NCBI GenBank assembly: GCA_006386115.1
Contig: VFIW01000074.1
Coordinates: 243,425-307,424, forward strand
Reading direction: 5' to 3'
Length of the DNA: 64,000 nt
Source of the DNA: Globisporangium splendens
Lineage: Eukaryota > Oomycota > Peronosporomycetes > Pythiales > Pythiaceae
Made by a program: the position numbers and the translations under genes
The notes under the pieces: model-generated
Databases searched by the model: none
Seen by the model: the letters and a program-made list of their open reading frames with translations, nothing else
Told to the model about the DNA's origin: nothing
Shown here: piece after piece, positions 1 to 64,000 of the stretch
Numbering within the stretch: position 1 is the first letter of the stretch
Layout: the number at the start of each line of letters is the position of its first letter

Positions 1-209
1 GGCGCGAACCTACCCAAGTGTGTTGTCCACCAAGATGTTCGAAAATGCTCTGGTTGGATATAAATACGTATTTATGTGTTATTTTAACGAGTGATGCTGC
101 AGGAAACGAAAAAACGAACGTCACCGCAGAGAATGTTCCATGTGAGTTTCTTTCCATGCCAAAACAGGGTACTTCATTCCTCTTGTTCATACTGAAAGCA
201 AGATGTTGG
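1..209. other. Left-edge flank, no gene seen
   Basis: AT-richer sequence downstream of the oxidoreductase stop codon. It has only short chance reading frames, and I see no supported gene. Confidence 0.5.
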
Positions 210-1336
210 TCAATGGGGAATCTCAGCACCCAGGTCGCCCCACATCTTGCTGGCGAACATGTCTTTGCCCTTGACCATGCGCGTCATCATGTCGCCCACG
301 ACGCCGCCACCGGGATCCAGCGGCAGGATCAGCGCCTCCACGGCCACCTTGGGCTTGCCGTGCACCGTGGCCACGAGCTCGTGGGCGACGTGCTTGCCCT
401 GCTCGCCCGTCCAGTAGCCGAGCTTCGGCGTCGCGTGGTTGCTCGTGTCGCCAGTGCGAATATGTGGTGGAACTTGTCGCTGTCGAGTTGCAGACAGTCG
501 TTGACCTTGATGAAGCCGTGGTCCGTGAGCAGCGAGGTGTCCATGTCGCCCACGAGCTCGCTCACAGGGTGGAAGCCGCCACAGAGCAGCTGGATGTCGG
601 ACTCGATCTCCGTGCCCTTGGTGGTCTTTAAGGTGCGCTTCTCGAAGCAGTTGCCTCTAAGCCGCTCCTCGAGGCGCTCGCCCAGGATCACCTTGATCTT
701 CAGCTTGGCGAGCGCGGCATGGAGCAGGCGGTGGAATTTCTCGCGCAGATCGTTACCTGCGATCAACTTGTCGCGCGATTCCAGGATCGTCACGGATTTG
801 CTTGGGTACTTGGACGCGATGTCGCCTGCGACTTCGCAGCCGACAGCGCCACCCCCCACGATGAGGATCTTGTCGGCATTTTCGATCCGCTGGTGCACTT
901 CCTTCAGCTTGGCTTCCGTGGTGGTGCGCGCATAGTCCTTGCCGTCTGGCTTGATGGGGACCGTGTACGTGCTGCCCGTGGCGATCACGAGGTAGTCGAA
1001 CTGCAGCGTCTCGACCTCGCTGCCCTCGCGGTCGTCGGCGCCGATCTTGCGGAAGTGCACTTCGTTTGTGTCCGCCTTGATCTGTGTCACGACGGCGCGC
1101 ACGATCTTGACGAATGTGGACGCGGCCATGGGGATCGCGTTGTCGTACGGGATGAAGAGCTTGGGCACGAACGTCTCGTCGACGTACGCGCGCGGTGTGG
1201 CGATGACGTGGTAGAAGAAGGCGCTCTTCTCGAGCAGCACGACCTCGGTGTTGTCGGCGGCCTTGAGCTGTTGGGCGAGCGTCTGCGCGCAGTTGATGCC
1301 GGCCGAGCCGCCGCCGATGATCACGATGCGCGGCAT
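210..1336 (-). CDS. FSP1/AIFM2-like FAD-dependent NAD(P)H oxidoreductase, with one apparent frameshift
   Basis: Pyridine nucleotide-disulphide oxidoreductase of the AIFM2/FSP1 group, which in other organisms reduces quinones with NAD(P)H. The chosen ATG at 1336 puts the FAD dinucleotide motif MPRIVIIGGGSAG at the N-terminus; an upstream in-frame extension is low complexity. A second Rossmann motif, VGGGAVGCEVAG, lies mid-protein, followed by a conserved C-terminal half. The frame breaks near 449-452: after IFAL the reading frame goes out of phase, and one extra G would restore a family-like tail ending at the stop complementary to 210-212. The corrected length would be about 375 aa, the usual size for the family. 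Unlike animal FSP1 it has no N-terminal Met-Gly myristoylation signal. The break may be a homopolymer assembly error or a real lesion. Confidence 0.8.
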
Positions 1337-1970
1337 GTCTTTAGTACTTGGCTGTGTGTTGCTGATGCGGGCGGAAGGGTAAATGCGGTGGAGGGTGGAT
1401 GCATCCCCCGAGTGCAAGGTCCGTTATCCTTTTCTGTTCATTGTCATTTATTTCGGTGCCTGCGATGGGGAGGGGGTACTATTTCTATTCAGTGAGAGAA
1501 CGGGACGAGCGACAAGCAATCAATCGCATGCGCCGTCCATGGGTGAGTCAGTGATCGTGATCTTCATTCGCGTGGTAATCTTCTGCGCGTCAACATGTTT
1601 GTTGTGTGCGTGCGAGTGTGAAATTTTGTGATGACATGGCTACATTAGGACCTTCTCGTCCACAGGTGCATCCACATGCTGACATCAGCAAGAGCGTATG
1701 CAAAAAGAGCATGGAATAAGCAAAAGCGTCTTCCGCGTGAAGCCAAAACAAGCATAAACTTCATTCTTATCTAAGAAGGAAAGGGGGAAAAGAAGACAAC
1801 AGCCACTAGCAATCGCGGATTGAGAAAGAGTGCGGAAGATACATACACACACACGAGGATGTCGATGGTTTTGGCTCTTCGGGACAATAGAGGGGAGGCA
1901 CTAAAGCCGTCGTGGGTGGTCGCAGCTCTCTCTTCGACGCGCACGGAGGGAGGGGAGAAACGAACGGAGC
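1337..1970. other. Intergenic spacer between two minus-strand genes
   Basis: About 630 bp holding the promoter side of the oxidoreductase and the 3' flank of the bZIP gene. It contains a short CA run near 1845-1855. No coding frame here looks conserved. Confidence 0.5.
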
Positions 1971-3996
1971 CTATACGCTCAGCGGGTGCATGGCTTCACT
2001 CTCCCATCTCAGCATGCCAAACATGGCTTCGTTCGCCAACTGATTAAGCACCTTGTCGTCCTTCTCGCCCTTGACGTCATAGTACCCCAGGAAATGCGCC
2101 TTCCATTGCGCGGTCTCATCTTCGCTACCGGTAAACATCCAGCCCTGGCACTCGTCGCCGCGGATGCAGTTTTCCGCGCACTCGGTCTGCACGGTGATCG
2201 ACTTGAGGCCGATGTAGTAATTGTACTCGTCACGCACACGGAACGCGACCGAGATGAACTCGCGGTCCGACAAGTCCGATGCCACAGACGCGATGCGGTG
2301 CACGACAACGATATCATCCGTCACCTTTTGCAATATCTACAATAATCAAACACACCAACAAGTAAACAGTTAGACCTGTACGAACAAACGCAAAACCAAA
2401 CATGCAAAAACTCACCCTGAATTGCTTCACGTCCGGGTAGATACGCTTGCACTTGTCCGGAGAAGTGATGATGTCCCACGACGAGTTAGCGACTTCGCGA
2501 ATGTTTTTGTCACTGATTGCACGAACCGCCTTGAAACTCAGGCACGTGCTAGTAGCCCACAGCTCGGTCTTCCATCCCATGGCGTAACAGATGTTCGTCT
2601 TCGAGTGCACCGAAGGACCAAAGCTTTTGAGCTCATTGTACGCTTGACGAACAGCTTCGTGGCACAGGTTGAGGTCCACAACAAGCGTCGGTCCCTTCAA
2701 TGGGTTCATCTGGTCGCTGAACCACATTGGCACACCGGCAATCTTCTTGCGGTCGACATCACGGCAGTCGCTTGGCAGCGCATTCAATCCGTATTGGATC
2801 ATGCGGGCAAAGTTCTCGTGTTGCAACAGTTGCTCCTTCAGCTTGTTGTTGTCCTTGCGCAGCGTCTGCACGGTTTGCATTTGCTTCTCGTAGGCTTCCG
2901 TGAGCGCTTGTTCACTCATACCAGCCATCTGAGAGCACTGCTCCGAAAGATCGCCACCAATGATACGAATCTGCTCCTTGAGCTCTTCGATACGGTCTCG
3001 CAGGAAACTCTCTTCATCTTTTTGTTTCTTTCGGCGACGACGCGAGGCGTATCGCACTTGTTGACGACGGCGTTCTTTCTTCTTGCTGGTGTCGTCGTCA
3101 CCAAGTTCGTCGTCACTACTACCATTGTTGCTGCCATTCGCCAGCGCTCGCGAGTCCACAGAAGACGTGCTTTGCTTGGAAGAGAATGAGGTCGAGTTCG
3201 CAGGTACCAATGCCGTAGGCGGTGCCATCATCGATGAAGACACAACCGACTGCGATGGAGGTGGTTGTTGTGGACGACGCGCAATCACGCCACCGCCAAT
3301 GTTGTTCATGGCCGACGACGACGGTGGTACCATGGATTGCTGCTGAGGCTGCGAATTCTGCATCCTAGGCACATTCTGGAGCGAGTTTGGCTGCTGCATT
3401 TGAGTCTGGGGTGGCTGCATGTGCTGCATTTGCTGAGGCATCGATTGCTGTGGCATTTGACGTGGGTTCATGCGTGGCGGCGCCAACACAGGAGCTTGAA
3501 GCGGAGCCTGCTGTTGCGGCGGCGTATGGTTCATTGGAGGTTGCTGCGAACGCACTTGGTGCTGGGGGTGTTGTGGGATAATGTGCGGCTGGTCGTACAC
3601 TTGCATCGGGATCTGGTCCATGTGCTGTTGACCGCCCATGCCCACAGGGTCATTAAGGTCGCCGGGTCCGAGCGCGTTCACGATATCGTCAACGAAGCGC
3701 GGGTCTTCTTCCGGCGACATCATGCCTGGATGGTGAACACCGCCCATGTGGGTCGGCATTCCTCGGTGACCAGGGTACGCGTGCGGGTGGTACCCGCCGT
3801 GTGGGTGGCCGTGGTTCGCGTGCTGCGCCGGGTGGTACATGCCGTTGTTCATAGGCATCGACATCGGGTCGAAGAGCATTTCGTTCCCGTAGTGCTGCGG
3901 CATCATGCCAGGGCGCTGGCCCTGCATCCCATTCGGGATCGACGACGGCACATTGCGACCGCCGGGCGGCATGCCGTACGGATTGCGAGCGTCCAT
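1971..3996 (-). CDS. bZIP transcription factor with non-canonical basic region and conserved C-terminal domain
   Basis: Two exons, 3996-2416 and 2336-1971, joined across a 79-nt GT-AG intron (2415-2337), give about 648 aa. The N-terminal ~260 residues are Gln/Met/Pro/His-rich and activation-domain-like. A basic region plus leucine-zipper-like coiled coil follows at about 305-400. The C-terminal ~230 residues form a START-like ligand-binding-type domain often attached to oomycete bZIPs. The basic region reads VRYASRRRRKKQK, so the invariant DNA-contact Asn is Arg315 and the usual Cys is Arg321. A nuclear regulator is inferred and DNA specificity should differ from AP-1/CREB types. The C-terminal domain assignment is less certain than the bZIP. 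Confidence 0.85.
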
Positions 3997-4326
3997 GCTG
4001 AGGAGCTAAACACTTGAGGGAGGCGGGGGGGGGATGCCAAAGAGGGAAGGGGGAGGAGGAGGGGGGGAGGACTACTGCTGGCAAATGCTTCGGCGCGCCG
4101 ATCGCTGTCTGCGCGCGTCTTCTTCGCTCCCAATCGCCAAGTCACGCTTGTCGTCGGCTTCTTCTTCGCCTGTGAGTAACTCAGACAGTGGGGACGCAGC
4201 AATTCATTCTGGGATCGCAATTCAAATCGCAGCGATTCATTTTGATCAATGAGGGAGCTGTGTCGCGTTTTGCCAATGTGGCTTACGGCGCGGGTAGGGG
4301 TGCGCCAGGGAGATGGGGAGATGGAG

Positions 4327-4365
<39 letters not shown>

Positions 4366-5557
4366 AGAAAGCCTCAAGAGAACGACTCAACGCAAATGCG
4401 CGTCTGTCTGGATTGCTGAGGAATATACGATTATAGAGTTCATCCATCTTGTCAGACATCCATTTGAGAGTCGAAACTGTGATGACTATCCAACTTTGCA
4501 GGCAGAGTCCAAAGAGGGAACGAGTTCGAACGAATCGGCCAACCGCAACCCCAAGTGCCTCAGGCGCTGGCGAGTCTGTCAATCAAATCGAAATTTCTGG
4601 ATCGAATGGGTCTGGATCTTCGCTCGGCTTCATATGGTGCGAATATGAGATGAGGAAAGCCACTTAATAGATTAGCTTTCTGCCAAGAATTTCATCATGC
4701 TCTTTCCAGGTTGGCGCATATTGGTGATATATGTTAATTCACTGACAAAGATGTTTTTGAACCTCAGCGCTTTCAAGTGCACGAAAGAAAAAACCGAGGC
4801 ACATCACCTTGAACGCAATTCCGCTTCAACCCTCTAACGACCATTCAGCCGTCGCAAAAACGAAAGGCACAACCGAGAGACAGCAGTGCGACTGGGACAA
4901 TGCTCGCAGTTTTCTTAATCGATCATCGCCATTTGCTGGCCAAGCTCACTTATTTTTCGTCCACCAAAAGCACAAATTATAAAATCATCAAGTTCGATTT
5001 CCAGAGGATCTGAGATGGAAACTGGATCTCTGGCGAGTCGTTTCCGCCAGGGTGATGGGCGTCACCGTCCCTTCTGCTGCGACCGAAGAGGATAGCCGAC
5101 AGGTTCAACTCGTGAGCAAGAGCGCCGACCGACGATTGGCCCAGCGATTGCCTGACGACGCGAGTACCAAAATGCCTGGGATGTCAATGCGAGGCGCGGT
5201 TGCATCTACCCACGCTGCCGTCCTCTTCAGTTTCGACGGTAACCACTTGTTCCTGCGTTGTCAGCCGCGCTGTGGGTGCGACACGTCATGCCGCGCGCTC
5301 CTCACTGTTCGTGTGTTTGTGGTGATGATGAACACGTCCAATCCCATGTCTTGAAGTATTACACCGTGGAGGAGGATGCTGCGTAATTCGCCTAAATATT
5401 CATCCTCTATGGACATGTCCAGTCTGCTTCATAAAGCAACACCATCAACGTCATCCATTAGGTAGAGCTCATGTCTCTCCTTCGGTTTCAGTAGATAGGG
5501 GGAGTGTAGGCCACTTCAACTTGCTCGCGTCCTTTCAAGAATCGATTCCGCAGTCCC
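3997..5557. other. Divergent intergenic region with GA microsatellite
   Basis: About 1.56 kb between the divergently transcribed bZIP and coiled-coil genes. It contains the GA repeat listed separately. One 100-codon frame at 5052-5354 starts with ATG but has no recognisable domain. It is probably promoter sequence, but the high GC near 5050-5340 means a small exon cannot be excluded. Confidence 0.45.
4322..4362. repeat. GA dinucleotide microsatellite
   Basis: A continuous run of GAGA units in the spacer between two divergent genes. Such tracts can be length-polymorphic and can act as GAGA-type promoter elements; that role is not shown here. Confidence 0.9.
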
Positions 5558-8500
5558 ATGCAAGTAGATCAACATGCGTGCACCTTCGAGCCCGCATCGC
5601 AAGCCACGCGTGGTGCGGCGCAATCGCCCGTCCTCCCGCCGATCTACGCGTCGCCGTCGTCCTCGCAACACATTCCGCACGCGCAGCAGCAGCGAAATGA
5701 GCTAGAGACGCTGGTCCGCGCCTTCTGCGACCGCCTGCGGACGCACCAAAAGCTGCACGACTTCCAGTCCATGCGCGACATGCTTACTAGAGAGCTGGAT
5801 GCAACCGTGAAGAGAACGCGTCGGAGTGTAGACGATGGGCAAGGCGGAGTCGAAGAGCATGCATACGATGACTGTTTTGTGTTTCTAAAACATGTGAGCA
5901 CGATTCTAGCGACACACAAGTATCCTTTTGCAGGTCAGTTCGTCGAGGCGCTCACGAGAAAAATCCAAAACCTCGTGCACGAGAGACGCCACGAGGAAGC
6001 GATCGACGCCGCTGCACACGCAAATGCGTCGCCTCGCGCATTAAAACGATCGAATGAGGATGCTCATGCTGCGGTTGTTGAAGCGGACAGCAACAACTCG
6101 CTGTCAGAAGACGAGGACGAAGTCGACAGTGACAATGATGGTGCATCCAGCTCCAGCGACGATGTTAAATTTTGCCCCAACGACCATCCGACTGTCGCCG
6201 GAGAACGGGTTCGTGGTGTCGAGGCTCCAAAGGGGAATACGTTTCGGAATTCGCTGCGCTGTCGGAAATTCCCACCCACGCGTGTGCCGAAAGACGAACA
6301 TATCGTCACTTCTTGCACGTACACACCCTTCGATCACTCCAAGAACGCCTCGGATCTCTCGTCGATTCGTCTCGAATCTAGCGGCATCAACAAAGGCAAG
6401 CAATGGTACGTGGTGCAGTTTCCCAAGTTCAAGCCAAGTGTCAGTCGGCCCGAGACCGAAGCACTCATACAGTGGGCAAGTGCCAAACTCGCAGCATACC
6501 CTTGCTTGAAACAAATCGACGACGACACACCACCAGAAACAACGAGGACGTATGTGGAGGCACAAACGCGATTTCAGAGTCAGCTTGCGCTTTACGAACA
6601 TATTTGCTACGAGCTCTCGAGACTGATCTTTGACAAATACCCAACCACGGCACGGTTCATCCATGGTCTCTTTGTCGAGCTCATCGACACGGCTTTGTGC
6701 ACTGTCGCAAACGCAGACCGCGACGCGCAGATCAACGAGCAGCGCCACATGAATGTGCGACTGGAGCTGCAGCGACTCAAGTCCAAGCTTGATGCCGTGA
6801 AGACCTCTCTTGTCGGCTTGGAGGAGACGCTCATGAAACGTCAGCGACATCTTCTTAGTGAGCGCGAACGAATCATCCGCCAACGCAAGAAACTCAACCT
6901 TCTGCTCTGTGCGGTACGTACGCGAAAGTTTCAGTCGTTCTCTTCATTACTCGAGAGACCATTTGTGACGTTGTTTGGCATGTTTGGTAGGACCAAATTT
7001 TGATACGGGGTGTCGCGGGACTCATTCAGCATGCACTGGACCAGTCCGAGGAGTTGCTCACATCACTCAGCATAGACGACGATCCGCATGGACTCATCGC
7101 AGGTCATGCATTGGTTCATACTTCGTCTCCTACCGAAGGTGACACGCAGCGCTTTCAGTTGGTCGATGAGCTTTACGATCTCGTGAAAATCAAATATCAG
7201 AGTCTCCGCGAAGTGCATCAAGCAATATTACGCGTGGAAGAAACTCGCGCTGAAGAGCAAGAGCAGGAAGCCGAAGCCGCACTCTCGCAAATAGTAGTCG
7301 ATCATATGCTGCCTGCGCTTCCTGTACAGAAGCCGCAGAAAGATCAAGTCATCGTGCTCGATATGAACGAAGTGGTGACGGCCACGGAAGATTTCAAGTG
7401 CGCGTTACGCCGCTTGTCGCGGCTAGTCTCGAAGAAGAGTCCTGACAGCAGCGTGGGCTGGGAACCACAGGAGCTCTGGGATCAAGCGCTTTTCATCCCA
7501 CTGTGTGAGGATATTCAGGACCTAGATCGAGACGTGCAGAGACTTTGTCGCCATGTGGAAACCAATATTCTGCAGCGTCGCCATGGAAAACAAGTCAAAA
7601 AATGCCATGCTACCGTGCAAACAGATATCAGTGCATGCGTGAATTTTCGGCCACGAAACCGAGCCAACGGATTCGTCGCGTTCCCGACATCCTTCACCTT
7701 TGAGGTAGCAGATCTAGACACTCCTGCAATGAGTCAACCAGGCAGGCTCAAAGGAGCTGTGGGTGCCACTGCGACAAGTGAAGACAGCACGCAGACCCGG
7801 AGCCTCCGAGAAGAGCATCACGAATTACTGGGAAAATTTCTTCCGGCTGGGTTCCAGCACTTTGTGGCCGAAATCCCTGCTGACTACGTTCCACACCAAC
7901 TCTCTATTGGGGTCGTGCATTCCATCATTTCCTTCTTGTTCAACGAGATGTGGCTCCTCGTGCAAGAAGAATGCCTGCGCCAACCGAAACCATTCACGAT
8001 CGTTACGACAGCGAGCAATCTAATCCCGGTCGCGAGCATTCACGAGTGCATTTACCGCATCTACTTGTTGCATTTTCGAGACCCTGCTTTTGTGACGTGT
8101 CGGCTGTTGGATCTACTTGTGAGTGCCAGTCGCCTGGATACACAAAGCTGTAAAGTGCTTCTCTTTTGTCGGCTTGTCAACCTCCCAGGGGTTGACCCGC
8201 TTCCGAAAGATGCCTTCTGGTTTGTGTTGAAAACGATTCATATCTTGCAACGAGCATGTGCGAGTACTGGAAATTACTTCCATCTTGATGCAAGTGGTGA
8301 AAACGAGTTCATTCCACAAGCAAGCGCAACCGAGGCACTCAACCATCTGTTTCATGGCGCAACGAACGACGTCATGAAGCGCCTTCGTTTGCGGCTTTCT
8401 GGACTCGCCAGTGTGTATGGCACAATTTGGATCCCAGCGTACAACATCATCGAGTTTGTCATGGAAGAATGGGAATCGGTCCAAGACACCATTCAAATGA

Positions 8501-9144
8501 CTGTCAAAGAGAAAATTGCGCAAGAGCAAGAAGCAGCAGCAGCAGCAAGTTTAGCACCTGATGCAGTGCCCGCGGACAGGCAGGTACCAACGTTCGATGT
8601 TTTTCTGAAAGTGTTTGCAGATCTTCACCTGAAAGTTCATCGACTAGAAGCTGCAAAAGCGTATCGCCTGCTTCTCAATAGTTCCAAGCAAGTAAGAAAG
8701 CACCGAGTTGCTGACACGCAAGCGATTGATGTCGATCTCTTTGTAAGCCAATGGACCCAGCTCATCATTCAATCCATCAACCAAGCGCAGCAGCAGCAAT
8801 TCAACTCGCCATCACAGCACTCTGCGAGTACCAACAGCAGCAGCAACACTTCTGCAGGAACTAGCTCGGGAATTCACTTCGGAGCTGCATCAGATGCACT
8901 GATCGCTGCCAATCGGCACCTCTCATATTGCTTCTTGAAGGCTACTTGGGAGCAGACAAAGAAAGATTTTATCTGCTGGTTGAATGTCGATTTTCGCGAT
9001 ATCGGCCTTCAGGTGCGTCTCGTTCAGCAAATGGACAACGTGGTCAATCAAGACGAAGCGGCGACGCAGCTTGGCTGGAAAAGTCTCCAGCAAATCATTC
9101 AAATCACGTCAGTAGGTAATCCAGACAACCGCGCAGAAAGATGA
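5558..9144 (+). CDS. Large coiled-coil protein of unknown function
   Basis: Two exons, 5558-6913 and 6991-9144, joined over a 77-nt intron (GTACGT donor, TTGGTAG acceptor), give 1169 aa. An acidic Ser/Asp/Glu stretch lies near residues 185-205. A heptad-like coiled coil spans about 390-450 (alternating Leu, Lys, Glu, Arg), and further helical segments follow. A conserved-looking block near residues 745-900 is rich in aromatic and Leu residues. No signal peptide, membrane segment or enzyme motif is visible. The architecture resembles axonemal or centrosomal scaffold proteins, but I do not recognise the family. It converges on the next gene with only about 60 bp between stop codons. Confidence 0.75.
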
Positions 9145-9205
9145 TACGAGTAGACGACTCTCGAGTTTGCGCTTAAATCTGCCTGTTTCTCCGTTCAGGA
9201 AGCAG

Positions 9206-11408
9206 TTAGATTGTGCCGGTGTTGGAAGGCAATGCGACGATATCTGTCTTGTATGAGGTACTGACAGCGCCAAATGCCTCTGCAGCTCCTGCTTGTTTCC
9301 ACTGTTTTTCGACACGTTTTTCCAGCACGTAGGCAAGTTGTGGGGAAAGATCGTTCAGTTGGGTCTGGTAAATTTGCCGCTGAATCACAGGACTCGTGAC
9401 CGTCGTGCAAAACTTGTCGAGAATCGAGTCATAGGGAGGAATCGCGGATTCGTGCGGCTTAATCGGCGCCCAATTCCGTTCTCTTTCACGGAGAGCAGGG
9501 TCCTGCTGCACCAGTCTCCGTACGCGTGAATCGCGTCTTCTTGACTGCTCGCGTAGCTCATGTGAGCAGAATATGGACGATGTGGACCACCGCTTGTTGG
9601 TTTTGATGGAGCGGCAGCCACCAGTTTCGGCACAAACGATTCGTACTTGCTGATACCACCTCCATGACGAAACATGTTGAGAAAAAGCCAATCGCGTTTC
9701 GTTTTGTCCATGCTTGGTAAATCGATGCGGAGATTCGGTGGACTCTTGACAGGTGTGAGCTTGTGTCTGCTCTCCTCGGGTCTCGGGGTTTTCTCCGTAC
9801 GCTTCTGTTGCTTGAACACTGGTGCTTTCCGAGGTGGGAGCTCATACTCTTCCACGTATGCTCGCGGAGTGTATGCTGACACTTTCTCCGGCGACCGGGA
9901 AGCAGCACCAGCAGCTCTGCCCAGGCTTTTTGGTGGCGAGCGAGGTCGCACCATTGTCACATGCGTGTACTCGGTCGCCAGGGATGAGGACGAGTCTTGC
10001 GCCATCGACGAAGCTTCAGGATCTCGAACTTCTTCCTCTTTCTTCTGCACCACCATTCCGGAATCAGATTTCGTGCGCGTCGGTCGCGGCGACGTCTGCT
10101 TTGTATTTACAGACGACGATGCAGATGTTGTTGTCGACTGCTGAACAGTGCTTCTCGTCGTTTTCAAACGAAGCTCGCGGGGGCGTTCACGTGTCAATCC
10201 GATCTCCTTCGGCGGAGAGATTCTAGCTGGGCTTTCAGCAACCCGTTTGTTTTTCTCCGCCGCAATAGGACGATTTGGCCGTGCAACTACTCGAGCTTCA
10301 GTATATGAAACTGGCGCATTTACAGGTGCAGGCCGTTTTGGTCTCGAGACAACGGGTTGCTTGGCCACAGAATCAGCGTTCGCAGCTCCTTTGTTACTGG
10401 AGTTTTGAGTTTGCGGAGAACTCTGTGTAGGCGGTTTCTCACATTTGCTGGAATCAGCTGCTTTCTTCTCACTGACGGGTTCAATTGGCTCGGACGTCGC
10501 TGTTAGCTCGTGTCGATCCGCTGCAGGTTGTTCAAGCGGCAACATTTCTGCCTCTTGCATGGGGCTAATCTGTGCAGGCATATCAGTAGCTGGCGGTATG
10601 GCATGATCACTGGGAGTAGATGCATTGTCCACGATGGCACTGACAACCATAGTGCTGTCTGCGCTTTCCACTTGATGAACCTCTCGCGATACTGCCTCCT
10701 TGTGTGATGGCGGCTCACTCCACTCGACTGATGGCGTCAGGCAAATGGCATCCTCGTCTTTGATATCATCGCCATCACTAGCATACTGCTCGAATTCTTC
10801 TTGTTCTTCATCCTGATCGTCTTCGCCATCCATGAAGTCTTCGTCGCCACCATACTGCTCTTCGAAATCTACGCTCACGTCGACTGCATTGTCAGTAAAT
10901 TCCTGACTTTTCATAGCAATGGGTTGAGCGAGTTCTGCACCAGAGTCGCCTGACTCCATTTTGTTTGTTTCATTTATGGGAGAAAGAGGCAACGCGTCCT
11001 GGTCGTGCTGCCTCTGGATCAAAAGTTGGGCTTCGTGTAGCAAAAGTTCAGTCTCACGCCGGTTGTCTTCTCCAAAGTGGACGTCCATGTAGTCATCGTT
11101 GTCCTCTTCGTACTCGTCGTCCTTGCTCTCTTCTACAGATGGCAGTTCTTCGTCGAAATCGCTTGTGGGAAATGGCATTGTTTCTCCTTTAGCTGGGATT
11201 GTGTCATCTTCTCCCGAGTTGCTTGCCGTAGTTTGCTCTTCGTAATCGTATTCATACGACGACGACGCTGCATCGTGCTCAACACTATCGGGTGCAGACT
11301 CACTATCAGATAGCAGCACATCGGCGCGCTCGTCTGTGGCGACGCGCTCTCCTCGCCTTCCTCCGACCCAAAATCGTCGTCAGAGTACGTCGTGTCCTGC
11401 GAATTCAT
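9206..11408 (-). CDS. Low-complexity acidic protein with conserved C-terminus, frame broken twice
   Basis: About 730 codons on the minus strand. The first ~200 residues are very acidic; the middle is Ser/Pro/Lys-rich; the last ~180 residues look conserved (the FLNMFRHGGGISKYESFVP region, then an amphipathic end near 9206-9500). The frame is interrupted near 11320, between the acidic start MNSQDTTYSDDD and the main frame, and near 9515, where the C-terminal tail continues in another frame. I found no in-phase GT-AG intron for either break, so indels or a missed exon are likely. An upstream minus frame at 11577-11792 could be a further 5' exon. Function unknown; a cytoskeletal or ciliary role is only a guess. 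Confidence 0.6.
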
Positions 11409-12221
11409 CACAACCGTACCAAGAGCAATCGCATCATCGTCAGAATGTGAGCAATACGCACCACCCCACAGTCAGAAACACAGCAAGGTCTCTGCATTGA
11501 CGCACCTGGTCCGAATCTGCCATTTGGAATCAGCTGCGCGCTGAGAGCTCTGCACTTGCACGCAATTCGTCCACGGTCAGGAAAAAATGTCCAAACGCGC
11601 TTCAGCATCCACGAGATGCACACTTGAGGAAGCCGCCGCTCGCCCGCGTGCGCGCAAGAATAGGGATTCTTGGTCGACGGCATGCATCCATTTAGCCAAG
11701 AAAACGCGTTTTGTGTGCAGTATTTTTAGCCGCTTGTCCTGCCGCATTTTCGGCTCCGCACACGCTAATGCTGCAAGCACCTTCACCCGCATCGTGCCAT
11801 CCGCCCAGCTGCCGCCGCATTAAAGCCATCGCGTCTATGCACGCGGACTTGCTCCCCTCTCTCTCGTGACACGCGTTCCTGTCCATTTTGCCTGGCCATT
11901 TGCGTGTTCCCCATGGACCTTCCCGTGTTTTCTTTTGGTCTTCAAAAAAGAAGAAGATACAACTATGATTGGCTGAAAAGAACATTCATGCTGCTTTCCA
12001 CCAATGATAAGACACTGATTTATTCTTTTGGACCAATCCGGTGGTTCTGCATCAGACGCTCTCTCTAATGGTGCATAGACAACCCTTTGCACACTCGCCA
12101 CGACGGAATCTGCTTGCCAGAGAAGCTCACGAGTTCCTCCTCTGCACGCTCTCATTCTTCGATACGCTCTCTCTCTCTTCCTGCCTCCTTCCTCCAAGTC
12201 CAGCAATCGGAATCTGCAGCA
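11409..12221. promoter_or_regulatory. Divergent promoter region with clustered CCAAT boxes and an Inr-like site
   Basis: The region lies between the acidic-protein gene (minus) and the large reductase gene (plus). Three CCAAT boxes in either orientation occur close together: TGATTGGCTGAAA at 11966-11978, CCAAT near 12001 and CCAAT near 12033. An oomycete initiator-like CTCATTCTTC lies at 12151-12160, about 70 nt before the chosen ATG at 12222. That supports this start over the longer in-frame extension from 12087. Regulatory roles are inferred. Confidence 0.4.
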
Positions 12222-15200
12222 ATGGCGGCGCAAGTGATGGTCACGTGCTTCCAGGACGACGAGTTCGCGTCGCTGCGCGTGCTCTGCCTGCCGCACGCCG
12301 GTGGCAACACCAAGGCGCTGGGACTCGCGCTCGCCAAGAGCTTCCACGATGCCAGTGTCGGCGTCGAAGTGTGGGGCGTCGACTGGAGCTGGAATGACGA
12401 GAACGCGCAAGCGGACGTGAGCCTCGCGCAATGGCTCGACGCCGTGCGCAGCAAACTGAGCTCGCGGTTCTTTGACAAGCCGTATGTAGTGCTCGGTCAT
12501 TCGTTGGGTGCGCTCACTGCGTTTGCGCTCGTCGAGCACCTACAGACGCAAAAGTTCGCCTTGCCAAAGCATGTGTTCCTGTCGGGCGCCACGGGACCAA
12601 GCGACTGGACGCTCTTTGACAATGCTACGGTGCTGCAATGCGACGAAGTGCTCCTGTCACTCTTGAGTCAATGGGGTGGCACTGATGTGCAGTTCCTCGA
12701 CATCCCGGACCAGCGAGCGGCGCTTCTGAAGCGATTGCGCGCCGATCTGAAGCTGCACAATGCGGTCGTGGAGTGGTACCACCAAGTGACGAAGGAGGCG
12801 CAATCTCCTCATTTGCATGCAAATGTCACGGCGTTTGGTGGAGACAATGACAGCAGTGTGCCAGTGACGACTCTCGATGGGTGGAAGGCAGTTGTCGATA
12901 CCGACAATGGCGCGCACGTGTTTGATGTGCAGACGTTTGCTGGGGACCACTTTTACCTCTCGAGCAGCGGAAGCCAAGACGCGTTTACGGCGGCGCTGAT
13001 CGCGAAATTGCAAGCTGTGAGCGCCCACAATGCACTGGAATCGCATGCTTTGATCCAGAAGTGGAACTCGAAGAAAGCGCCGTACCCGTCGGACAAGTGC
13101 TTGCACGATCTGTTCGTGGACGCCGTCAAGCGCTCGCCCAACGACATCGCAGTGTACTACGAAGGCAAGACGCTCACGTTTAAAGAGGTGGACGAACAAA
13201 GTGAGCGCCTCGCTGACTACTTGTTCCAGGTCGGCGTACGTCCGAATCGCATCTCGGGCATCTTCATGGAGCACTGCATCGAGTTTGTGATCGCGTACAT
13301 CGCCGCGTTGAAGGCCGGTGGTGCGTACATGCCGCTGGAGATCGTGTATCCTCCAGATCTCTTGGCGCGTGTGCTCGAAGAGTCCAAGCCAACGATCATT
13401 CTGACCAAGAAAACATTCCGCAATCGTTTGCCCGAGTGGCAGGAGACGCTGAACCTGGATCCCAATTGGCTCGAAGACTTGCGTGCTCGCAACGTGCCGC
13501 CGATGCCTGTGGACCGCGTTCGCACCCATCCGGACGACTTGGCGTACGTCGTGATGTCGTCGGGCACGACCGGCGTACCCAAGGGCATCTGCTGTCCGCA
13601 CCGCGGCGCCGTGCACTCGTACGACTGGCGCCTCGTCAATTGCCCCTTCATCGCGCACGACCGCGTGGCGTCGCACGTGTTCTTCGTGTGGGAGCTGCTG
13701 CGTCCGATGCTCGGCAACAAGCCGCTGTACATCATTCCGGACGACACGATCTACGACCCCGTGCGGCTCGTCGAATACATCTCGAAACACGCGATCACGC
13801 GGATCCTGTTCACGCCGTCGCTGCTGCAGCTGATCCTCGACACGTGCGCGGCTGACGTGCTGCTGCGCTCACTCAAGACGCTGCGTATCGTGTGGCTCTG
13901 CGGTGAGGTTGTGACGATTGAGCTGCGCGATCGCTTCGTGCGCTTGTTCCCAGACTGTGAACTCCTAAACCTATACAGTGTCTCCGAGTGCCACGACGCG
14001 TCGGCCGTCGACCTCGCGCACATGAGCGCCTTTGACAACGCGCTGTCGGCCAAGTACGCGTCCTGCGGCGAAGTGATGCCCAACGTGAGTGCGTACGTGC
14101 TCGATGATAACTACAAGCCCGTGTCCATTGGCGTCCCGGGCGAGCTGTATATTGGCGGTCCGTGTCTCGCCATCGGGTACCTCAACCGCCCCGAGCAGAC
14201 TGCACAGCGGTTCCTCGTAGACGTCGTGCCGGGTGAGCGCGTGTACAAGACGGGCGACCGCGCGCGGTTCCTGCCGAATGGCCACTTGGAACTGATCGGA
14301 CGCTGCGACTTTATGGTCAAGATCCGCGGGTATAGCGTGGTGCTCGGCGCGGTTGAGTCGGCGCTCGCGCAGCATCCGCTCGTGTCCACGGCCGTGGTGC
14401 TCACGGAGGGAGACGAAGGTCAGGACAAGCGTCTCGTAGCGTACATTGTGCCGGACAACTGGGAAAAAGTGCCGAGCGTCGCGAGTCTGCGCGAGTTCCT
14501 CAAGGAGAAGCTACCGCACTACGCGATTCCGTCGATCTTCGTGCAGCTCGATGCGTTGCCGATCAACAGCGCGAGTGGGAAATTGGACCGCAAGAAGATG
14601 CCGTCAGCCGACCAGGCGAAGAAGCTGCGCAGCGAGTCGATCGACCTGAGCGTTGACGTTCACAATCTGCCGCAGACGGAGACAGAAGTGAAGCTCGCCG
14701 CCATTTGGGTCGATCTCTTGCGTCTCGAGAACGAAAAGGTGTTGAACCGCAACGTGAGCTTCTTTGACGTTGGCGGCCACAGTCTGCTTGCGACGCGGCT
14801 CGTGTCCAGTATCCGCGATGCGTTTGACGTGCAATTGACGCTCGCAGACATCCTTGCAGCCCCAGAATTGGTCGCGATCGCGGCTCGTATTGATGCCGTG
14901 CGCCGCCATGTTGTCATCGATGAGCCAGAACAAAAGCAAGTCGTGCTGCCATTGGAAGCGCTGCTGGATGCGTCCATTTACCCAGCCGCGACTCGGAAAG
15001 CGGGTTACAGTCGTTACCGTGTGGAGATGGTCGGGCGACCACCACGCAGTGTGCTGCTGACCGGTGCGACAGGTTTCCTTGGCGCACACTTGCTGCACGC
15101 GCTGATCAAGGATACAGAGACGACCGTGTACTGTGTAGTGCGTGCAGCCGACGAAGAGCAGGCGCACGAGCGCATCCAGCGCACGCTGAAGGCGTTTGGG

Positions 15201-16157
15201 CTGTTGGAAGCGCTCGAGCCGTTCCACGTGGATGAACGTGTGGTAGCGATCCCGGGCGATCTGTCGAAGCCGCTCTTGGGCCTGGAGCAGGACACGTTCA
15301 AGATGCTCGCGACTGAAGTGGACGCGATCATCCACAACGGCGCCGAAGTGAACCTCGTCAAGCCGTACTCGTCGCTGAAGAGCGTCAACGTGCTGGGCAC
15401 ACAGGAAGTGCTGCGTCTCGCGGTCACGAACGGCTTGGCGAAGACGCGCGTCAAGCCTGTGCACTACATCTCGACGAACGGCGTCTTCCCGTCGACGTTC
15501 GCGGCGCCAGCGTTCCTGGAAACGGCCAACCTGAAGGAGATCTCCGAGCACTTGGAGAATGGCTACGCGCAGAGCAAATGGGTCGCGGAGCAAATGTGCG
15601 ACGAAGCCGCGCAACGTGGTCTTCCCGTCTCGATTCTTCGACCAGGCAACATGGCGCCATCGTCCACGTCGGGCGAGTGGAACACGAGCGATTTCATCTA
15701 CTTGCTTCTCAAGGGCTGCTGGGAGATCGGCGCCGTGCCGTCTCGTCCAGATTGGCGCTTTGACATGACACCTGTGGACTTTGCCGCGCGCGCCATCGTG
15801 CACTTCGCAGCGCTGCACCCAGTGACGTCCCTGGGACAAACGCTCCACATCCAGAACGCTGCTCTTCCGGTCAATGGTGACGTCTTCTTCCAATTGCTCA
15901 CGAGCGCCGCGAGCGCCAAGGGCAAGTCCATCGAGGCTGTTGCCGACTACGCTGCCTGGAAACAGCGGCTGGAAGCCCACCAGTCGGCGAGTCAGGACGT
16001 GGAGAAGCTCGTGGCGGGTCTCGCCGCCTTCGAGTTGTACTTTGCGAGCGACAAGGTGTTCGATAGTGCGCGCGCCACGGAGCTCCTCAGCGCTGCGGAG
16101 ATCGCTTGCCCTGCCATCAACGCTGAGCTGCTCGCGACCTACGTCGCCAAGTGGTAG
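12222..16157 (+). CDS. Thioesterase-adenylation-carrier-thioester reductase multidomain enzyme (NRPS-like)
   Basis: Single-exon gene, 1311 aa. Residues 1-270 form an alpha/beta-hydrolase thioesterase of the type II NRPS class, with nucleophile GHSLGA (Ser94) and a late GDH motif. About 300-830 is an AMP-forming adenylation domain: A3 SSGTTGVPKG near 446, A7 YKTGDRARF, A10 Lys in SASGKLDRKK. A phosphopantetheine carrier follows (DVGGHSLL, Ser854). The C-terminus is a Lys2/CAR-like NAD(P)H reductase (TGATGFLG near 948, catalytic YAQSK near 1115). The likely reaction is ATP-dependent activation of a carboxylic acid and reductive release as aldehyde or alcohol. The adenylation position normally holding Asp for alpha-amino acids is Val486, which argues against an alpha-amino acid and against lysine synthesis. 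The N-terminal thioesterase fusion is unusual. Substrate unknown. Confidence 0.9.
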   Translation: MAAQVMVTCFQDDEFASLRVLCLPHAGGNTKALGLALAKSFHDASVGVEVWGVDWSWNDENAQADVSLAQWLDAVRSKLSSRFFDKPYVVLGHSLGALTAFALVEHLQTQKFALPKHVFLSGATGPSDWTLFDNATVLQCDEVLLSLLSQWGGTDVQFLDIPDQRAALLKRLRADLKLHNAVVEWYHQVTKEAQSPHLHANVTAFGGDNDSSVPVTTLDGWKAVVDTDNGAHVFDVQTFAGDHFYLSSSGSQDAFTAALIAKLQAVSAHNALESHALIQKWNSKKAPYPSDKCLHDLFVDAVKRSPNDIAVYYEGKTLTFKEVDEQSERLADYLFQVGVRPNRISGIFMEHCIEFVIAYIAALKAGGAYMPLEIVYPPDLLARVLEESKPTIILTKKTFRNRLPEWQETLNLDPNWLEDLRARNVPPMPVDRVRTHPDDLAYVVMSSGTTGVPKGICCPHRGAVHSYDWRLVNCPFIAHDRVASHVFFVWELLRPMLGNKPLYIIPDDTIYDPVRLVEYISKHAITRILFTPSLLQLILDTCAADVLLRSLKTLRIVWLCGEVVTIELRDRFVRLFPDCELLNLYSVSECHDASAVDLAHMSAFDNALSAKYASCGEVMPNVSAYVLDDNYKPVSIGVPGELYIGGPCLAIGYLNRPEQTAQRFLVDVVPGERVYKTGDRARFLPNGHLELIGRCDFMVKIRGYSVVLGAVESALAQHPLVSTAVVLTEGDEGQDKRLVAYIVPDNWEKVPSVASLREFLKEKLPHYAIPSIFVQLDALPINSASGKLDRKKMPSADQAKKLRSESIDLSVDVHNLPQTETEVKLAAIWVDLLRLENEKVLNRNVSFFDVGGHSLLATRLVSSIRDAFDVQLTLADILAAPELVAIAARIDAVRRHVVIDEPEQKQVVLPLEALLDASIYPAATRKAGYSRYRVEMVGRPPRSVLLTGATGFLGAHLLHALIKDTETTVYCVVRAADEEQAHERIQRTLKAFGLLEALEPFHVDERVVAIPGDLSKPLLGLEQDTFKMLATEVDAIIHNGAEVNLVKPYSSLKSVNVLGTQEVLRLAVTNGLAKTRVKPVHYISTNGVFPSTFAAPAFLETANLKEISEHLENGYAQSKWVAEQMCDEAAQRGLPVSILRPGNMAPSSTSGEWNTSDFIYLLLKGCWEIGAVPSRPDWRFDMTPVDFAARAIVHFAALHPVTSLGQTLHIQNAALPVNGDVFFQLLTSAASAKGKSIEAVADYAAWKQRLEAHQSASQDVEKLVAGLAAFELYFASDKVFDSARATELLSAAEIACPAINAELLATYVAKW

Positions 16158-16323
16158 AGGAAACACGTAACATCAGGTGTGATTGGTTCATAATATATAG
16201 GTAGGTACTGTTGATTGGCTGAAATGGCGTTTGTGCGTGTTTGGCGTGTGGCGCACGAAGCTTTTGACCTTGACGTTGATGTTGCATTTGCGAATTAAGA
16301 CACCGCAGCATAAACGGACCAGG
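16158..16323 (+). promoter_or_regulatory. Short promoter of folD with two ATTGG (CCAAT) boxes
   Basis: This 166-bp gap separates the reductase stop from the FolD start. It contains GATTGGTT near 16180 and TGATTGGCTGAAA at 16212-16224. The latter 13-mer is also present upstream of the reductase gene (11966-11978), suggesting a shared CCAAT-type factor. It must also contain the reductase 3' end. Confidence 0.4.
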
Positions 16324-17217
16324 ATGGTGCTCGTGCTCGACGGAAAAGCGTGCAGCAAGGCGATCGAAGAGGAGCTCGCGACCTTCGTGCCTTCGCTCGC
16401 GGTCGCGCCGAAGGTGGCGCTGCTGCTGGTCGGCAACGACTCGGGCTCCAAGACGTACGTCAAGCTCAAGAAGAATGCGTGCACGCGCGTGGGCATCACG
16501 GCTGACATCCACGAGATCGACGGCGCCGTCACGTTCGAAGACCTGGATGCTCTCATCCAGCAGCTGAACGTGGACGCGAGCGTGCACGGCATCTTGCTGC
16601 AGTTGCCGCTTCCCGTGCACCTGCAGGCGAAGGAGGAAACGCTGCTCGAATCGATTCGTCCGGAGAAGGACATCGATGGGCTCCACTCGGAGCACTTTTT
16701 TCAATTGGCGAAGCCAACGGCTGCGGAGACTGCCCATGCAACAAGCCTTCACTTGGAGCCATGCACTCCTGCTGGGTGCGTTGAGTTGTTGGCTCGAAAC
16801 GGCATTGACGTCGCTGGTAAAGACGTGGTGATGGTTGGTCGCGGCAAACTCGTGGGGCTCCCGCTCTCTCTCATGCTCATGAAGCGCGACGCGACCGTCA
16901 CGACGTGCCATTCCAAGACCAAGGGGCTCGCGGACAAGGTCAAACAGGCGGACATCGTCATCGTCGGCACTGGCCAGCCCGAGCTCGTCAAGGGCGAGTG
17001 GATCAAGGAGGGTGCCGTGGTCGTGGACGTCGGCATCAACTACGTCGATGACGCGACGAGCAAGCGTGGGTACAAGATTATCGGGGACGTCGAGTACGAA
17101 GCCGCAAAGGCCCACGCGTCTGCGATCACGCCTGTCCCTGGCGGCATCGGCCCCATGACGATTGCGCTGCTGCTCAAGAATATCGTCAAGTGCGCGGAAT
17201 TCGTGCAGCCAAAGTAG
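16324..17217 (+). CDS. folD: Bifunctional methylenetetrahydrofolate dehydrogenase/cyclohydrolase
   Basis: 297 aa, single exon, about the usual length for monofunctional FolD-type enzymes. It interconverts 5,10-methylene-, methenyl- and 10-formyl-tetrahydrofolate using NAD(P). Signatures include the SKTYVKLKK segment with the catalytic Tyr-x-x-x-Lys, GILLQLPLP, PEKDIDGLH, the Rossmann segment VVMVGRGKLVGLPL and the C-terminal PVPGGIGPMT. A small insertion (about KPTAAETAHATS) sits between DIDGLH and PCTP. The ATG at 16324 is chosen because upstream in-frame codons do not resemble the family. No convincing targeting peptide is seen, so it is probably cytosolic. Confidence 0.95.
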   Translation: MVLVLDGKACSKAIEEELATFVPSLAVAPKVALLLVGNDSGSKTYVKLKKNACTRVGITADIHEIDGAVTFEDLDALIQQLNVDASVHGILLQLPLPVHLQAKEETLLESIRPEKDIDGLHSEHFFQLAKPTAAETAHATSLHLEPCTPAGCVELLARNGIDVAGKDVVMVGRGKLVGLPLSLMLMKRDATVTTCHSKTKGLADKVKQADIVIVGTGQPELVKGEWIKEGAVVVDVGINYVDDATSKRGYKIIGDVEYEAAKAHASAITPVPGGIGPMTIALLLKNIVKCAEFVQPK

Positions 17218-17355
17218 ATACTTGGAAAAGTAAAGACAAAGAAAAGGGGTTTACAAAAAATGCAATTGTTACATTTCGACTTGGTTTGCTGTTGATGGGC
17301 ACTTTGACTGGTTGTATTTTATTTTCACGATACGCTTTGGTTGTTGTACTGATAG

Positions 17356-19569
17356 TTAGATATAACCGTTCACAGGGGAGAACGAGTTGGACGGTGCCGC
17401 TTGATCCAGACTGCTGCGTGCGAGTGAAGACGAGCCGTCATACGTGAACCCAGCGAAGGTGTACGACATGTTGCGCAACGTGCTGTTCCGACCCGCGCTT
17501 CCGCTGATGCTTCCAGTTCTTTGATGACTGCTAGAGGCATCATTTGCAGCAGGGGGCTGTCCATTCGCTGCTCGTTCGCGCTCGGACTCGGGAATAACGT
17601 TCAATCCATGACCGTTAATCTGGGCCAACGGCAACTTCGTGAACTCCTCTTCAAAATTGGCGGCGTCGATAGGGTCAGTAAATTGGCATGGTCGATACAA
17701 CGGCTGGACTTGGCGGTTGTACAGCAAGTTCCAATCAATGTCACCAAAGAATGGGTGGTACGTGATCTCTCGAGGATCAATCGCTCCGAGACGCTTTGCT
17801 GGATCCCGAGTGAGCAATCCTTGAATTAAATCCATCGCTTCCACGCCGAGACCTTCGGGGAATTCCAATGGCGCCTCGCGAAGTCGAGTGAACAGCTCCT
17901 CGCGGTCTTGAGTGTACCAAGGAGGTCGTCCAGTCAGCATCTCGTAAAGCACCATGCCAAGGTTCCACCAGTCCACAGCAGTGCCGTGCCCTGCACGGTT
18001 CAAAATCTCAGGAGGCAGGTACTCGGGCGTTCCGCACATCGTGTAGGTGCCATCGAGTTCACCGGTAATTCCTTCCTTTGCTAACCCAAAATCGGCGAGT
18101 TTCACGTGACCATCGACGTCCAGCATGATGTTCTCTGGCTTTAAATCTCGATACACGATGCCTTGCTCGTGCAAATGGATGAGCGCGAGCACAATCTCGG
18201 CGGCGTAAAACTTGGCCATCGGCTCCGGAAAGTACCCACATCGGCTGAGGTGGAAAAAGAGATCACCACCAGGACAATAATCCAGCACGAAGTACAACTG
18301 ATCCTTCGTTTGGAACGCGTAATGGAGGCACACGACAAACGGATGCGATATGGACGCGAGGACACGACGTTCTGTTCGTGTGTGCTCCACCTGTTGCTTC
18401 TTCACGATGCCTGTCTTGTTCAGAATCTTGACAGCAAACAACTGCGACGAATTCTTCTTGCGCGCGAGAAGAACTTTACCAAACGAGCCGCGACCGATCA
18501 TGCGCAACACGTCGAAATCTCTCAGCGTCACTTTGCCTTTTCGTATGGACGCATTTGTCTGGCCGTCTTCATCCACATCCTGTAGCACAATACTTCGCCG
18601 GTGTTCTCGAGGAGCGTCGGTCAACTGCTGTTGTTGTGAGCCCATGAGGTCGCTTTCACGCAAACTCGAGCTCAGCAAATCAATTTGGGAGGACGACGGA
18701 ACAGACATAGAAGACGTACGCATCGACGGTGATGAGGGACCTTTGTACTCAGAAATGCTGTGAAGCGGGGGACGTCCCGACGACGCAGGCGGGATATCGA
18801 CATTCTCAAATGCAGGCGGCTCGTTCGCAGAGTGGGTCAAGAAATGGCGAATAATGCGGCAACTGGAGTGAAATCCGCGATTGCCACAGCACTCGGATGC
18901 TTTATCCGTATCCACTTTGCAATTCTCCAAACTGATCAGCATCAGCACTTCGCGAAGCCAGCGATCAAGTTCCGACTGACGCTTCCGCAGGAAATTGGCA
19001 TCGAGCGAACGCATCAGTGTTCTTGTCGGTACAGTCGGGACACGAATCGATTCGTTTTTCAGCTGATGCGCCAGTTGCTTGAAATCATGGAAACGCCGGT
19101 AGATCGTCCATTGCTTCTCGCTCACGATGCACTCGATCTCCAAGCGGAAAACGGCGTACAACCTATGCGTGAACGAGTCGCGCGCAAACGAGAACCCTTT
19201 GATGCGATTCAGGCGCCCCGCAGCACCCACCGGAATAAACGCCGTCGTGTTCACGACTTGTGCTTCGGATCGTTCAAAATTTTCAGCCCAAAGGCGCTCG
19301 AAGTACTCACGCTCGTCTGCAGGCTGTGGCGGGCGTTCGTCTTTGGGTAGGCTCACGCGGTCGTCATCAGGAGTGTACTCTGCATCAGTCACGTGGAACC
19401 TGTCGTCCACCGAGACGACCGACGAGACCGAGTCCATGGAAATCATCGAGATCGTCCGCGTGGAGCGCATGGATTGCGCTGCGTTGCCGTTGAGGATGTG
19501 GAACGGGTCGTGCATCGGAGGTACGGCGTTCGCGGTCGTCTGGTTCAGATCAAGACGCACCCTACACAT
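17356..19569 (-). CDS. PX domain-containing AGC protein kinase (SGK3-like)
   Basis: 737 aa in one exon; a second Met 18 codons in (19515) is an alternative start. Residues ~110-250 form a PX phosphoinositide-binding domain (WTIYRRFHDF and a C-terminal helix LRKRQSELDRWLREV). The kinase domain spans about 350-615: IGRGSFGKV loop, VAL-like AVKIL lysine, YRDLKPEN, DFG and activation segment CGTPEYLPPE. An AGC C-tail with hydrophobic motif YTFAGFTYD sits near the end. All catalytic residues are present. By analogy with SGK3/CISK it should be recruited to PI3P or PI(3,4,5)P3 membranes and activated by PDK1-like phosphorylation. The same window encodes a PTEN-like phosphatase that would oppose such signalling. 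Confidence 0.92.
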   Translation of the reverse strand: MCRVRLDLNQTTANAVPPMHDPFHILNGNAAQSMRSTRTISMISMDSVSSVVSVDDRFHVTDAEYTPDDDRVSLPKDERPPQPADEREYFERLWAENFERSEAQVVNTTAFIPVGAAGRLNRIKGFSFARDSFTHRLYAVFRLEIECIVSEKQWTIYRRFHDFKQLAHQLKNESIRVPTVPTRTLMRSLDANFLRKRQSELDRWLREVLMLISLENCKVDTDKASECCGNRGFHSSCRIIRHFLTHSANEPPAFENVDIPPASSGRPPLHSISEYKGPSSPSMRTSSMSVPSSSQIDLLSSSLRESDLMGSQQQQLTDAPREHRRSIVLQDVDEDGQTNASIRKGKVTLRDFDVLRMIGRGSFGKVLLARKKNSSQLFAVKILNKTGIVKKQQVEHTRTERRVLASISHPFVVCLHYAFQTKDQLYFVLDYCPGGDLFFHLSRCGYFPEPMAKFYAAEIVLALIHLHEQGIVYRDLKPENIMLDVDGHVKLADFGLAKEGITGELDGTYTMCGTPEYLPPEILNRAGHGTAVDWWNLGMVLYEMLTGRPPWYTQDREELFTRLREAPLEFPEGLGVEAMDLIQGLLTRDPAKRLGAIDPREITYHPFFGDIDWNLLYNRQVQPLYRPCQFTDPIDAANFEEEFTKLPLAQINGHGLNVIPESERERAANGQPPAANDASSSHQRTGSISGSAGRNSTLRNMSYTFAGFTYDGSSSLARSSLDQAAPSNSFSPVNGYI

Positions 19570-19927
19570 TCATGTCAAGACGACCCAGACACATGATGAG
19601 TCGAGAGCGGGAAGAGAGTAGCAGTGGCGCACGCAGCAGTTTATACGAACTTGGCATGCACTCCATTCTGCACTTTTCCCACCGGCACCTGGGCATGCGC
19701 GGGAAAGTCCCTCGAGGGCTTCCGCTTCTTGTCTTCACTGTGAACATTCAGCAATCACACCACAGATACATCAGTCTCCCAGCTACGCTTTACCCAACCA
19801 GACAAGGCAAACCCACATCATCTCAGTGTCTTCCGTCTAGCAGCCTTGTCGTTTTCTGGCGGCGCGGTAGAGATTGCAGCGGTCTTCTTCCCTGATGGAT
19901 CTGTCTGCCTGACTCTCTCTCTCTTTC

Positions 19928-19947
19928 GCACACACACACACACACGC
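19928..19947. repeat. CA dinucleotide microsatellite
   Basis: A short pure CACACA run in the 5' flank of the PX-kinase gene. Confidence 0.8.
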
Positions 19948-20410
19948 AGTGCCTATCGCGTCTTCCTGTGTGTTTCTAGGCGGCTGCCGGGCGTGCGTTG
20001 CTTCCGTGGAAGAAAAGAAGTCGCGCGCACTCGCACTCGCTTGCTCTTCCGCGCTGCTGCCTCCCTATTCAAAGTGCGAGCTCGACAAAAGAAAGAAGGA
20101 AAACAAAAAATCTCACACACAGCCAGCGCACCGTGATCATGCGGAATAGTGGCCCCTTCACGGAAACACCAACAAAAGATTGCACATCACAACCATCAGG
20201 TTTCGGCTATTATCAGATCTCACAGGATTATGCTGCAATATGTTTGCTACAAACGACCATTTGTTCGCATCCTTTTAGAGAGGGTATCTACAGGCAGAGA
20301 GAGAGCGCGGGTAGGGCTGTTGTGCAGTTGTTGCCAAGGAGGATGAGTTAACGGGCAGTGAATGTTCCTAAAACTAGGGTAGGTGCGTGCGTCAGACGGC
20401 AGCTTTTGCT

Positions 20411-21203
20411 TCAAGCGATTACGGGATCTTGGCTGCTATTGGCCACTCTTTTGCATCGCTCAAGTGGCCACGAAATGTCCTCGCATCGACACACCATGTC
20501 CGTCTGGACTGCATCCATTGCTGCCACCAACGTCCGTTCACGCACATTCTCAGAACGAAGCCGGTGTTCGGCGTATCTTTCATCTGTAGCTTGTGCAGTC
20601 AAGAGCATCTACCCACCATCCGCGATGATTCTGATCCTGCACCACAAGCGCGATCTTTGTGCGCGGTCGCCTGTGCAGAGACCACGCGCCGAGCAGCTCC
20701 ACTTCGTTTCGATTTTCTTCCCACTCGCCATTCGACTGGTCCACGAGCGCTCGCGACTCGCTTTTTGGTCGTGCGATGGGTGCATCCTCGCCACTCACCA
20801 CCCGCTTGGCGCAGCAATCGTGCTGCGTGCGACGTGTGGACTCAGAGTCATCTACAGGCAATAGGTCTGCTGACGCGATGCGCCTAATGCAACAGAAATG
20901 AATAGAAATGAACGCGTGCATAGACCGTTTTGACCAACAGATAAATCTGCACTTCTGAAGCCTGCAAAGAGATGGCCCAAAGAGATACACACGCGCTGCT
21001 GCTCGACGCTGGTGCACTGAAGGACATGCATGCACAGAACTCGCTTTTGAGGAGAGATCGCTGGAAACGCCGGCAACCAAGTGAAGAAAGAGCCCAATGC
21101 CAAAATCGACAGCGAGGTGCTCGCTTCCTTCAACACAACAGTGTTGTTGATACAAATGAAACCTAATTCGCATTCTCCAGAATCCCTGATGCACCACATT
21201 CAA
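20411..21203 (-). pseudogene. Broken minus-strand ORF, unknown protein
   Basis: Two overlapping minus-strand frames each look protein-like: 21203-20580 (acidic/hydrophilic end with GWWVDALD) and 20608-20411 (a Glu/Arg-rich amphipathic stretch with VRERTLVAAMDAVQ). The second continues where the first ends, but one frame over, and I see no usable intron between them. This fits a frameshifted relic gene. No family was recognised and a chance ORF pair is possible. Confidence 0.3.
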
Positions 21204-21351
21204 GTAGTGTCCTTCCTTTCTTGTTTAGGGACATTTTAGAATGTTCCATAAACAAGAACTTAAAAGCATGCTCCATTTCGATGACAATTTCTCCAAGTAA
21301 ACTGAGCTCAACGCATGCGGTTGTGATTGATGGGAGCTGACAAGCACGAGT

Positions 21352-23167
21352 GTGGGCCACCGTGTGATTGAAGCATCAATCGAGAAATTGCCGTCGTGGG
21401 AGAAAAACGGAAGTGGTTCTGCGGCGCTGTCTTCGATGGCGTGCGTCCAGTTGGACGAAGAGGGTATCGCTCATGACTTTCGAGGCGCAGTGAAGTCCAC
21501 GTTTCCTAATCTCCTCGAACCCGTCGATGCACCCGATCTCCGCGTCTACAAGAACCGAGCCGAGTTCGACGACACAAAGCAACAAGATCAGCAGGAGCAT
21601 CTCAAGTCGCCTGCGGCATTGGAAGATCTTGGCAGAGAGGAAGATGAGGCGCTTATTGTGGAGGTCCCGAAGAAAGAGTGCGTGTCCACTGTCCAGCTGT
21701 TCCACGATGGTTTGAACCCTCAAGTGTCTCATCTTGAGCGTGAACAACTGCTCGGCACCATTTACGAGAGCATGGAGCCCAACCGAAACCGGTTCATCCT
21801 CTTCGTATCCCCTGCCGCGTCCGGAAAGGCATCATTGTTATCGCTTTTTGCTCGGCGCCATGATCACCTGCACTATCTCCGTTTCATTCTTTCGTGATAA
21901 AAATATGTCAGCGGGTGACCTGCTGCGTGCTGCTGGAATCGATCTTTGCGGTAAAAGAAGCACATCTCGGCGAGAATGAAGACCATGTTGTTGTGGTGGA
22001 CGACGCTCAAGAAAAATACGATGACGAAGGGTTTTGGAGCACGTTGATCCAAGTTGCTCCATCGTGGTTGCCTGAAAATATTCGCTTTATCATCTGTGCA
22101 ACGCACGCGCTAGAAGGCGGAGTGGAGAGTCCAGTTGAGTTCCAACCCCTCGTGAAATTTGGCAGAAGTGATTTCTTGCTGAGTGATGCTGAGGCACATG
22201 GATTCTTGGACTTGCCAACAACTGGATTGCCAACGAGAATGAAGAAAGAGAAGTTTTTGCAGCTCTTGATTTGTGAATGCAGTAGTCTCATCGGCGCTTT
22301 GCGAATTTCCATCGACTCGGTGGCGAGATACGTTGCAAAGGATCCAGATCCGTCCGAGACCAAATTGATGGCATTCTATCTCTCGCAGGAGTGCTTGCAG
22401 CAAATGGCGCGATGCTTTGGTGGCAAACGTACAAGACCAGCTACCCAGTAATCTCAAAATATTCTGATCAAGTGTCTGATTAGTGCGCCGAGTATTGTAC
22501 CCCTGCGTACAGTGTTGGATGAAGACGATACTCTTCGCTACAAGACATTGCAGAAGGCGTGCATTCTTGTCGATGAAGGCGATGGTTTTGTGAAGTTTGC
22601 GTCTCCCCTGGCTGAGAAATACTGCATGAGGTGGCTCTTTCCGACGCGTGCATTGGTCAATCCATCGCCGCTTCATGATCTCATCAGGAAGGCGATTGGA
22701 AACATGTCTGCATCTGCGCTCAGGCAATCGACTGCTGGCGAAGATAAGGACTCTGCGTTCCAGCACCAATTTATGGAAGGTCTTGCTCTCTACATGCATC
22801 CAACGTGCTCGATTTGTCCAGAACTGTCTCGAGTATCCCCTGCTTCGGTGTCGGATCATGATCATCATATTGATGGAGAAATTGACTTCTATCCGAACGG
22901 AAGTCTACGGTGGGAGTAGAGTTGCTCGTGGATGACGATAAAATCGGCGAGCACATGGCTCGACTCGCTCCCAATGGAAAGTATGCTGCACTGGCAGTGA
23001 CAGATCACGCCGTCATCCATTTTCGAGGCAACAAGAGGGGAAGAGCTACAGAAGTTGCTCGCAAACCAGATAGGATCATGGTATTCTTCGAACTGGGAGA
23101 CTTCTCGACATGCCGCTGCATCTTTGGACTGGTTGAGAATTCCGATCCTATCATCTCGAAGCATTGA
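21352..23167 (+). pseudogene. Crinkler (CRN)-type effector relic with P-loop NTPase and REase-fold-like end
   Basis: Coding similarity runs the full length but shifts frame at about 21850, 21955, 22440 and 22910. The N-terminal header (LRVYKNRAEFDD, then ALEDLGREEDEALIVEVP) matches the ubiquitin-like header of oomycete Crinklers. A P-loop-like segment follows (SPAASGKASLL, with Ala where Ser/Thr normally follows the Walker A Lys), and then a Walker B-like HVVVVDDAQ. The end (EIDFYPNGSLRW, then GVELLVDDDKIGEH) resembles the PD-(D/E)XK-type domain reported in CRNs. Intact members are secreted, translocated to host cells and often act in the nucleus. With at least four frame breaks and a degenerate P-loop this copy cannot make a full protein. 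Confidence 0.75.
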
Positions 23168-23754
23168 CTGAATTGACTCCGTAGCCGATTTGCTACTTAG
23201 ACGTTCAATAGTGAGTACCATGAATCTTAAATGACTTGAGATCACCAATACTTGATTCCGTGCGAGAGAATATTGGCGTAATTGGTGGCAGTGACTCATG
23301 ATGATCTCGCATGAGTTGCGAACTTTCATCTTGTTCGCACAGAGAGGACGAACAGGCATATAGTCCTCCGTGATGAAAGGCTTTAGGGCTTCAATAGACT
23401 GCATCTAATTTGATCGCTTTTCACACATTTACCATAGGTTTCTTCCTAATCAAATGTGCGCGGCACTCGCCAACAAGCAAGTTGAGCAACGCGAGGCACA
23501 AATGAAAAGCTCAGTCCCTACAATACGTCACTCCAACCTCACAAAAGCCCTAATTTACTACATTCAAGCAAGGTCTGTTCTCTCTTGTTTAAGGGAAACT
23601 AAAATACATGTCCCGGTTCGGTAATTTCTCAAAGTGTGCTTGTCTATTTCTGAGCTGAACCCACCCAATGGGCAGGAAGGACTCGCAGCAAGACAATCTC
23701 TTGAAGAGACTGCAGCGAAGAAACTTGGACGAAGAAGACGCACGCGAAACGAAA
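23168..23754. other. Spacer between CRN relic and PP1 copy 1
   Basis: About 590 bp with no intact gene. It includes a stretch near 23570-23660 that weakly resembles 21200-21310 on the other side of the CRN relic. A minus-strand frame at 22889-23404 looks partly protein-like but has no recognised family. Confidence 0.4.
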
Positions 23755-24979
<1,225 letters not shown>

Positions 24980-25578
24980 TTTCCACGATGCGAGCGAGTA
25001 ATGGTATCATCTAGGATCGCCCGAGCTCTCGTGTTTCTCCTTGCTACACCCAGTGAACAGGCATCTTTCATGTTTCCATAACATGCAATCCTTAAATATT
25101 CGACAATACTGTATTGCCTTCCGCTTTATTGGTGGATCTTCCACTTGTTTCGCACGGCGGCTTTGTCCGCCAAGAGAGCACTTTCATATCCCCAGCAGAG
25201 CTGTTTCGCTCGACTACGCACACACACAACGCGCATTGCAATGGACACTGAGATCAACGGAAAATCACAACGCATCATTGCACCACCTCAGTACCAAATG
25301 AACCTCGGGCATTACCAATATGTGAGTGGTGGACCGCAAGCTCTTGCACAAAGGGATAGAAATGGAAGACGTTAACAAGCAAATGCAAAAGCTGGTTCTC
25401 GTATATCACACGTTATTGCAATATCAGCACCATAATATAACACACAAGAGAGAGAGAGATCAGGCTGAGATAACAACTAAACTATAGGCTCGTGGAATGC
25501 TGCATCGTCCGACGTCGATGACTCGGCAAATGCGCCTTTCGCGATTGCGTCTGCAACCTCTAATGTTCGTCGTGGAAA
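24980..25578. other. Loop of the PP1 inverted duplication
   Basis: About 600 bp between the two convergent PP1 stop codons. Arm identity stops about 10 bp after the stop codons. The loop has a short GA run (about 25447-25460) and no supported gene; it must contain both 3' UTRs. Confidence 0.6.
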
Positions 25579-26803
<1,225 letters not shown>

Positions 26804-27564
26804 GACGAATGAGTTCTTCTCTCCCTGCTTCCTCCCTCTCCTGCCTGCTTGTGGCTTGGTGGAAGGGGGAAAAGTGCGGAACGAACCGTTCGCGTTCCTC
26901 TGCTGGCTCCTTCTCTTTCCTTTCGAGGGGGCACTATTCGATCTGTTTTTTATTTCGAGTTGTCCCGTGCGCCAGACTTCGGCAAGGGATTTGAATCGTG
27001 ATTGCGTTCGGGACATGTCCGAGACACTATTGCGCAGGTTGTGCGTATAAAAGGAGCAAGCAATCTGTATAAGAGTATACAAGTCGACGCGACACCCGGC
27101 ACACCAAGTTTGTATGTAATCTATCCGGTCTGCTCACGGTTGTGCTCTATACAGAGCACTCTCTGGCGCACACATTTATCTGTTTATTGCTATTATTTTG
27201 TTCTCGTTCACCCGTCTTCAGCGCGTTCGATCTGCGAGTTGAGCGCGCACGCGCGAATGTTGAGATGCGACTGTTTCAAAGCCGCGTTCTTTCGTTGCCA
27301 TAAACGTTTCGCCAGTTGCTGAACGGCAATGCACGCTTCAGTATACACTATATTGCTACCTGCTTTGCATTTTTTCTGCACTGAGAGAACAAATGCGTGT
27401 GTCTTCGAAATATATCAGCTCAGAGACGATATCCGGCTATACAGTTCATCTGGGTTAAAGATAGACACGTACTGTGTTTTTGTTCGAAAGTATAATTAGG
27501 GCGGTCGCCATATTGCGAGTTGATCACGACGCCGCAGGAGAACGTGTGCGCTGTCTATTCCGAG
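26804..27564. other. Divergent promoter region between PP1 copy 2 and the Sec14-PH gene
   Basis: About 760 bp, AT-richer near 27100-27500. No supported gene. The in-frame upstream codons of PP1 copy 2 do not resemble the N-terminal extension available to copy 1. Confidence 0.5.
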
Positions 27565-30500
27565 ATGTCGGCGCTCTCGCGGCCGTTCTTTGGGGCCATG
27601 AAGACGCCGCCGGCAGCCCCAGCGGCGGGAAGCAACGCCAACGGAGGCGCTTCGTCGTCGTTCACGGCCGCGCTGCGCCACCGCAAGAAGCAGAAGGAGG
27701 CCAAAGTCAACTCGCTCCAGCAGCAATCGCAGCAGCACAGTCAGAGCGTCGGAGAGCTCTCGTCACTGACAGGATCCGATGCCGAAGGCTCGTCGATGCG
27801 ACTGCAGTCTTCTCAGCAGGATGGGCAAGCGAACCCGACTACGACGGGCATCGCGGTGTCCGCGGCGGGGACAGGAGGAGGCGCAGGCTACGGCTCCTTC
27901 ATGACTCACACCACGAGGATTTCGCGAGCCGTGTCTTCAGCTGCGGCGACGACGGTGGCGGCTGTCACGATGACTTCGACTTCTGTGCTGCACACCGAGA
28001 GAAAGCGCCGACCGTCTGTCGTCTCACCTGCTACCGTAGCCATGAGAGCTACGACAGCACTAGACACGGTCACTGAGGTGTGTATCCATATAATTGTTTT
28101 CATACGATATGTTGCTCTCAGCATCGAGGCTGACTTGTATTGATTCTATTTCTGCCAACCCACAGATTGCGCCTCCGCACGTAGCGGTGCGTTATGGCGA
28201 CACCATTCGCCTATTCGCAAAGAGCAAGTACGTGAGCTCCTCGGACTCGGGCGGCTACATCGGCAGTTTTGAGATTGGCAAGCGCTTTCTTGCAAAGAAG
28301 TCTCACAAGCAGGGTGAGCTGGCGTGCATCCCGCCCATCTTGAATTCGAGTGCATTGCTCTACCGTCCATCGACATTTCAGATCGAGTCCAAGTTGGGGA
28401 TTGAGGTCGGTACCCCTGTGAGCTATGGAGACGTTGTGGTCTTGGTGGATGAGCACGGACGTGTCTGGAACAACAAAATTGGGACCGGTCCCACCACCAA
28501 GAATGGGTACTTTGGCCCTCGCGACCAGAACATGCCGGGTGAAATGTACCTCTCGTTCTTTCAACTGCAAGATGACGAAAGCGGCAGCAGCTCCGAGACG
28601 TCGGACGACGAAGAAAGCTTCCTTTCGTTCAGCAATCTCGCCAAGACCACGAAGACAATGGCCGAGACCACTTTTGGGAAGCCAACCCAAGTGGAGCTCG
28701 ATCTCGCTGAGGTTGCGCTTCGCACCGTGGGCAAAGTCATATACTACGGCGATCGGAACGTGGTTATCGATGTCGCTGATTCCAATCGGACGCGCTCCAA
28801 ATTCAATCGCGTCATCACGCACTACCGCAAAAATGACGGATTGCCGGTTCAAGGAGGGTATTTGAGATGTGATGGTCGTGGGAAGACCATCGTGTTCGAG
28901 ATGCACGGCCCCCCGCTGCCTGCGATTGAATCCATCGACATCAGTGACGAGCGATGTCCTAGTGAGGGGAACCCGAGTAACGATTCCGATGATGGTGACA
29001 AGTCGTCCCCTTCCATCCCAGAGCCAAGCATTCAGATGCCCTTCAACGGTAAAGGAAGCATTACGTTTGGCCAGCCGATCAATATTCAGAATACGCGCCG
29101 ATCCACTGTTCTCTCGGTGCAGTTCTCGGATGGAGGTGTGGTCAAGATCCCGTGCATCGAGTTCTCCGACAACGCAGGTGAGCCATTCCACCGACTTGTG
29201 CTGGGCGGTACTCGGCCAACGCGCATTCTCGTCCAAGCAACCCGGTCCCAGCGCCGACGACGGACAGTCGGCTTCCGCGAAACTCTTCGTGGAACCTACA
29301 AAGAGCTTTCCAAACTGTTTGGCTTCGTGGTCGTGACGTACTCTGGCGCTGCCTTTGTGGGAAGTCGCGTTTTCGGCCCCGTAGTGTTGCTTCCTGCAAT
29401 GTATGTCGGTGTCTCAGTTGCTTTGGCGGTCTTTTTGGTGGAAATGTTCCTCCCCGGCAAGATCGTTGCATCTCGAAGGTTTTCTCTCGCGGATAACTCG
29501 TTATCTGAAGAAGAAACACTGGGGAGCTGGCAGTTTTTGATTTTGTCGCTGGAAGCATCTGAGGCGGAGCAGATTAAGAGTTCCAAACTGGTTAAGGACG
29601 AAGACCAAAGAAAGATGAAAAAGGATCCATCTTCGTCATCGTCGTCATCGTTGAGCGTCCCCAAGAGATTCTTGGTAGCTGAGAACGGAAATGCGGCGAA
29701 GGCTACTGAGCGATATGAGGCGACTCTTGCATGGCGCCAGGAAGTGAGCGCGGATGGGATCCTGCAAACCCCCCAATTGCACTACAACACAATCAAAGCG
29801 TAAGTGCCGGCATCCTCTCGTGACGATGTGCCACTGACTGATATGAGATAAAACTAACTTGTTGTATATGTTTTTCTGTATCCGTAGAAATTACAAGCAA
29901 TTTCTTCACAAGCACGACAAACTTGGACATCCCGTGTACTTTGAGAAAATTGGATCGATTAACATTAAGCAGCTAAGAAATGCTGGTACGTTGAGCACCC
30001 TTGCTGTCACTAAGGAGCGTGAGCGGTTCTGATCTTCTGACGCATGATTGTGATCTACGCTGATGAACAGGTATCAACCAAGATGATTTATTTCGCCATT
30101 ATCTGTTCGCGATGGAGTTCACCGTGACATATGCTGCGAACCAGATCTGTTCATGCGAAGCATGTGCCTCAAGCGACACTCAAAAGATCTGCATTGTGTT
30201 GGACGCACGCGGTATCGGTATGAAAGACATTGGGGGAGAAGCATTCGAGTTCATCCGAAGATGCACAGGGACGATGCAAAAGCACTATCCTCAGAGATCG
30301 TTCAAGATCTTTTTCGTGAATGTCCCGTCGTGGTTTGGCATGGCATGGAAAGGTATCAAACCACTACTAAGTGAAGCAACGCGTGCAAAAACCAACATTG
30401 TTTCCGAAAGCGATACACCATCGACGCTGATGGAATTCATCGACGCAGAAAACCTGCCAGAGGAGTATGGTGGTACATGTGCTTGCGCCGGAGGCTGTGA

Positions 30501-31225
30501 CGAGAATTCTGCATTCCAGCAGCTTCAAAAGGCTCTTGTGCAGAGTGTGATCAAAGGTGAACCTTTTAACGCGGACGAAGCGGCAAATGATGCAGGTGTT
30601 GCAACAGAAAACAACAATACCCAAGAAAGTGCGTTGAACGGTGACGCTCAACCGGGACACGCAGAGGTCAATCGGCTGACCGAACTCTCCCTTGTGCAAG
30701 ACTCGGAGACGCTGGTGAAATCGATTCCACCTGGATCCTTCCGGGACGAAATCAAGAAAGCAGGATTCTTGCTGAAGCGATCCCTTCGACACAAGCATTT
30801 CAACCCAATTTGGAATCGGCGCTTCTTCGTTTTGCACCGTAAGTACATATGCTTGCTTCATTTGTGGCTTTGTGCTCTGTGGAAGATATGCTCTAACATT
30901 CTCTTTTGGTTTGCACCCCCATGCAGCTGACTCGTTGCGCTTCGCCAAAGCACCCGATGCCGAAATCTTCCAGATTGTGTCTTTCACTAGCGATACGGTG
31001 GTGAAGAAGACCAACAAGCAAAACAACAGTTTTGAGCTCATCACACCAGTGATGGCCAACAATGGGCACTCGCTACTCCTGTTTGCCCCGAGCCCGCAAT
31101 TGCTGACGGAGTGGGTCGACGCGATTGGGGACGCTATTGCCAAACTGGGACCAAGCGGTCACGCCCGAGTAGCGGCTGCATCGCCAACGATGAGAGGGAG
31201 CACAGGCGAAGAGAAGCCACTGTAG
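27565..31225 (+). CDS. CRAL-TRIO (Sec14-like) and PH domain protein with membrane segment
   Basis: Five exons, 27565-28077, 28166-29799, 29888-29985, 30071-30838 and 30927-31225, give 1103 aa with all phases closing. The N-terminal ~170 residues are low-complexity (Ala/Ser/Gln/Thr). About 175-500 is a beta-rich region (VRYGDTIRLFAKSKYV). Hydrophobic segments near 555-600 could be one or two membrane spans. About 690-900 resembles a CRAL-TRIO lipid-transfer domain (HPVYFEKIG, ICIVLDARGIGMKDIGG, FFVNVPSWF). The C-terminus holds a PH domain (AGFLLKRS, NRRFFVLH, LLTEWVDAI). It probably moves or senses phosphoinositides or other lipids at a membrane. The exact ligand and N-terminal domain are unknown. 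Confidence 0.85.
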
Positions 31226-31417
31226 CCAATTCCAGCAATCTGAGGTATTCTGAGTTGCTGCCGTGAGCGAGTTTTTAATAGACCCTGCACTGTTTGACCG
31301 GTCGACTCGAAACCTTTGTTGCTTTGGTCAATGAAACTGCTCCTGACCGTTCACACCACAGACATACAAATTGCCATTCCCAGCACTCGACAACAGCAAC
31401 AACACGTGGCGTCCAGC

Positions 31418-32275
31418 ATGACTCGTGCCTCTAATCAGCCCGAGAAACAACGAACCACGTGCTCTTTCTGGCAAAAGTACCCAGAGGTATGCGTTATGAT
31501 GAAGCAATCATCGGTCAGTTTACCACATCGTCTCAAATCCATATTACTGTATCCTTGTGCGTGGACAGAAAGAAGAGCTCAACCAGTATTGGTACTCGGC
31601 TGAGACAGTGGACAAGCTGGCAACTGAAGTGCTAGCTGAAATGACGCAACGAGGACGCGTGGCGTTCTTGTCGATACCAAGCGTGTACTTTGCAGTCAAG
31701 AGCAAGCAGACAACGCAGTCACTGGACTGCATCTTGTTTGATGTACGTTATTTATGTTGTATTTTTGCCAGTGTTGGGTTCTGGGAACGGATGGTCTTGA
31801 CATTTTACTTGCGTGTCGACGCCCAGTTTGATGACAAGTTTGCAACCGAAGGCAGTCACTTTGTTCACTACGACTTCAATCGGCCAGAGGCGATCCCAAA
31901 GGAGCTACTCGAGTCGTTCGATTTCCTGGTTATCGATCCGCCGTTTATCACGAAAGAGGTGTGGCAGCAGTATGCGGCAGCGGCAAGATTATTGCTGCGC
32001 TCCAGTCAGAGCAAAATCCTTCTTTCGACGATTGGTGAGAACGGTTTTCTTCGTTTTGGCGTGCACCGACAGTCGTCCGTGGACAAAGTCTGACTTTGTG
32101 TGCCTCTTTCACTTGCGGTTCAGAGGAAAATGCAGGGATCATGCAGAGCCTCCTTGGATGCCAGCCGCAGAAGTTCAAGCCATCAATCCCTCACCTAGTG
32201 TACCAGTACGCACTCTTTACGAACTACCCCTCTGAGGTTCTGTGCGCTGACAACCCTGAGATCGAGGGGGATTGA
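31418..32275 (+). CDS. eEF1A-lysine methyltransferase (EFM5/N6AMT2 family)
   Basis: Four exons, 31418-31486, 31569-31742, 31827-32034 and 32124-32275, give 200 aa, close to the family's usual ~210. Signatures: ELNQYWYS, FLSIPSVYFAV, FDDKF plus HYDFNRP, and the SAM-dependent catalytic motif DPPF in FLVIDPPFITKEVW. The C-terminal YQYALFTNYPSE resembles the family end. Members methylate a lysine of translation elongation factor eEF1A (yeast Efm5, human EEF1AKMT1); they were once called N6-adenine methyltransferases. An upstream in-frame ATG at 31331 is possible. Likely cytosolic. Confidence 0.85.
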
Positions 32276-32626
32276 ATGGAAATCAATGTTTGAATTTCTT
32301 CGTTTTTCTCTTTGCATTGAAGTTTCAAGACCTGTGTATTTTTGCACGGGGTGCCCCAAGAATAGAAAGGTCCTGGAGCCCCGAAATTGCGAGGCGTGAG
32401 TGCGTGCGTGTGTGTGTGCGTGATGCGAACAGCCTGGCAGTGCGAGGATAGCAGCAAAGCAGAATCGCGTCCCAGGTAAGAGACTTCATGCTGCTGTGAC
32501 AGAGAAGGATTTCCGCGAATAACATCCATGCATGCACTGCGCGTTCCTGAACACTTTATTTGCGAATTTGCGCTTTAGACGACAAGCAAAACGCCTGCGA
32601 GGACCAGCTGAGCATCGTATGCGCCC
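32276..32626. other. Spacer upstream of the PTEN-like gene
   Basis: About 350 bp with a GTGTGTGTG stretch near 32405-32420. No gene is supported; it is likely the methyltransferase 3' end plus the PTEN promoter. Confidence 0.5.
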
Positions 32627-34819
32627 ATGCTATCGTTCACAAAGCTGCGAAAACCCCGGGCGACGGAAAGCAGTGCAGACGTTGTAGAACCGATCTCGAT
32701 ATCAGCGCCACCACCTTCACAGAAAGGGCTCCAAAAGACATCTCCCAAGGTGAAGCTGATGATCATTACCGATGAGCCTCTTTCTCCATCTTCACCCGTA
32801 GGTGAGGATGCCGAGCTGCCGTCGCCGACTCTTTTGAATGCGTCTATTCGACCTGCAACGTTGTCGCTGGACACTGTATCAGACCCTTCGTCATCGTTCT
32901 CAACGAATGAGGTCGGATCGGCTCCACCTTCCCCGACGGCATCCTCGCCCTCTCCGAAATCGCGCGATAGCCAGTCCCAAATGCGTGGTTTCTCCAAGGT
33001 CTCATTTCGCATCAAGCAGTTGGTGTCGAAGGAGAAGCGGCGATTCACCGAAGACGGCTTCAACCTCGATCTCACGTACGTCACGAACCGGTTGATCGCG
33101 TTCGGGTATCCCGCCGAGAGCCTCGAAGGGATCTACCGCAATCACTACAAGGATGTGTACAATTTCTTTGAGAAACGCCACCCGGACCGATATCGCATCT
33201 ACAATCTGTGCTCAGAGCGAACGTATGACAAGGAGAAGTTCCACAACCGCGTTGCCGAGTATCGCTTTGACGACCATTGCCCGCCCCCGATCGCACTGTT
33301 TCTCCCATTTTGCCAAGATGTCGATGAGTGGCTCCAGGCACACCCGGAGAACGTCGCTGCGATTCACTGCAAGGCTGGAAAAGGCCGCACGGGGGTGATG
33401 ATTTGCGCGTATCTGCTGTACGCTGGCGCGTGGAAGACCGCGCACGGCGCGATGGAGTTTTTCGGCGCAGCGAGGTCTCTGGAGCGCCAAGGCGTAACAA
33501 TCCCCAGCCAGCGCCGGTTCATTGGGTATTTCGGCGAGATGTGCCACAGGACGCGACGTAGCACGAGGGACGAGACTGAGGAGACGAAAGACGACTCGCG
33601 AGACGACGTTGACGCCGACGTGACACGAGAGCACGAGCTGAGTGCGGCCGAGTACAAGAGTCTGTGGGAAGAATCGCTCGAAGGCCGCGGGATCGCGACC
33701 AAGCGCAGGATGTTTCAGCGGCAGCCGGCGCTTCCGGCGTCCAAGTACTTGAAGCTGGTGAGTGTCACGCTCGGTGGCGTGTACACGCAGCGAAAACTGG
33801 ACCCGCGCGTGCACATTGAGTGCGGTAAAACGAGCGAGAGACCACCGGTCGTGTACGACTTCAACGGACCGTTCACTGACGTCCATGCACCAGCATCACG
33901 AATTGTGACCAGCGAAATGGACAAAAATGACTCGGTGGACTCGGAGGCTCGTGAGACACCTCCGTCCTCATCATCGTCTCCTTCGTCTGGACGAGCCTCT
34001 ACCAGCTTGCAGCACACGGAGCTGGAGCTTGTGTGTGACCGCTGCATCGTGTGGGATGAAGTAAAAGTGCACTTGCGCAACCGCAACGGCGCGAAGATCG
34101 GTCATTTTTGGTTCCACACGTCGTTTGTTGCCCGCAACATTACTCGCGACGATGACGTCGACGATACACTGGAGCTCGTGCTCGAGAAGCACGAGATCGA
34201 CAAAGTGGTCAAGGACATCAAGCGCAGCCACAAGAAGTACGCACCTTCGTTTCGCACCAAAGTGCGCTTCAAATGCGCGACCGAGGAAGAAATCCAAGCC
34301 GCGGAATTTGCGCAGCGCATGGCGGCGCTGAAGGTCGACTCGGCGGCAGCGAGCAGCTCGTCGTCATCGTTGTTGACGACCCACTTCTCGTCGCCAGGTT
34401 CCGTGTCGCCGGGCAAAACGAAGGCAGCGTGGACGGTCGAGAAGTGCAACGAAGGGCATCTTCACAAAGAGTCCTCGAGTTCGTCGAAAACGTCACCAAG
34501 CCCAGCGACCGCCGCAGAGGAGCGCTCGCGCTCGAAATCGGATCGCGGTGCGCAGTCGCTTCAGACGGCACTGTTCATGAAGCAGCGGCCGTCTCCCTTA
34601 GCAACCAACGACACCAGCAGCGGCCAGGAGCAGATGGACGGAGGCGACGAGGTGTTTGGTACGAGACGCAGCGGAGACGACGACGACAGCGAGGAAAGTG
34701 CGAGTACGAGCGTCCGACCTGTGGAGACCACGCGTGCGTCGCCGAAAGCGGCATCCCCGCGCAACCAGCTCACGCGTTTCTTCTCGGCGCGCAAGAAAGA
34801 GCCCCCGGCAGACCATTAG
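32627..34819 (+). CDS. PTEN-like phosphatidylinositol-3,4,5-trisphosphate 3-phosphatase
   Basis: 730 aa in one exon. A Ser/Pro-rich N-terminal extension of about 120 residues precedes the dual-specificity phosphatase core starting near FNLDLTYVTNRLIAFGYPA. The active site is HCKAGKGRTG with Cys248 and Arg254, identical to the classic PTEN P-loop including the two lysines that select PIP3. A C2-like region follows (about 375-560). The Ser/Asp/Arg-rich tail of ~170 residues has no PDZ-binding end. It should convert PIP3 to PIP2 at membranes and oppose PI3K signalling. It is far longer than human PTEN (403 aa), mainly through the extra N- and C-terminal low-complexity parts. Confidence 0.95.
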   Translation: MLSFTKLRKPRATESSADVVEPISISAPPPSQKGLQKTSPKVKLMIITDEPLSPSSPVGEDAELPSPTLLNASIRPATLSLDTVSDPSSSFSTNEVGSAPPSPTASSPSPKSRDSQSQMRGFSKVSFRIKQLVSKEKRRFTEDGFNLDLTYVTNRLIAFGYPAESLEGIYRNHYKDVYNFFEKRHPDRYRIYNLCSERTYDKEKFHNRVAEYRFDDHCPPPIALFLPFCQDVDEWLQAHPENVAAIHCKAGKGRTGVMICAYLLYAGAWKTAHGAMEFFGAARSLERQGVTIPSQRRFIGYFGEMCHRTRRSTRDETEETKDDSRDDVDADVTREHELSAAEYKSLWEESLEGRGIATKRRMFQRQPALPASKYLKLVSVTLGGVYTQRKLDPRVHIECGKTSERPPVVYDFNGPFTDVHAPASRIVTSEMDKNDSVDSEARETPPSSSSSPSSGRASTSLQHTELELVCDRCIVWDEVKVHLRNRNGAKIGHFWFHTSFVARNITRDDDVDDTLELVLEKHEIDKVVKDIKRSHKKYAPSFRTKVRFKCATEEEIQAAEFAQRMAALKVDSAAASSSSSSLLTTHFSSPGSVSPGKTKAAWTVEKCNEGHLHKESSSSSKTSPSPATAAEERSRSKSDRGAQSLQTALFMKQRPSPLATNDTSSGQEQMDGGDEVFGTRRSGDDDDSEESASTSVRPVETTRASPKAASPRNQLTRFFSARKKEPPADH

Positions 34820-35354
34820 GCAGCAACATGTATGAGAAAATCAATACACAGACACCTCTCCGCACTGTTTACTGCATCTTTCTGTTTTTCGTTCAAGTGC
34901 ACGCACTGATGCGCGACTAACGTTTGAGAGTGTCTGCGGATGACAAATTTTGGGAATGTAGCCATACCCCCATACTTTATAATTTATGGGTTGGTATCAC
35001 AGTGGCGTATACAGTCAAGGGATGTCCGCTCCTCTTCCTTAGCGTAGGGTTGTGGGCAAGAGCACAGTTTCTGCATCAGGGGAGGATTTGTGTTTGCTGT
35101 TCTTGCCACAAGTGGCACCTTTACAATTCGCCTGAGAACACACAGTCTGTTTTGTGTTTCTTGACGGACTGACTCCGAAGCGAGCCAGCGACACCCCGTC
35201 CCCTCCCAAGTGGCAACCGACCCTCTTTCTTGTTTGCGGTGTGTTGTTCGCTGGTGCGACTCGCTCGCAAAAAAGCAAAAACAACTTGACGCACAGCCCA
35301 AGCACGAACAGGTCCAAGCGCGCGCGCGCGGGTGGTTCGTACACGCCGAGGGAA
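34820..35354. other. Spacer between PTEN-like and pseudokinase genes
   Basis: About 535 bp without a supported gene; the in-frame extension upstream of 35355 is basic low complexity and lacks homology signs. Confidence 0.5.
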
Positions 35355-36869
35355 ATGGGACTCTGTCTGTCCAACTGCATGCCCAAGGGCGGCGGCGACA
35401 TCGGCGAGGAGATCGAGAAGGATCTGGACGACGTGAACCGCAGCTACATCAAGCAAATCGACCACGCCACGCCATTCGGCACCACAGCGCTCCTCGCCGT
35501 ACGATAGTCGCGACTACCGCTTTTGCTGAGGGAAGTGACGATAGACAAGAAACTCACTTGGGTGTGATTGCTGTTATTCATGATACATTATAGGCGGATG
35601 AAGTCATGTGCCTCGATGCAATCGGCGAAGGACCGTTCGGCACAGTGTATGAAGGTCGGTACCGCGGCAGCACGGTCGCCGTGAAGAAGATGAAGATGAC
35701 AGCACAACCGATGAAGCCGTCGATGCGGGAAAACATGGAGATGGAGCTCCAGGTTGAAGCCGGGCGCATGGGCACGTACGTACACATCCTCGTGAAAAGA
35801 TTCGTGTGTGGATGGATCCAAACACACACACACACACACACGCACTTGACGCTTTCTGAACTGAGAGAGTGACACTACTACATCTTCTTCTATTTTCTGT
35901 GTATGTGTGTGTGGACGCGGACAATTCTTGAAATGCAGGCTCCGTCACCCAAATACCGTGTTGTTCATGGGTGCATGCGTCCAGGGCGAGTATTTCTGCA
36001 TCGTGAGCGAGTTCTGCACGCGTGGGTCACTGTACAACGTGCTGCACGCACCCAAGCAAACCACACATAGCTCCAGTGGGAAAAAGGACAAACGCGGCGT
36101 GGACGGCCAGCCTCTGTCGCGCAACAACGCCCCGGGCAGCAACGGAGCGTTTCCTTCGTCGGATGGAAAGAAGAAGAAACCTCTCAAATGGAGTGTGCAA
36201 CTGCGGCTCGCGCTTGGTGCGGCGAAAGGACTGTTGTATCTTCACAGTGCCGACCCGCCATTAGTCCATGGCCAGCTCAAAAGTACCAACATCCTTGTCG
36301 ACGATTCGTGGAATGCGAAACTTGCCGATTTCGGCACGCGGCGTGTTGCTGACGCGATGGGCTTTGACCGAACGCGCCTCGAAAGTATGGACTCAGGCAC
36401 CGGATTGCTTCGGTGGACGGCTCCAGAGCTACTCAAGCTTGGTGAGGATCGAGTCCTCAAGGGGAATGCTTCCACAGGTGGGGCCATTCCTCAAGCTGTT
36501 GACGTGTATAGCTTCGGGATGATCCTGTGGGAGCTGACGACGGGTGAGCTCCCGTTTGCGGAGATGCAGAGCAATCGCGAGATCCGCGAGTATGTGCTTT
36601 CGGGCTGCCGGCCGCTCATGAACCCTGGCCAATGCAACAAACAGTGGGGAGAATTGATCACGCGATGCTGGTCACGCAACGCAGCGCAACGACCGACGGC
36701 TGCCGAGATCGTCTCGACGCTCGAGAGTATCAATAAACTGGATGCGCAGGTGCAATCGGCGAAAAAGAAAAAGAAAACAGTGAACAGCAACCGCGCGGAC
36801 TACCGCTTTGACCAGAACAAGAAAACAAACGGAACGTCCAGGTTTAAGACGAATGTCCGACTCACGTAA
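35355..36869 (+). CDS. TKL-type predicted pseudokinase with N-terminal acylation signal
   Basis: Three exons, 35355-35498, 35594-35775 and 35939-36869, give 418 aa. The N-terminus MGLCLSNC has Gly2 for myristoylation and Cys4/Cys8 for palmitoylation, so membrane anchoring is likely. The kinase domain has a normal glycine loop (IGEGPFGTVYEG), the VAVKK lysine, DFG (Asp239) and WTAPE. However, the catalytic loop reads VHGQLKSTN, so the catalytic HRD Asp is Gln221. The activation segment is short, and the Asn after the loop is kept. ATP may bind, but phosphotransfer is doubtful. A long CA run (35820-35841) lies in intron 2. It resembles oomycete TKL kinases; a scaffold or allosteric role is inferred. 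Confidence 0.85.
35820..35841. repeat. CA microsatellite in intron 2 of the pseudokinase gene
   Basis: Pure CACACA run within the second intron; likely length-polymorphic. Confidence 0.85.
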
Positions 36870-37062
36870 GTGCCACCGTGTAAGATAAAGAACGAGAGAG
36901 AAGCGAGAGTGCTGCAAGATTCGTCTCACTGGAATTCAAAGCAAAAATGCAGTACCATGGCATGTTCGCTGCTTGCCGAAAAACTAAATTAGCATTCTGC
37001 CCATAATTGAATGAACGTCACGCACGAACAGCGCAACTACCGTTCCTCGGTCATTTTTTCGT

Positions 37063-38065
37063 CTAACTGAGACTGATGTCATGTGTTTCCAAGTGTTCTT
37101 TCTGAAATTCGTCGCGCAGCATAATCGAGATGCGACGGGTTCGGTTTACAGGAAACTCGTTGCGAAACACTTGCACCCCCGGTAGAATCTCATGCGTGTA
37201 GTGATACCGGACGCGTCCCCTACACGTCAACCACACAAGTTAAAGCGAAATGCCTTCATCTGCTACAGAAAAATACTATCGGCGTACGTCATAACGTAGA
37301 ACGAGCGCCGTGGCAGGAAGGCGTCGATGATGGACTCGCCGTGCTCTTCCTTGAAGCGCATGATACTTGGCGACAAGAGACTCACACCGGCGACGACGCG
37401 GCCTGAAAACTGCATTAAGACCCATAATGTATGCAAACGTGAGCGAGCGGTACATGCATATATGCAACATTAACACGATCGCGTACCTTAATAGAGTCGA
37501 CGTGGGGTTTAATGTAGCCGTCTTCTGCTAAATCAATCACGTGGACAGCAGGAAAATACTCGAGTCCCTGTGGAAGAATCGGGACCTCGCGCAATCGGTC
37601 CAAGATGCGTTTCGTTTCTATTCTCAGCCACACACATGCAATAGCGTGCTTCTTGGTTAGCTCTATCGTCGGGTTCCATCTAATCCAACAGCATATCTGG
37701 CGCTACCGATATGTACCTGTGCTCCATCGCGACCGCTCCATCTCCTTAAACTTGACGATCACCTGGTCCCAGTGGTCTTCTTCGTAGCGACGCCTCTTCA
37801 GAATCTTCATGCACTCCTCTGCCACGACGAGCTCTTCTTCCTCCGTGACCACGTCTTGCATCACACGGAGATCGCTCTCGCGCACCAGCGGGTCAATGCA
37901 GCGTGATGCGTCAATGTTCGCGACATCCTTCCAGAGGAGTGAGCCTACTACTGGAGTGTCTGCAGCAGCAGTAGAAGCCGCAACGTCCGCCATCATTCGG
38001 CGCAACGGCACACCCGCATACCCCGAGCGGCGCAGTATTCGAGTCGTCTCCACGGCGGCGCGCAT
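37063..38065 (-). CDS. ALKBH7-like mitochondrial 2-oxoglutarate/Fe(II) dioxygenase
   Basis: Four exons, 38065-37717, 37617-37487, 37409-37288 and 37219-37063, give 252 aa. The Arg/Ala-rich N-terminus with few acids fits a mitochondrial presequence. The dioxygenase core carries the iron ligands of the AlkB fold: IKPHVDSIK supplies His and Asp, and HYTHEIL the distal His, followed by NRTRRISIMLR with the 2-oxoglutarate-binding Arg. GVSLLSPSIMRF is typical of ALKBH7 rather than DNA-repair AlkB proteins. In animals ALKBH7 acts in mitochondria in programmed necrosis and fat metabolism, and a mitochondrial tRNA-demethylating role has been reported. The exact substrate here is unknown. Confidence 0.88.
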
Positions 38066-38422
38066 TTCTCTTTCTGCCGCGACTCACGAGTCACGCATGC
38101 GCGAAATGCGCACTTGTGCTCGATGTTGCGTGTCTTGCACCCGAAAAGTGAGCTAAAGTGCACTTTGAGAATGAATTGAATTGCTGGCAGCCAAATCGCA
38201 GGTGCTTAAGTTCGCACACACTATCTTTGCTGTGGCTGTCTCGTTCCTATTGGAGAATAAGAAGGATGAAAATATCCACATTTCTCGAAATGAGCTAAGC
38301 TGTCTCTCAATTCGCACTGCAATTTCGACCATAAATCTCTACCAAATCATCTAAAAGTTTGCAAGGTGCGAAATAGTTGCACATCACTTTTGATTGGGCA
38401 AGGAGCTCCGCAACCGACAAGA
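38066..38422. other. Divergent promoter between ALKBH7-like and DPH7-like genes
   Basis: About 360 bp, AT-rich in the centre. It serves two divergent transcription units; no gene was seen. Confidence 0.55.
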
Positions 38423-39777
38423 ATGGCTGCACAGACGCTGGCGACGTTCGACACGACCGAGACTGCCGACTGCGTGGAGGCATGCCCCATTGAAGGCTTC
38501 GAGTCCTCGCTCGTGGTCGCCACCTACCAGCTGCACAAAGCAAACACGCAAGAAGCAACCAGCGACCGTCGCTGCGGCACTCTGCAGCATTTCCACGTGA
38601 CGCACGACGGAAGCGAAGGTGAGGTGTCCATCGCCAAGGCAGAAGAGATCACGACGTCCAGCGGCATCTTTGATATCAAGTGGTCGTTGCATGCGCTCAA
38701 CGGAAAGGCTGTGCTGGCGGCGGCGACGGCGGCAGGAACGCTCGAACTCTACGAGCTCGCCAAGGAAATCGATGAGCCGGTGCATCTCATTCAACACACA
38801 GGCATTTCGTCCGAGGAAGATGATACTTCCATGTGTCTATCCTTGGATTGGAGTAATCGTGTGATCCCGAACCAAGAGCCAGCGGTTTGCGTGAGTCACT
38901 CCGATGGGTAAGTGGGTGGCGGTGCTCTTGTCAACTTGAAGCGGTTGCAGTGAGGCGCTCATGTCTCGTTGCGCCTTGGGATTTGATTGTTGCAGGTCTC
39001 TCTCGGTATGGAATATCTCACAAAGTGGAGTCACAGCGAGCGCTAAGGTACCAATGCGCTTTTTAGGACCGGCCGACAGAGCTTCCGCTTGATTCTAACT
39101 CATCGACACGTCTTTTTCTCTCAACGCGTTGTTGTAGTGGCAAGCACATGACCTCTTCGGCTCGCCGATCGAGGCGTGGATCGTCGCATTCAACTGCCAC
39201 GACCCAAACGTTCTTTTCTCAGGTGCTGATGACGCCATGTTGAAGGGCTGGGACCTGCGCATGCACAACGACGACAGTGCGGTCTCCCCGATCTTCAAGA
39301 ACGCTCGCACACACTCGATGGGTGTGTGCAGCATCCAGTTCCACCCACACGACGAGCATCTCGTGGCTGTGGGCAGCTACGATGAGCACGTCAGTATGTG
39401 GGACCACCGTAACATGCGAGCACCGCTTTCCACTCATGGAACTGGGGGAGGAGTGTGGCGGTTGAAGTGGCACCCACTGGTCGAGAGAAAGGTGCGCATT
39501 TCACTAATTTGGGGGCGAGTGTGAGCGACCTGACCTGCTTGCTCTGTTTTCTGTGCAGGAGTACCTGTTAGCTGCATGCATGCATAATGGATTTCAGGTG
39601 CTCAAGACCGACGCAAAGAGCGCATTGACGCAGGTTGTGGGCTATGATCGACACAAGTCGCTGGCATACGGCGTGGACTGGTGGCGCGATCCAGCGTCGT
39701 TGTCCTCCACAGCGCCAGTTGTGGGCAGTTGCTCGTTCTACGACCATGCCTTCCACGTGTGGCGCCACCGCCTGTAG
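38423..39777 (+). CDS. Diphthine methyl ester hydrolase-type WD40 protein (DPH7/WDR85)
   Basis: Four exons, 38423-38907, 38996-39047, 39138-39491 and 39559-39777, give 369 aa. The start ATG begins [19 protein letters not shown], a family-like N-terminus. WD repeats are visible as [41 protein letters not shown] and the C-terminal [13 protein letters not shown]. The hallmark [11 protein letters not shown] segment is present. DPH7 removes the methyl group from diphthine methyl ester before final amidation in diphthamide synthesis on elongation factor 2. Cytosolic. Length matches the family. Confidence 0.9.
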
Positions 39778-40270
39778 AAAATAGCATTCTGGATCTCATT
39801 GAAGAGCGTGAGTGAGTGATCTAGAAGGAAATAAAAACGAGTAAGAAAAAAGAAGCATCTCGAGCTTTCAAACACGCCAGAGTGTCCGTCGCCCAGTCGT
39901 TGCTGTCACATGCGGTGTTTTGGCCAATGGGGGCGTGATGCGCATGGTTAGTGCGATTTGATTGGATAAATCGCGATGGCGTGGAGGGCTCGGGATGCAG
40001 AAGCGCGAAGTCGTGTCGCGCGTCTTGGTGCTTGGGGGACGCGGACAAGCAGGTGCGTCTGGTCTGAGTCAAAATATTGAAGTTCGTGCCTTGTTTTTGG
40101 TGTGGAAAAACAAAAAGGAGGAAAACTGCCACGCGCACTGTCGCCGCCGCCATGCGCAACATGACAGTGCCTCCTCATTCTCAAACACGCCACAACACTC
40201 AACAATAACCACAAGTGCACTATTGACGTTAAAGAAGACACTCAAGCAACGACAAACGCTCAAGACGAAA
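39778..40270 (+). promoter_or_regulatory. Promoter region with Inr-like element upstream of small ORF
   Basis: About 490 bp. It holds GATTGGATAAAT near 39958 (inverted CCAAT) and an oomycete initiator-like CTCATTCTCAAAC near 40174-40186, about 90 nt before the ATG at 40271. That location supports the short protein start over the in-frame extension from 39962. Confidence 0.35.
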
Positions 40271-40513
40271 ATGCCACTTGCCGTCCCCAACTCATCCACC
40301 ACTCCAGCAGCCTCCGCTGCGAAAGCATCCCAGCGATTGATCCCGAAAGGCACGTTGCCCATCGTTGTGCCGCTGGTTATGGGCTCCTTGGCATTCGCGG
40401 AGTTTGCGCACGAGCACGAGAAGAGACGCCGCCAGCAAGCGAAAACGACTCCTGCAGCATCCGAGCACCAGCTTCACGAGCACATCGTGCTCCCATGGAA
40501 AGGAGCGCGGTAG
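40271..40513 (+). CDS. Small single-span membrane protein, unknown
   Basis: 80 aa. One hydrophobic segment, about residues 30-48 (LPIVVPLVMGSLAFAEFA), is followed by a highly charged EHEKRRRQQ stretch and ends near HIVLPWKGAR. The layout resembles small mitochondrial inner-membrane or ER proteins, but no family is recognised. Coding is supported by the promoter-like element and by a membrane-plus-charge pattern rather than by homology. Confidence 0.45.
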   Translation: MPLAVPNSSTTPAASAAKASQRLIPKGTLPIVVPLVMGSLAFAEFAHEHEKRRRQQAKTTPAASEHQLHEHIVLPWKGAR

Positions 40514-41389
40514 TGCGGGTACATTGTCAACCCTTTGCGTCGTTCCAATCACGCATTGATTGACGAGACGCAGAAACAGCTCAGGATCACCGACCATGTT
40601 TACCCTTTTGTTTTATTTACACCACCACCTATTGAAGATGAAGGCACGTAACTAAGTTTAAACTTGACGCATTCTGCATCAAAATTTCCTTTTTAAAAAA
40701 TCCTGAACCGTTGAGCATCTTTTCGCCTGGTGTTCTGCAAGTTTATGAAGAACGAGGTCTCTGTTGGCTGAACGCATGTCTTAGCAGCGCATCATGCAGC
40801 AACGACGCCGCGTTCTCTGGAATGCAAGCAACGTGGACCAGGACAAGCACTGCTTGCGTTGCTTCTTTTTTTTTTGTGGTGGTGGTGAATCGGAATGCTG
40901 GTGAGTCAGGCCAACGGAAAGGGATCAAGCACAAACCTTTCGAAGCGCATAATTACCGCAATCTACATTCATGAATGTCGTGAGCCCTTGCAGCTCACGA
41001 TTCCAGAGCCTGCAATCATCCTACACAGACAAATGTGCTGTTCAATCACGCAACGGGATGCGCGCTTTTATGATCGATTGGCTGAGTGAAAAGTTGTTGA
41101 TTGGAGGTAGGGTAGGGGTATTCACGTTCAGAAAGCTGGGAGGGATGGACAGCGTTGCTGAATGAGGACTTTTGAGCGGCCAGTCACCCGAAAAACATTC
41201 TTGTGTGGGGGATAAGCTGGCACGCGGTTCTTTTTCAGCCGGCCCGGCGGAAGGAGACTATTGAAAGACTAGCTCCGCCACGCACGACAAGCGCGAACGC
41301 CACACGGACTGCGTCGGTCGATCGGACCCTTCGCACCACCATCACCTGCAGCAACAGCACGCGCCACGATCGAAGCATTTCCAGCGGCG
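40514..41389. other. Intergenic region upstream of the second bZIP gene
   Basis: About 880 bp with a poly-T run near 40867, and ATTGG boxes near 41078 and 41100. No supported gene. Confidence 0.5.
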
Positions 41390-43843
41390 ATGGTCGACAT
41401 TCAGCGCACAGGAGCCCCGCACGTACAGGCACCAAACAGAGGCAGCAGCGCGGGCGAAATGACTGCAAGTTCCGTCTCAGCTGACGCAGCATCCGCGGCG
41501 TCTAGGGTGAAAGCTAGCGCGCGGATTACAACGCCGTCCCCATCGACGTCGTCGGCGTCGACGTCCTCGATCCACGCAGACGATGGCTACGCCAGTTCGC
41601 AGTACCGCTCGTCGTTCAAAGAGGAAGACCTGACGGAGGGCGAAGAGAGTCTTTACAGCGGCCCCTCGATCTCGTCGCCGTACTTTTACGGAAACCCAAT
41701 GGGGACACCGATCCAACAACAGCAGCATCCGCAGTCTCAACAGCAGCGCGACGAGGAAGAACTCTTCGCTTCGTACACGAGCACCCCGCAGCAGGAGCTT
41801 GACGATCAGATGCGCGGTTCGAGCACATGGGACTACTATTACCCACCGGTGTCGAATCCGACTTCCGTTCCGAGCGGGAACGGGAGCTCTTCCTCCGCGG
41901 TGTCCGCTGGTGCTGCTATTGGAAGCCAGATGTCACGTCATCCCCAGCAGCAACAGCTGCCGTCCCGGTTCCCCCAGGACCGCCAGCAGCCCAGTCAAAA
42001 CCCACCGCAACCGAGCCAGCGCAGCACAAACCCTCAAAATGCTAATAACATGCAGCCGCGATTCTCTCCTTCGATTACAAGTGACGCCTTCCCCGCCGCC
42101 ACGTCTGTGTCCATGACCACAAGTAACAGTAGCAGTAACGCCATCCGCCAAGGAGTCAAACGCTCACTCGATCATGCACACTCGTCCTCCATGACCTCGC
42201 CCACTGTGTCGATCGCGAGCTCCATGATAGCCATGCGCAACATCCCTGATGCTCTCGACCTCGCACAAAACAACAACAAGGCGTCGCCCTCGCACTCGAA
42301 GCAGACAGCAGCTTTCGTGAACAGCAGCAGTAACACGATCAACATTTCCGCCGCGGCTTCGAGTGGCAGTACCAGCACCAGTACGAGCCATGCACGCAAA
42401 CTGAAGAAAGAACTCGACGACGATGATGCCGACAACTTGGGAGCGCTCGGACCCGCTGCGAAGAAAACTAAAGTGTCTCGTGAACGACAACTAAAAATCA
42501 ACGCCGCATCTCGGAGATGCCGCAAGAAACAAAAGGTGCGCACCTATGGCTTTTGTTGTGTGGCTTTGAGCGTGGTTGTTAATGTGTACATCGGTCATCT
42601 TAAATAGCTGGAGCTGCAGTTTCTGCGAACCCACGTTGTGGAGCTCCAAAGTGCGCTTCGAGAGCAAGTGAACCACCTCGGCGCGACTCCGGGGCAACAG
42701 CATCGTGCGGCTCGTTTGAGCCAATTTTTGGAAAGCAGCATTCATAAAGTTGAAGAAATGAGCTCTGGCGGACGACCACCGACCCCTGCGCAGCAGGCTG
42801 CGGGCAAGAACTTTGGCAGCGACATGGAGGCGATGAACAGCAAAGCTGTCGATGATCGCAGTGGCGACGACACGGATGGACTCTCTGGAGGAAGCGACGT
42901 TATGAGCAAGATCGAAGTGGACGACCCCCGAAGTATCCACACCATTGATCCGATGGTACTGCATTGACATGCCGTTATTACGATACCACCTTACGTGGAC
43001 GGATGGACTAACAAGTTCTTATCACTCTTTATGCTGATGTAGACGGGTTACCACCTCTCTGACGAGCGCAAGAAGACGTTGCTGAACATCGCGTCGTTCG
43101 TGCGTGTTAACATGAGTTTGGAGAGCCGCAGCTTTTCTCCCGAAGTCATCTCGTGCCTGCCGATTGAAATGGATGGATGGCAATTACGTCTGTCGATCAC
43201 TGAGAAGAACTATACGATCCACAATTGCAAGTTTTTCCCCTGCAACCTCATGGACATGTACGATTTCTGTTGGGAGACCAATGTCTCGCAGAAGATCAGC
43301 ATCAAGCAGGGCAAGAAACATTACACCGTGGTCACACCGATCGACATTGACGTTGCCCATGTGTACTCGAAAACCATCGGCAAGTGGTCCCTCTCGGTGC
43401 ATGGTGTGCCCAATGTGAGCTACAACAGCTTGGTGTGCCGAAGGTACGAGGCGGACCAGCAACGCGCGATAATTTGTCAACAGAGTGTGTTAGAAGAGCG
43501 TGACTTTGAAGACGAATCGACGCTTCCGTGGCTGTTTAAGCGCTGGGTGGTATTTCAGCCCCACGTGGTTGATGGCGTCCAAGGAACCCTTGTCGAGGCA
43601 TTCCGCACGGCGAGTTACGCCACAGGCAAGCTTATTTACAAGGAAAACAACACGTACGACAGCTTCTGCGAGCACTTGATCCGCCGATACGCCGAGTCGA
43701 ACTCGCTTCTGGAGCGCATGATGGCACGCGATAAGCGCTTCCAGCACGTCGCCGCCGTGGATGTGTCCAACGTGAATGAAGTAGATATGGACTACGAAGA
43801 AACCGCTTCCGATCGCATGGTGAAGGACCTGCTCTTGTTTTAG
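41390..43843 (+). CDS. bZIP transcription factor with canonical basic region and C-terminal conserved domain
   Basis: Three exons, 41390-42535, 42608-42955 and 43043-43843, give 764 aa. A Ser/Gln/Thr-rich N-terminal half (~340 residues) leads to the basic region KINAASRRCRKKQK, with canonical Asn371, Ser374, Cys377 and Arg378. A leucine zipper (LELQFLRTHVVELQSALREQ) crosses the first intron boundary. The C-terminal ~260 residues form a globular beta/alpha region with hydrophobic repeats (GWQLRLSITEKNY, WLFKRWVVFQP), resembling the conserved domain attached to many oomycete bZIPs. A nuclear regulator is inferred. It contrasts with the atypical bZIP at 1971-3996. Confidence 0.9.
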
Positions 43844-44013
43844 AGAGATATCCACAACAATGTTTTGTTATGTTTGTTCCAAGAATCCAAAGAAAAGGAA
43901 GAAAAAAAAGGAAAGGTAGAGGAAGAAATGCGTCCGAGTCTATTATCTATTTAAGCAAGATTGTATTGTGTGCGTTCATTCTTGGCTTTGTGTGTGCGTT
44001 AGCGAGTGGTGAG

Positions 44014-47000
44014 TTAAACGTACAAGTGTTTGTTTCTGGGTCGACGAGGTGTGTTCCATGTGACGTCAAATGGTCGTGGAATCTCACGGAGCGCGAGGTC
44101 TTCCTCCGTGAGTTGGTCTTCGCCTTCAAGCTCCGCCGAGAAGTACGTCTCTTCGTCTTCGTCCAGAAGCGAGTTCTTGACCAATTCTTCGTCTTCATCT
44201 TCGTCTGCGTCTGGGAATTCATCATCGACGATTTCTTCGTCGACAAACTCGCTGCCGTGGTGATGGCGACGTTGCTCTCCCTCACGTGCTTGCAGTGCTG
44301 CTGTGGCTCCTTCCAACTCTTCTTGCTGCTTCTTCGCGGACGCGCGAGTCGCCTTCTTCGCAGCCCTCACGTGCTTCTCCTTACGCTTGGCACGCGCCGT
44401 CTCCAAAAACATATCGTCTCCCGTGAGTGGGCGACGGCTCTTCATCTGTGACACGTGCGCATGCAGCAATTCAACAGCCTGCGCAGCTTCCGTGAACGAC
44501 TCAAAACGGAATTCCATGCGGCCGTTCGTGATGAGCACCCCCGAGGGCACGGTGCTCGACACTTTCATTTCGAGGCCACCGGCTTCAAGGATGCGGTTGA
44601 TTTCCACCATCAAGTCGCCAACGCGCGTACCAAACGGGATGTTTTGCACCGAAATCGACGTGCGCTCCTCGGGAACCGACGAAAAGACCGGACGGTACTC
44701 CTTCCAGCCTCCCATCATCACACCAAAGATCTGCAACGCGCGCTGCAACGCACGCTCACGACCATGGTCCGATGCGAATTCCACAAGCGCTTGGTACGGA
44801 GTCTTGTGATCGGACGCGATCACGTGGGTCTTCTTGCGCGGCGTTTTCAGCTCCTTCACAATACCCCTCGCTTTTTTCTTCGTCGACACTCCTTCTTCAC
44901 CGTCTTCGCTGAAGTCATTGTCGAGCTCTGCCAAGTAGTCCAGATTTTCGTCATCGCCATCATGACGACCCGAAGCTGCGTCTTCAGGCGGTCCATTCAC
45001 AGGGGTCGAGAAAAACACGAATCTTTTGACTTCGCCGACGTGCTCGAGCGCTTCACGCAAGTGCTTCTCAGTGACACCGTGAGGAAGATTTCTGTAAAAC
45101 ACACTGCGGCTCGGCTGCCACGTGGACTCAAGATGCTCTTGACCAGCATCGTTGAGCGCGGTCACAGCTGCGCGCTCACGAATCAGCTTGTGCGAGTGAC
45201 GAAGCTTGACACGACAGATAGTCAACGTCTCAACCGATAAGTGATGAAACGTCTCTTCGAAGAGCGGCATGATCGCATCCGCACAGCGAGGTCCAAGCGT
45301 CTTGCGCGCATCGTCGAGGAACGTTTGGCCAAACGTTGTTCGGTTTGGACGCCACGCGAGCTTGTACTTGAGGAAACGGCTGAAGAACATGTGATACTGG
45401 CGGTCATCCAACACCGATACGATGTTCCACGCCGTCGTGATCACCTTTTCGCGCATCTCGGGCGAGAGCTTAGTGGAGACCGAGTGCATAGGATCCACTT
45501 CATCAATGTCGTGAATCAAAATGTGGCCCACACGCATACGCGACTCCAACAGCGCTCGCAGGATGGCCTCATGACGAAGGCGGTGATGCTGAAGCGCGCT
45601 CGTCGCCAATTCGGATTCAAAGTCTTCGTAGGTCGCATTGTTGCCAGAGAGAAACGGAACAAGCTTGGACAGCACATCCTCATGGTACTGCTCCGGGAAT
45701 GCAGTTTGGATGTTGCAAACCATCTCCTGGAAAATCTTGCGGTGCAGCTTGGATGTTTTCACCGATGCGAGCATCGCGATGAGCATTTTCGAGATCGTTT
45801 CGTTGGGTAACTCCTTTTTCATGTACTCGATGAGCTCCTGGGTTTGCGACACGAGCATACGGAAGTCAATGCGATCGTTCTCCAAATTAAACTCCTCCCA
45901 TTCGGCGTCAACTGCGTCCACATCGTACATCATGGACGCTGGCGGCTGCTTCTCCAGACCCATCATCTCGGCGAAATGACTGTACCCTTCGATATCGAGG
46001 ACTTTCCGGAAATCGTTCTTCACCTGCCACAAACTTGACTTGGCACCACGGTGGTGACCTGCAGATGGCCGTTGCACCAGCTTCAGCGAGTTCAAACACG
46101 CCAGGCGGCAGTAGCAGAACACGATGCCAATAAACTTTGGGTCGGCAACAAGATCAGGGTGCAAGCCCATAATTTCAGGCACAAGCAGTTCGTTGTCTCC
46201 ATAGCTGGCGATGGTAGAAGTACTTTCTTCGGCACGGACGTCAGAGGAAGAATCGGCGTTGGCAATCGACTTGCGCGACTCGAGCTCCAGCTTCTCAATC
46301 ACATCGTCTTTGCCGTGAAGAAATGCAAGCATGTACTCGTATTCCTTCGAGTGGTTGGGACCAAAGCGCGTTTCCAGAGATCGGAGAAACTGCTTGCGGG
46401 ACAGCGAAGTCACTCGTGGCAACGTGGCATACTGAGCAACGCGATGAACCACCTTGCCAATGTCCAGTTCGGTCATGGAATGACGGAGAATGGCAAGAAT
46501 TTGCTCGGCCTTGGCAGTCGCTTCTTCTCGTGACTCCTCTCGGATTTTGCCATCATCATCATCACTGCCCTCGTAAATTGGGTACCCAATGCGCTGCGCC
46601 GTGAAGTCGATGTCGTGCAATGCATTTTCGCCATTGAGCAATTCTGATCCTTCAAGAAATGGAGTGACATCTTGCTCTTCGTCATTAATCTCCCAGCTAC
46701 CACCGTTGATGCTGGTTGCTGCCGTCTTGCCAGCTCCATTGAGCGGTGCATTGTGGGTATCAACGAAGTCATCAGTGCCGACTTTGTCGTTGGTTTGCGA
46801 CTCCCATTTCAGCGGATCCATGGCGTCGCTGAAGGCGCGCACCAGCATCTGGGAACGCTGGTTTCGGAAGAACTGCTGCTGCTGGCGGTGGAAGCGGCGA
46901 CTGCCACCAATGCCAGCATTGGAGCCGACGATGCGCGCATGGAGCTGCACGATTGAGTGCTTGAGAGGACGCAGCGGCCGCATGATCAGAGAGGTGGCGG

Positions 47001-47058
47001 CGCCAGGTCGATTGCACTTGTTGCCCAAATGAGCTGCTCGAGGAATGAATGACGCCAA
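44014..47058 (-). CDS. RNA-binding protein with two RRM-like domains, possible mitochondrial import
   Basis: 1014 aa in one exon. The N-terminal ~75 residues are Arg/Gln/His-rich with few acids (RRFHRQQQQFFRNQRSQ), consistent with a mitochondrial presequence; an alternative start is at Met26. About 110-600 is helical with no clear family. A RRM-like domain begins near 650 (SVFYRNLPHGVTEKHLREALEHVG), and a second near 800 (SISVQNIPFGTRVGDLMVEI). The C-terminal ~120 residues are highly charged (Lys-rich, then Glu/Asp). RNA binding is a family-level inference; targets are unknown. Confidence 0.75.
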   Translation of the reverse strand: MASFIPRAAHLGNKCNRPGAATSLIMRPLRPLKHSIVQLHARIVGSNAGIGGSRRFHRQQQQFFRNQRSQMLVRAFSDAMDPLKWESQTNDKVGTDDFVDTHNAPLNGAGKTAATSINGGSWEINDEEQDVTPFLEGSELLNGENALHDIDFTAQRIGYPIYEGSDDDDGKIREESREEATAKAEQILAILRHSMTELDIGKVVHRVAQYATLPRVTSLSRKQFLRSLETRFGPNHSKEYEYMLAFLHGKDDVIEKLELESRKSIANADSSSDVRAEESTSTIASYGDNELLVPEIMGLHPDLVADPKFIGIVFCYCRLACLNSLKLVQRPSAGHHRGAKSSLWQVKNDFRKVLDIEGYSHFAEMMGLEKQPPASMMYDVDAVDAEWEEFNLENDRIDFRMLVSQTQELIEYMKKELPNETISKMLIAMLASVKTSKLHRKIFQEMVCNIQTAFPEQYHEDVLSKLVPFLSGNNATYEDFESELATSALQHHRLRHEAILRALLESRMRVGHILIHDIDEVDPMHSVSTKLSPEMREKVITTAWNIVSVLDDRQYHMFFSRFLKYKLAWRPNRTTFGQTFLDDARKTLGPRCADAIMPLFEETFHHLSVETLTICRVKLRHSHKLIRERAAVTALNDAGQEHLESTWQPSRSVFYRNLPHGVTEKHLREALEHVGEVKRFVFFSTPVNGPPEDAASGRHDGDDENLDYLAELDNDFSEDGEEGVSTKKKARGIVKELKTPRKKTHVIASDHKTPYQALVEFASDHGRERALQRALQIFGVMMGGWKEYRPVFSSVPEERTSISVQNIPFGTRVGDLMVEINRILEAGGLEMKVSSTVPSGVLITNGRMEFRFESFTEAAQAVELLHAHVSQMKSRRPLTGDDMFLETARAKRKEKHVRAAKKATRASAKKQQEELEGATAALQAREGEQRRHHHGSEFVDEEIVDDEFPDADEDEDEELVKNSLLDEDEETYFSAELEGEDQLTEEDLALREIPRPFDVTWNTPRRPRNKHLYV

Positions 47059-47447
47059 AGAGGCATTGGTTGGCGCAAATCGCCACTACCTTCTAAAACG
47101 CATACATGCTGTTTGAGAGGGGAGACTCTAATGTTGCATCACGAAATCGGACTTAATCAAGCATTTACTGCATCACTGTGAAGTCGATGCTCGATCAAGT
47201 CCGATTTCGTTCTGTTCAACGTTATTTCACAACCTCGTTTCTATTTCTACTTTGAGAGGTGTGTCAGACTTGAAAGGGCACACCCAATTTTAGGGGAAAA
47301 GGAAACGACTCCTCACGAAGAGCTGCAACTGTAGTTGCACTGACATCATCTGCTTGCACCAGTAGCCTCGTAAAAGACCAAGGCGCTGCGAGATACGACG
47401 GAAGTGCGCGCGCGCTCGAAGCAAACGTTTTGGACTCAAGCTGACGA
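47059..47447. promoter_or_regulatory. Divergent promoter with a long imperfect palindrome
   Basis: Short region serving the RRM gene (minus) and the CH-domain gene (plus). It contains the inverted repeat at 47141-47210 described separately. Confidence 0.5.
47141..47210. repeat. Imperfect palindrome / hairpin sequence
   Basis: ACGAAATCGGACTTAATC (47141-47158) pairs with the reverse complement of 47193-47210 at 17 of 18 positions. Weaker pairing continues inward through AAGCA/TGCTC, leaving a loop of about 24 nt. It could be a transcribed hairpin, a binding site for a dimeric factor or a miniature element relic. Confidence 0.7.
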
Positions 47448-50092
47448 ATGTCCGTGCAGCGCGAAGGCGACTCGAATAAGCTCAACCGCGAGCTACTGCG
47501 GTGGATCCAGAGCCTCGACCTGGCTTATTCCATCAAGAACGTCAAGAGGTGAGCGGTGTTCCCAGCAATTGCAGTGAGGATGCTTTGCACCCATTATTGT
47601 ACACTAACGTTGTTTTGATTGGGAGCAGAGATTTCTCGAACGGGTTCCTTGTGGCAGAGATCATGTCAAGATACTACGACAAAGACATCAGCATGCACTC
47701 GTATGACAATGGCATCGGGATCAAAGCGAAGAAAGACAACTGGGATCAGCTTGCGAAGCTCTTTGGCCGTTTCTCCGACTTGGAGCCTCTCACTTCAAAG
47801 GCTGATATTGACGCAATTATTCATTGCCGAAATGGCGCTGCCGTCGGGTTCCTCACCAAATTGTACCAGTGCTTAACGAAGCGGACAATCCAGCCGACCT
47901 CCATTCCACCACAGCAATTCGCCACTGCAAGTTGTGCCGGCGTTGCCGCGCATGCTGCAAAAGCGTTCGATGTTGTTGAGAACACTCCGCCATACGCGAA
48001 AACGACAGGGTCGACATTTATTCGCGAGAAAATGCGCGATTCAGATATCGCGGAAATGAATGATGAAATTGAGATCAATTGCAAGGTGCGGACCATTCAC
48101 AGCCAACACGAGGAAACTCTTCAGCTGGAGCGCTTGATGACAGAGACGCCGGATCGGTACCCTTCGCTTCGTAGCGCTAGCAAAGCAACAGTATTACGTG
48201 GTGCCACGAAACCCGATCGGAATGATGACAGTCCAACTTTGATGACCCAGCACGTGGTAAAGGAAGTGCAGATCAAATCATGAACGAAAAGAGTCTTGAA
48301 AAACTGCGCGTCGCTCGTGAAGTAAAAGAAAATGGAGCATTAGGTGGAGCTACCTATGGTGGACACAGCGGAACTGCTGGTGCGTCGTTCGATTCCCATG
48401 GAGGTCGTGGAGGCTTCAGCATGAGTGGAGGTGGCAGTGTGCCAGATCTCATACAGAAGCGAAAACCTATGGATTTGCTGAATGAAGCAGTTGCTCGCAA
48501 GCTATCATCTGTGGGGCTACTTTCGAAGCTTGAGCAGCGATCAAAAGACAAGTTTGAGACGTTCGTTGACGCTCTTTTTGACGGCCAACAGTTCTCCGAT
48601 CAAGAAAGCTTGGACATTTTGACTGGTGTAGTGGACGAAGAAGGTCTCCTTGCTCTCGCATTTCTTGAGCACCCGAAAGAGTTTTGGAAGTTTATGGGGC
48701 TTCTCTACCCACTATTGACGGAAAACGAAGACGAACACCCACTGTTTCTGAGTACTTTGGAGGTTCTGCAGCAAATAGGACACCAGTGTGTCCAGCGAGA
48801 TTCCGCAGTTGCAGCGTTGTTAATGTCCGAGAGTATTTTGCCCAAAATCATTCCAGACCTTCGTGGACACGCGACAAAGCGCGCACCATTGCTTCAAGTC
48901 GTCTATTCATTCGTCCCAGACTCCGCTTTGGCTCGCATCCAAACGATTAAACGGCTGCGTGAGGGGCTTCCGGATGATATCCCAGTATTTATTCACGCAC
49001 TGTCCATCCTGCTTTACATGGAAAACGACCTTGACGACACTTTGGTGGACTTGTACTACTACTACTACTGCATCGGCCTCGAAACACCATGTGAAAAGCT
49101 ACGCGCGGCGTGTTTATCGATGCTGATTCCGTTGATCTCCTACGACTTATCGTTAGCCGTCGACCTGCTGCCTCGATTGACCCAGTTTTCGTCTCGATAC
49201 GCGTGGTGGGAAGTGAAAGTCCAACTTTTAATCGTTTCCTCTGCATTTCTTCATAGCGCATCAAAACCATCAGCGCAAGACGGCGACCGAGACTTGACAG
49301 ACCAGATTGAGTTGGCGTTAGCAATCATCGAGCGCGAGTTCCATCCGTCCACAAACGTGAACATGCGACGAATTGGCTTGACATATTTGGCGAAAAACCT
49401 GCGCAATTATCAAGAGCTTGTCCCTCTCTACGTTGACGTACTGTTCAGCCTCCCGCCAGTGATGCTCCACGCCATGCTTCGACAGTCAGCTCCCTCCCAG
49501 TATTCTGGCACATACGAAGAAGAAACAGGCTCGCGTGAGCCTTTCGATGAGGTTAAGAACGAACTCCCAATTCGAGGGACGTCTGGAGCTCGATATAAGC
49601 TCACGTCGTTGCCTGAGCACTGGGATTCTATAGCGATTGCGAAGCAGATTTTTTACGAGCGAAAGAGCCAAGACCACGCGGACTTTGAAGTGATATATGT
49701 GCTGCTTTGAGCAACTCCAATCGACGGATAGGAGCGAAGACGCGAGGATGCTGTACGACCAAATGAAAGGCTTTCTCGTTCTCGGTGTTCTGGATGCCGG
49801 CGGCTGTGCCCTCGTGGCGCAAATTGTAATGGGGATCCTGCGTTCAGCTCCAGGTTATGCGGACGACATTTTTCAGCACGACGTTTTTATCGAATCGTTG
49901 CAAAAGCTAGTCACCAAGAATGTCGACGACATTCGCCAACAGTCCGCTGCAAAGTTGCTGCGAGAAGGCAGCCTCATCGACCCGCAGTGCGCAACAAGCA
50001 TTCGGCGTTGCGTGCAGATGTTGCGTTCGCTGTGCAACTCCCATACGTTCAACGCTTCGCTCTTTGCCCTCGCGCTTGAGACGGCAAGTTGA
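47448..50092 (+). CDS. CH domain (SPATA4/SPEF1-type) protein with ARM-like helical region, frame broken twice
   Basis: Exon 1 (47448-47548) and a following exon from 47629 are joined over an 80-nt intron. They encode a CH_2-type calponin-homology domain: LLRWIQSLDLAYSIKNVKRD, then FSNGFLVAEIMSRYY. The coding signal continues to 50092, but the frame shifts at about 48280 (stop and restart overlap as ATGA) and about 49700. The part from 48480 on is alpha-helical and repeats in an ARM/HEAT-like manner (ALAFLEHPKEFWKFMGLLYPLL and so on). CH_2 proteins of this type occur in sperm and ciliary axonemes, so a zoospore flagellar role is plausible. Either two indels break one ~850-aa gene, or two or three units were fused by my reading. 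Confidence 0.65.
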
Positions 50093-51184
50093 GGACGACA
50101 AAAGAACTAGGCGAGAAACAAATCTACCCAAACCAAGCAAAAGGCTGATTTGGGTCCATAAAAGCTATACGCGATGTATAGCTTGTGTATACTTCGATGT
50201 GAGTGAGCATCCGAATCCGTAGGACAGGTCTGTAGAAACAGTGTCGAGTCCACGCCACAGTGAACCGAGCCGATGCTCACAAATTCACGACGCATTTGAC
50301 CTCTCATCACTCTCTTTTTGAGTGTCAGAAAATGTGACAAGCATGACACTATCGCGGCTTTTTGCTTTGAGAGAGAAGGACTCTTCCTTCCCGATCGCAG
50401 TGTTGCTGAAATGCCGAGCTGCCTTCAGAAAGGGGCGCCAGACAGCACGATAAAACAATCGATTGTCACTGAAATGCATCGTCTTGTGCACAAGATGAGT
50501 GCGGCTCCCCACCGAACATGCGTCCAACTGCAGTTTTCTTCACCTGGAACACAGTGCTTTGCTGCTACCAGCAGTGACACAGACGCAAAGCCCAATGCAG
50601 TGAGTGGGTTAGGCTGGACCACCACGTACCACATGCGTGCAGTTGCTAGCTGTTCCCATACACGATTCAAAGAGAGCTCAGATGTTGAAGCTAGGATATG
50701 TATTCTTGGCATGAACGCCGTGCATCCGGTGCTGCTGGCAAAGAGTGACATGCTTCAGACATTCCTGGGGCTGCTTTGATTGGTGGCTTCGGCCAACGTT
50801 GGAGTGGGAAACTCACGTCAAGCAGCTGAAGATCACATCAGAAATTTCGTACACTCATCCGTTCAACATTTCCACAGGAAGGACAAATATCCAAGCAGTT
50901 GGTTGTTGACGCTGTTTCTACGCGACGGCGAGTGGACTGTTTTCGTAAAGCATGTCTGTACAAGCGCATGACTCGAGTTGAGATCGATCAACAGCCAATT
51001 GAAAAGTGGAAATTCACATGGAGCACTCGAAAAAGAAGCATCAAGACAACCCGGTGAATTAAATTAAAACTATTGCCACTTCACTCATACTTCAGACCGA
51101 CGACCGCAAAACCATTTGAACTCCCGATAGGCGCACACATCCTCCCCGACTTGACCTGGTCGCGCTCTTTGAGACGAAAACAAT
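50093..51184 (+). other. Spacer with a possible two-exon gene fragment (50318-50971)
   Basis: A plus-strand frame from 50318 is interrupted by an in-frame TGA at 50777. An 81-nt GT-AG intron (50745-50825) would remove it and keep frame, giving a continuous protein to 50971. The translated sequence has no recognisable domain. It may be a real small gene, a relic, or chance. Confidence 0.25.
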
Positions 51185-52000
51185 CTACATTGTAGCCATG
51201 CTTACAAAGTCGCTTGCCGTTTGAAGGGACGGGTACACATAGTGCGAGTTGCGCAGGTGCTGGTGGTGACCGAACAACGAGTGCATACCCTGGTGATTCT
51301 CTAGCGATGGAAGAAAGTTGTCGATCCAGTCGAGGGATTCCATTTCGTGACCACCTGCCGAGTGACTGGGGGCGCTGCTGCTGTGGATGTGGTGGCTGTT
51401 CTGCTGCGAGTGGTACCGATATGATTCTACATCATTTTCAGCAAGCATCATATCCATGTCAGTCGGCGAAGGATAGGACTCGCTGAATTTTCCCAACTTA
51501 CTGCGCGGTACCATGATTGCCATGTCCACCGGCTTGTGGAACGAACCGTAGTTCTCCATGTCAAGCCTCTTCGTGCTCATCGCTGGGCTCACTTGCGCTG
51601 CCTTGTGCGCGCTTGGGTGGCTCTTTAATCCACTCAACTGGGTAGACTTCTTGCGCGAGATTCGCCACGCGAGATCTGGCTGGTCTCGGAGGAAGTACTC
51701 GTTGGAAAAGGTGCACACAACGGCCTTGGACTTGGTCCATTTCTTGAAGTTAAAGTAATTGAGCTGACGCTGGAAGCTGGTGTACTTGCGATGCTTGAAA
51801 TACTTGGGCAGCACATAGTCCATCATTTGCTCCATGTCGTGGATCTCAAAGGCGCGGCCGTTCGGTGTCCAGCGTAGGATCTCGTCGCTCTCGACGTCCA
51901 GCATCTTGCGCAAGTTCTTCAAAAACGGCGCTACTTCCTTCGACTTTCCGCTAGACGGCGATGTGGCGGTCGGTGCTTCCATGCGGTTGAGTGCCATCAT
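51185..52000 (-). CDS. Heat shock factor-type transcription factor
   Basis: 271 aa, start at the first of two consecutive ATGs (52000); upstream in-frame codons lack similarity. An HSF DNA-binding domain spans about residues 22-118: VAPFLKNLRKML, ILRWTPNGRAFEI, the recognition-helix region TSFQRQLNYFNFKKW and FLRDQPDLAWRI. The rest is Ser/His/Asp/Met-rich with a possible acidic activation patch and no clear heptad oligomerisation region, so trimerisation is uncertain. HSF expansion is a feature of oomycetes. A nuclear regulator is inferred. Confidence 0.9.
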   Translation of the reverse strand: MMALNRMEAPTATSPSSGKSKEVAPFLKNLRKMLDVESDEILRWTPNGRAFEIHDMEQMMDYVLPKYFKHRKYTSFQRQLNYFNFKKWTKSKAVVCTFSNEYFLRDQPDLAWRISRKKSTQLSGLKSHPSAHKAAQVSPAMSTKRLDMENYGSFHKPVDMAIMVPRSKLGKFSESYPSPTDMDMMLAENDVESYRYHSQQNSHHIHSSSAPSHSAGGHEMESLDWIDNFLPSLENHQGMHSLFGHHQHLRNSHYVYPSLQTASDFVSMATM

Positions 52001-53339
52001 GATTTTTTTCTTTCTGTTTTCGTGCAAGTTGAAGTGGAGAGCAGAGTGTTGGTCAAAAAAAGCTCTTGGACGAACGCAACGGACGGGAAATTGAGAAATG
52101 ACTGCATGACAGGCGACAGCTCCTGTTTCGCAAGTTGGAACTTTTGTTGCCTTCTCGTTTTTCTCTGCTGCTGTTCGCGAGATGTGGGTTCGCAGCAGGA
52201 TGGCACTGTACGGTACAACAGTGCGCTGCAGCAGTTGGCCAGCAGAAGACTTTCCTCTTGTTCTTTCTGCGAGAGCGCGACTGGGAAGTGAGGATGATTG
52301 GGTGATGGACGGATGATTCCTTTCGAGCAAGCGGTGAATGTGCGCATCAAAGTTTTGACTGGCACCAGTGGGATGCACCATTCAGTGATCCCCTCACATC
52401 CGAAACAACCCTGCCTTGATGGCAGTACAGTAAGCACTTCCAAGTCCGGTACACTGTGTTTTTCTTCTCTCGGATATTGCTGCAGCACATGGACTACTGC
52501 CATCGTGGGTGTGAGGTCAGATGAACGATTCTGCACACAGCTCAACAAGCAGCGACAATTGCTGGACTATATTGAGTCGTCGTTCGTTGCGAGCACGCAC
52601 ACAGATTGATACCTTCTTCGGATACGCACAGTTTTAAGCTTGAAAAAATAAAGGTAATCAAGGATTTAGATAATCCAGCTCTTGAGAGAACGTGCGTGCG
52701 TGTGTGTGTGTGCCTGCCCACTTCATTCAGCGCCGTGTGGGCGAGAGATTTATTTCAGTTGTGAAGCGCAGAACCGTACTCGTGCAGCACTGGTTCCAGT
52801 GCTGACATCCAAGTGCAAAAGATGAAAGCGCGACGGACGACTAAGGTTTGCACGTGTTCTAAAGGAACCTCTAGGAAGGTCTTGTGGGGTTCCAAAGTCT
52901 TGTTAACTCGCCTGTTTTCCTAAATTTGTAAATAATCTGGGTTCCATATTTGCTGCGATTGCCAACGGAGATGATCCTGAATCTTGGCATCGTCTATGCT
53001 CCATGTTGAAGGCGAGGAGTGCTGATGTGGCAGGTTGGTATGACGGCCCTTTTTTTCTTTTTCTTTCTGAAAAGGGCTTCTGGAGTGGTAAAGGTCAAGT
53101 CTGCCTTTGCAAAGACATGTCCTCCTCGTTTGTTCTGCATCGCGATCGCTCCCCTCAGAGCAAACAAAGTTACTTTTGCATGTTCTCTTGACACAACGCC
53201 CCTTTTCGTTGATTTCTGCGAATCAGTATTTGACTCCAACCTGTGTGCTGCGCACACACGCACGCCACTCCCTCCTCTCACCCCGATTCTTGCATCCTGT
53301 CTGACATCCCAGCCATTCATCACCATTCATAGTCAAATG
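52001..53339. other. Long spacer upstream of HSF gene with scattered weak frames
   Basis: About 1.3 kb. One plus-strand frame at 52298-52609 has a protein-like end (QLNKQRQLLDYIESSF) but lies in the HSF promoter and is unsupported. A GT-rich tract occurs near 52692-52712. No confident gene. Confidence 0.35.
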
Positions 53340-54300
53340 CACGACAGAGCTCACGCAAAGAACGAAAAGCAGCTGCGCTTCGTATGTACACTTTTGCGAA
53401 GTCGGGCTGTGACAAAGTGCTTGGTCTGTGAATGCCAGATTCATGCCAAGTTCCATTGGTCGCATTTGCTTCTCAACTGCTCAGGTTAACCGCTGCGAGA
53501 GAGTAGCGACGCACTCAATTCAAAGCACAATTGACGCGACTGAATTGCGAAAGAAAGCCCTTCATGGATCTAAAGAAGCTCTCAAAGCACTTGGTAGAAC
53601 TGACACGCTGCTGCGAGGTTCCAGATGCAACCATGTTTCTTTACCGCATTCAATACAGAAAAGTAACAGCGCCACCTTCAACTTGACCAGCCTGGCATTC
53701 ACATTTTGGTGTATTGTGCAGGGTGGAACTTCTCTCGGAGCGGGATGCGCTGCGCGTTTTCTTCGGGTCTTTGTGAAAAGTGAAGCCAAACGAACCTTTT
53801 GCTTCCCGCAATTCTTTCTACAGTGAGCACGTTGGTACACAAGAATCATCTGCCACTGACTGCGAAAGGTGCTCCAGGCTCTGTGCTGCTGATTCATTGC
53901 TCTCCGCCTCTAGGATGCAGACGGATACAGTAGAGCAAGTAATCAAGCCTCAGCGGAGGGAGAAGAAGCTCACTCTGGTCTGGCATCAGGGTACAAAAGA
54001 TGTACGTACGGACGGCTCAATCGTAACGGCAAAATAGAAAGAAACGTGTGGCTGAGAGCACCGCTGCCTTTAAAAAGCCTCATCTGACATCGAATTGGCT
54101 TTGTTTGAGGTGCTGAACAGTTCGGCAGGCTCCCGCATATCTAGTTCTCGTCTCCCGAACAGGTTGCCGTTGCCACCAACAGGTCACTTGCGTTTAACAT
54201 CAAGGCGAGCGTGTTAGGCAGACAGGAACTTCAATCCATCTACGCCGCGTCTAACCTCCCTGCGCCAGTGCATCGTTGCGAGGTTGTGTGGTCACGTTGA
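53340..54300 (+). CDS. Poorly resolved multi-exon gene, unknown product
   Basis: Several coding-like pieces can be stitched with GT-AG junctions: a start-like piece 53338-53382, 53485 onward (VNRCERVATHSIQS), a Glu/Arg-rich piece from 53722 (VELLSERDALRVFF), a piece ending near 54000 before a GTACGTACGG donor, and a last exon (VAVATNRSLAFNIKASVLGR) ending in TGA at 54298-54300. One frame change near 53620 has no fitting intron, so the gene may be frameshifted or partly decayed. No family was recognised. The last two pieces join in phase and are the best-supported part. Confidence 0.35.
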
Positions 54301-54554
54301 AGAACCGAATAATTGTATGGCATCTCAACTGGGCAGCCGAAAGTCAAATCTACCGGTAAAGTATTCGTAGAATCATTGAGTCAGTCTTACTGCCTTGACA
54401 GTAAACGCTTATTGCCAGATTGGGATCTACGGAGGCGTATGCCAACCCACAATGCCAGTCGAATGCCAGTACGCAAAACATTCGTTTTCCTTTTTTTCTT
54501 CGTCAACTTCTGTACGTGTGGATCTAGGTACCATAAAAAGAGTGTCCAGAAACT
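54301..54554. other. Short intergenic gap between convergent genes
   Basis: About 250 bp between the unresolved plus-strand gene and the MCC alpha stop. No gene seen. Confidence 0.5.
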
Positions 54555-56846
54555 CTAATCCAGTTCAATGAGGACATGGCCGTCGGCTACAAAATCGCCT
54601 TCGTCACAAAACACTTCTGCCACTTTGCCGTCCTTTGTGGCACGAATGACGTGCTCCATCTTCATCGCTTCCATGATCAACAGTGGCTGCTCTTCTTTGA
54701 TGCTTTCGCCGTTCTTCACGAGCACCTTGATGATCTTGCCTGGCATAGGGGTGACGATCTTGCTGTGTCCGCTACCACTGCCGCTGCTCTCGCCGGCTTC
54801 AAACGATGGCAACGGGACGGCGAACTTGTACTCATAGCGCTGGGTGCCATCATCGCAAAAGATGTGAAGGTCCTGATTGTGAACAACCGCAGTTCCTTTG
54901 AACTTGCGGTTGTCGACACGAATTTCAAAGTCGCCACCAGCCGAAATGGATCCTGTCGCGTGCACAGTGACTGGTTCTTGGTTCTCGTCGATCAAGGACA
55001 CTTCATAGGTGCCAGCGGAGTGGCATTTGACACGAACATCTACTTGAGCACCTTCGTGGCTCAGCTGGAATTTACGCTCGAGAGTCTCCAACGATCGGAA
55101 GTGTTTCAAAGAGTCGTCCGACCATGGCGAGCTCAGTTCTCCGTTAAAATCGGCCAGTGGGTACGACTCCAATTGCTCCAAGAGCAACAAACTCACAGCG
55201 CCAAGTGCCTTTGAGTGGGTTGGAAATTTGCCCAGTGGCTCAAGTACTTCGTCACCAAACTTGTTGAGGAAACTGGTGTCGACACCTCCTTTTCTGAACT
55301 CCGGGTGATCCGCGGTACGAGCGACAAATTCAATGTTCGTTGGCAAGCCTACAATCTGGTACTGGTGGAGTGCCTGGATCAAACGATCCAAAGCTTCTTG
55401 GCGGTTCTTTCCGTGCACAATGAGCTTCGCGATCATCGGGTCGTAAAAAATGGAGACCTCGTCGCCCTCGATGATACCGGTGTCCACGCGCACGTTGTCA
55501 GAGACTGGAGGCAGTCGCAGATGCTGCAGTTTGCCACTTCCTGGGAGGAAATTGCTGGGAAAATAGCGAAGCAAATCAAAAATGAATGAGTGATGCCAAA
55601 ATTCGAAATCATATGCCACAATATACTACTCACTTGTATGGGTTTTCCGCATAGATGCGAGCTTCAATCGCATGACCATGGATCCTCAAGTCTTCTTGCT
55701 TGATTGGGAGCAGTTGTCCTGCCGCAACCTTGAGTTGCAACTCGACTAGATCTTGTTTGGTGATCAACTCCGTCACAGGGTGCTCGACCTGAAGACGCGT
55801 GTTCATTTCCATAAAGTAAAACGATTCGTCCTCGTCAAGAAGAAACTCGACGGTGCCAGCTCCGACGTAACCGACCGCCTTCGCGGCAGCAACAGCCGCA
55901 TCTCCCATTTTCTTACGCAAGGCTTCCGACATGTGCGGCTGTGGCATCAAGAGAGAAAGAAGAGTAGTTAGTCCACGTAGTTGCTAATGTGAAAAGTAAG
56001 CAGAGAGGTGTTTACCGCTGGAGCCTCTTCGAGCACTTTCTGGTGACGACGTTGGACACTGCAGTCGCGCTCGAACAGGTGCACAACGTTGCCAAATTTG
56101 TCACCAAACACTTGGAGCTCCACGTGGCGAGGTTTTCGCAGGTACTTTTCGATCAGAACGCGTGAGTCACCGAACGACGCTTTTCCTTCTCGCATGCAGG
56201 CTTCGACGGACTCCTTCAGGTCCTTCTCGTCATCCACAATACGCATACCTTTACCACCACCGCCGAGGACAGCCTTAATCAGCACAGGGTACCCGATTTT
56301 CCTAGCCTCCGCTTGAAGCGTGCCGAAAGTCTGGTCTTCACCGTGGTAGCCAGGAGTGACGGGAACTCCGGCAGCAATCATGATATCCTTCGACGCACTC
56401 TTTGAGCCCATCGCTTCGATGGCTTTAACAGGAGGACCGATGAACTCCACATTCGCTTCCGCGCAGGCTCGCGCAAAGAACGCATTTTCCGACAGGAAAC
56501 CGTAACCTGGGTGAACAGCTTCTGCGCCAGAGATCTTGCAGATTTCGAGGATCTTCTCGTAGTTCAAATAGCTTTCGTTTGCCGGAGCTGGGCCGAGACG
56601 GTACGCTTCGGTCGCTTGCTTGACGTGCTGGGAGTTGACATCCGCGTCACTGTAGACCGCGACAGTCTCAATGTTAAGTTTCTGGGCGGACCGGATGACT
56701 CGCAGCGCGATCTCGCCGCGGTTAGCGATGAGGATCTTGCGGAAGCTGCGTGGTGCTGCGGTGGTGGCTTCCGTCGCGAGGAATCGGCGCGCAGTGGCTC
56801 CGCGCAGAAGCTGTGCCGTTCGAGCGGTTCGGGAGTAGAGGCGCAT
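54555..56846 (-). CDS. Methylcrotonyl-CoA carboxylase alpha subunit, mitochondrial
   Basis: Three exons, 56846-56016, 55938-55634 and 55554-54555, give 711 aa, close to human MCCC1 (725). The Arg/Ala/Thr-rich start ([19 protein letters not shown]) fits a mitochondrial presequence. The biotin carboxylase domain shows [39 protein letters not shown] and [16 protein letters not shown]-like linker and a biotinyl domain end the protein, with AMKMEH around Lys677. The AMKMEH form and overall length fit MCC rather than propionyl-CoA carboxylase. It carboxylates biotin, which the beta subunit uses on 3-methylcrotonyl-CoA in leucine breakdown. The beta subunit is not in this window. Confidence 0.93.
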
Positions 56847-57419
56847 GACGATGCTGTGTAGGGGCGTGCGGATCCGGTACTGAATGAGCTGCGGCACCTT
56901 CTGCCTGCGTTCGATGTGCGTGTTGGAAGGCAACTCTTTGTGTGAAGGAGCGTGGCGTGTTGAAAGGTTCTGTGTGTTGTTGGAGGTTGCGAGTGTTCTT
57001 GTACGGAGTTGAAGTTTTGTTTTTGGCGAACGCGATTGGTTTTCGGAGTGGATTCGATGAGGGAGTGATGTTTCTAACGTTTCTAAGTCTGGAGTCTTCA
57101 ATGTCGACGAATGAAGACACCGTCCGAGTGTTTGTCACGAGCATCGAGTCTTGATGCGAGGTGTTTGTTGCACTTGCAGCGTTTGCTTGGCGACCAGAGT
57201 CGAGGATGAGTCTCCACTTTCGATTGGAGTGATGTGTTTCCGTGTGCATATCAGAGGTGTGGCGTTGCAGCTGAGCCGCATGTCGATTCTGAGATCTTAC
57301 ACAGAGATCAACCGATGAAAAGAGGTCGCGAGTTTGTTTGTGTCGCGTGTTTTTATGAGAGAGTGAAATGTAGCCGCGTTCGAGTTGGACCACCAGAAGG
57401 ACATTGCATTCGATTTTGT
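56847..57419. other. Boundary spacer between core genes and subtelomere
   Basis: About 570 bp upstream of the MCC alpha gene. Short frames occur but none is supported. The first telomere-like repeats begin just beyond it. Confidence 0.5.
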
Positions 57420-57550
57420 CTAGGGTTTAGGTTTATTTGTAAGGGTTTAGGGTTTAGATGCTGTCGCGGGGTTTAGGGTTTAGGGACCCTAAACAGGTCA
57501 TCGAAGTATAGTGAAGTCCAGATAAACCGGGTTTAGGGTTTAGGGTTTAG
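57420..57550 (+). repeat. Degenerate interstitial TTTAGGG tract 1
   Basis: Scattered and partly mutated TTTAGGG units (57421-57456, 57470-57485, 57531-57550), including a head-to-head telomere junction GTTTAGGG-A-CCCTAAAC at 57478-57494. This marks the start of subtelomeric DNA. Confidence 0.9.
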
Positions 57551-58094
57551 ATGCTGTCGCGTTTGAAAACTAGCCACACAAATTTCGTAGAAATTTGTGG
57601 GGGTATGTTTTCAACTACGCGCAGCATCTCGGCGAAAACGAGAAATCTGCCGAAATTTTACTTTTTGAGATATAACGAAAAAACTGAAAAAATGTCGCAT
57701 TGCACAAAAACAAGCCACACAATCTTTCTCAAACTTTCACCATCGTTTTCTACGCCATTGAAAACCCCATATCCGAAAGTTTTAGAAACGAGAAGTTTTT
57801 GGTGCCGAGCTATCGCCATCCATTCAATTTTGAAATGTACTGGATTAAGCTATATAGAAAGTATTGACTTATGCTATATCGAGTACTGAGTTAGGCAATA
57901 TTTGAAGTATTGACTTAAGCTATAAAATCTAATGATTTAGGACATATCAATCTATTGATTTATGACATTTATAATGTAATGAAGTAAGCCATTTTGTGCA
58001 ATAGGTAGCCTATAACATGCATTATTTGGACTCCCAAAAGGAAGAGTGACGACGACGACAAATCATTTGATCCTCGTGTATTGAGTGGACATTC

Positions 58095-58262
58095 TGATTG
58101 GCTGCTTTGTAAATCAGGCTGCGTGTGACACAAACAGAAGTTCAACGTGTACAAAAATACGCACTTGAAGTTTCATCTGATTGGCTGGTTTGTAAATCAG
58201 GCTGCGTGTGACACAAACAGAAGTTCAACGTGTACAAAAATACGCACTTGAAGTTTCATCTG
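58095..58262 (+). repeat. Tandem ~84-bp direct repeat upstream of subtelomeric gene
   Basis: Two adjacent copies (about 58095-58178 and 58179-58262), each starting with GATTGGCTG(C/G)TTTGTAAATC and ending with TTGAAGTTTCATCTGA. Each holds an inverted CCAAT box. The same pair recurs, diverged, in every downstream unit (for example 60838-61002). Probably promoter sequence that was duplicated. Confidence 0.75.
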
Positions 58263-58360
58263 AATGGCGACAGTGGACATGATGAAGCGTGTGACACATA
58301 CAGAGCTTATGACAATGCGAAAGTTTTCTTCTTCTTCTACCATTCATTTTCCAATTCGCG

Positions 58361-59911
58361 ATGGAAAGCAACAAGTACTCTGAAGCGGCGGAAGCCTTTA
58401 TACCCGACCGTATCGACATCGACTACGTGGAGATAACCGGCCCTCCGTCATGTCTCGAAGTCATCTCTCGTGCCGAGTTCACTGTCGGAACGTTCAAGCG
58501 CGACCTGTCCAAGCGAAGTGGCCAGTACCTTCTGCTTGCATACCAACCGGGGTATGTGTATGTGAAGGTTACTGAAGAGCAACGAATGGATATCGTCGGT
58601 AATCTGAGCGTGCGCTTTGGTGTGGTTCTCGATCCAAGTCCTGATCCGACAGTTCTTCTGAAGAGCGTGTCGAGAAGAGTTGTCTCGTCCCAGCTAGTGG
58701 AGATGTTGGAAGGGATGGAAGTGGGCGAAGTGATTTACGTGAACTACGGTATGAAGTCGCCGATCCGATTCTACTCGTGGCTTTCGTTGCTTCCATAAGA
58801 GTGCAGCGTGATTGTCGATGTCGGCGTTGAAGATTTGTCGAAGGATGAAGACCTCGTGATTTTGACTCGTTTTACGGGTGGTCCAATGATCGAGCACATC
58901 TACCACAACTTTGAGTTGTTCAGTGTGCTTCAGTGTGGTGCCGAGCCAGCATTTGGGACCTGTTTGATTGAAGCGAAGCGGAACATGGCGACAAACATGT
59001 TGAAAGCGCGTGTGTACTCGAGCATTGTGCACTCTCTGAAGGCAAACGTGCAAGCGGCGTGGGTTCCGAAGCCTCGTAATGTGAAGGCGTTGCGACGTTA
59101 CGAAGAGTACTACAAGCGTCTTCCTGTGGCTTATCTTCGTGATGGCGGTCGTTGTTGCCTGATTCGCACGGAAATCCGACTCCGCATGCGTTCTTGGGAG
59201 ACGTTGTTGGAAGACTTCGGACGTTTTCGGCGTGAGGTGTACGCGAGGACTGAGTTTCGTCGCCTGAAGCTCGATGAGATTCTGTACTCAATGCCGCAGA
59301 TTCTGGACTGGGCGAAGTCGAAGAACATCTTCCAAGGCACGGACTCAAGGTGGTGTTCGCCTCAGCAAGTTCGTCTGTACCACGTCGTTAACAACTCGCA
59401 CGGTCACGCTGGCAAAGGGTCTCAGAGTGCCATCGACCAGTCTCGTGCTTTGATTGCTGAAGCGCACACGTACTACCAGCAAAAGCGCATTGCAGACGGT
59501 CGCGTGTTTGGCATTTCATCTGGTGTCGAAGGCAACGGAGCAATTGATCTCATGAGCGACTCTGACGAAGAACAGAAGATGGATGTGGATTCTGGCCATG
59601 TTCAGTTTGTGGACGAAGTTGAGGTGATCGATCTGATCGACGACGAAGAAGCCATCTCCGACGACGATGAAGATCTACTCTCTGAGGAAGAGAGCGACCG
59701 TCGCCAACGACAAGCCTCAGTTTCCCTTCGTGATTTGATGTCGGATGTGGAGACCAATGTTCTGATTGTCCGCGAAGGCCGTACAAAGTGGTACCAAGTG
59801 AAGAAGCTTAACGGCAATTTGTGGAAGCGTGGGACTTCGCGCGAGTATCTGATCCAGCGCGTTGTTGATGAACTGAAAGGAGATTGGCGTCAACATGTCA
59901 TGTCGAAGTAG
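58361..59911 (+). CDS. Subtelomeric family protein of unknown function, full-length founder
   Basis: One reading frame from 58361 to 59911 with a single in-frame TAA at 58796. A 51-nt GT-AG intron (58749-58799) would remove it and keep frame, giving about 499 aa (exons 58361-58748 and 58800-59911); otherwise it is a nonsense pseudogene. The N-terminal ~110 residues (ITGPPSCLEVISRAEFTVG) are the part repeated downstream. The middle is basic/aromatic (YYKRLPVAYLRDGGRCCLI). About 385-440 carries two SUMO-interaction-like motifs next to acid runs (AIDLMSDSDEE and VEVIDLIDDEE). No enzyme motif or signal peptide. Function unknown; nuclear SUMO-linked action is a hypothesis. Confidence 0.65.
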
Positions 59912-59993
59912 GTTGAGTAGTTCTGCTAGAGCATAGTATGGACTTTGAAAGAGAACTGATTGAATAAAGCCGCGAACTTTTGGGATTTTAATG

Positions 59994-60072
59994 TGAGGGT
60001 TTAGGGTTTAGGGTTTAGATAGGTTCAGATGCTGTCCTGTTTTAAAACGAACCCCTAGGGTTTAGGGTTTAG
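59994..60072 (+). repeat. Interstitial TTTAGGG tract 2
   Basis: Two short tracts (59994-60020 and 60056-60072) separated by a partial, diverged copy of the unit head (AGATGCTGT...). Confidence 0.85.
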
Positions 60073-60254
60073 ATGCTGTACCGTTTTAAAACTAGCTTGT
60101 CAAATTTCGCAGAAATTTGGCAAGATATGTTTTCAAATGTGTACAGCACGGTGGTGGAAACGCGAAATTCTGAAAAGTTCTAGAAGCTTCAAAAATTGGC
60201 AAAAAGTGATAAAATGTCACATATCTCAAAATCCAACTTGTAGAATTTTCTAGA

Positions 60255-61431
60255 AGGGTTTAGGGTTTAGGGTTTAGGGTTTAGGGTTTAGATGCTGTCC
60301 CGTTTGAAAACTAGCCACACAAATTTCGTAGAAATTTGTGGGGGTATGTTTTCAACTACGGGCAGCATCTCGGCGAAAACGAGAAATCTGCCGAAATTGT
60401 AGTTTTTGAGATATTACGAAAAAACCGAAAAAATGTCGCATTGCGCAAAAACTAGCCACACAATCTTTCTCAAACTTCAACCATCGTTTTCTACGCCATT
60501 GAAAACCCCATATCCGAAAGTTTTAGAAACGAGAAGTTTTTGGTGCCGAGCTATCGCCATCCATTCAAATTTGCAATGTACTGGATTAGGATATATCGAA
60601 AGTATTGACTTCTGCTATATCGAGTACTGAGTTAGGCAATGTGTAAAGTACTGATTTAAGCTATCAAAATGTAATGTTTTAGGACATCTTGATCTCTTGA
60701 TTTATGACATATATTATGTACTGAAGTAAGCCATCTTGAGCAATGTTTTAGCATATAATACGCATTGTTTGCGCTCCCAAATGGAGCAATGACAGCGACG
60801 ACAAATCATTTGGTCCTCGTGTATTGCGTGGACATTCTGATTGGTTTCTTTGTGAATCATGCAGCGTGCGACACAGACATAAGTCGAACGTGTGCAAAAA
60901 CACGCAGTTGAAGTTGCCTCTGATTGGCTGGTTTATAAATCATGCAGCGTGTGACACAGACAGAAGTTCAACCTGAGCAAAAATACGCAGTTGAAGTTGC
61001 ATCTGAATGGCGACAGTGGACATGGTGAAGCGTGTGACACAAACAGAGGATATGACAATGCGAAAGTTTTCTTCTTCTTCTTTTATTCATTTCCCAATTC
61101 GCGATGGAAAGCAACAAGTACTCTCAAGTGGCGGAAGCCTTTATACCCGACCGTGTCGACATCGACTACGTCGAGATAACCGGCCCGCCGTCATGCCTCG
61201 AGGTCATCTCTCGTGCCGAGTTCACTGTCGGGACGTTCAAGCGCGACCTGTCGAAGCGAAGCGGCCAATACCTTCTGCTGGCATACCAACCGGGGTATGT
61301 GTATGTGAAGGTTACTGAAGAGCAACGAATGGACATCGTCTTTGATTTGAGCGTTCGCTTTGGTGTGATTCTCGATCCAAGTCCTGATCCGACGGTTCTT
61401 CTGAAGAGCGTGTCAATAAGAGTTGTCTCGT
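60255..61431 (+). repeat. Subtelomeric tandem unit B (~1.18 kb, type 1)
   Basis: Begins with (TTTAGGG)~5 at 60255-60291, then ATGCTGTCCCGTTTGAAAAC and ~1.1 kb ending in the truncated ORF. The head carries the type 1 variant (CTACGGGCAGC; GAAATTGTAGTTTTTGAG; CGCAAAAACTAGCC). Confidence 0.9.
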
Positions 61432-61442
61432 CTAGGGTTTAG
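61104..61442 (+). pseudogene. Truncated N-terminal copy of the subtelomeric family gene (unit B)
   Basis: 112 codons matching the first ~110 codons of the founder at 58361. They run into TTTAGGG repeat, whose TAG gives the stop (end VSSRV). Homology to the founder stops after TTGTCTCGTC (founder about 58689). It retains a start codon and flanking CCAAT boxes, so it may still be transcribed. Confidence 0.8.
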
Positions 61443-62610
61443 GGTTTAGGGTTTAGGGTTTAGGGTTTAGATGCTGTCCCGTTTGAAAACTAGCCACACA
61501 AATTTCGTAGAAATTTGTGGGGGTATGTTTTCAACGACGGGCAGCATCTCGGCGAAAACGAGAAATCTGCTGAAATTTTACTTTTTGAGATATAACGAAA
61601 AAACTGAAAAAATGTCGCATTGCACAAAAACAAGCCACACAATCTTTCTCAAAATCTCACCATCGTTTTCTACGCCATTGAAAACCCCATATCCGAAAGT
61701 TTTAGAAACGAGAAGTTTTTGGTGCCGAGCTATCGCCATCCATTCAAATTTGCAATGTACTGGATTAGGATATATCGAAAGTATTGACTTCTGCTATATC
61801 GAGTACTGAGTTAGGCAATGTGTAAAGTACTGATTTAAGCTATCAAAATGTAATGTTTTAGGACATCTTGATCTCTTGATTTATGACATATATTATGTAC
61901 TGAAGTAAGCCATCTTGAGCAATGTTTTAGCATATAATACGCATTGTTTGCGCTCCCAAATGGAGCAATGACAGCGACGACAAATCATTTGGTCCTCGTG
62001 TATTGCGTGGACATTCTGATTGGTTTCTTTGTGAATCATGCAGCGTGCGACACAGACATAAGTCGAACGTGTGCAAAAACACGCAGTTGAAGTTGCCTCT
62101 GATTGGCTGGTTTATAAATCATGCAGCGTGTGACACAGACAGAAGTTCAACCTGAGCAAAAATACGCAGTTGAAGTTGCATCTGAATGGCGACAGTGGAC
62201 ATGGTGAAGCGTGTGACACAAACAGAGGATATGACAATGCGAAAGTTTTCTTCTTCTTCTTTTATTCATTTCCCAATTCGCGATGGAAAGCAACAAGTAC
62301 TCTCAAGTGGCGGAAGCCTTTATACCCGACCGTGTCGACATCGACTACGTCGAGATAACCGGCCCGCCGTCATGCCTCGAGGTCATCTCTCGTGCCGAGT
62401 TCACTGTCGGGACGTTCAAGCGCGACCTGTCGAAGCGAAGCGGCCAATACCTTCTGCTGGCATACCAACCGGGGTATGTGTATGTGAAGGTTACTGAAGA
62501 GCAACGAATGGACATCGTCTTTGATTTGAGCGTTCGCTTTGGTGTGATTCTCGATCCAAGTCCTGATCCGACGGTTCTTCTGAAGAGCGTGTCAATAAGA
62601 GTTGTCTCGT
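61432..62610 (+). repeat. Subtelomeric tandem unit C (1179 bp, type 2)
   Basis: Telomeric tract at 61432-61470. The head carries the type 2 variant (CGACGGGCAGC; GAAATTTTACTTTTTGAG; CACAAAAACAAGCC), matching the partial unit E at the window's end. Confidence 0.92.
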
Positions 62611-62621
62611 CTAGGGTTTAG
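62283..62621 (+). pseudogene. Truncated N-terminal copy of the subtelomeric family gene (unit C)
   Basis: Same 112-codon frame as the unit B copy at a 1179-bp offset, with the stop inside the next telomeric tract. The protein sequence is identical to the unit B and D copies. Confidence 0.8.
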
Positions 62622-63789
62622 GGTTTAGGGTTTAGGGTTTAGGGTTTAGATGCTGTCCCGTTTGAAAACTAGCCACACAAATTTCGTAGAAATTTGTGGG
62701 GGTATGTTTTCAACTACGGGCAGCATCTCGGCGAAAACGAGAAATCTGCCGAAATTGTAGTTTTTGAGATATTACGAAAAAACCGAAAAAATGTCGCATT
62801 GCGCAAAAACTAGCCACACAATCTTTCTTAAACTTCAACCATCGTTTTCTACGCCATTGAAAACCCCATATCCGAAAGTTTTAGAAACGAGAAGTTTTTG
62901 GTGCCGAGCTATCGCCATCCATTCAAATTTGCAATGTACTGGATTAGGATATATCGAAAGTATTGACTTCTGCTATATCGAGTACTGAGTTAGGCAATGT
63001 GTAAAGTACTGATTTAAGCTATCAAAATGTAATGTTTTAGGACATCTTGATCTCTTGATTTATGACATATATTATGTACTGAAGTAAGCCATCTTGAGCA
63101 ATGTTTTAGCATATAATACGCATTGTTTGCGCTCCCAAATGGAGCAATGACAGCGACGACAAATCATTTGGTCCTCGTGTATTGCGTGGACATTCTGATT
63201 GGTTTCTTTGTGAATCATGCAGCGTGCGACACAGACATAAGTCGAACGTGTGCAAAAACACGCAGTTGAAGTTGCCTCTGATTGGCTGGTTTATAAATCA
63301 TGCAGCGTGTGACACAGACAGAAGTTCAACCTGAGCAAAAATACGCAGTTGAAGTTGCATCTGAATGGCGACAGTGGACATGGTGAAGCGTGTGACACAA
63401 ACAGAGGATATGACAATGCGAAAGTTTTCTTCTTCTTCTTTTATTCATTTCCCAATTCGCGATGGAAAGCAACAAGTACTCTCAAGTGGCGGAAGCCTTT
63501 ATACCCGACCGTGTCGACATCGACTACGTCGAGATAACCGGCCCGCCGTCATGCCTCGAGGTCATCTCTCGTGCCGAGTTCACTGTCGGGACGTTCAAGC
63601 GCGACCTGTCGAAGCGAAGCGGCCAATACCTTCTGCTGGCATACCAACCGGGGTATGTGTATGTGAAGGTTACTGAAGAGCAACGAATGGACATCGTCTT
63701 TGATTTGAGCGTTCGCTTTGGTGTGATTCTCGATCCAAGTCCTGATCCGACGGTTCTTCTGAAGAGCGTGTCAATAAGAGTTGTCTCGT
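62611..63789 (+). repeat. Subtelomeric tandem unit D (1179 bp, type 1)
   Basis: Telomeric tract at 62611-62649. The head matches unit B, not the adjacent unit C, so the types alternate B-C-D-E as 1-2-1-2. One visible difference from B is TCTTTCTTAAAC versus TCTTTCTCAAAC. Confidence 0.92.
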
Positions 63790-63800
63790 CTAGGGTTTAG
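63462..63800 (+). pseudogene. Truncated N-terminal copy of the subtelomeric family gene (unit D)
   Basis: Same as the unit B and C copies at a further 1179-bp offset, ending in the telomeric tract of unit E. The identical protein in three copies indicates recent amplification or homogenisation. Confidence 0.8.
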
Positions 63801-64000
63801 GGTTTAGGGTTTAGGGTTTAGGGTTTAGATGCTGTCCCGTTTGAAAACTAGCCACACAAATTTCGTAGAAATTTGTGGGGGTATGTTTTCAACGACGGGC
63901 AGCATCTCGGCGAAAACGAGAAATCTGCTGAAATTTTACTTTTTGAGATATAACGAAAAAACTGAAAAAATGTCGCATTGCACAAAAACAAGCCACACAA
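63790..64000 (+). repeat. Subtelomeric unit E, cut by window edge (type 2)
   Basis: Telomeric tract at 63790-63828 followed by a type 2 head. The array continues beyond the window. Confidence 0.9.

Follow-up and report, generated by a model that had tools for sequence, protein, structure and literature searches.

Tandem units bounded by TTTAGGG tracts at a contig end of Globisporangium splendens and their probable amplification by telomere-tract-primed copying

Organization of the array and of its units

The window, i.e., the whole 64-kb stretch of DNA analysed here, lies at the terminus of contig C170 (307,424 bp) and stops exactly at the contig end; the assembly comprises 195 contigs for a 53.3-Mb genome. 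The terminal region contains four tracts with the structure AGGG(TTTAGGG)4TTTAG, spaced by 1,179 bp, in agreement with the about five TTTAGGG repeats that an earlier note on this DNA had placed at the head of each 1179-bp unit. Matches to TTTAGGGTTTAGGG number 15 in the window, against none across 100 shuffled sequences. The units are arranged in tandem, with interstitial telomere tracts as their boundaries, at what the contig end indicates to be a chromosome end; their coordinates, and those of the features located just inside the array, are reported in Table 1.

Table 1. Features identified in the last part of the window (positions refer to the window)
Feature	Position	Strand	Description
Innermost tracts, 11-13-nt head fragment and short module of the third kind	57446..57531	+	
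Element A	57532..59996	+	Longer relative of the units, head at 57549
Element A, alpha gene: open stretch 1	58361..58798	+	Terminated by an in-frame stop
Element A, alpha gene: open stretch 2	58886..59911	+	
Very short head fragment, CCTG type	60014..60055	+	Between telomere tracts
Truncated head module, TACC type	60071..60254	+	Cut at ttctaga/AGGG, directly before unit B
Unit B	60255..61433	+	1,179 bp, variant 1: tract, hairpin head, upstream region, truncated gene
Terminal hairpin, unit B	60290..60370	.	81 nt, 35 pairs
Alpha gene, first part	61104..61432	+	ATG at 61104, cut at GTCTCGTC/TAGGG
Unit C	61434..62612	+	1,179 bp, variant 2, chimeric: B-type body behind a head from another element family
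Hairpin equivalents	61469-61549, 62648-62728, 63827-63907	.	
Alpha gene, first part, further copies	62283-62611 and 63462-63790	+	Identical cut
Unit D	62613..63791	+	1,179 bp, variant 1, T at unit position 217
Unit E, start only	63792..64000	+	209 bp, variant 2, cut by the contig end

Element A, which sits just inside the array, has about 91% identity with the units over their common part. The unit body is the opening portion of a subtelomeric element that occurs repeatedly; its description as about 1.14 kb of unique DNA does not hold, since no fewer than 92 genomic matches to the unit were counted, a lower bound obtained by scoring 40 of 75 candidates. The DNA upstream of the innermost tracts (57050-57440) has one other match only, of 90 bp at 84% identity. 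Among 14 contig ends inspected, those of C20, C18, C90, C184 and C117 likewise stop within 145 bp of the start of a module, i.e., of a sequence with a fixed start after a TTTAGGG tract and a varying truncation point. Since C170 ends inside the array and other contigs stop near module starts, the length and order of the array past unit E are not represented in the assembly.

Units B and C have 12 differences, all comprised within unit positions 103-225, while B and D differ at the single position 217, C and D at 13 positions, and C and E at none over 209 bp. Thus, the observation that B and D share head variants distinct from those of C and E was confirmed. The order of the four units is variant 1, 2, 1, 2; two variants in random order would alternate over four places with a chance of 1/8, and the sequence extends over 3.18 units, with B and D not identical. 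The proposal that the true repeat is a dimer of about 2.36 kb is not borne out by so few units.

Positions 36-314 of unit C are identical to heads of another element family found on C184, C174, C98, C175 and C90, and the same identity with the C107 head extends to position 311. Beyond 314 the other family diverges from C, and from position 226 onward C is identical to B. Unit C is a chimera of another family's head and of the body of the cut unit, which could be explained by a template switch or by gene conversion within unit positions 226-314. The C175 copy of this other-family head lies in an internal cluster.

The truncated gene and module stacks at other contig ends

Each complete unit carries the first part of a gene, here named alpha, which is cut at GTCTCGTC and followed by TAGGGTTTAGGG. 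The exact cut junction, GTTGTCTCGTCTAGGGTTTAGGG, was found in five places (three on C170, one on C117 and one on C146) and in none with the reversed control, and all five are close to the ends of these three contigs; the uncut sequence is present in ten places in the genome. Searching for the same unit at other chromosome ends, as proposed in the earlier note, thus located it at two other contig ends. Unit D is identical to the C117 unit over all 1,179 bp and unit B is identical to the C146 unit from unit position 17 onward, while the sequence preceding the tract differs among the three contigs. The tract has the same length before B, C, D, E and the C117 unit, and it is shorter before the C146 unit. 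Equal tract lengths, despite different preceding sequences, fit copying of the tract better than a fresh addition by telomerase each time, and the single cut point points to one founding event of cutting and healing. These results agree with the suggestion that telomere-capped units were amplified: the array contains truncated pieces, with a telomere tract at both ends, that were multiplied as DNA. The alpha gene is also cut by tracts at other points, at C20:126572 and C175:130898.

The alpha gene product gave no Pfam match above the cut-off, either for the pieces in the window or for the intact copies, and no relative of solved structure was found. The alpha gene and a second one, beta, are intact in several copies; comparison of alpha with beta copies yielded dN/dS values of 0.14-0.16, at a dS saturated near 2.3-2.5, and the five alpha copies have values of 0.03-0.46 among themselves. 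Both genes are clearly under purifying selection.

The combination of TTTAGGG followed by TTTAGATGCTGT, which marks the start of a module, occurs in 71 places in the genome and in none with the reversed control. The distance to a contig start is at most 15 kb for all the 22 starts on the reverse strand; of the 49 forward ones, 38 are found no more than 12 kb from a contig end (C107, which is itself 14.5 kb long, carries three of these), and these modules point outward. Ten of the 71 starts are internal, eight in one cluster on C175 and one each on C71 and C88; one forward start on C41 was counted in neither group. Many contig ends can be read as stacks of modules, with a fixed start after a TTTAGGG tract and varied truncation points. 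Tract junctions in the sequence pieces examined number 71; their proximal sides are of 54 distinct kinds, but the distal starts are few, being either a hairpin head, the terminus of a reverse-transcriptase element or a third kind that opens with ACCCTAAACAGGTC. Twelve head fragments of about 9-35 nt are enclosed between tracts; an identical 11-nt sequence recurs in four of them, which may be copies, and two include telomere-like letters.

Microhomology of at least one base was observed at 27 of the 38 junctions available for comparison (16 of the 54 distinct proximal sides have no continuing counterpart), against 48% of simulated joins; the mean of 1.63 bases includes one value of 10, from a counterpart with telomere-like sequence of its own. 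A hand-chosen group of 20 of the 38 junctions, with long and close counterparts, gave a mean of 1.7 and at least one base in 18 cases, compared to 0.69 and 48% for 20,000 random joins; the complete set of 38 is the fairer sample. The founding cut of the array is among the 11 of these 38 junctions devoid of microhomology (intact sequence GTCTCGTC/CCAGC).

Read-through of a telomerase RNA past its template was also considered as the source of the fixed start TTTAG/ATGCTGTC. The idea was dropped, not disproved: judged by eye, the two lone start sites away from contig ends are unlike a telomerase RNA gene, the one on C88 being a diverged relic of a head and the one on C71 a head ending at an N.

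The terminal hairpin, the reverse-transcriptase element and telomerase

Full module heads open with 81 nt that are predicted to fold as a 35-pair hairpin adjoining the tract. The hairpin of unit C, folded as C-strand RNA, has an energy of -42.4 kcal/mol with a z of -8.6 (-6.8 with more flank, and -6.2 for the G-strand); z is -8.7 for element A and -5.7 for the diverged TACC module, with -2.4 only for a cut piece of the TACC head. Twenty-four distinct head strings were collected, 14 of which are uninterrupted by a tract, and ten of these were aligned and cut to 84 nt; three of the other four equal a used head over the 84 nt, and the C84 head, which has a deletion in the first arm, and the decayed internal head on C88 were left out of the pair count. 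In the ten different heads 91.9% of the cells pair, and five of the 35 pairs are changed on both sides, a number reached by one of 500 shuffles; controls in which the hairpin was slid gave 33-52% pairing and up to three doubly changed pairs. The clearest double change is C46/G107 in the units versus G46/C107 in element A. These data suggest that the fold is maintained, either in RNA or in DNA, as judged from few events. Rfam identified no hammerhead ribozyme in the last 6.7 kb of the window or in six loci.

A separate element with an RVT_1 domain is found at the same ends: the domain was detected in a 589-aa frame with an E value of 8.9e-5, below the curated Pfam cut-off, while a 1,005-aa frame on C90 containing the same 589 residues gave no Pfam match. 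No endonuclease domain was recognized by Pfam in this element, and a search among solved structures gave nothing useful for the frame. The enzyme is likely a Penelope-like reverse transcriptase, judging from its motifs and from the layout of the element. Ten full copies, coding for an identical protein, are distributed on C90, C98, C118, C146, C175 and C189; the element lies near the contig end on C90, C146 and C175, where it points inward, and 8.5 kb in on C98. Tracts flank it on both sides on C90 and C175; on C146 a tract is present on the inner side, and the outer side is cut by the contig end. Its 3′ end has a start sequence different from that of the modules and folds weakly (z -2.4).

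The genome also contains a match to the telomerase RNA-binding domain above the Pfam cut-off, with one TGA within the match, and three contigs (C71, C45 and C58) terminate in TTTAGGG repeats. A recombination-based telomere maintenance of the whole organism, with which the earlier note had associated the array, is not supported in view of these findings; a chronic failure of telomeres is neither needed nor shown.

Formation of the array and comparison with known systems

The array, in which a single truncated subtelomeric element with TTTAGGG tracts as boundaries is repeated in three full copies plus 209 bp of another, was probably generated by copying primed from telomere tracts, of the type of break-induced replication, after the element had been cut and capped. 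A gene-carrying element would have been cut short and then capped with telomere repeats, a single event of cutting and healing founding the unit. Later, an end carrying a short TTTAGGG tail would invade the tract before such a unit and copy outward; repeated rounds at one end would produce a tandem array, and rounds between ends would spread the unit to C117 and C146. In one round, copying may have started on the head of the other family and continued on the cut unit after a switch in positions 226-314, giving rise to the second variant, for which gene conversion in the same interval is an alternative. The tracts between modules would thus represent former chromosome ends. The module families may originally have become linked to telomere repeats either by recombination or by reverse transcription of a C-strand RNA. 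Some findings count against tract-primed copying: there are 3.18 units at a contig end, the founding cut lacks microhomology, the C146 tract is shorter, a minority of module starts (ten of 71) is internal, and a telomerase domain and telomere-capped contigs exist; in addition, the fixed starts, the conserved hairpin and the very short pieces of head also fit an RNA-templated synthesis.

The latter features are at the basis of a second explanation, possible and rated below even, by which the modules are non-autonomous telomeric retroelements: an RNA of the C-rich strand, ending in the 81-nt hairpin and then in UAAACCCUAAA, would pair with the G-rich overhang and be reverse transcribed outward, perhaps by the co-resident Penelope-like reverse transcriptase, and DNA copying would later have multiplied one truncated copy. 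Modules with a fixed start and a variable far end, the 12 head fragments between tracts, and the strong folds of unit C, element A and the TACC module with their five doubly changed pairs are all consistent with such a process, as is the presence, beside the same kind of tracts, of the inward-pointing element with ten copies of an identical reverse transcriptase; moreover, the attachment of Terminons involves a 3′ fold and, directly after it, reverse-complement telomere repeats (PMC6431247). However, the alpha gene lies on the opposite strand, the 3′ end of the reverse-transcriptase element differs in its start and folds weakly, and Rfam gave no hammerhead in the regions searched. The evidence for the hairpin is itself tempered by the slid control with up to three doubly changed pairs, by the low z of the cut TACC piece, and by the exclusion from the pair count of the head with a first-arm deletion. 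A single exact cut point recurs throughout the array, an outcome that independent reverse transcription would not give. A broader version, that hairpin-headed modules represent a new class of telomere-specific retroelement devoid of a reverse transcriptase, is doubtful: a C-strand RNA, formed by the hairpin and the telomere complement, would be copied onto chromosome ends and would have a selected protein gene in antisense, the ends would be stacks of extension events, and arrays would arise by later DNA copying.

Other processes may multiply a unit once it exists. Unequal exchange between sister chromatids at the tracts, for which near-identical tracts and bodies are an ideal substrate, would be expected to produce a similar array from a pre-existing unit; it is nonetheless unlikely, since it leaves unexplained both the same unit at three ends and the other-family head of unit C. 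Rolling-circle or t-circle copying, which the earlier note had included among its mechanisms, does not account for the array in its simplest form: a one-unit circle predicts identical units, yet B and C differ and C has the head of another family. A telomere-bearing circle of two units would generate a true dimeric higher-order repeat, and the alternation of the variants and the start of the array at a tract conform to it; with 3.18 units only, B and D one base apart, and D identical to a unit of another contig, this is quite improbable. An artefact of assembly in the number or order of the units is also improbable. C170 ends within the repeat, several contigs stop close to module starts, and C71 has a single N right after unit position 214, at the passage from the head to another sequence; against an artefact, the base that separates B from D recurs on another contig, and both variant heads are present elsewhere.

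If tract-primed copying is correct, the inter-module tracts are likely fossil chromosome ends, and a single assembly records many rounds of loss, healing and re-extension, in which cut points, tract lengths and template switches are readable base by base. Telomere-bounded arrays are seen after loss of telomerase in a fungus, and the generality of this type of repair would become apparent from a natural case in a lineage whose telomeres are TTTAGGG. Owing to the hairpin adjoining the tract, experiments can distinguish recombination from reverse transcription.

Among the known systems closest to the array are the 4-kb repeats and MoTeR arrays of Pyricularia oryzae, which also consist of tandem full and variously truncated subtelomeric units with interstitial telomeres as boundaries (PMC8381367). 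In telomerase knockouts of Pyricularia, tandem arrays with interstitial telomeres arise, for which the authors propose tract invasion, and natural strains from foxtail carry truncated 4-kb repeats with telomere-tract boundaries (PMC8381367). As in that system, the amplified unit is present here at other ends, i.e., at three contig ends. The Pyricularia units have another sequence, in another organism, and their tracts can be much longer (PMC8381367); the array described here differs from them, as they are presented in that source, in its chimeric unit, hairpin head and gene with no match to reverse transcriptases.

Terminons and other endonuclease-deficient Penelope-like elements share with the modules a fixed folded end on telomere repeats, a truncated opposite end and head-to-tail arrays (PMC6431247, PMC3846280); at attachment Terminons have a fold and then reverse-complement telomere repeats, and their other end is truncated by telomere repeats (PMC6431247). 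A terminal fold adjoining reverse-complement telomere repeats is present here as a predicted hairpin. Unlike Terminons, as they appear in these sources, the array units have no reverse-transcriptase match (by Pfam, for the gene product of the unit and the intact copies), the long hairpin gave no hammerhead (by Rfam, in the last 6.7 kb of the window and the six loci), and the gene is on the opposite strand.

Among oomycetes, Phytophthora parasitica contains a block of about 1,080 bp with imperfect TTTAGGG repeats at its 5′ end, located beside the satellite PpSat1 and near telomeres (PMC7290008). Like the unit, this block is of about 1.1 kb, has TTTAGGG-like 5′ repeats and is both telomeric and chromosome-internal; it is linked to a satellite and, as described, has neither a truncated gene nor a tract-bounded tandem array, the likeness being one of description (PMC7290008). 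As regards the statement of the earlier note on the lack of a described oomycete example with this exact layout, the block of P. parasitica has a similar layout but is not this array. In the literature on telomeres, subtelomeres, interstitial telomeres and Penelope elements of oomycetes and Phytophthora, the array is not described in the titles and abstract beginnings among the matches listed.

The spreading of one (sub)telomeric sequence to several ends has been reported for TelKO survivors of N. castellii (PMC12408736), which also have long repeated arrays, and for the roll-and-spread mechanism of K. lactis (PMC3486848). These yeasts are, as described, laboratory mutants with defects in telomerase or end capping (PMC12408736, PMC3486848), whereas a telomerase domain is present here. 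The recurrence of the unit at three contig ends likely reflects recombination by which eroded chromosome ends copied it from one another, a form of repair for which fungi and yeasts offer precedents.

Further arrays and a third kind of module

Besides the 1,179-bp units B, C and D, further tandem arrays with short tracts of TTTAGGG repeats are present on C98, C116 and C174, three contigs of the same assembly; their modules, the subtelomeric pieces that start after a tract, are about 2.56 kb long, the spacing computed from the coordinates of their fixed starts (heads) being 2,559-2,585 bp. A third kind of module is cut by the telomere repeats at differing points.

Coordinates of subtelomeric features (L012, piece of contig C146)
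Feature	Location
Intact genes of two subtelomeric families	L012:3313-4860 and L012:6386-7951
Third module kind, starting with TTTAGGGACCCTAAACAGGTC	window 57472-57531; C175:213458; C3:1392
83-bp direct duplication upstream of gene	window 60836-61011 (unit B); equivalents in units C and D
83-bp direct duplication, copy in element A (longer relative of the units)	window 58093-58268

Module starts inside contigs

Contig C175 is 221 kb long, and eight module starts lie midway along it, within C175:114264-130905; this cluster may be a former chromosome end that has become internal, or else the product of a misjoin. On C71 a single N (C71:75278; L049:579 in the piece analyzed), directly past unit position 214, connects a module head with other sequence, and possibly marks a scaffold joint at the repeat. 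At C175:129110 and C175:216411, the sequences on the inner side of the junction, as judged by eye, finish in a tRNA T-arm-like sequence abutting the tract; separately from these sites, Rfam gave a tRNA match on pieces of C146 and C107.

Subtelomeric genes and a reverse-transcriptase element

The two gene families seen at the C146 loci, whose C-terminal parts are about 58% identical, are both under purifying selection; a Pfam search returned no match for either. Ten full copies of a reverse-transcriptase element, roughly 3.7 kb long on C90 and C175, are found on C90, C98, C118, C146, C175 and C189, several of them consecutive on C118 and two on C90, and a 51% relative occurs in the interior of C71. 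The 589-aa protein is 100% identical among the ten full copies.
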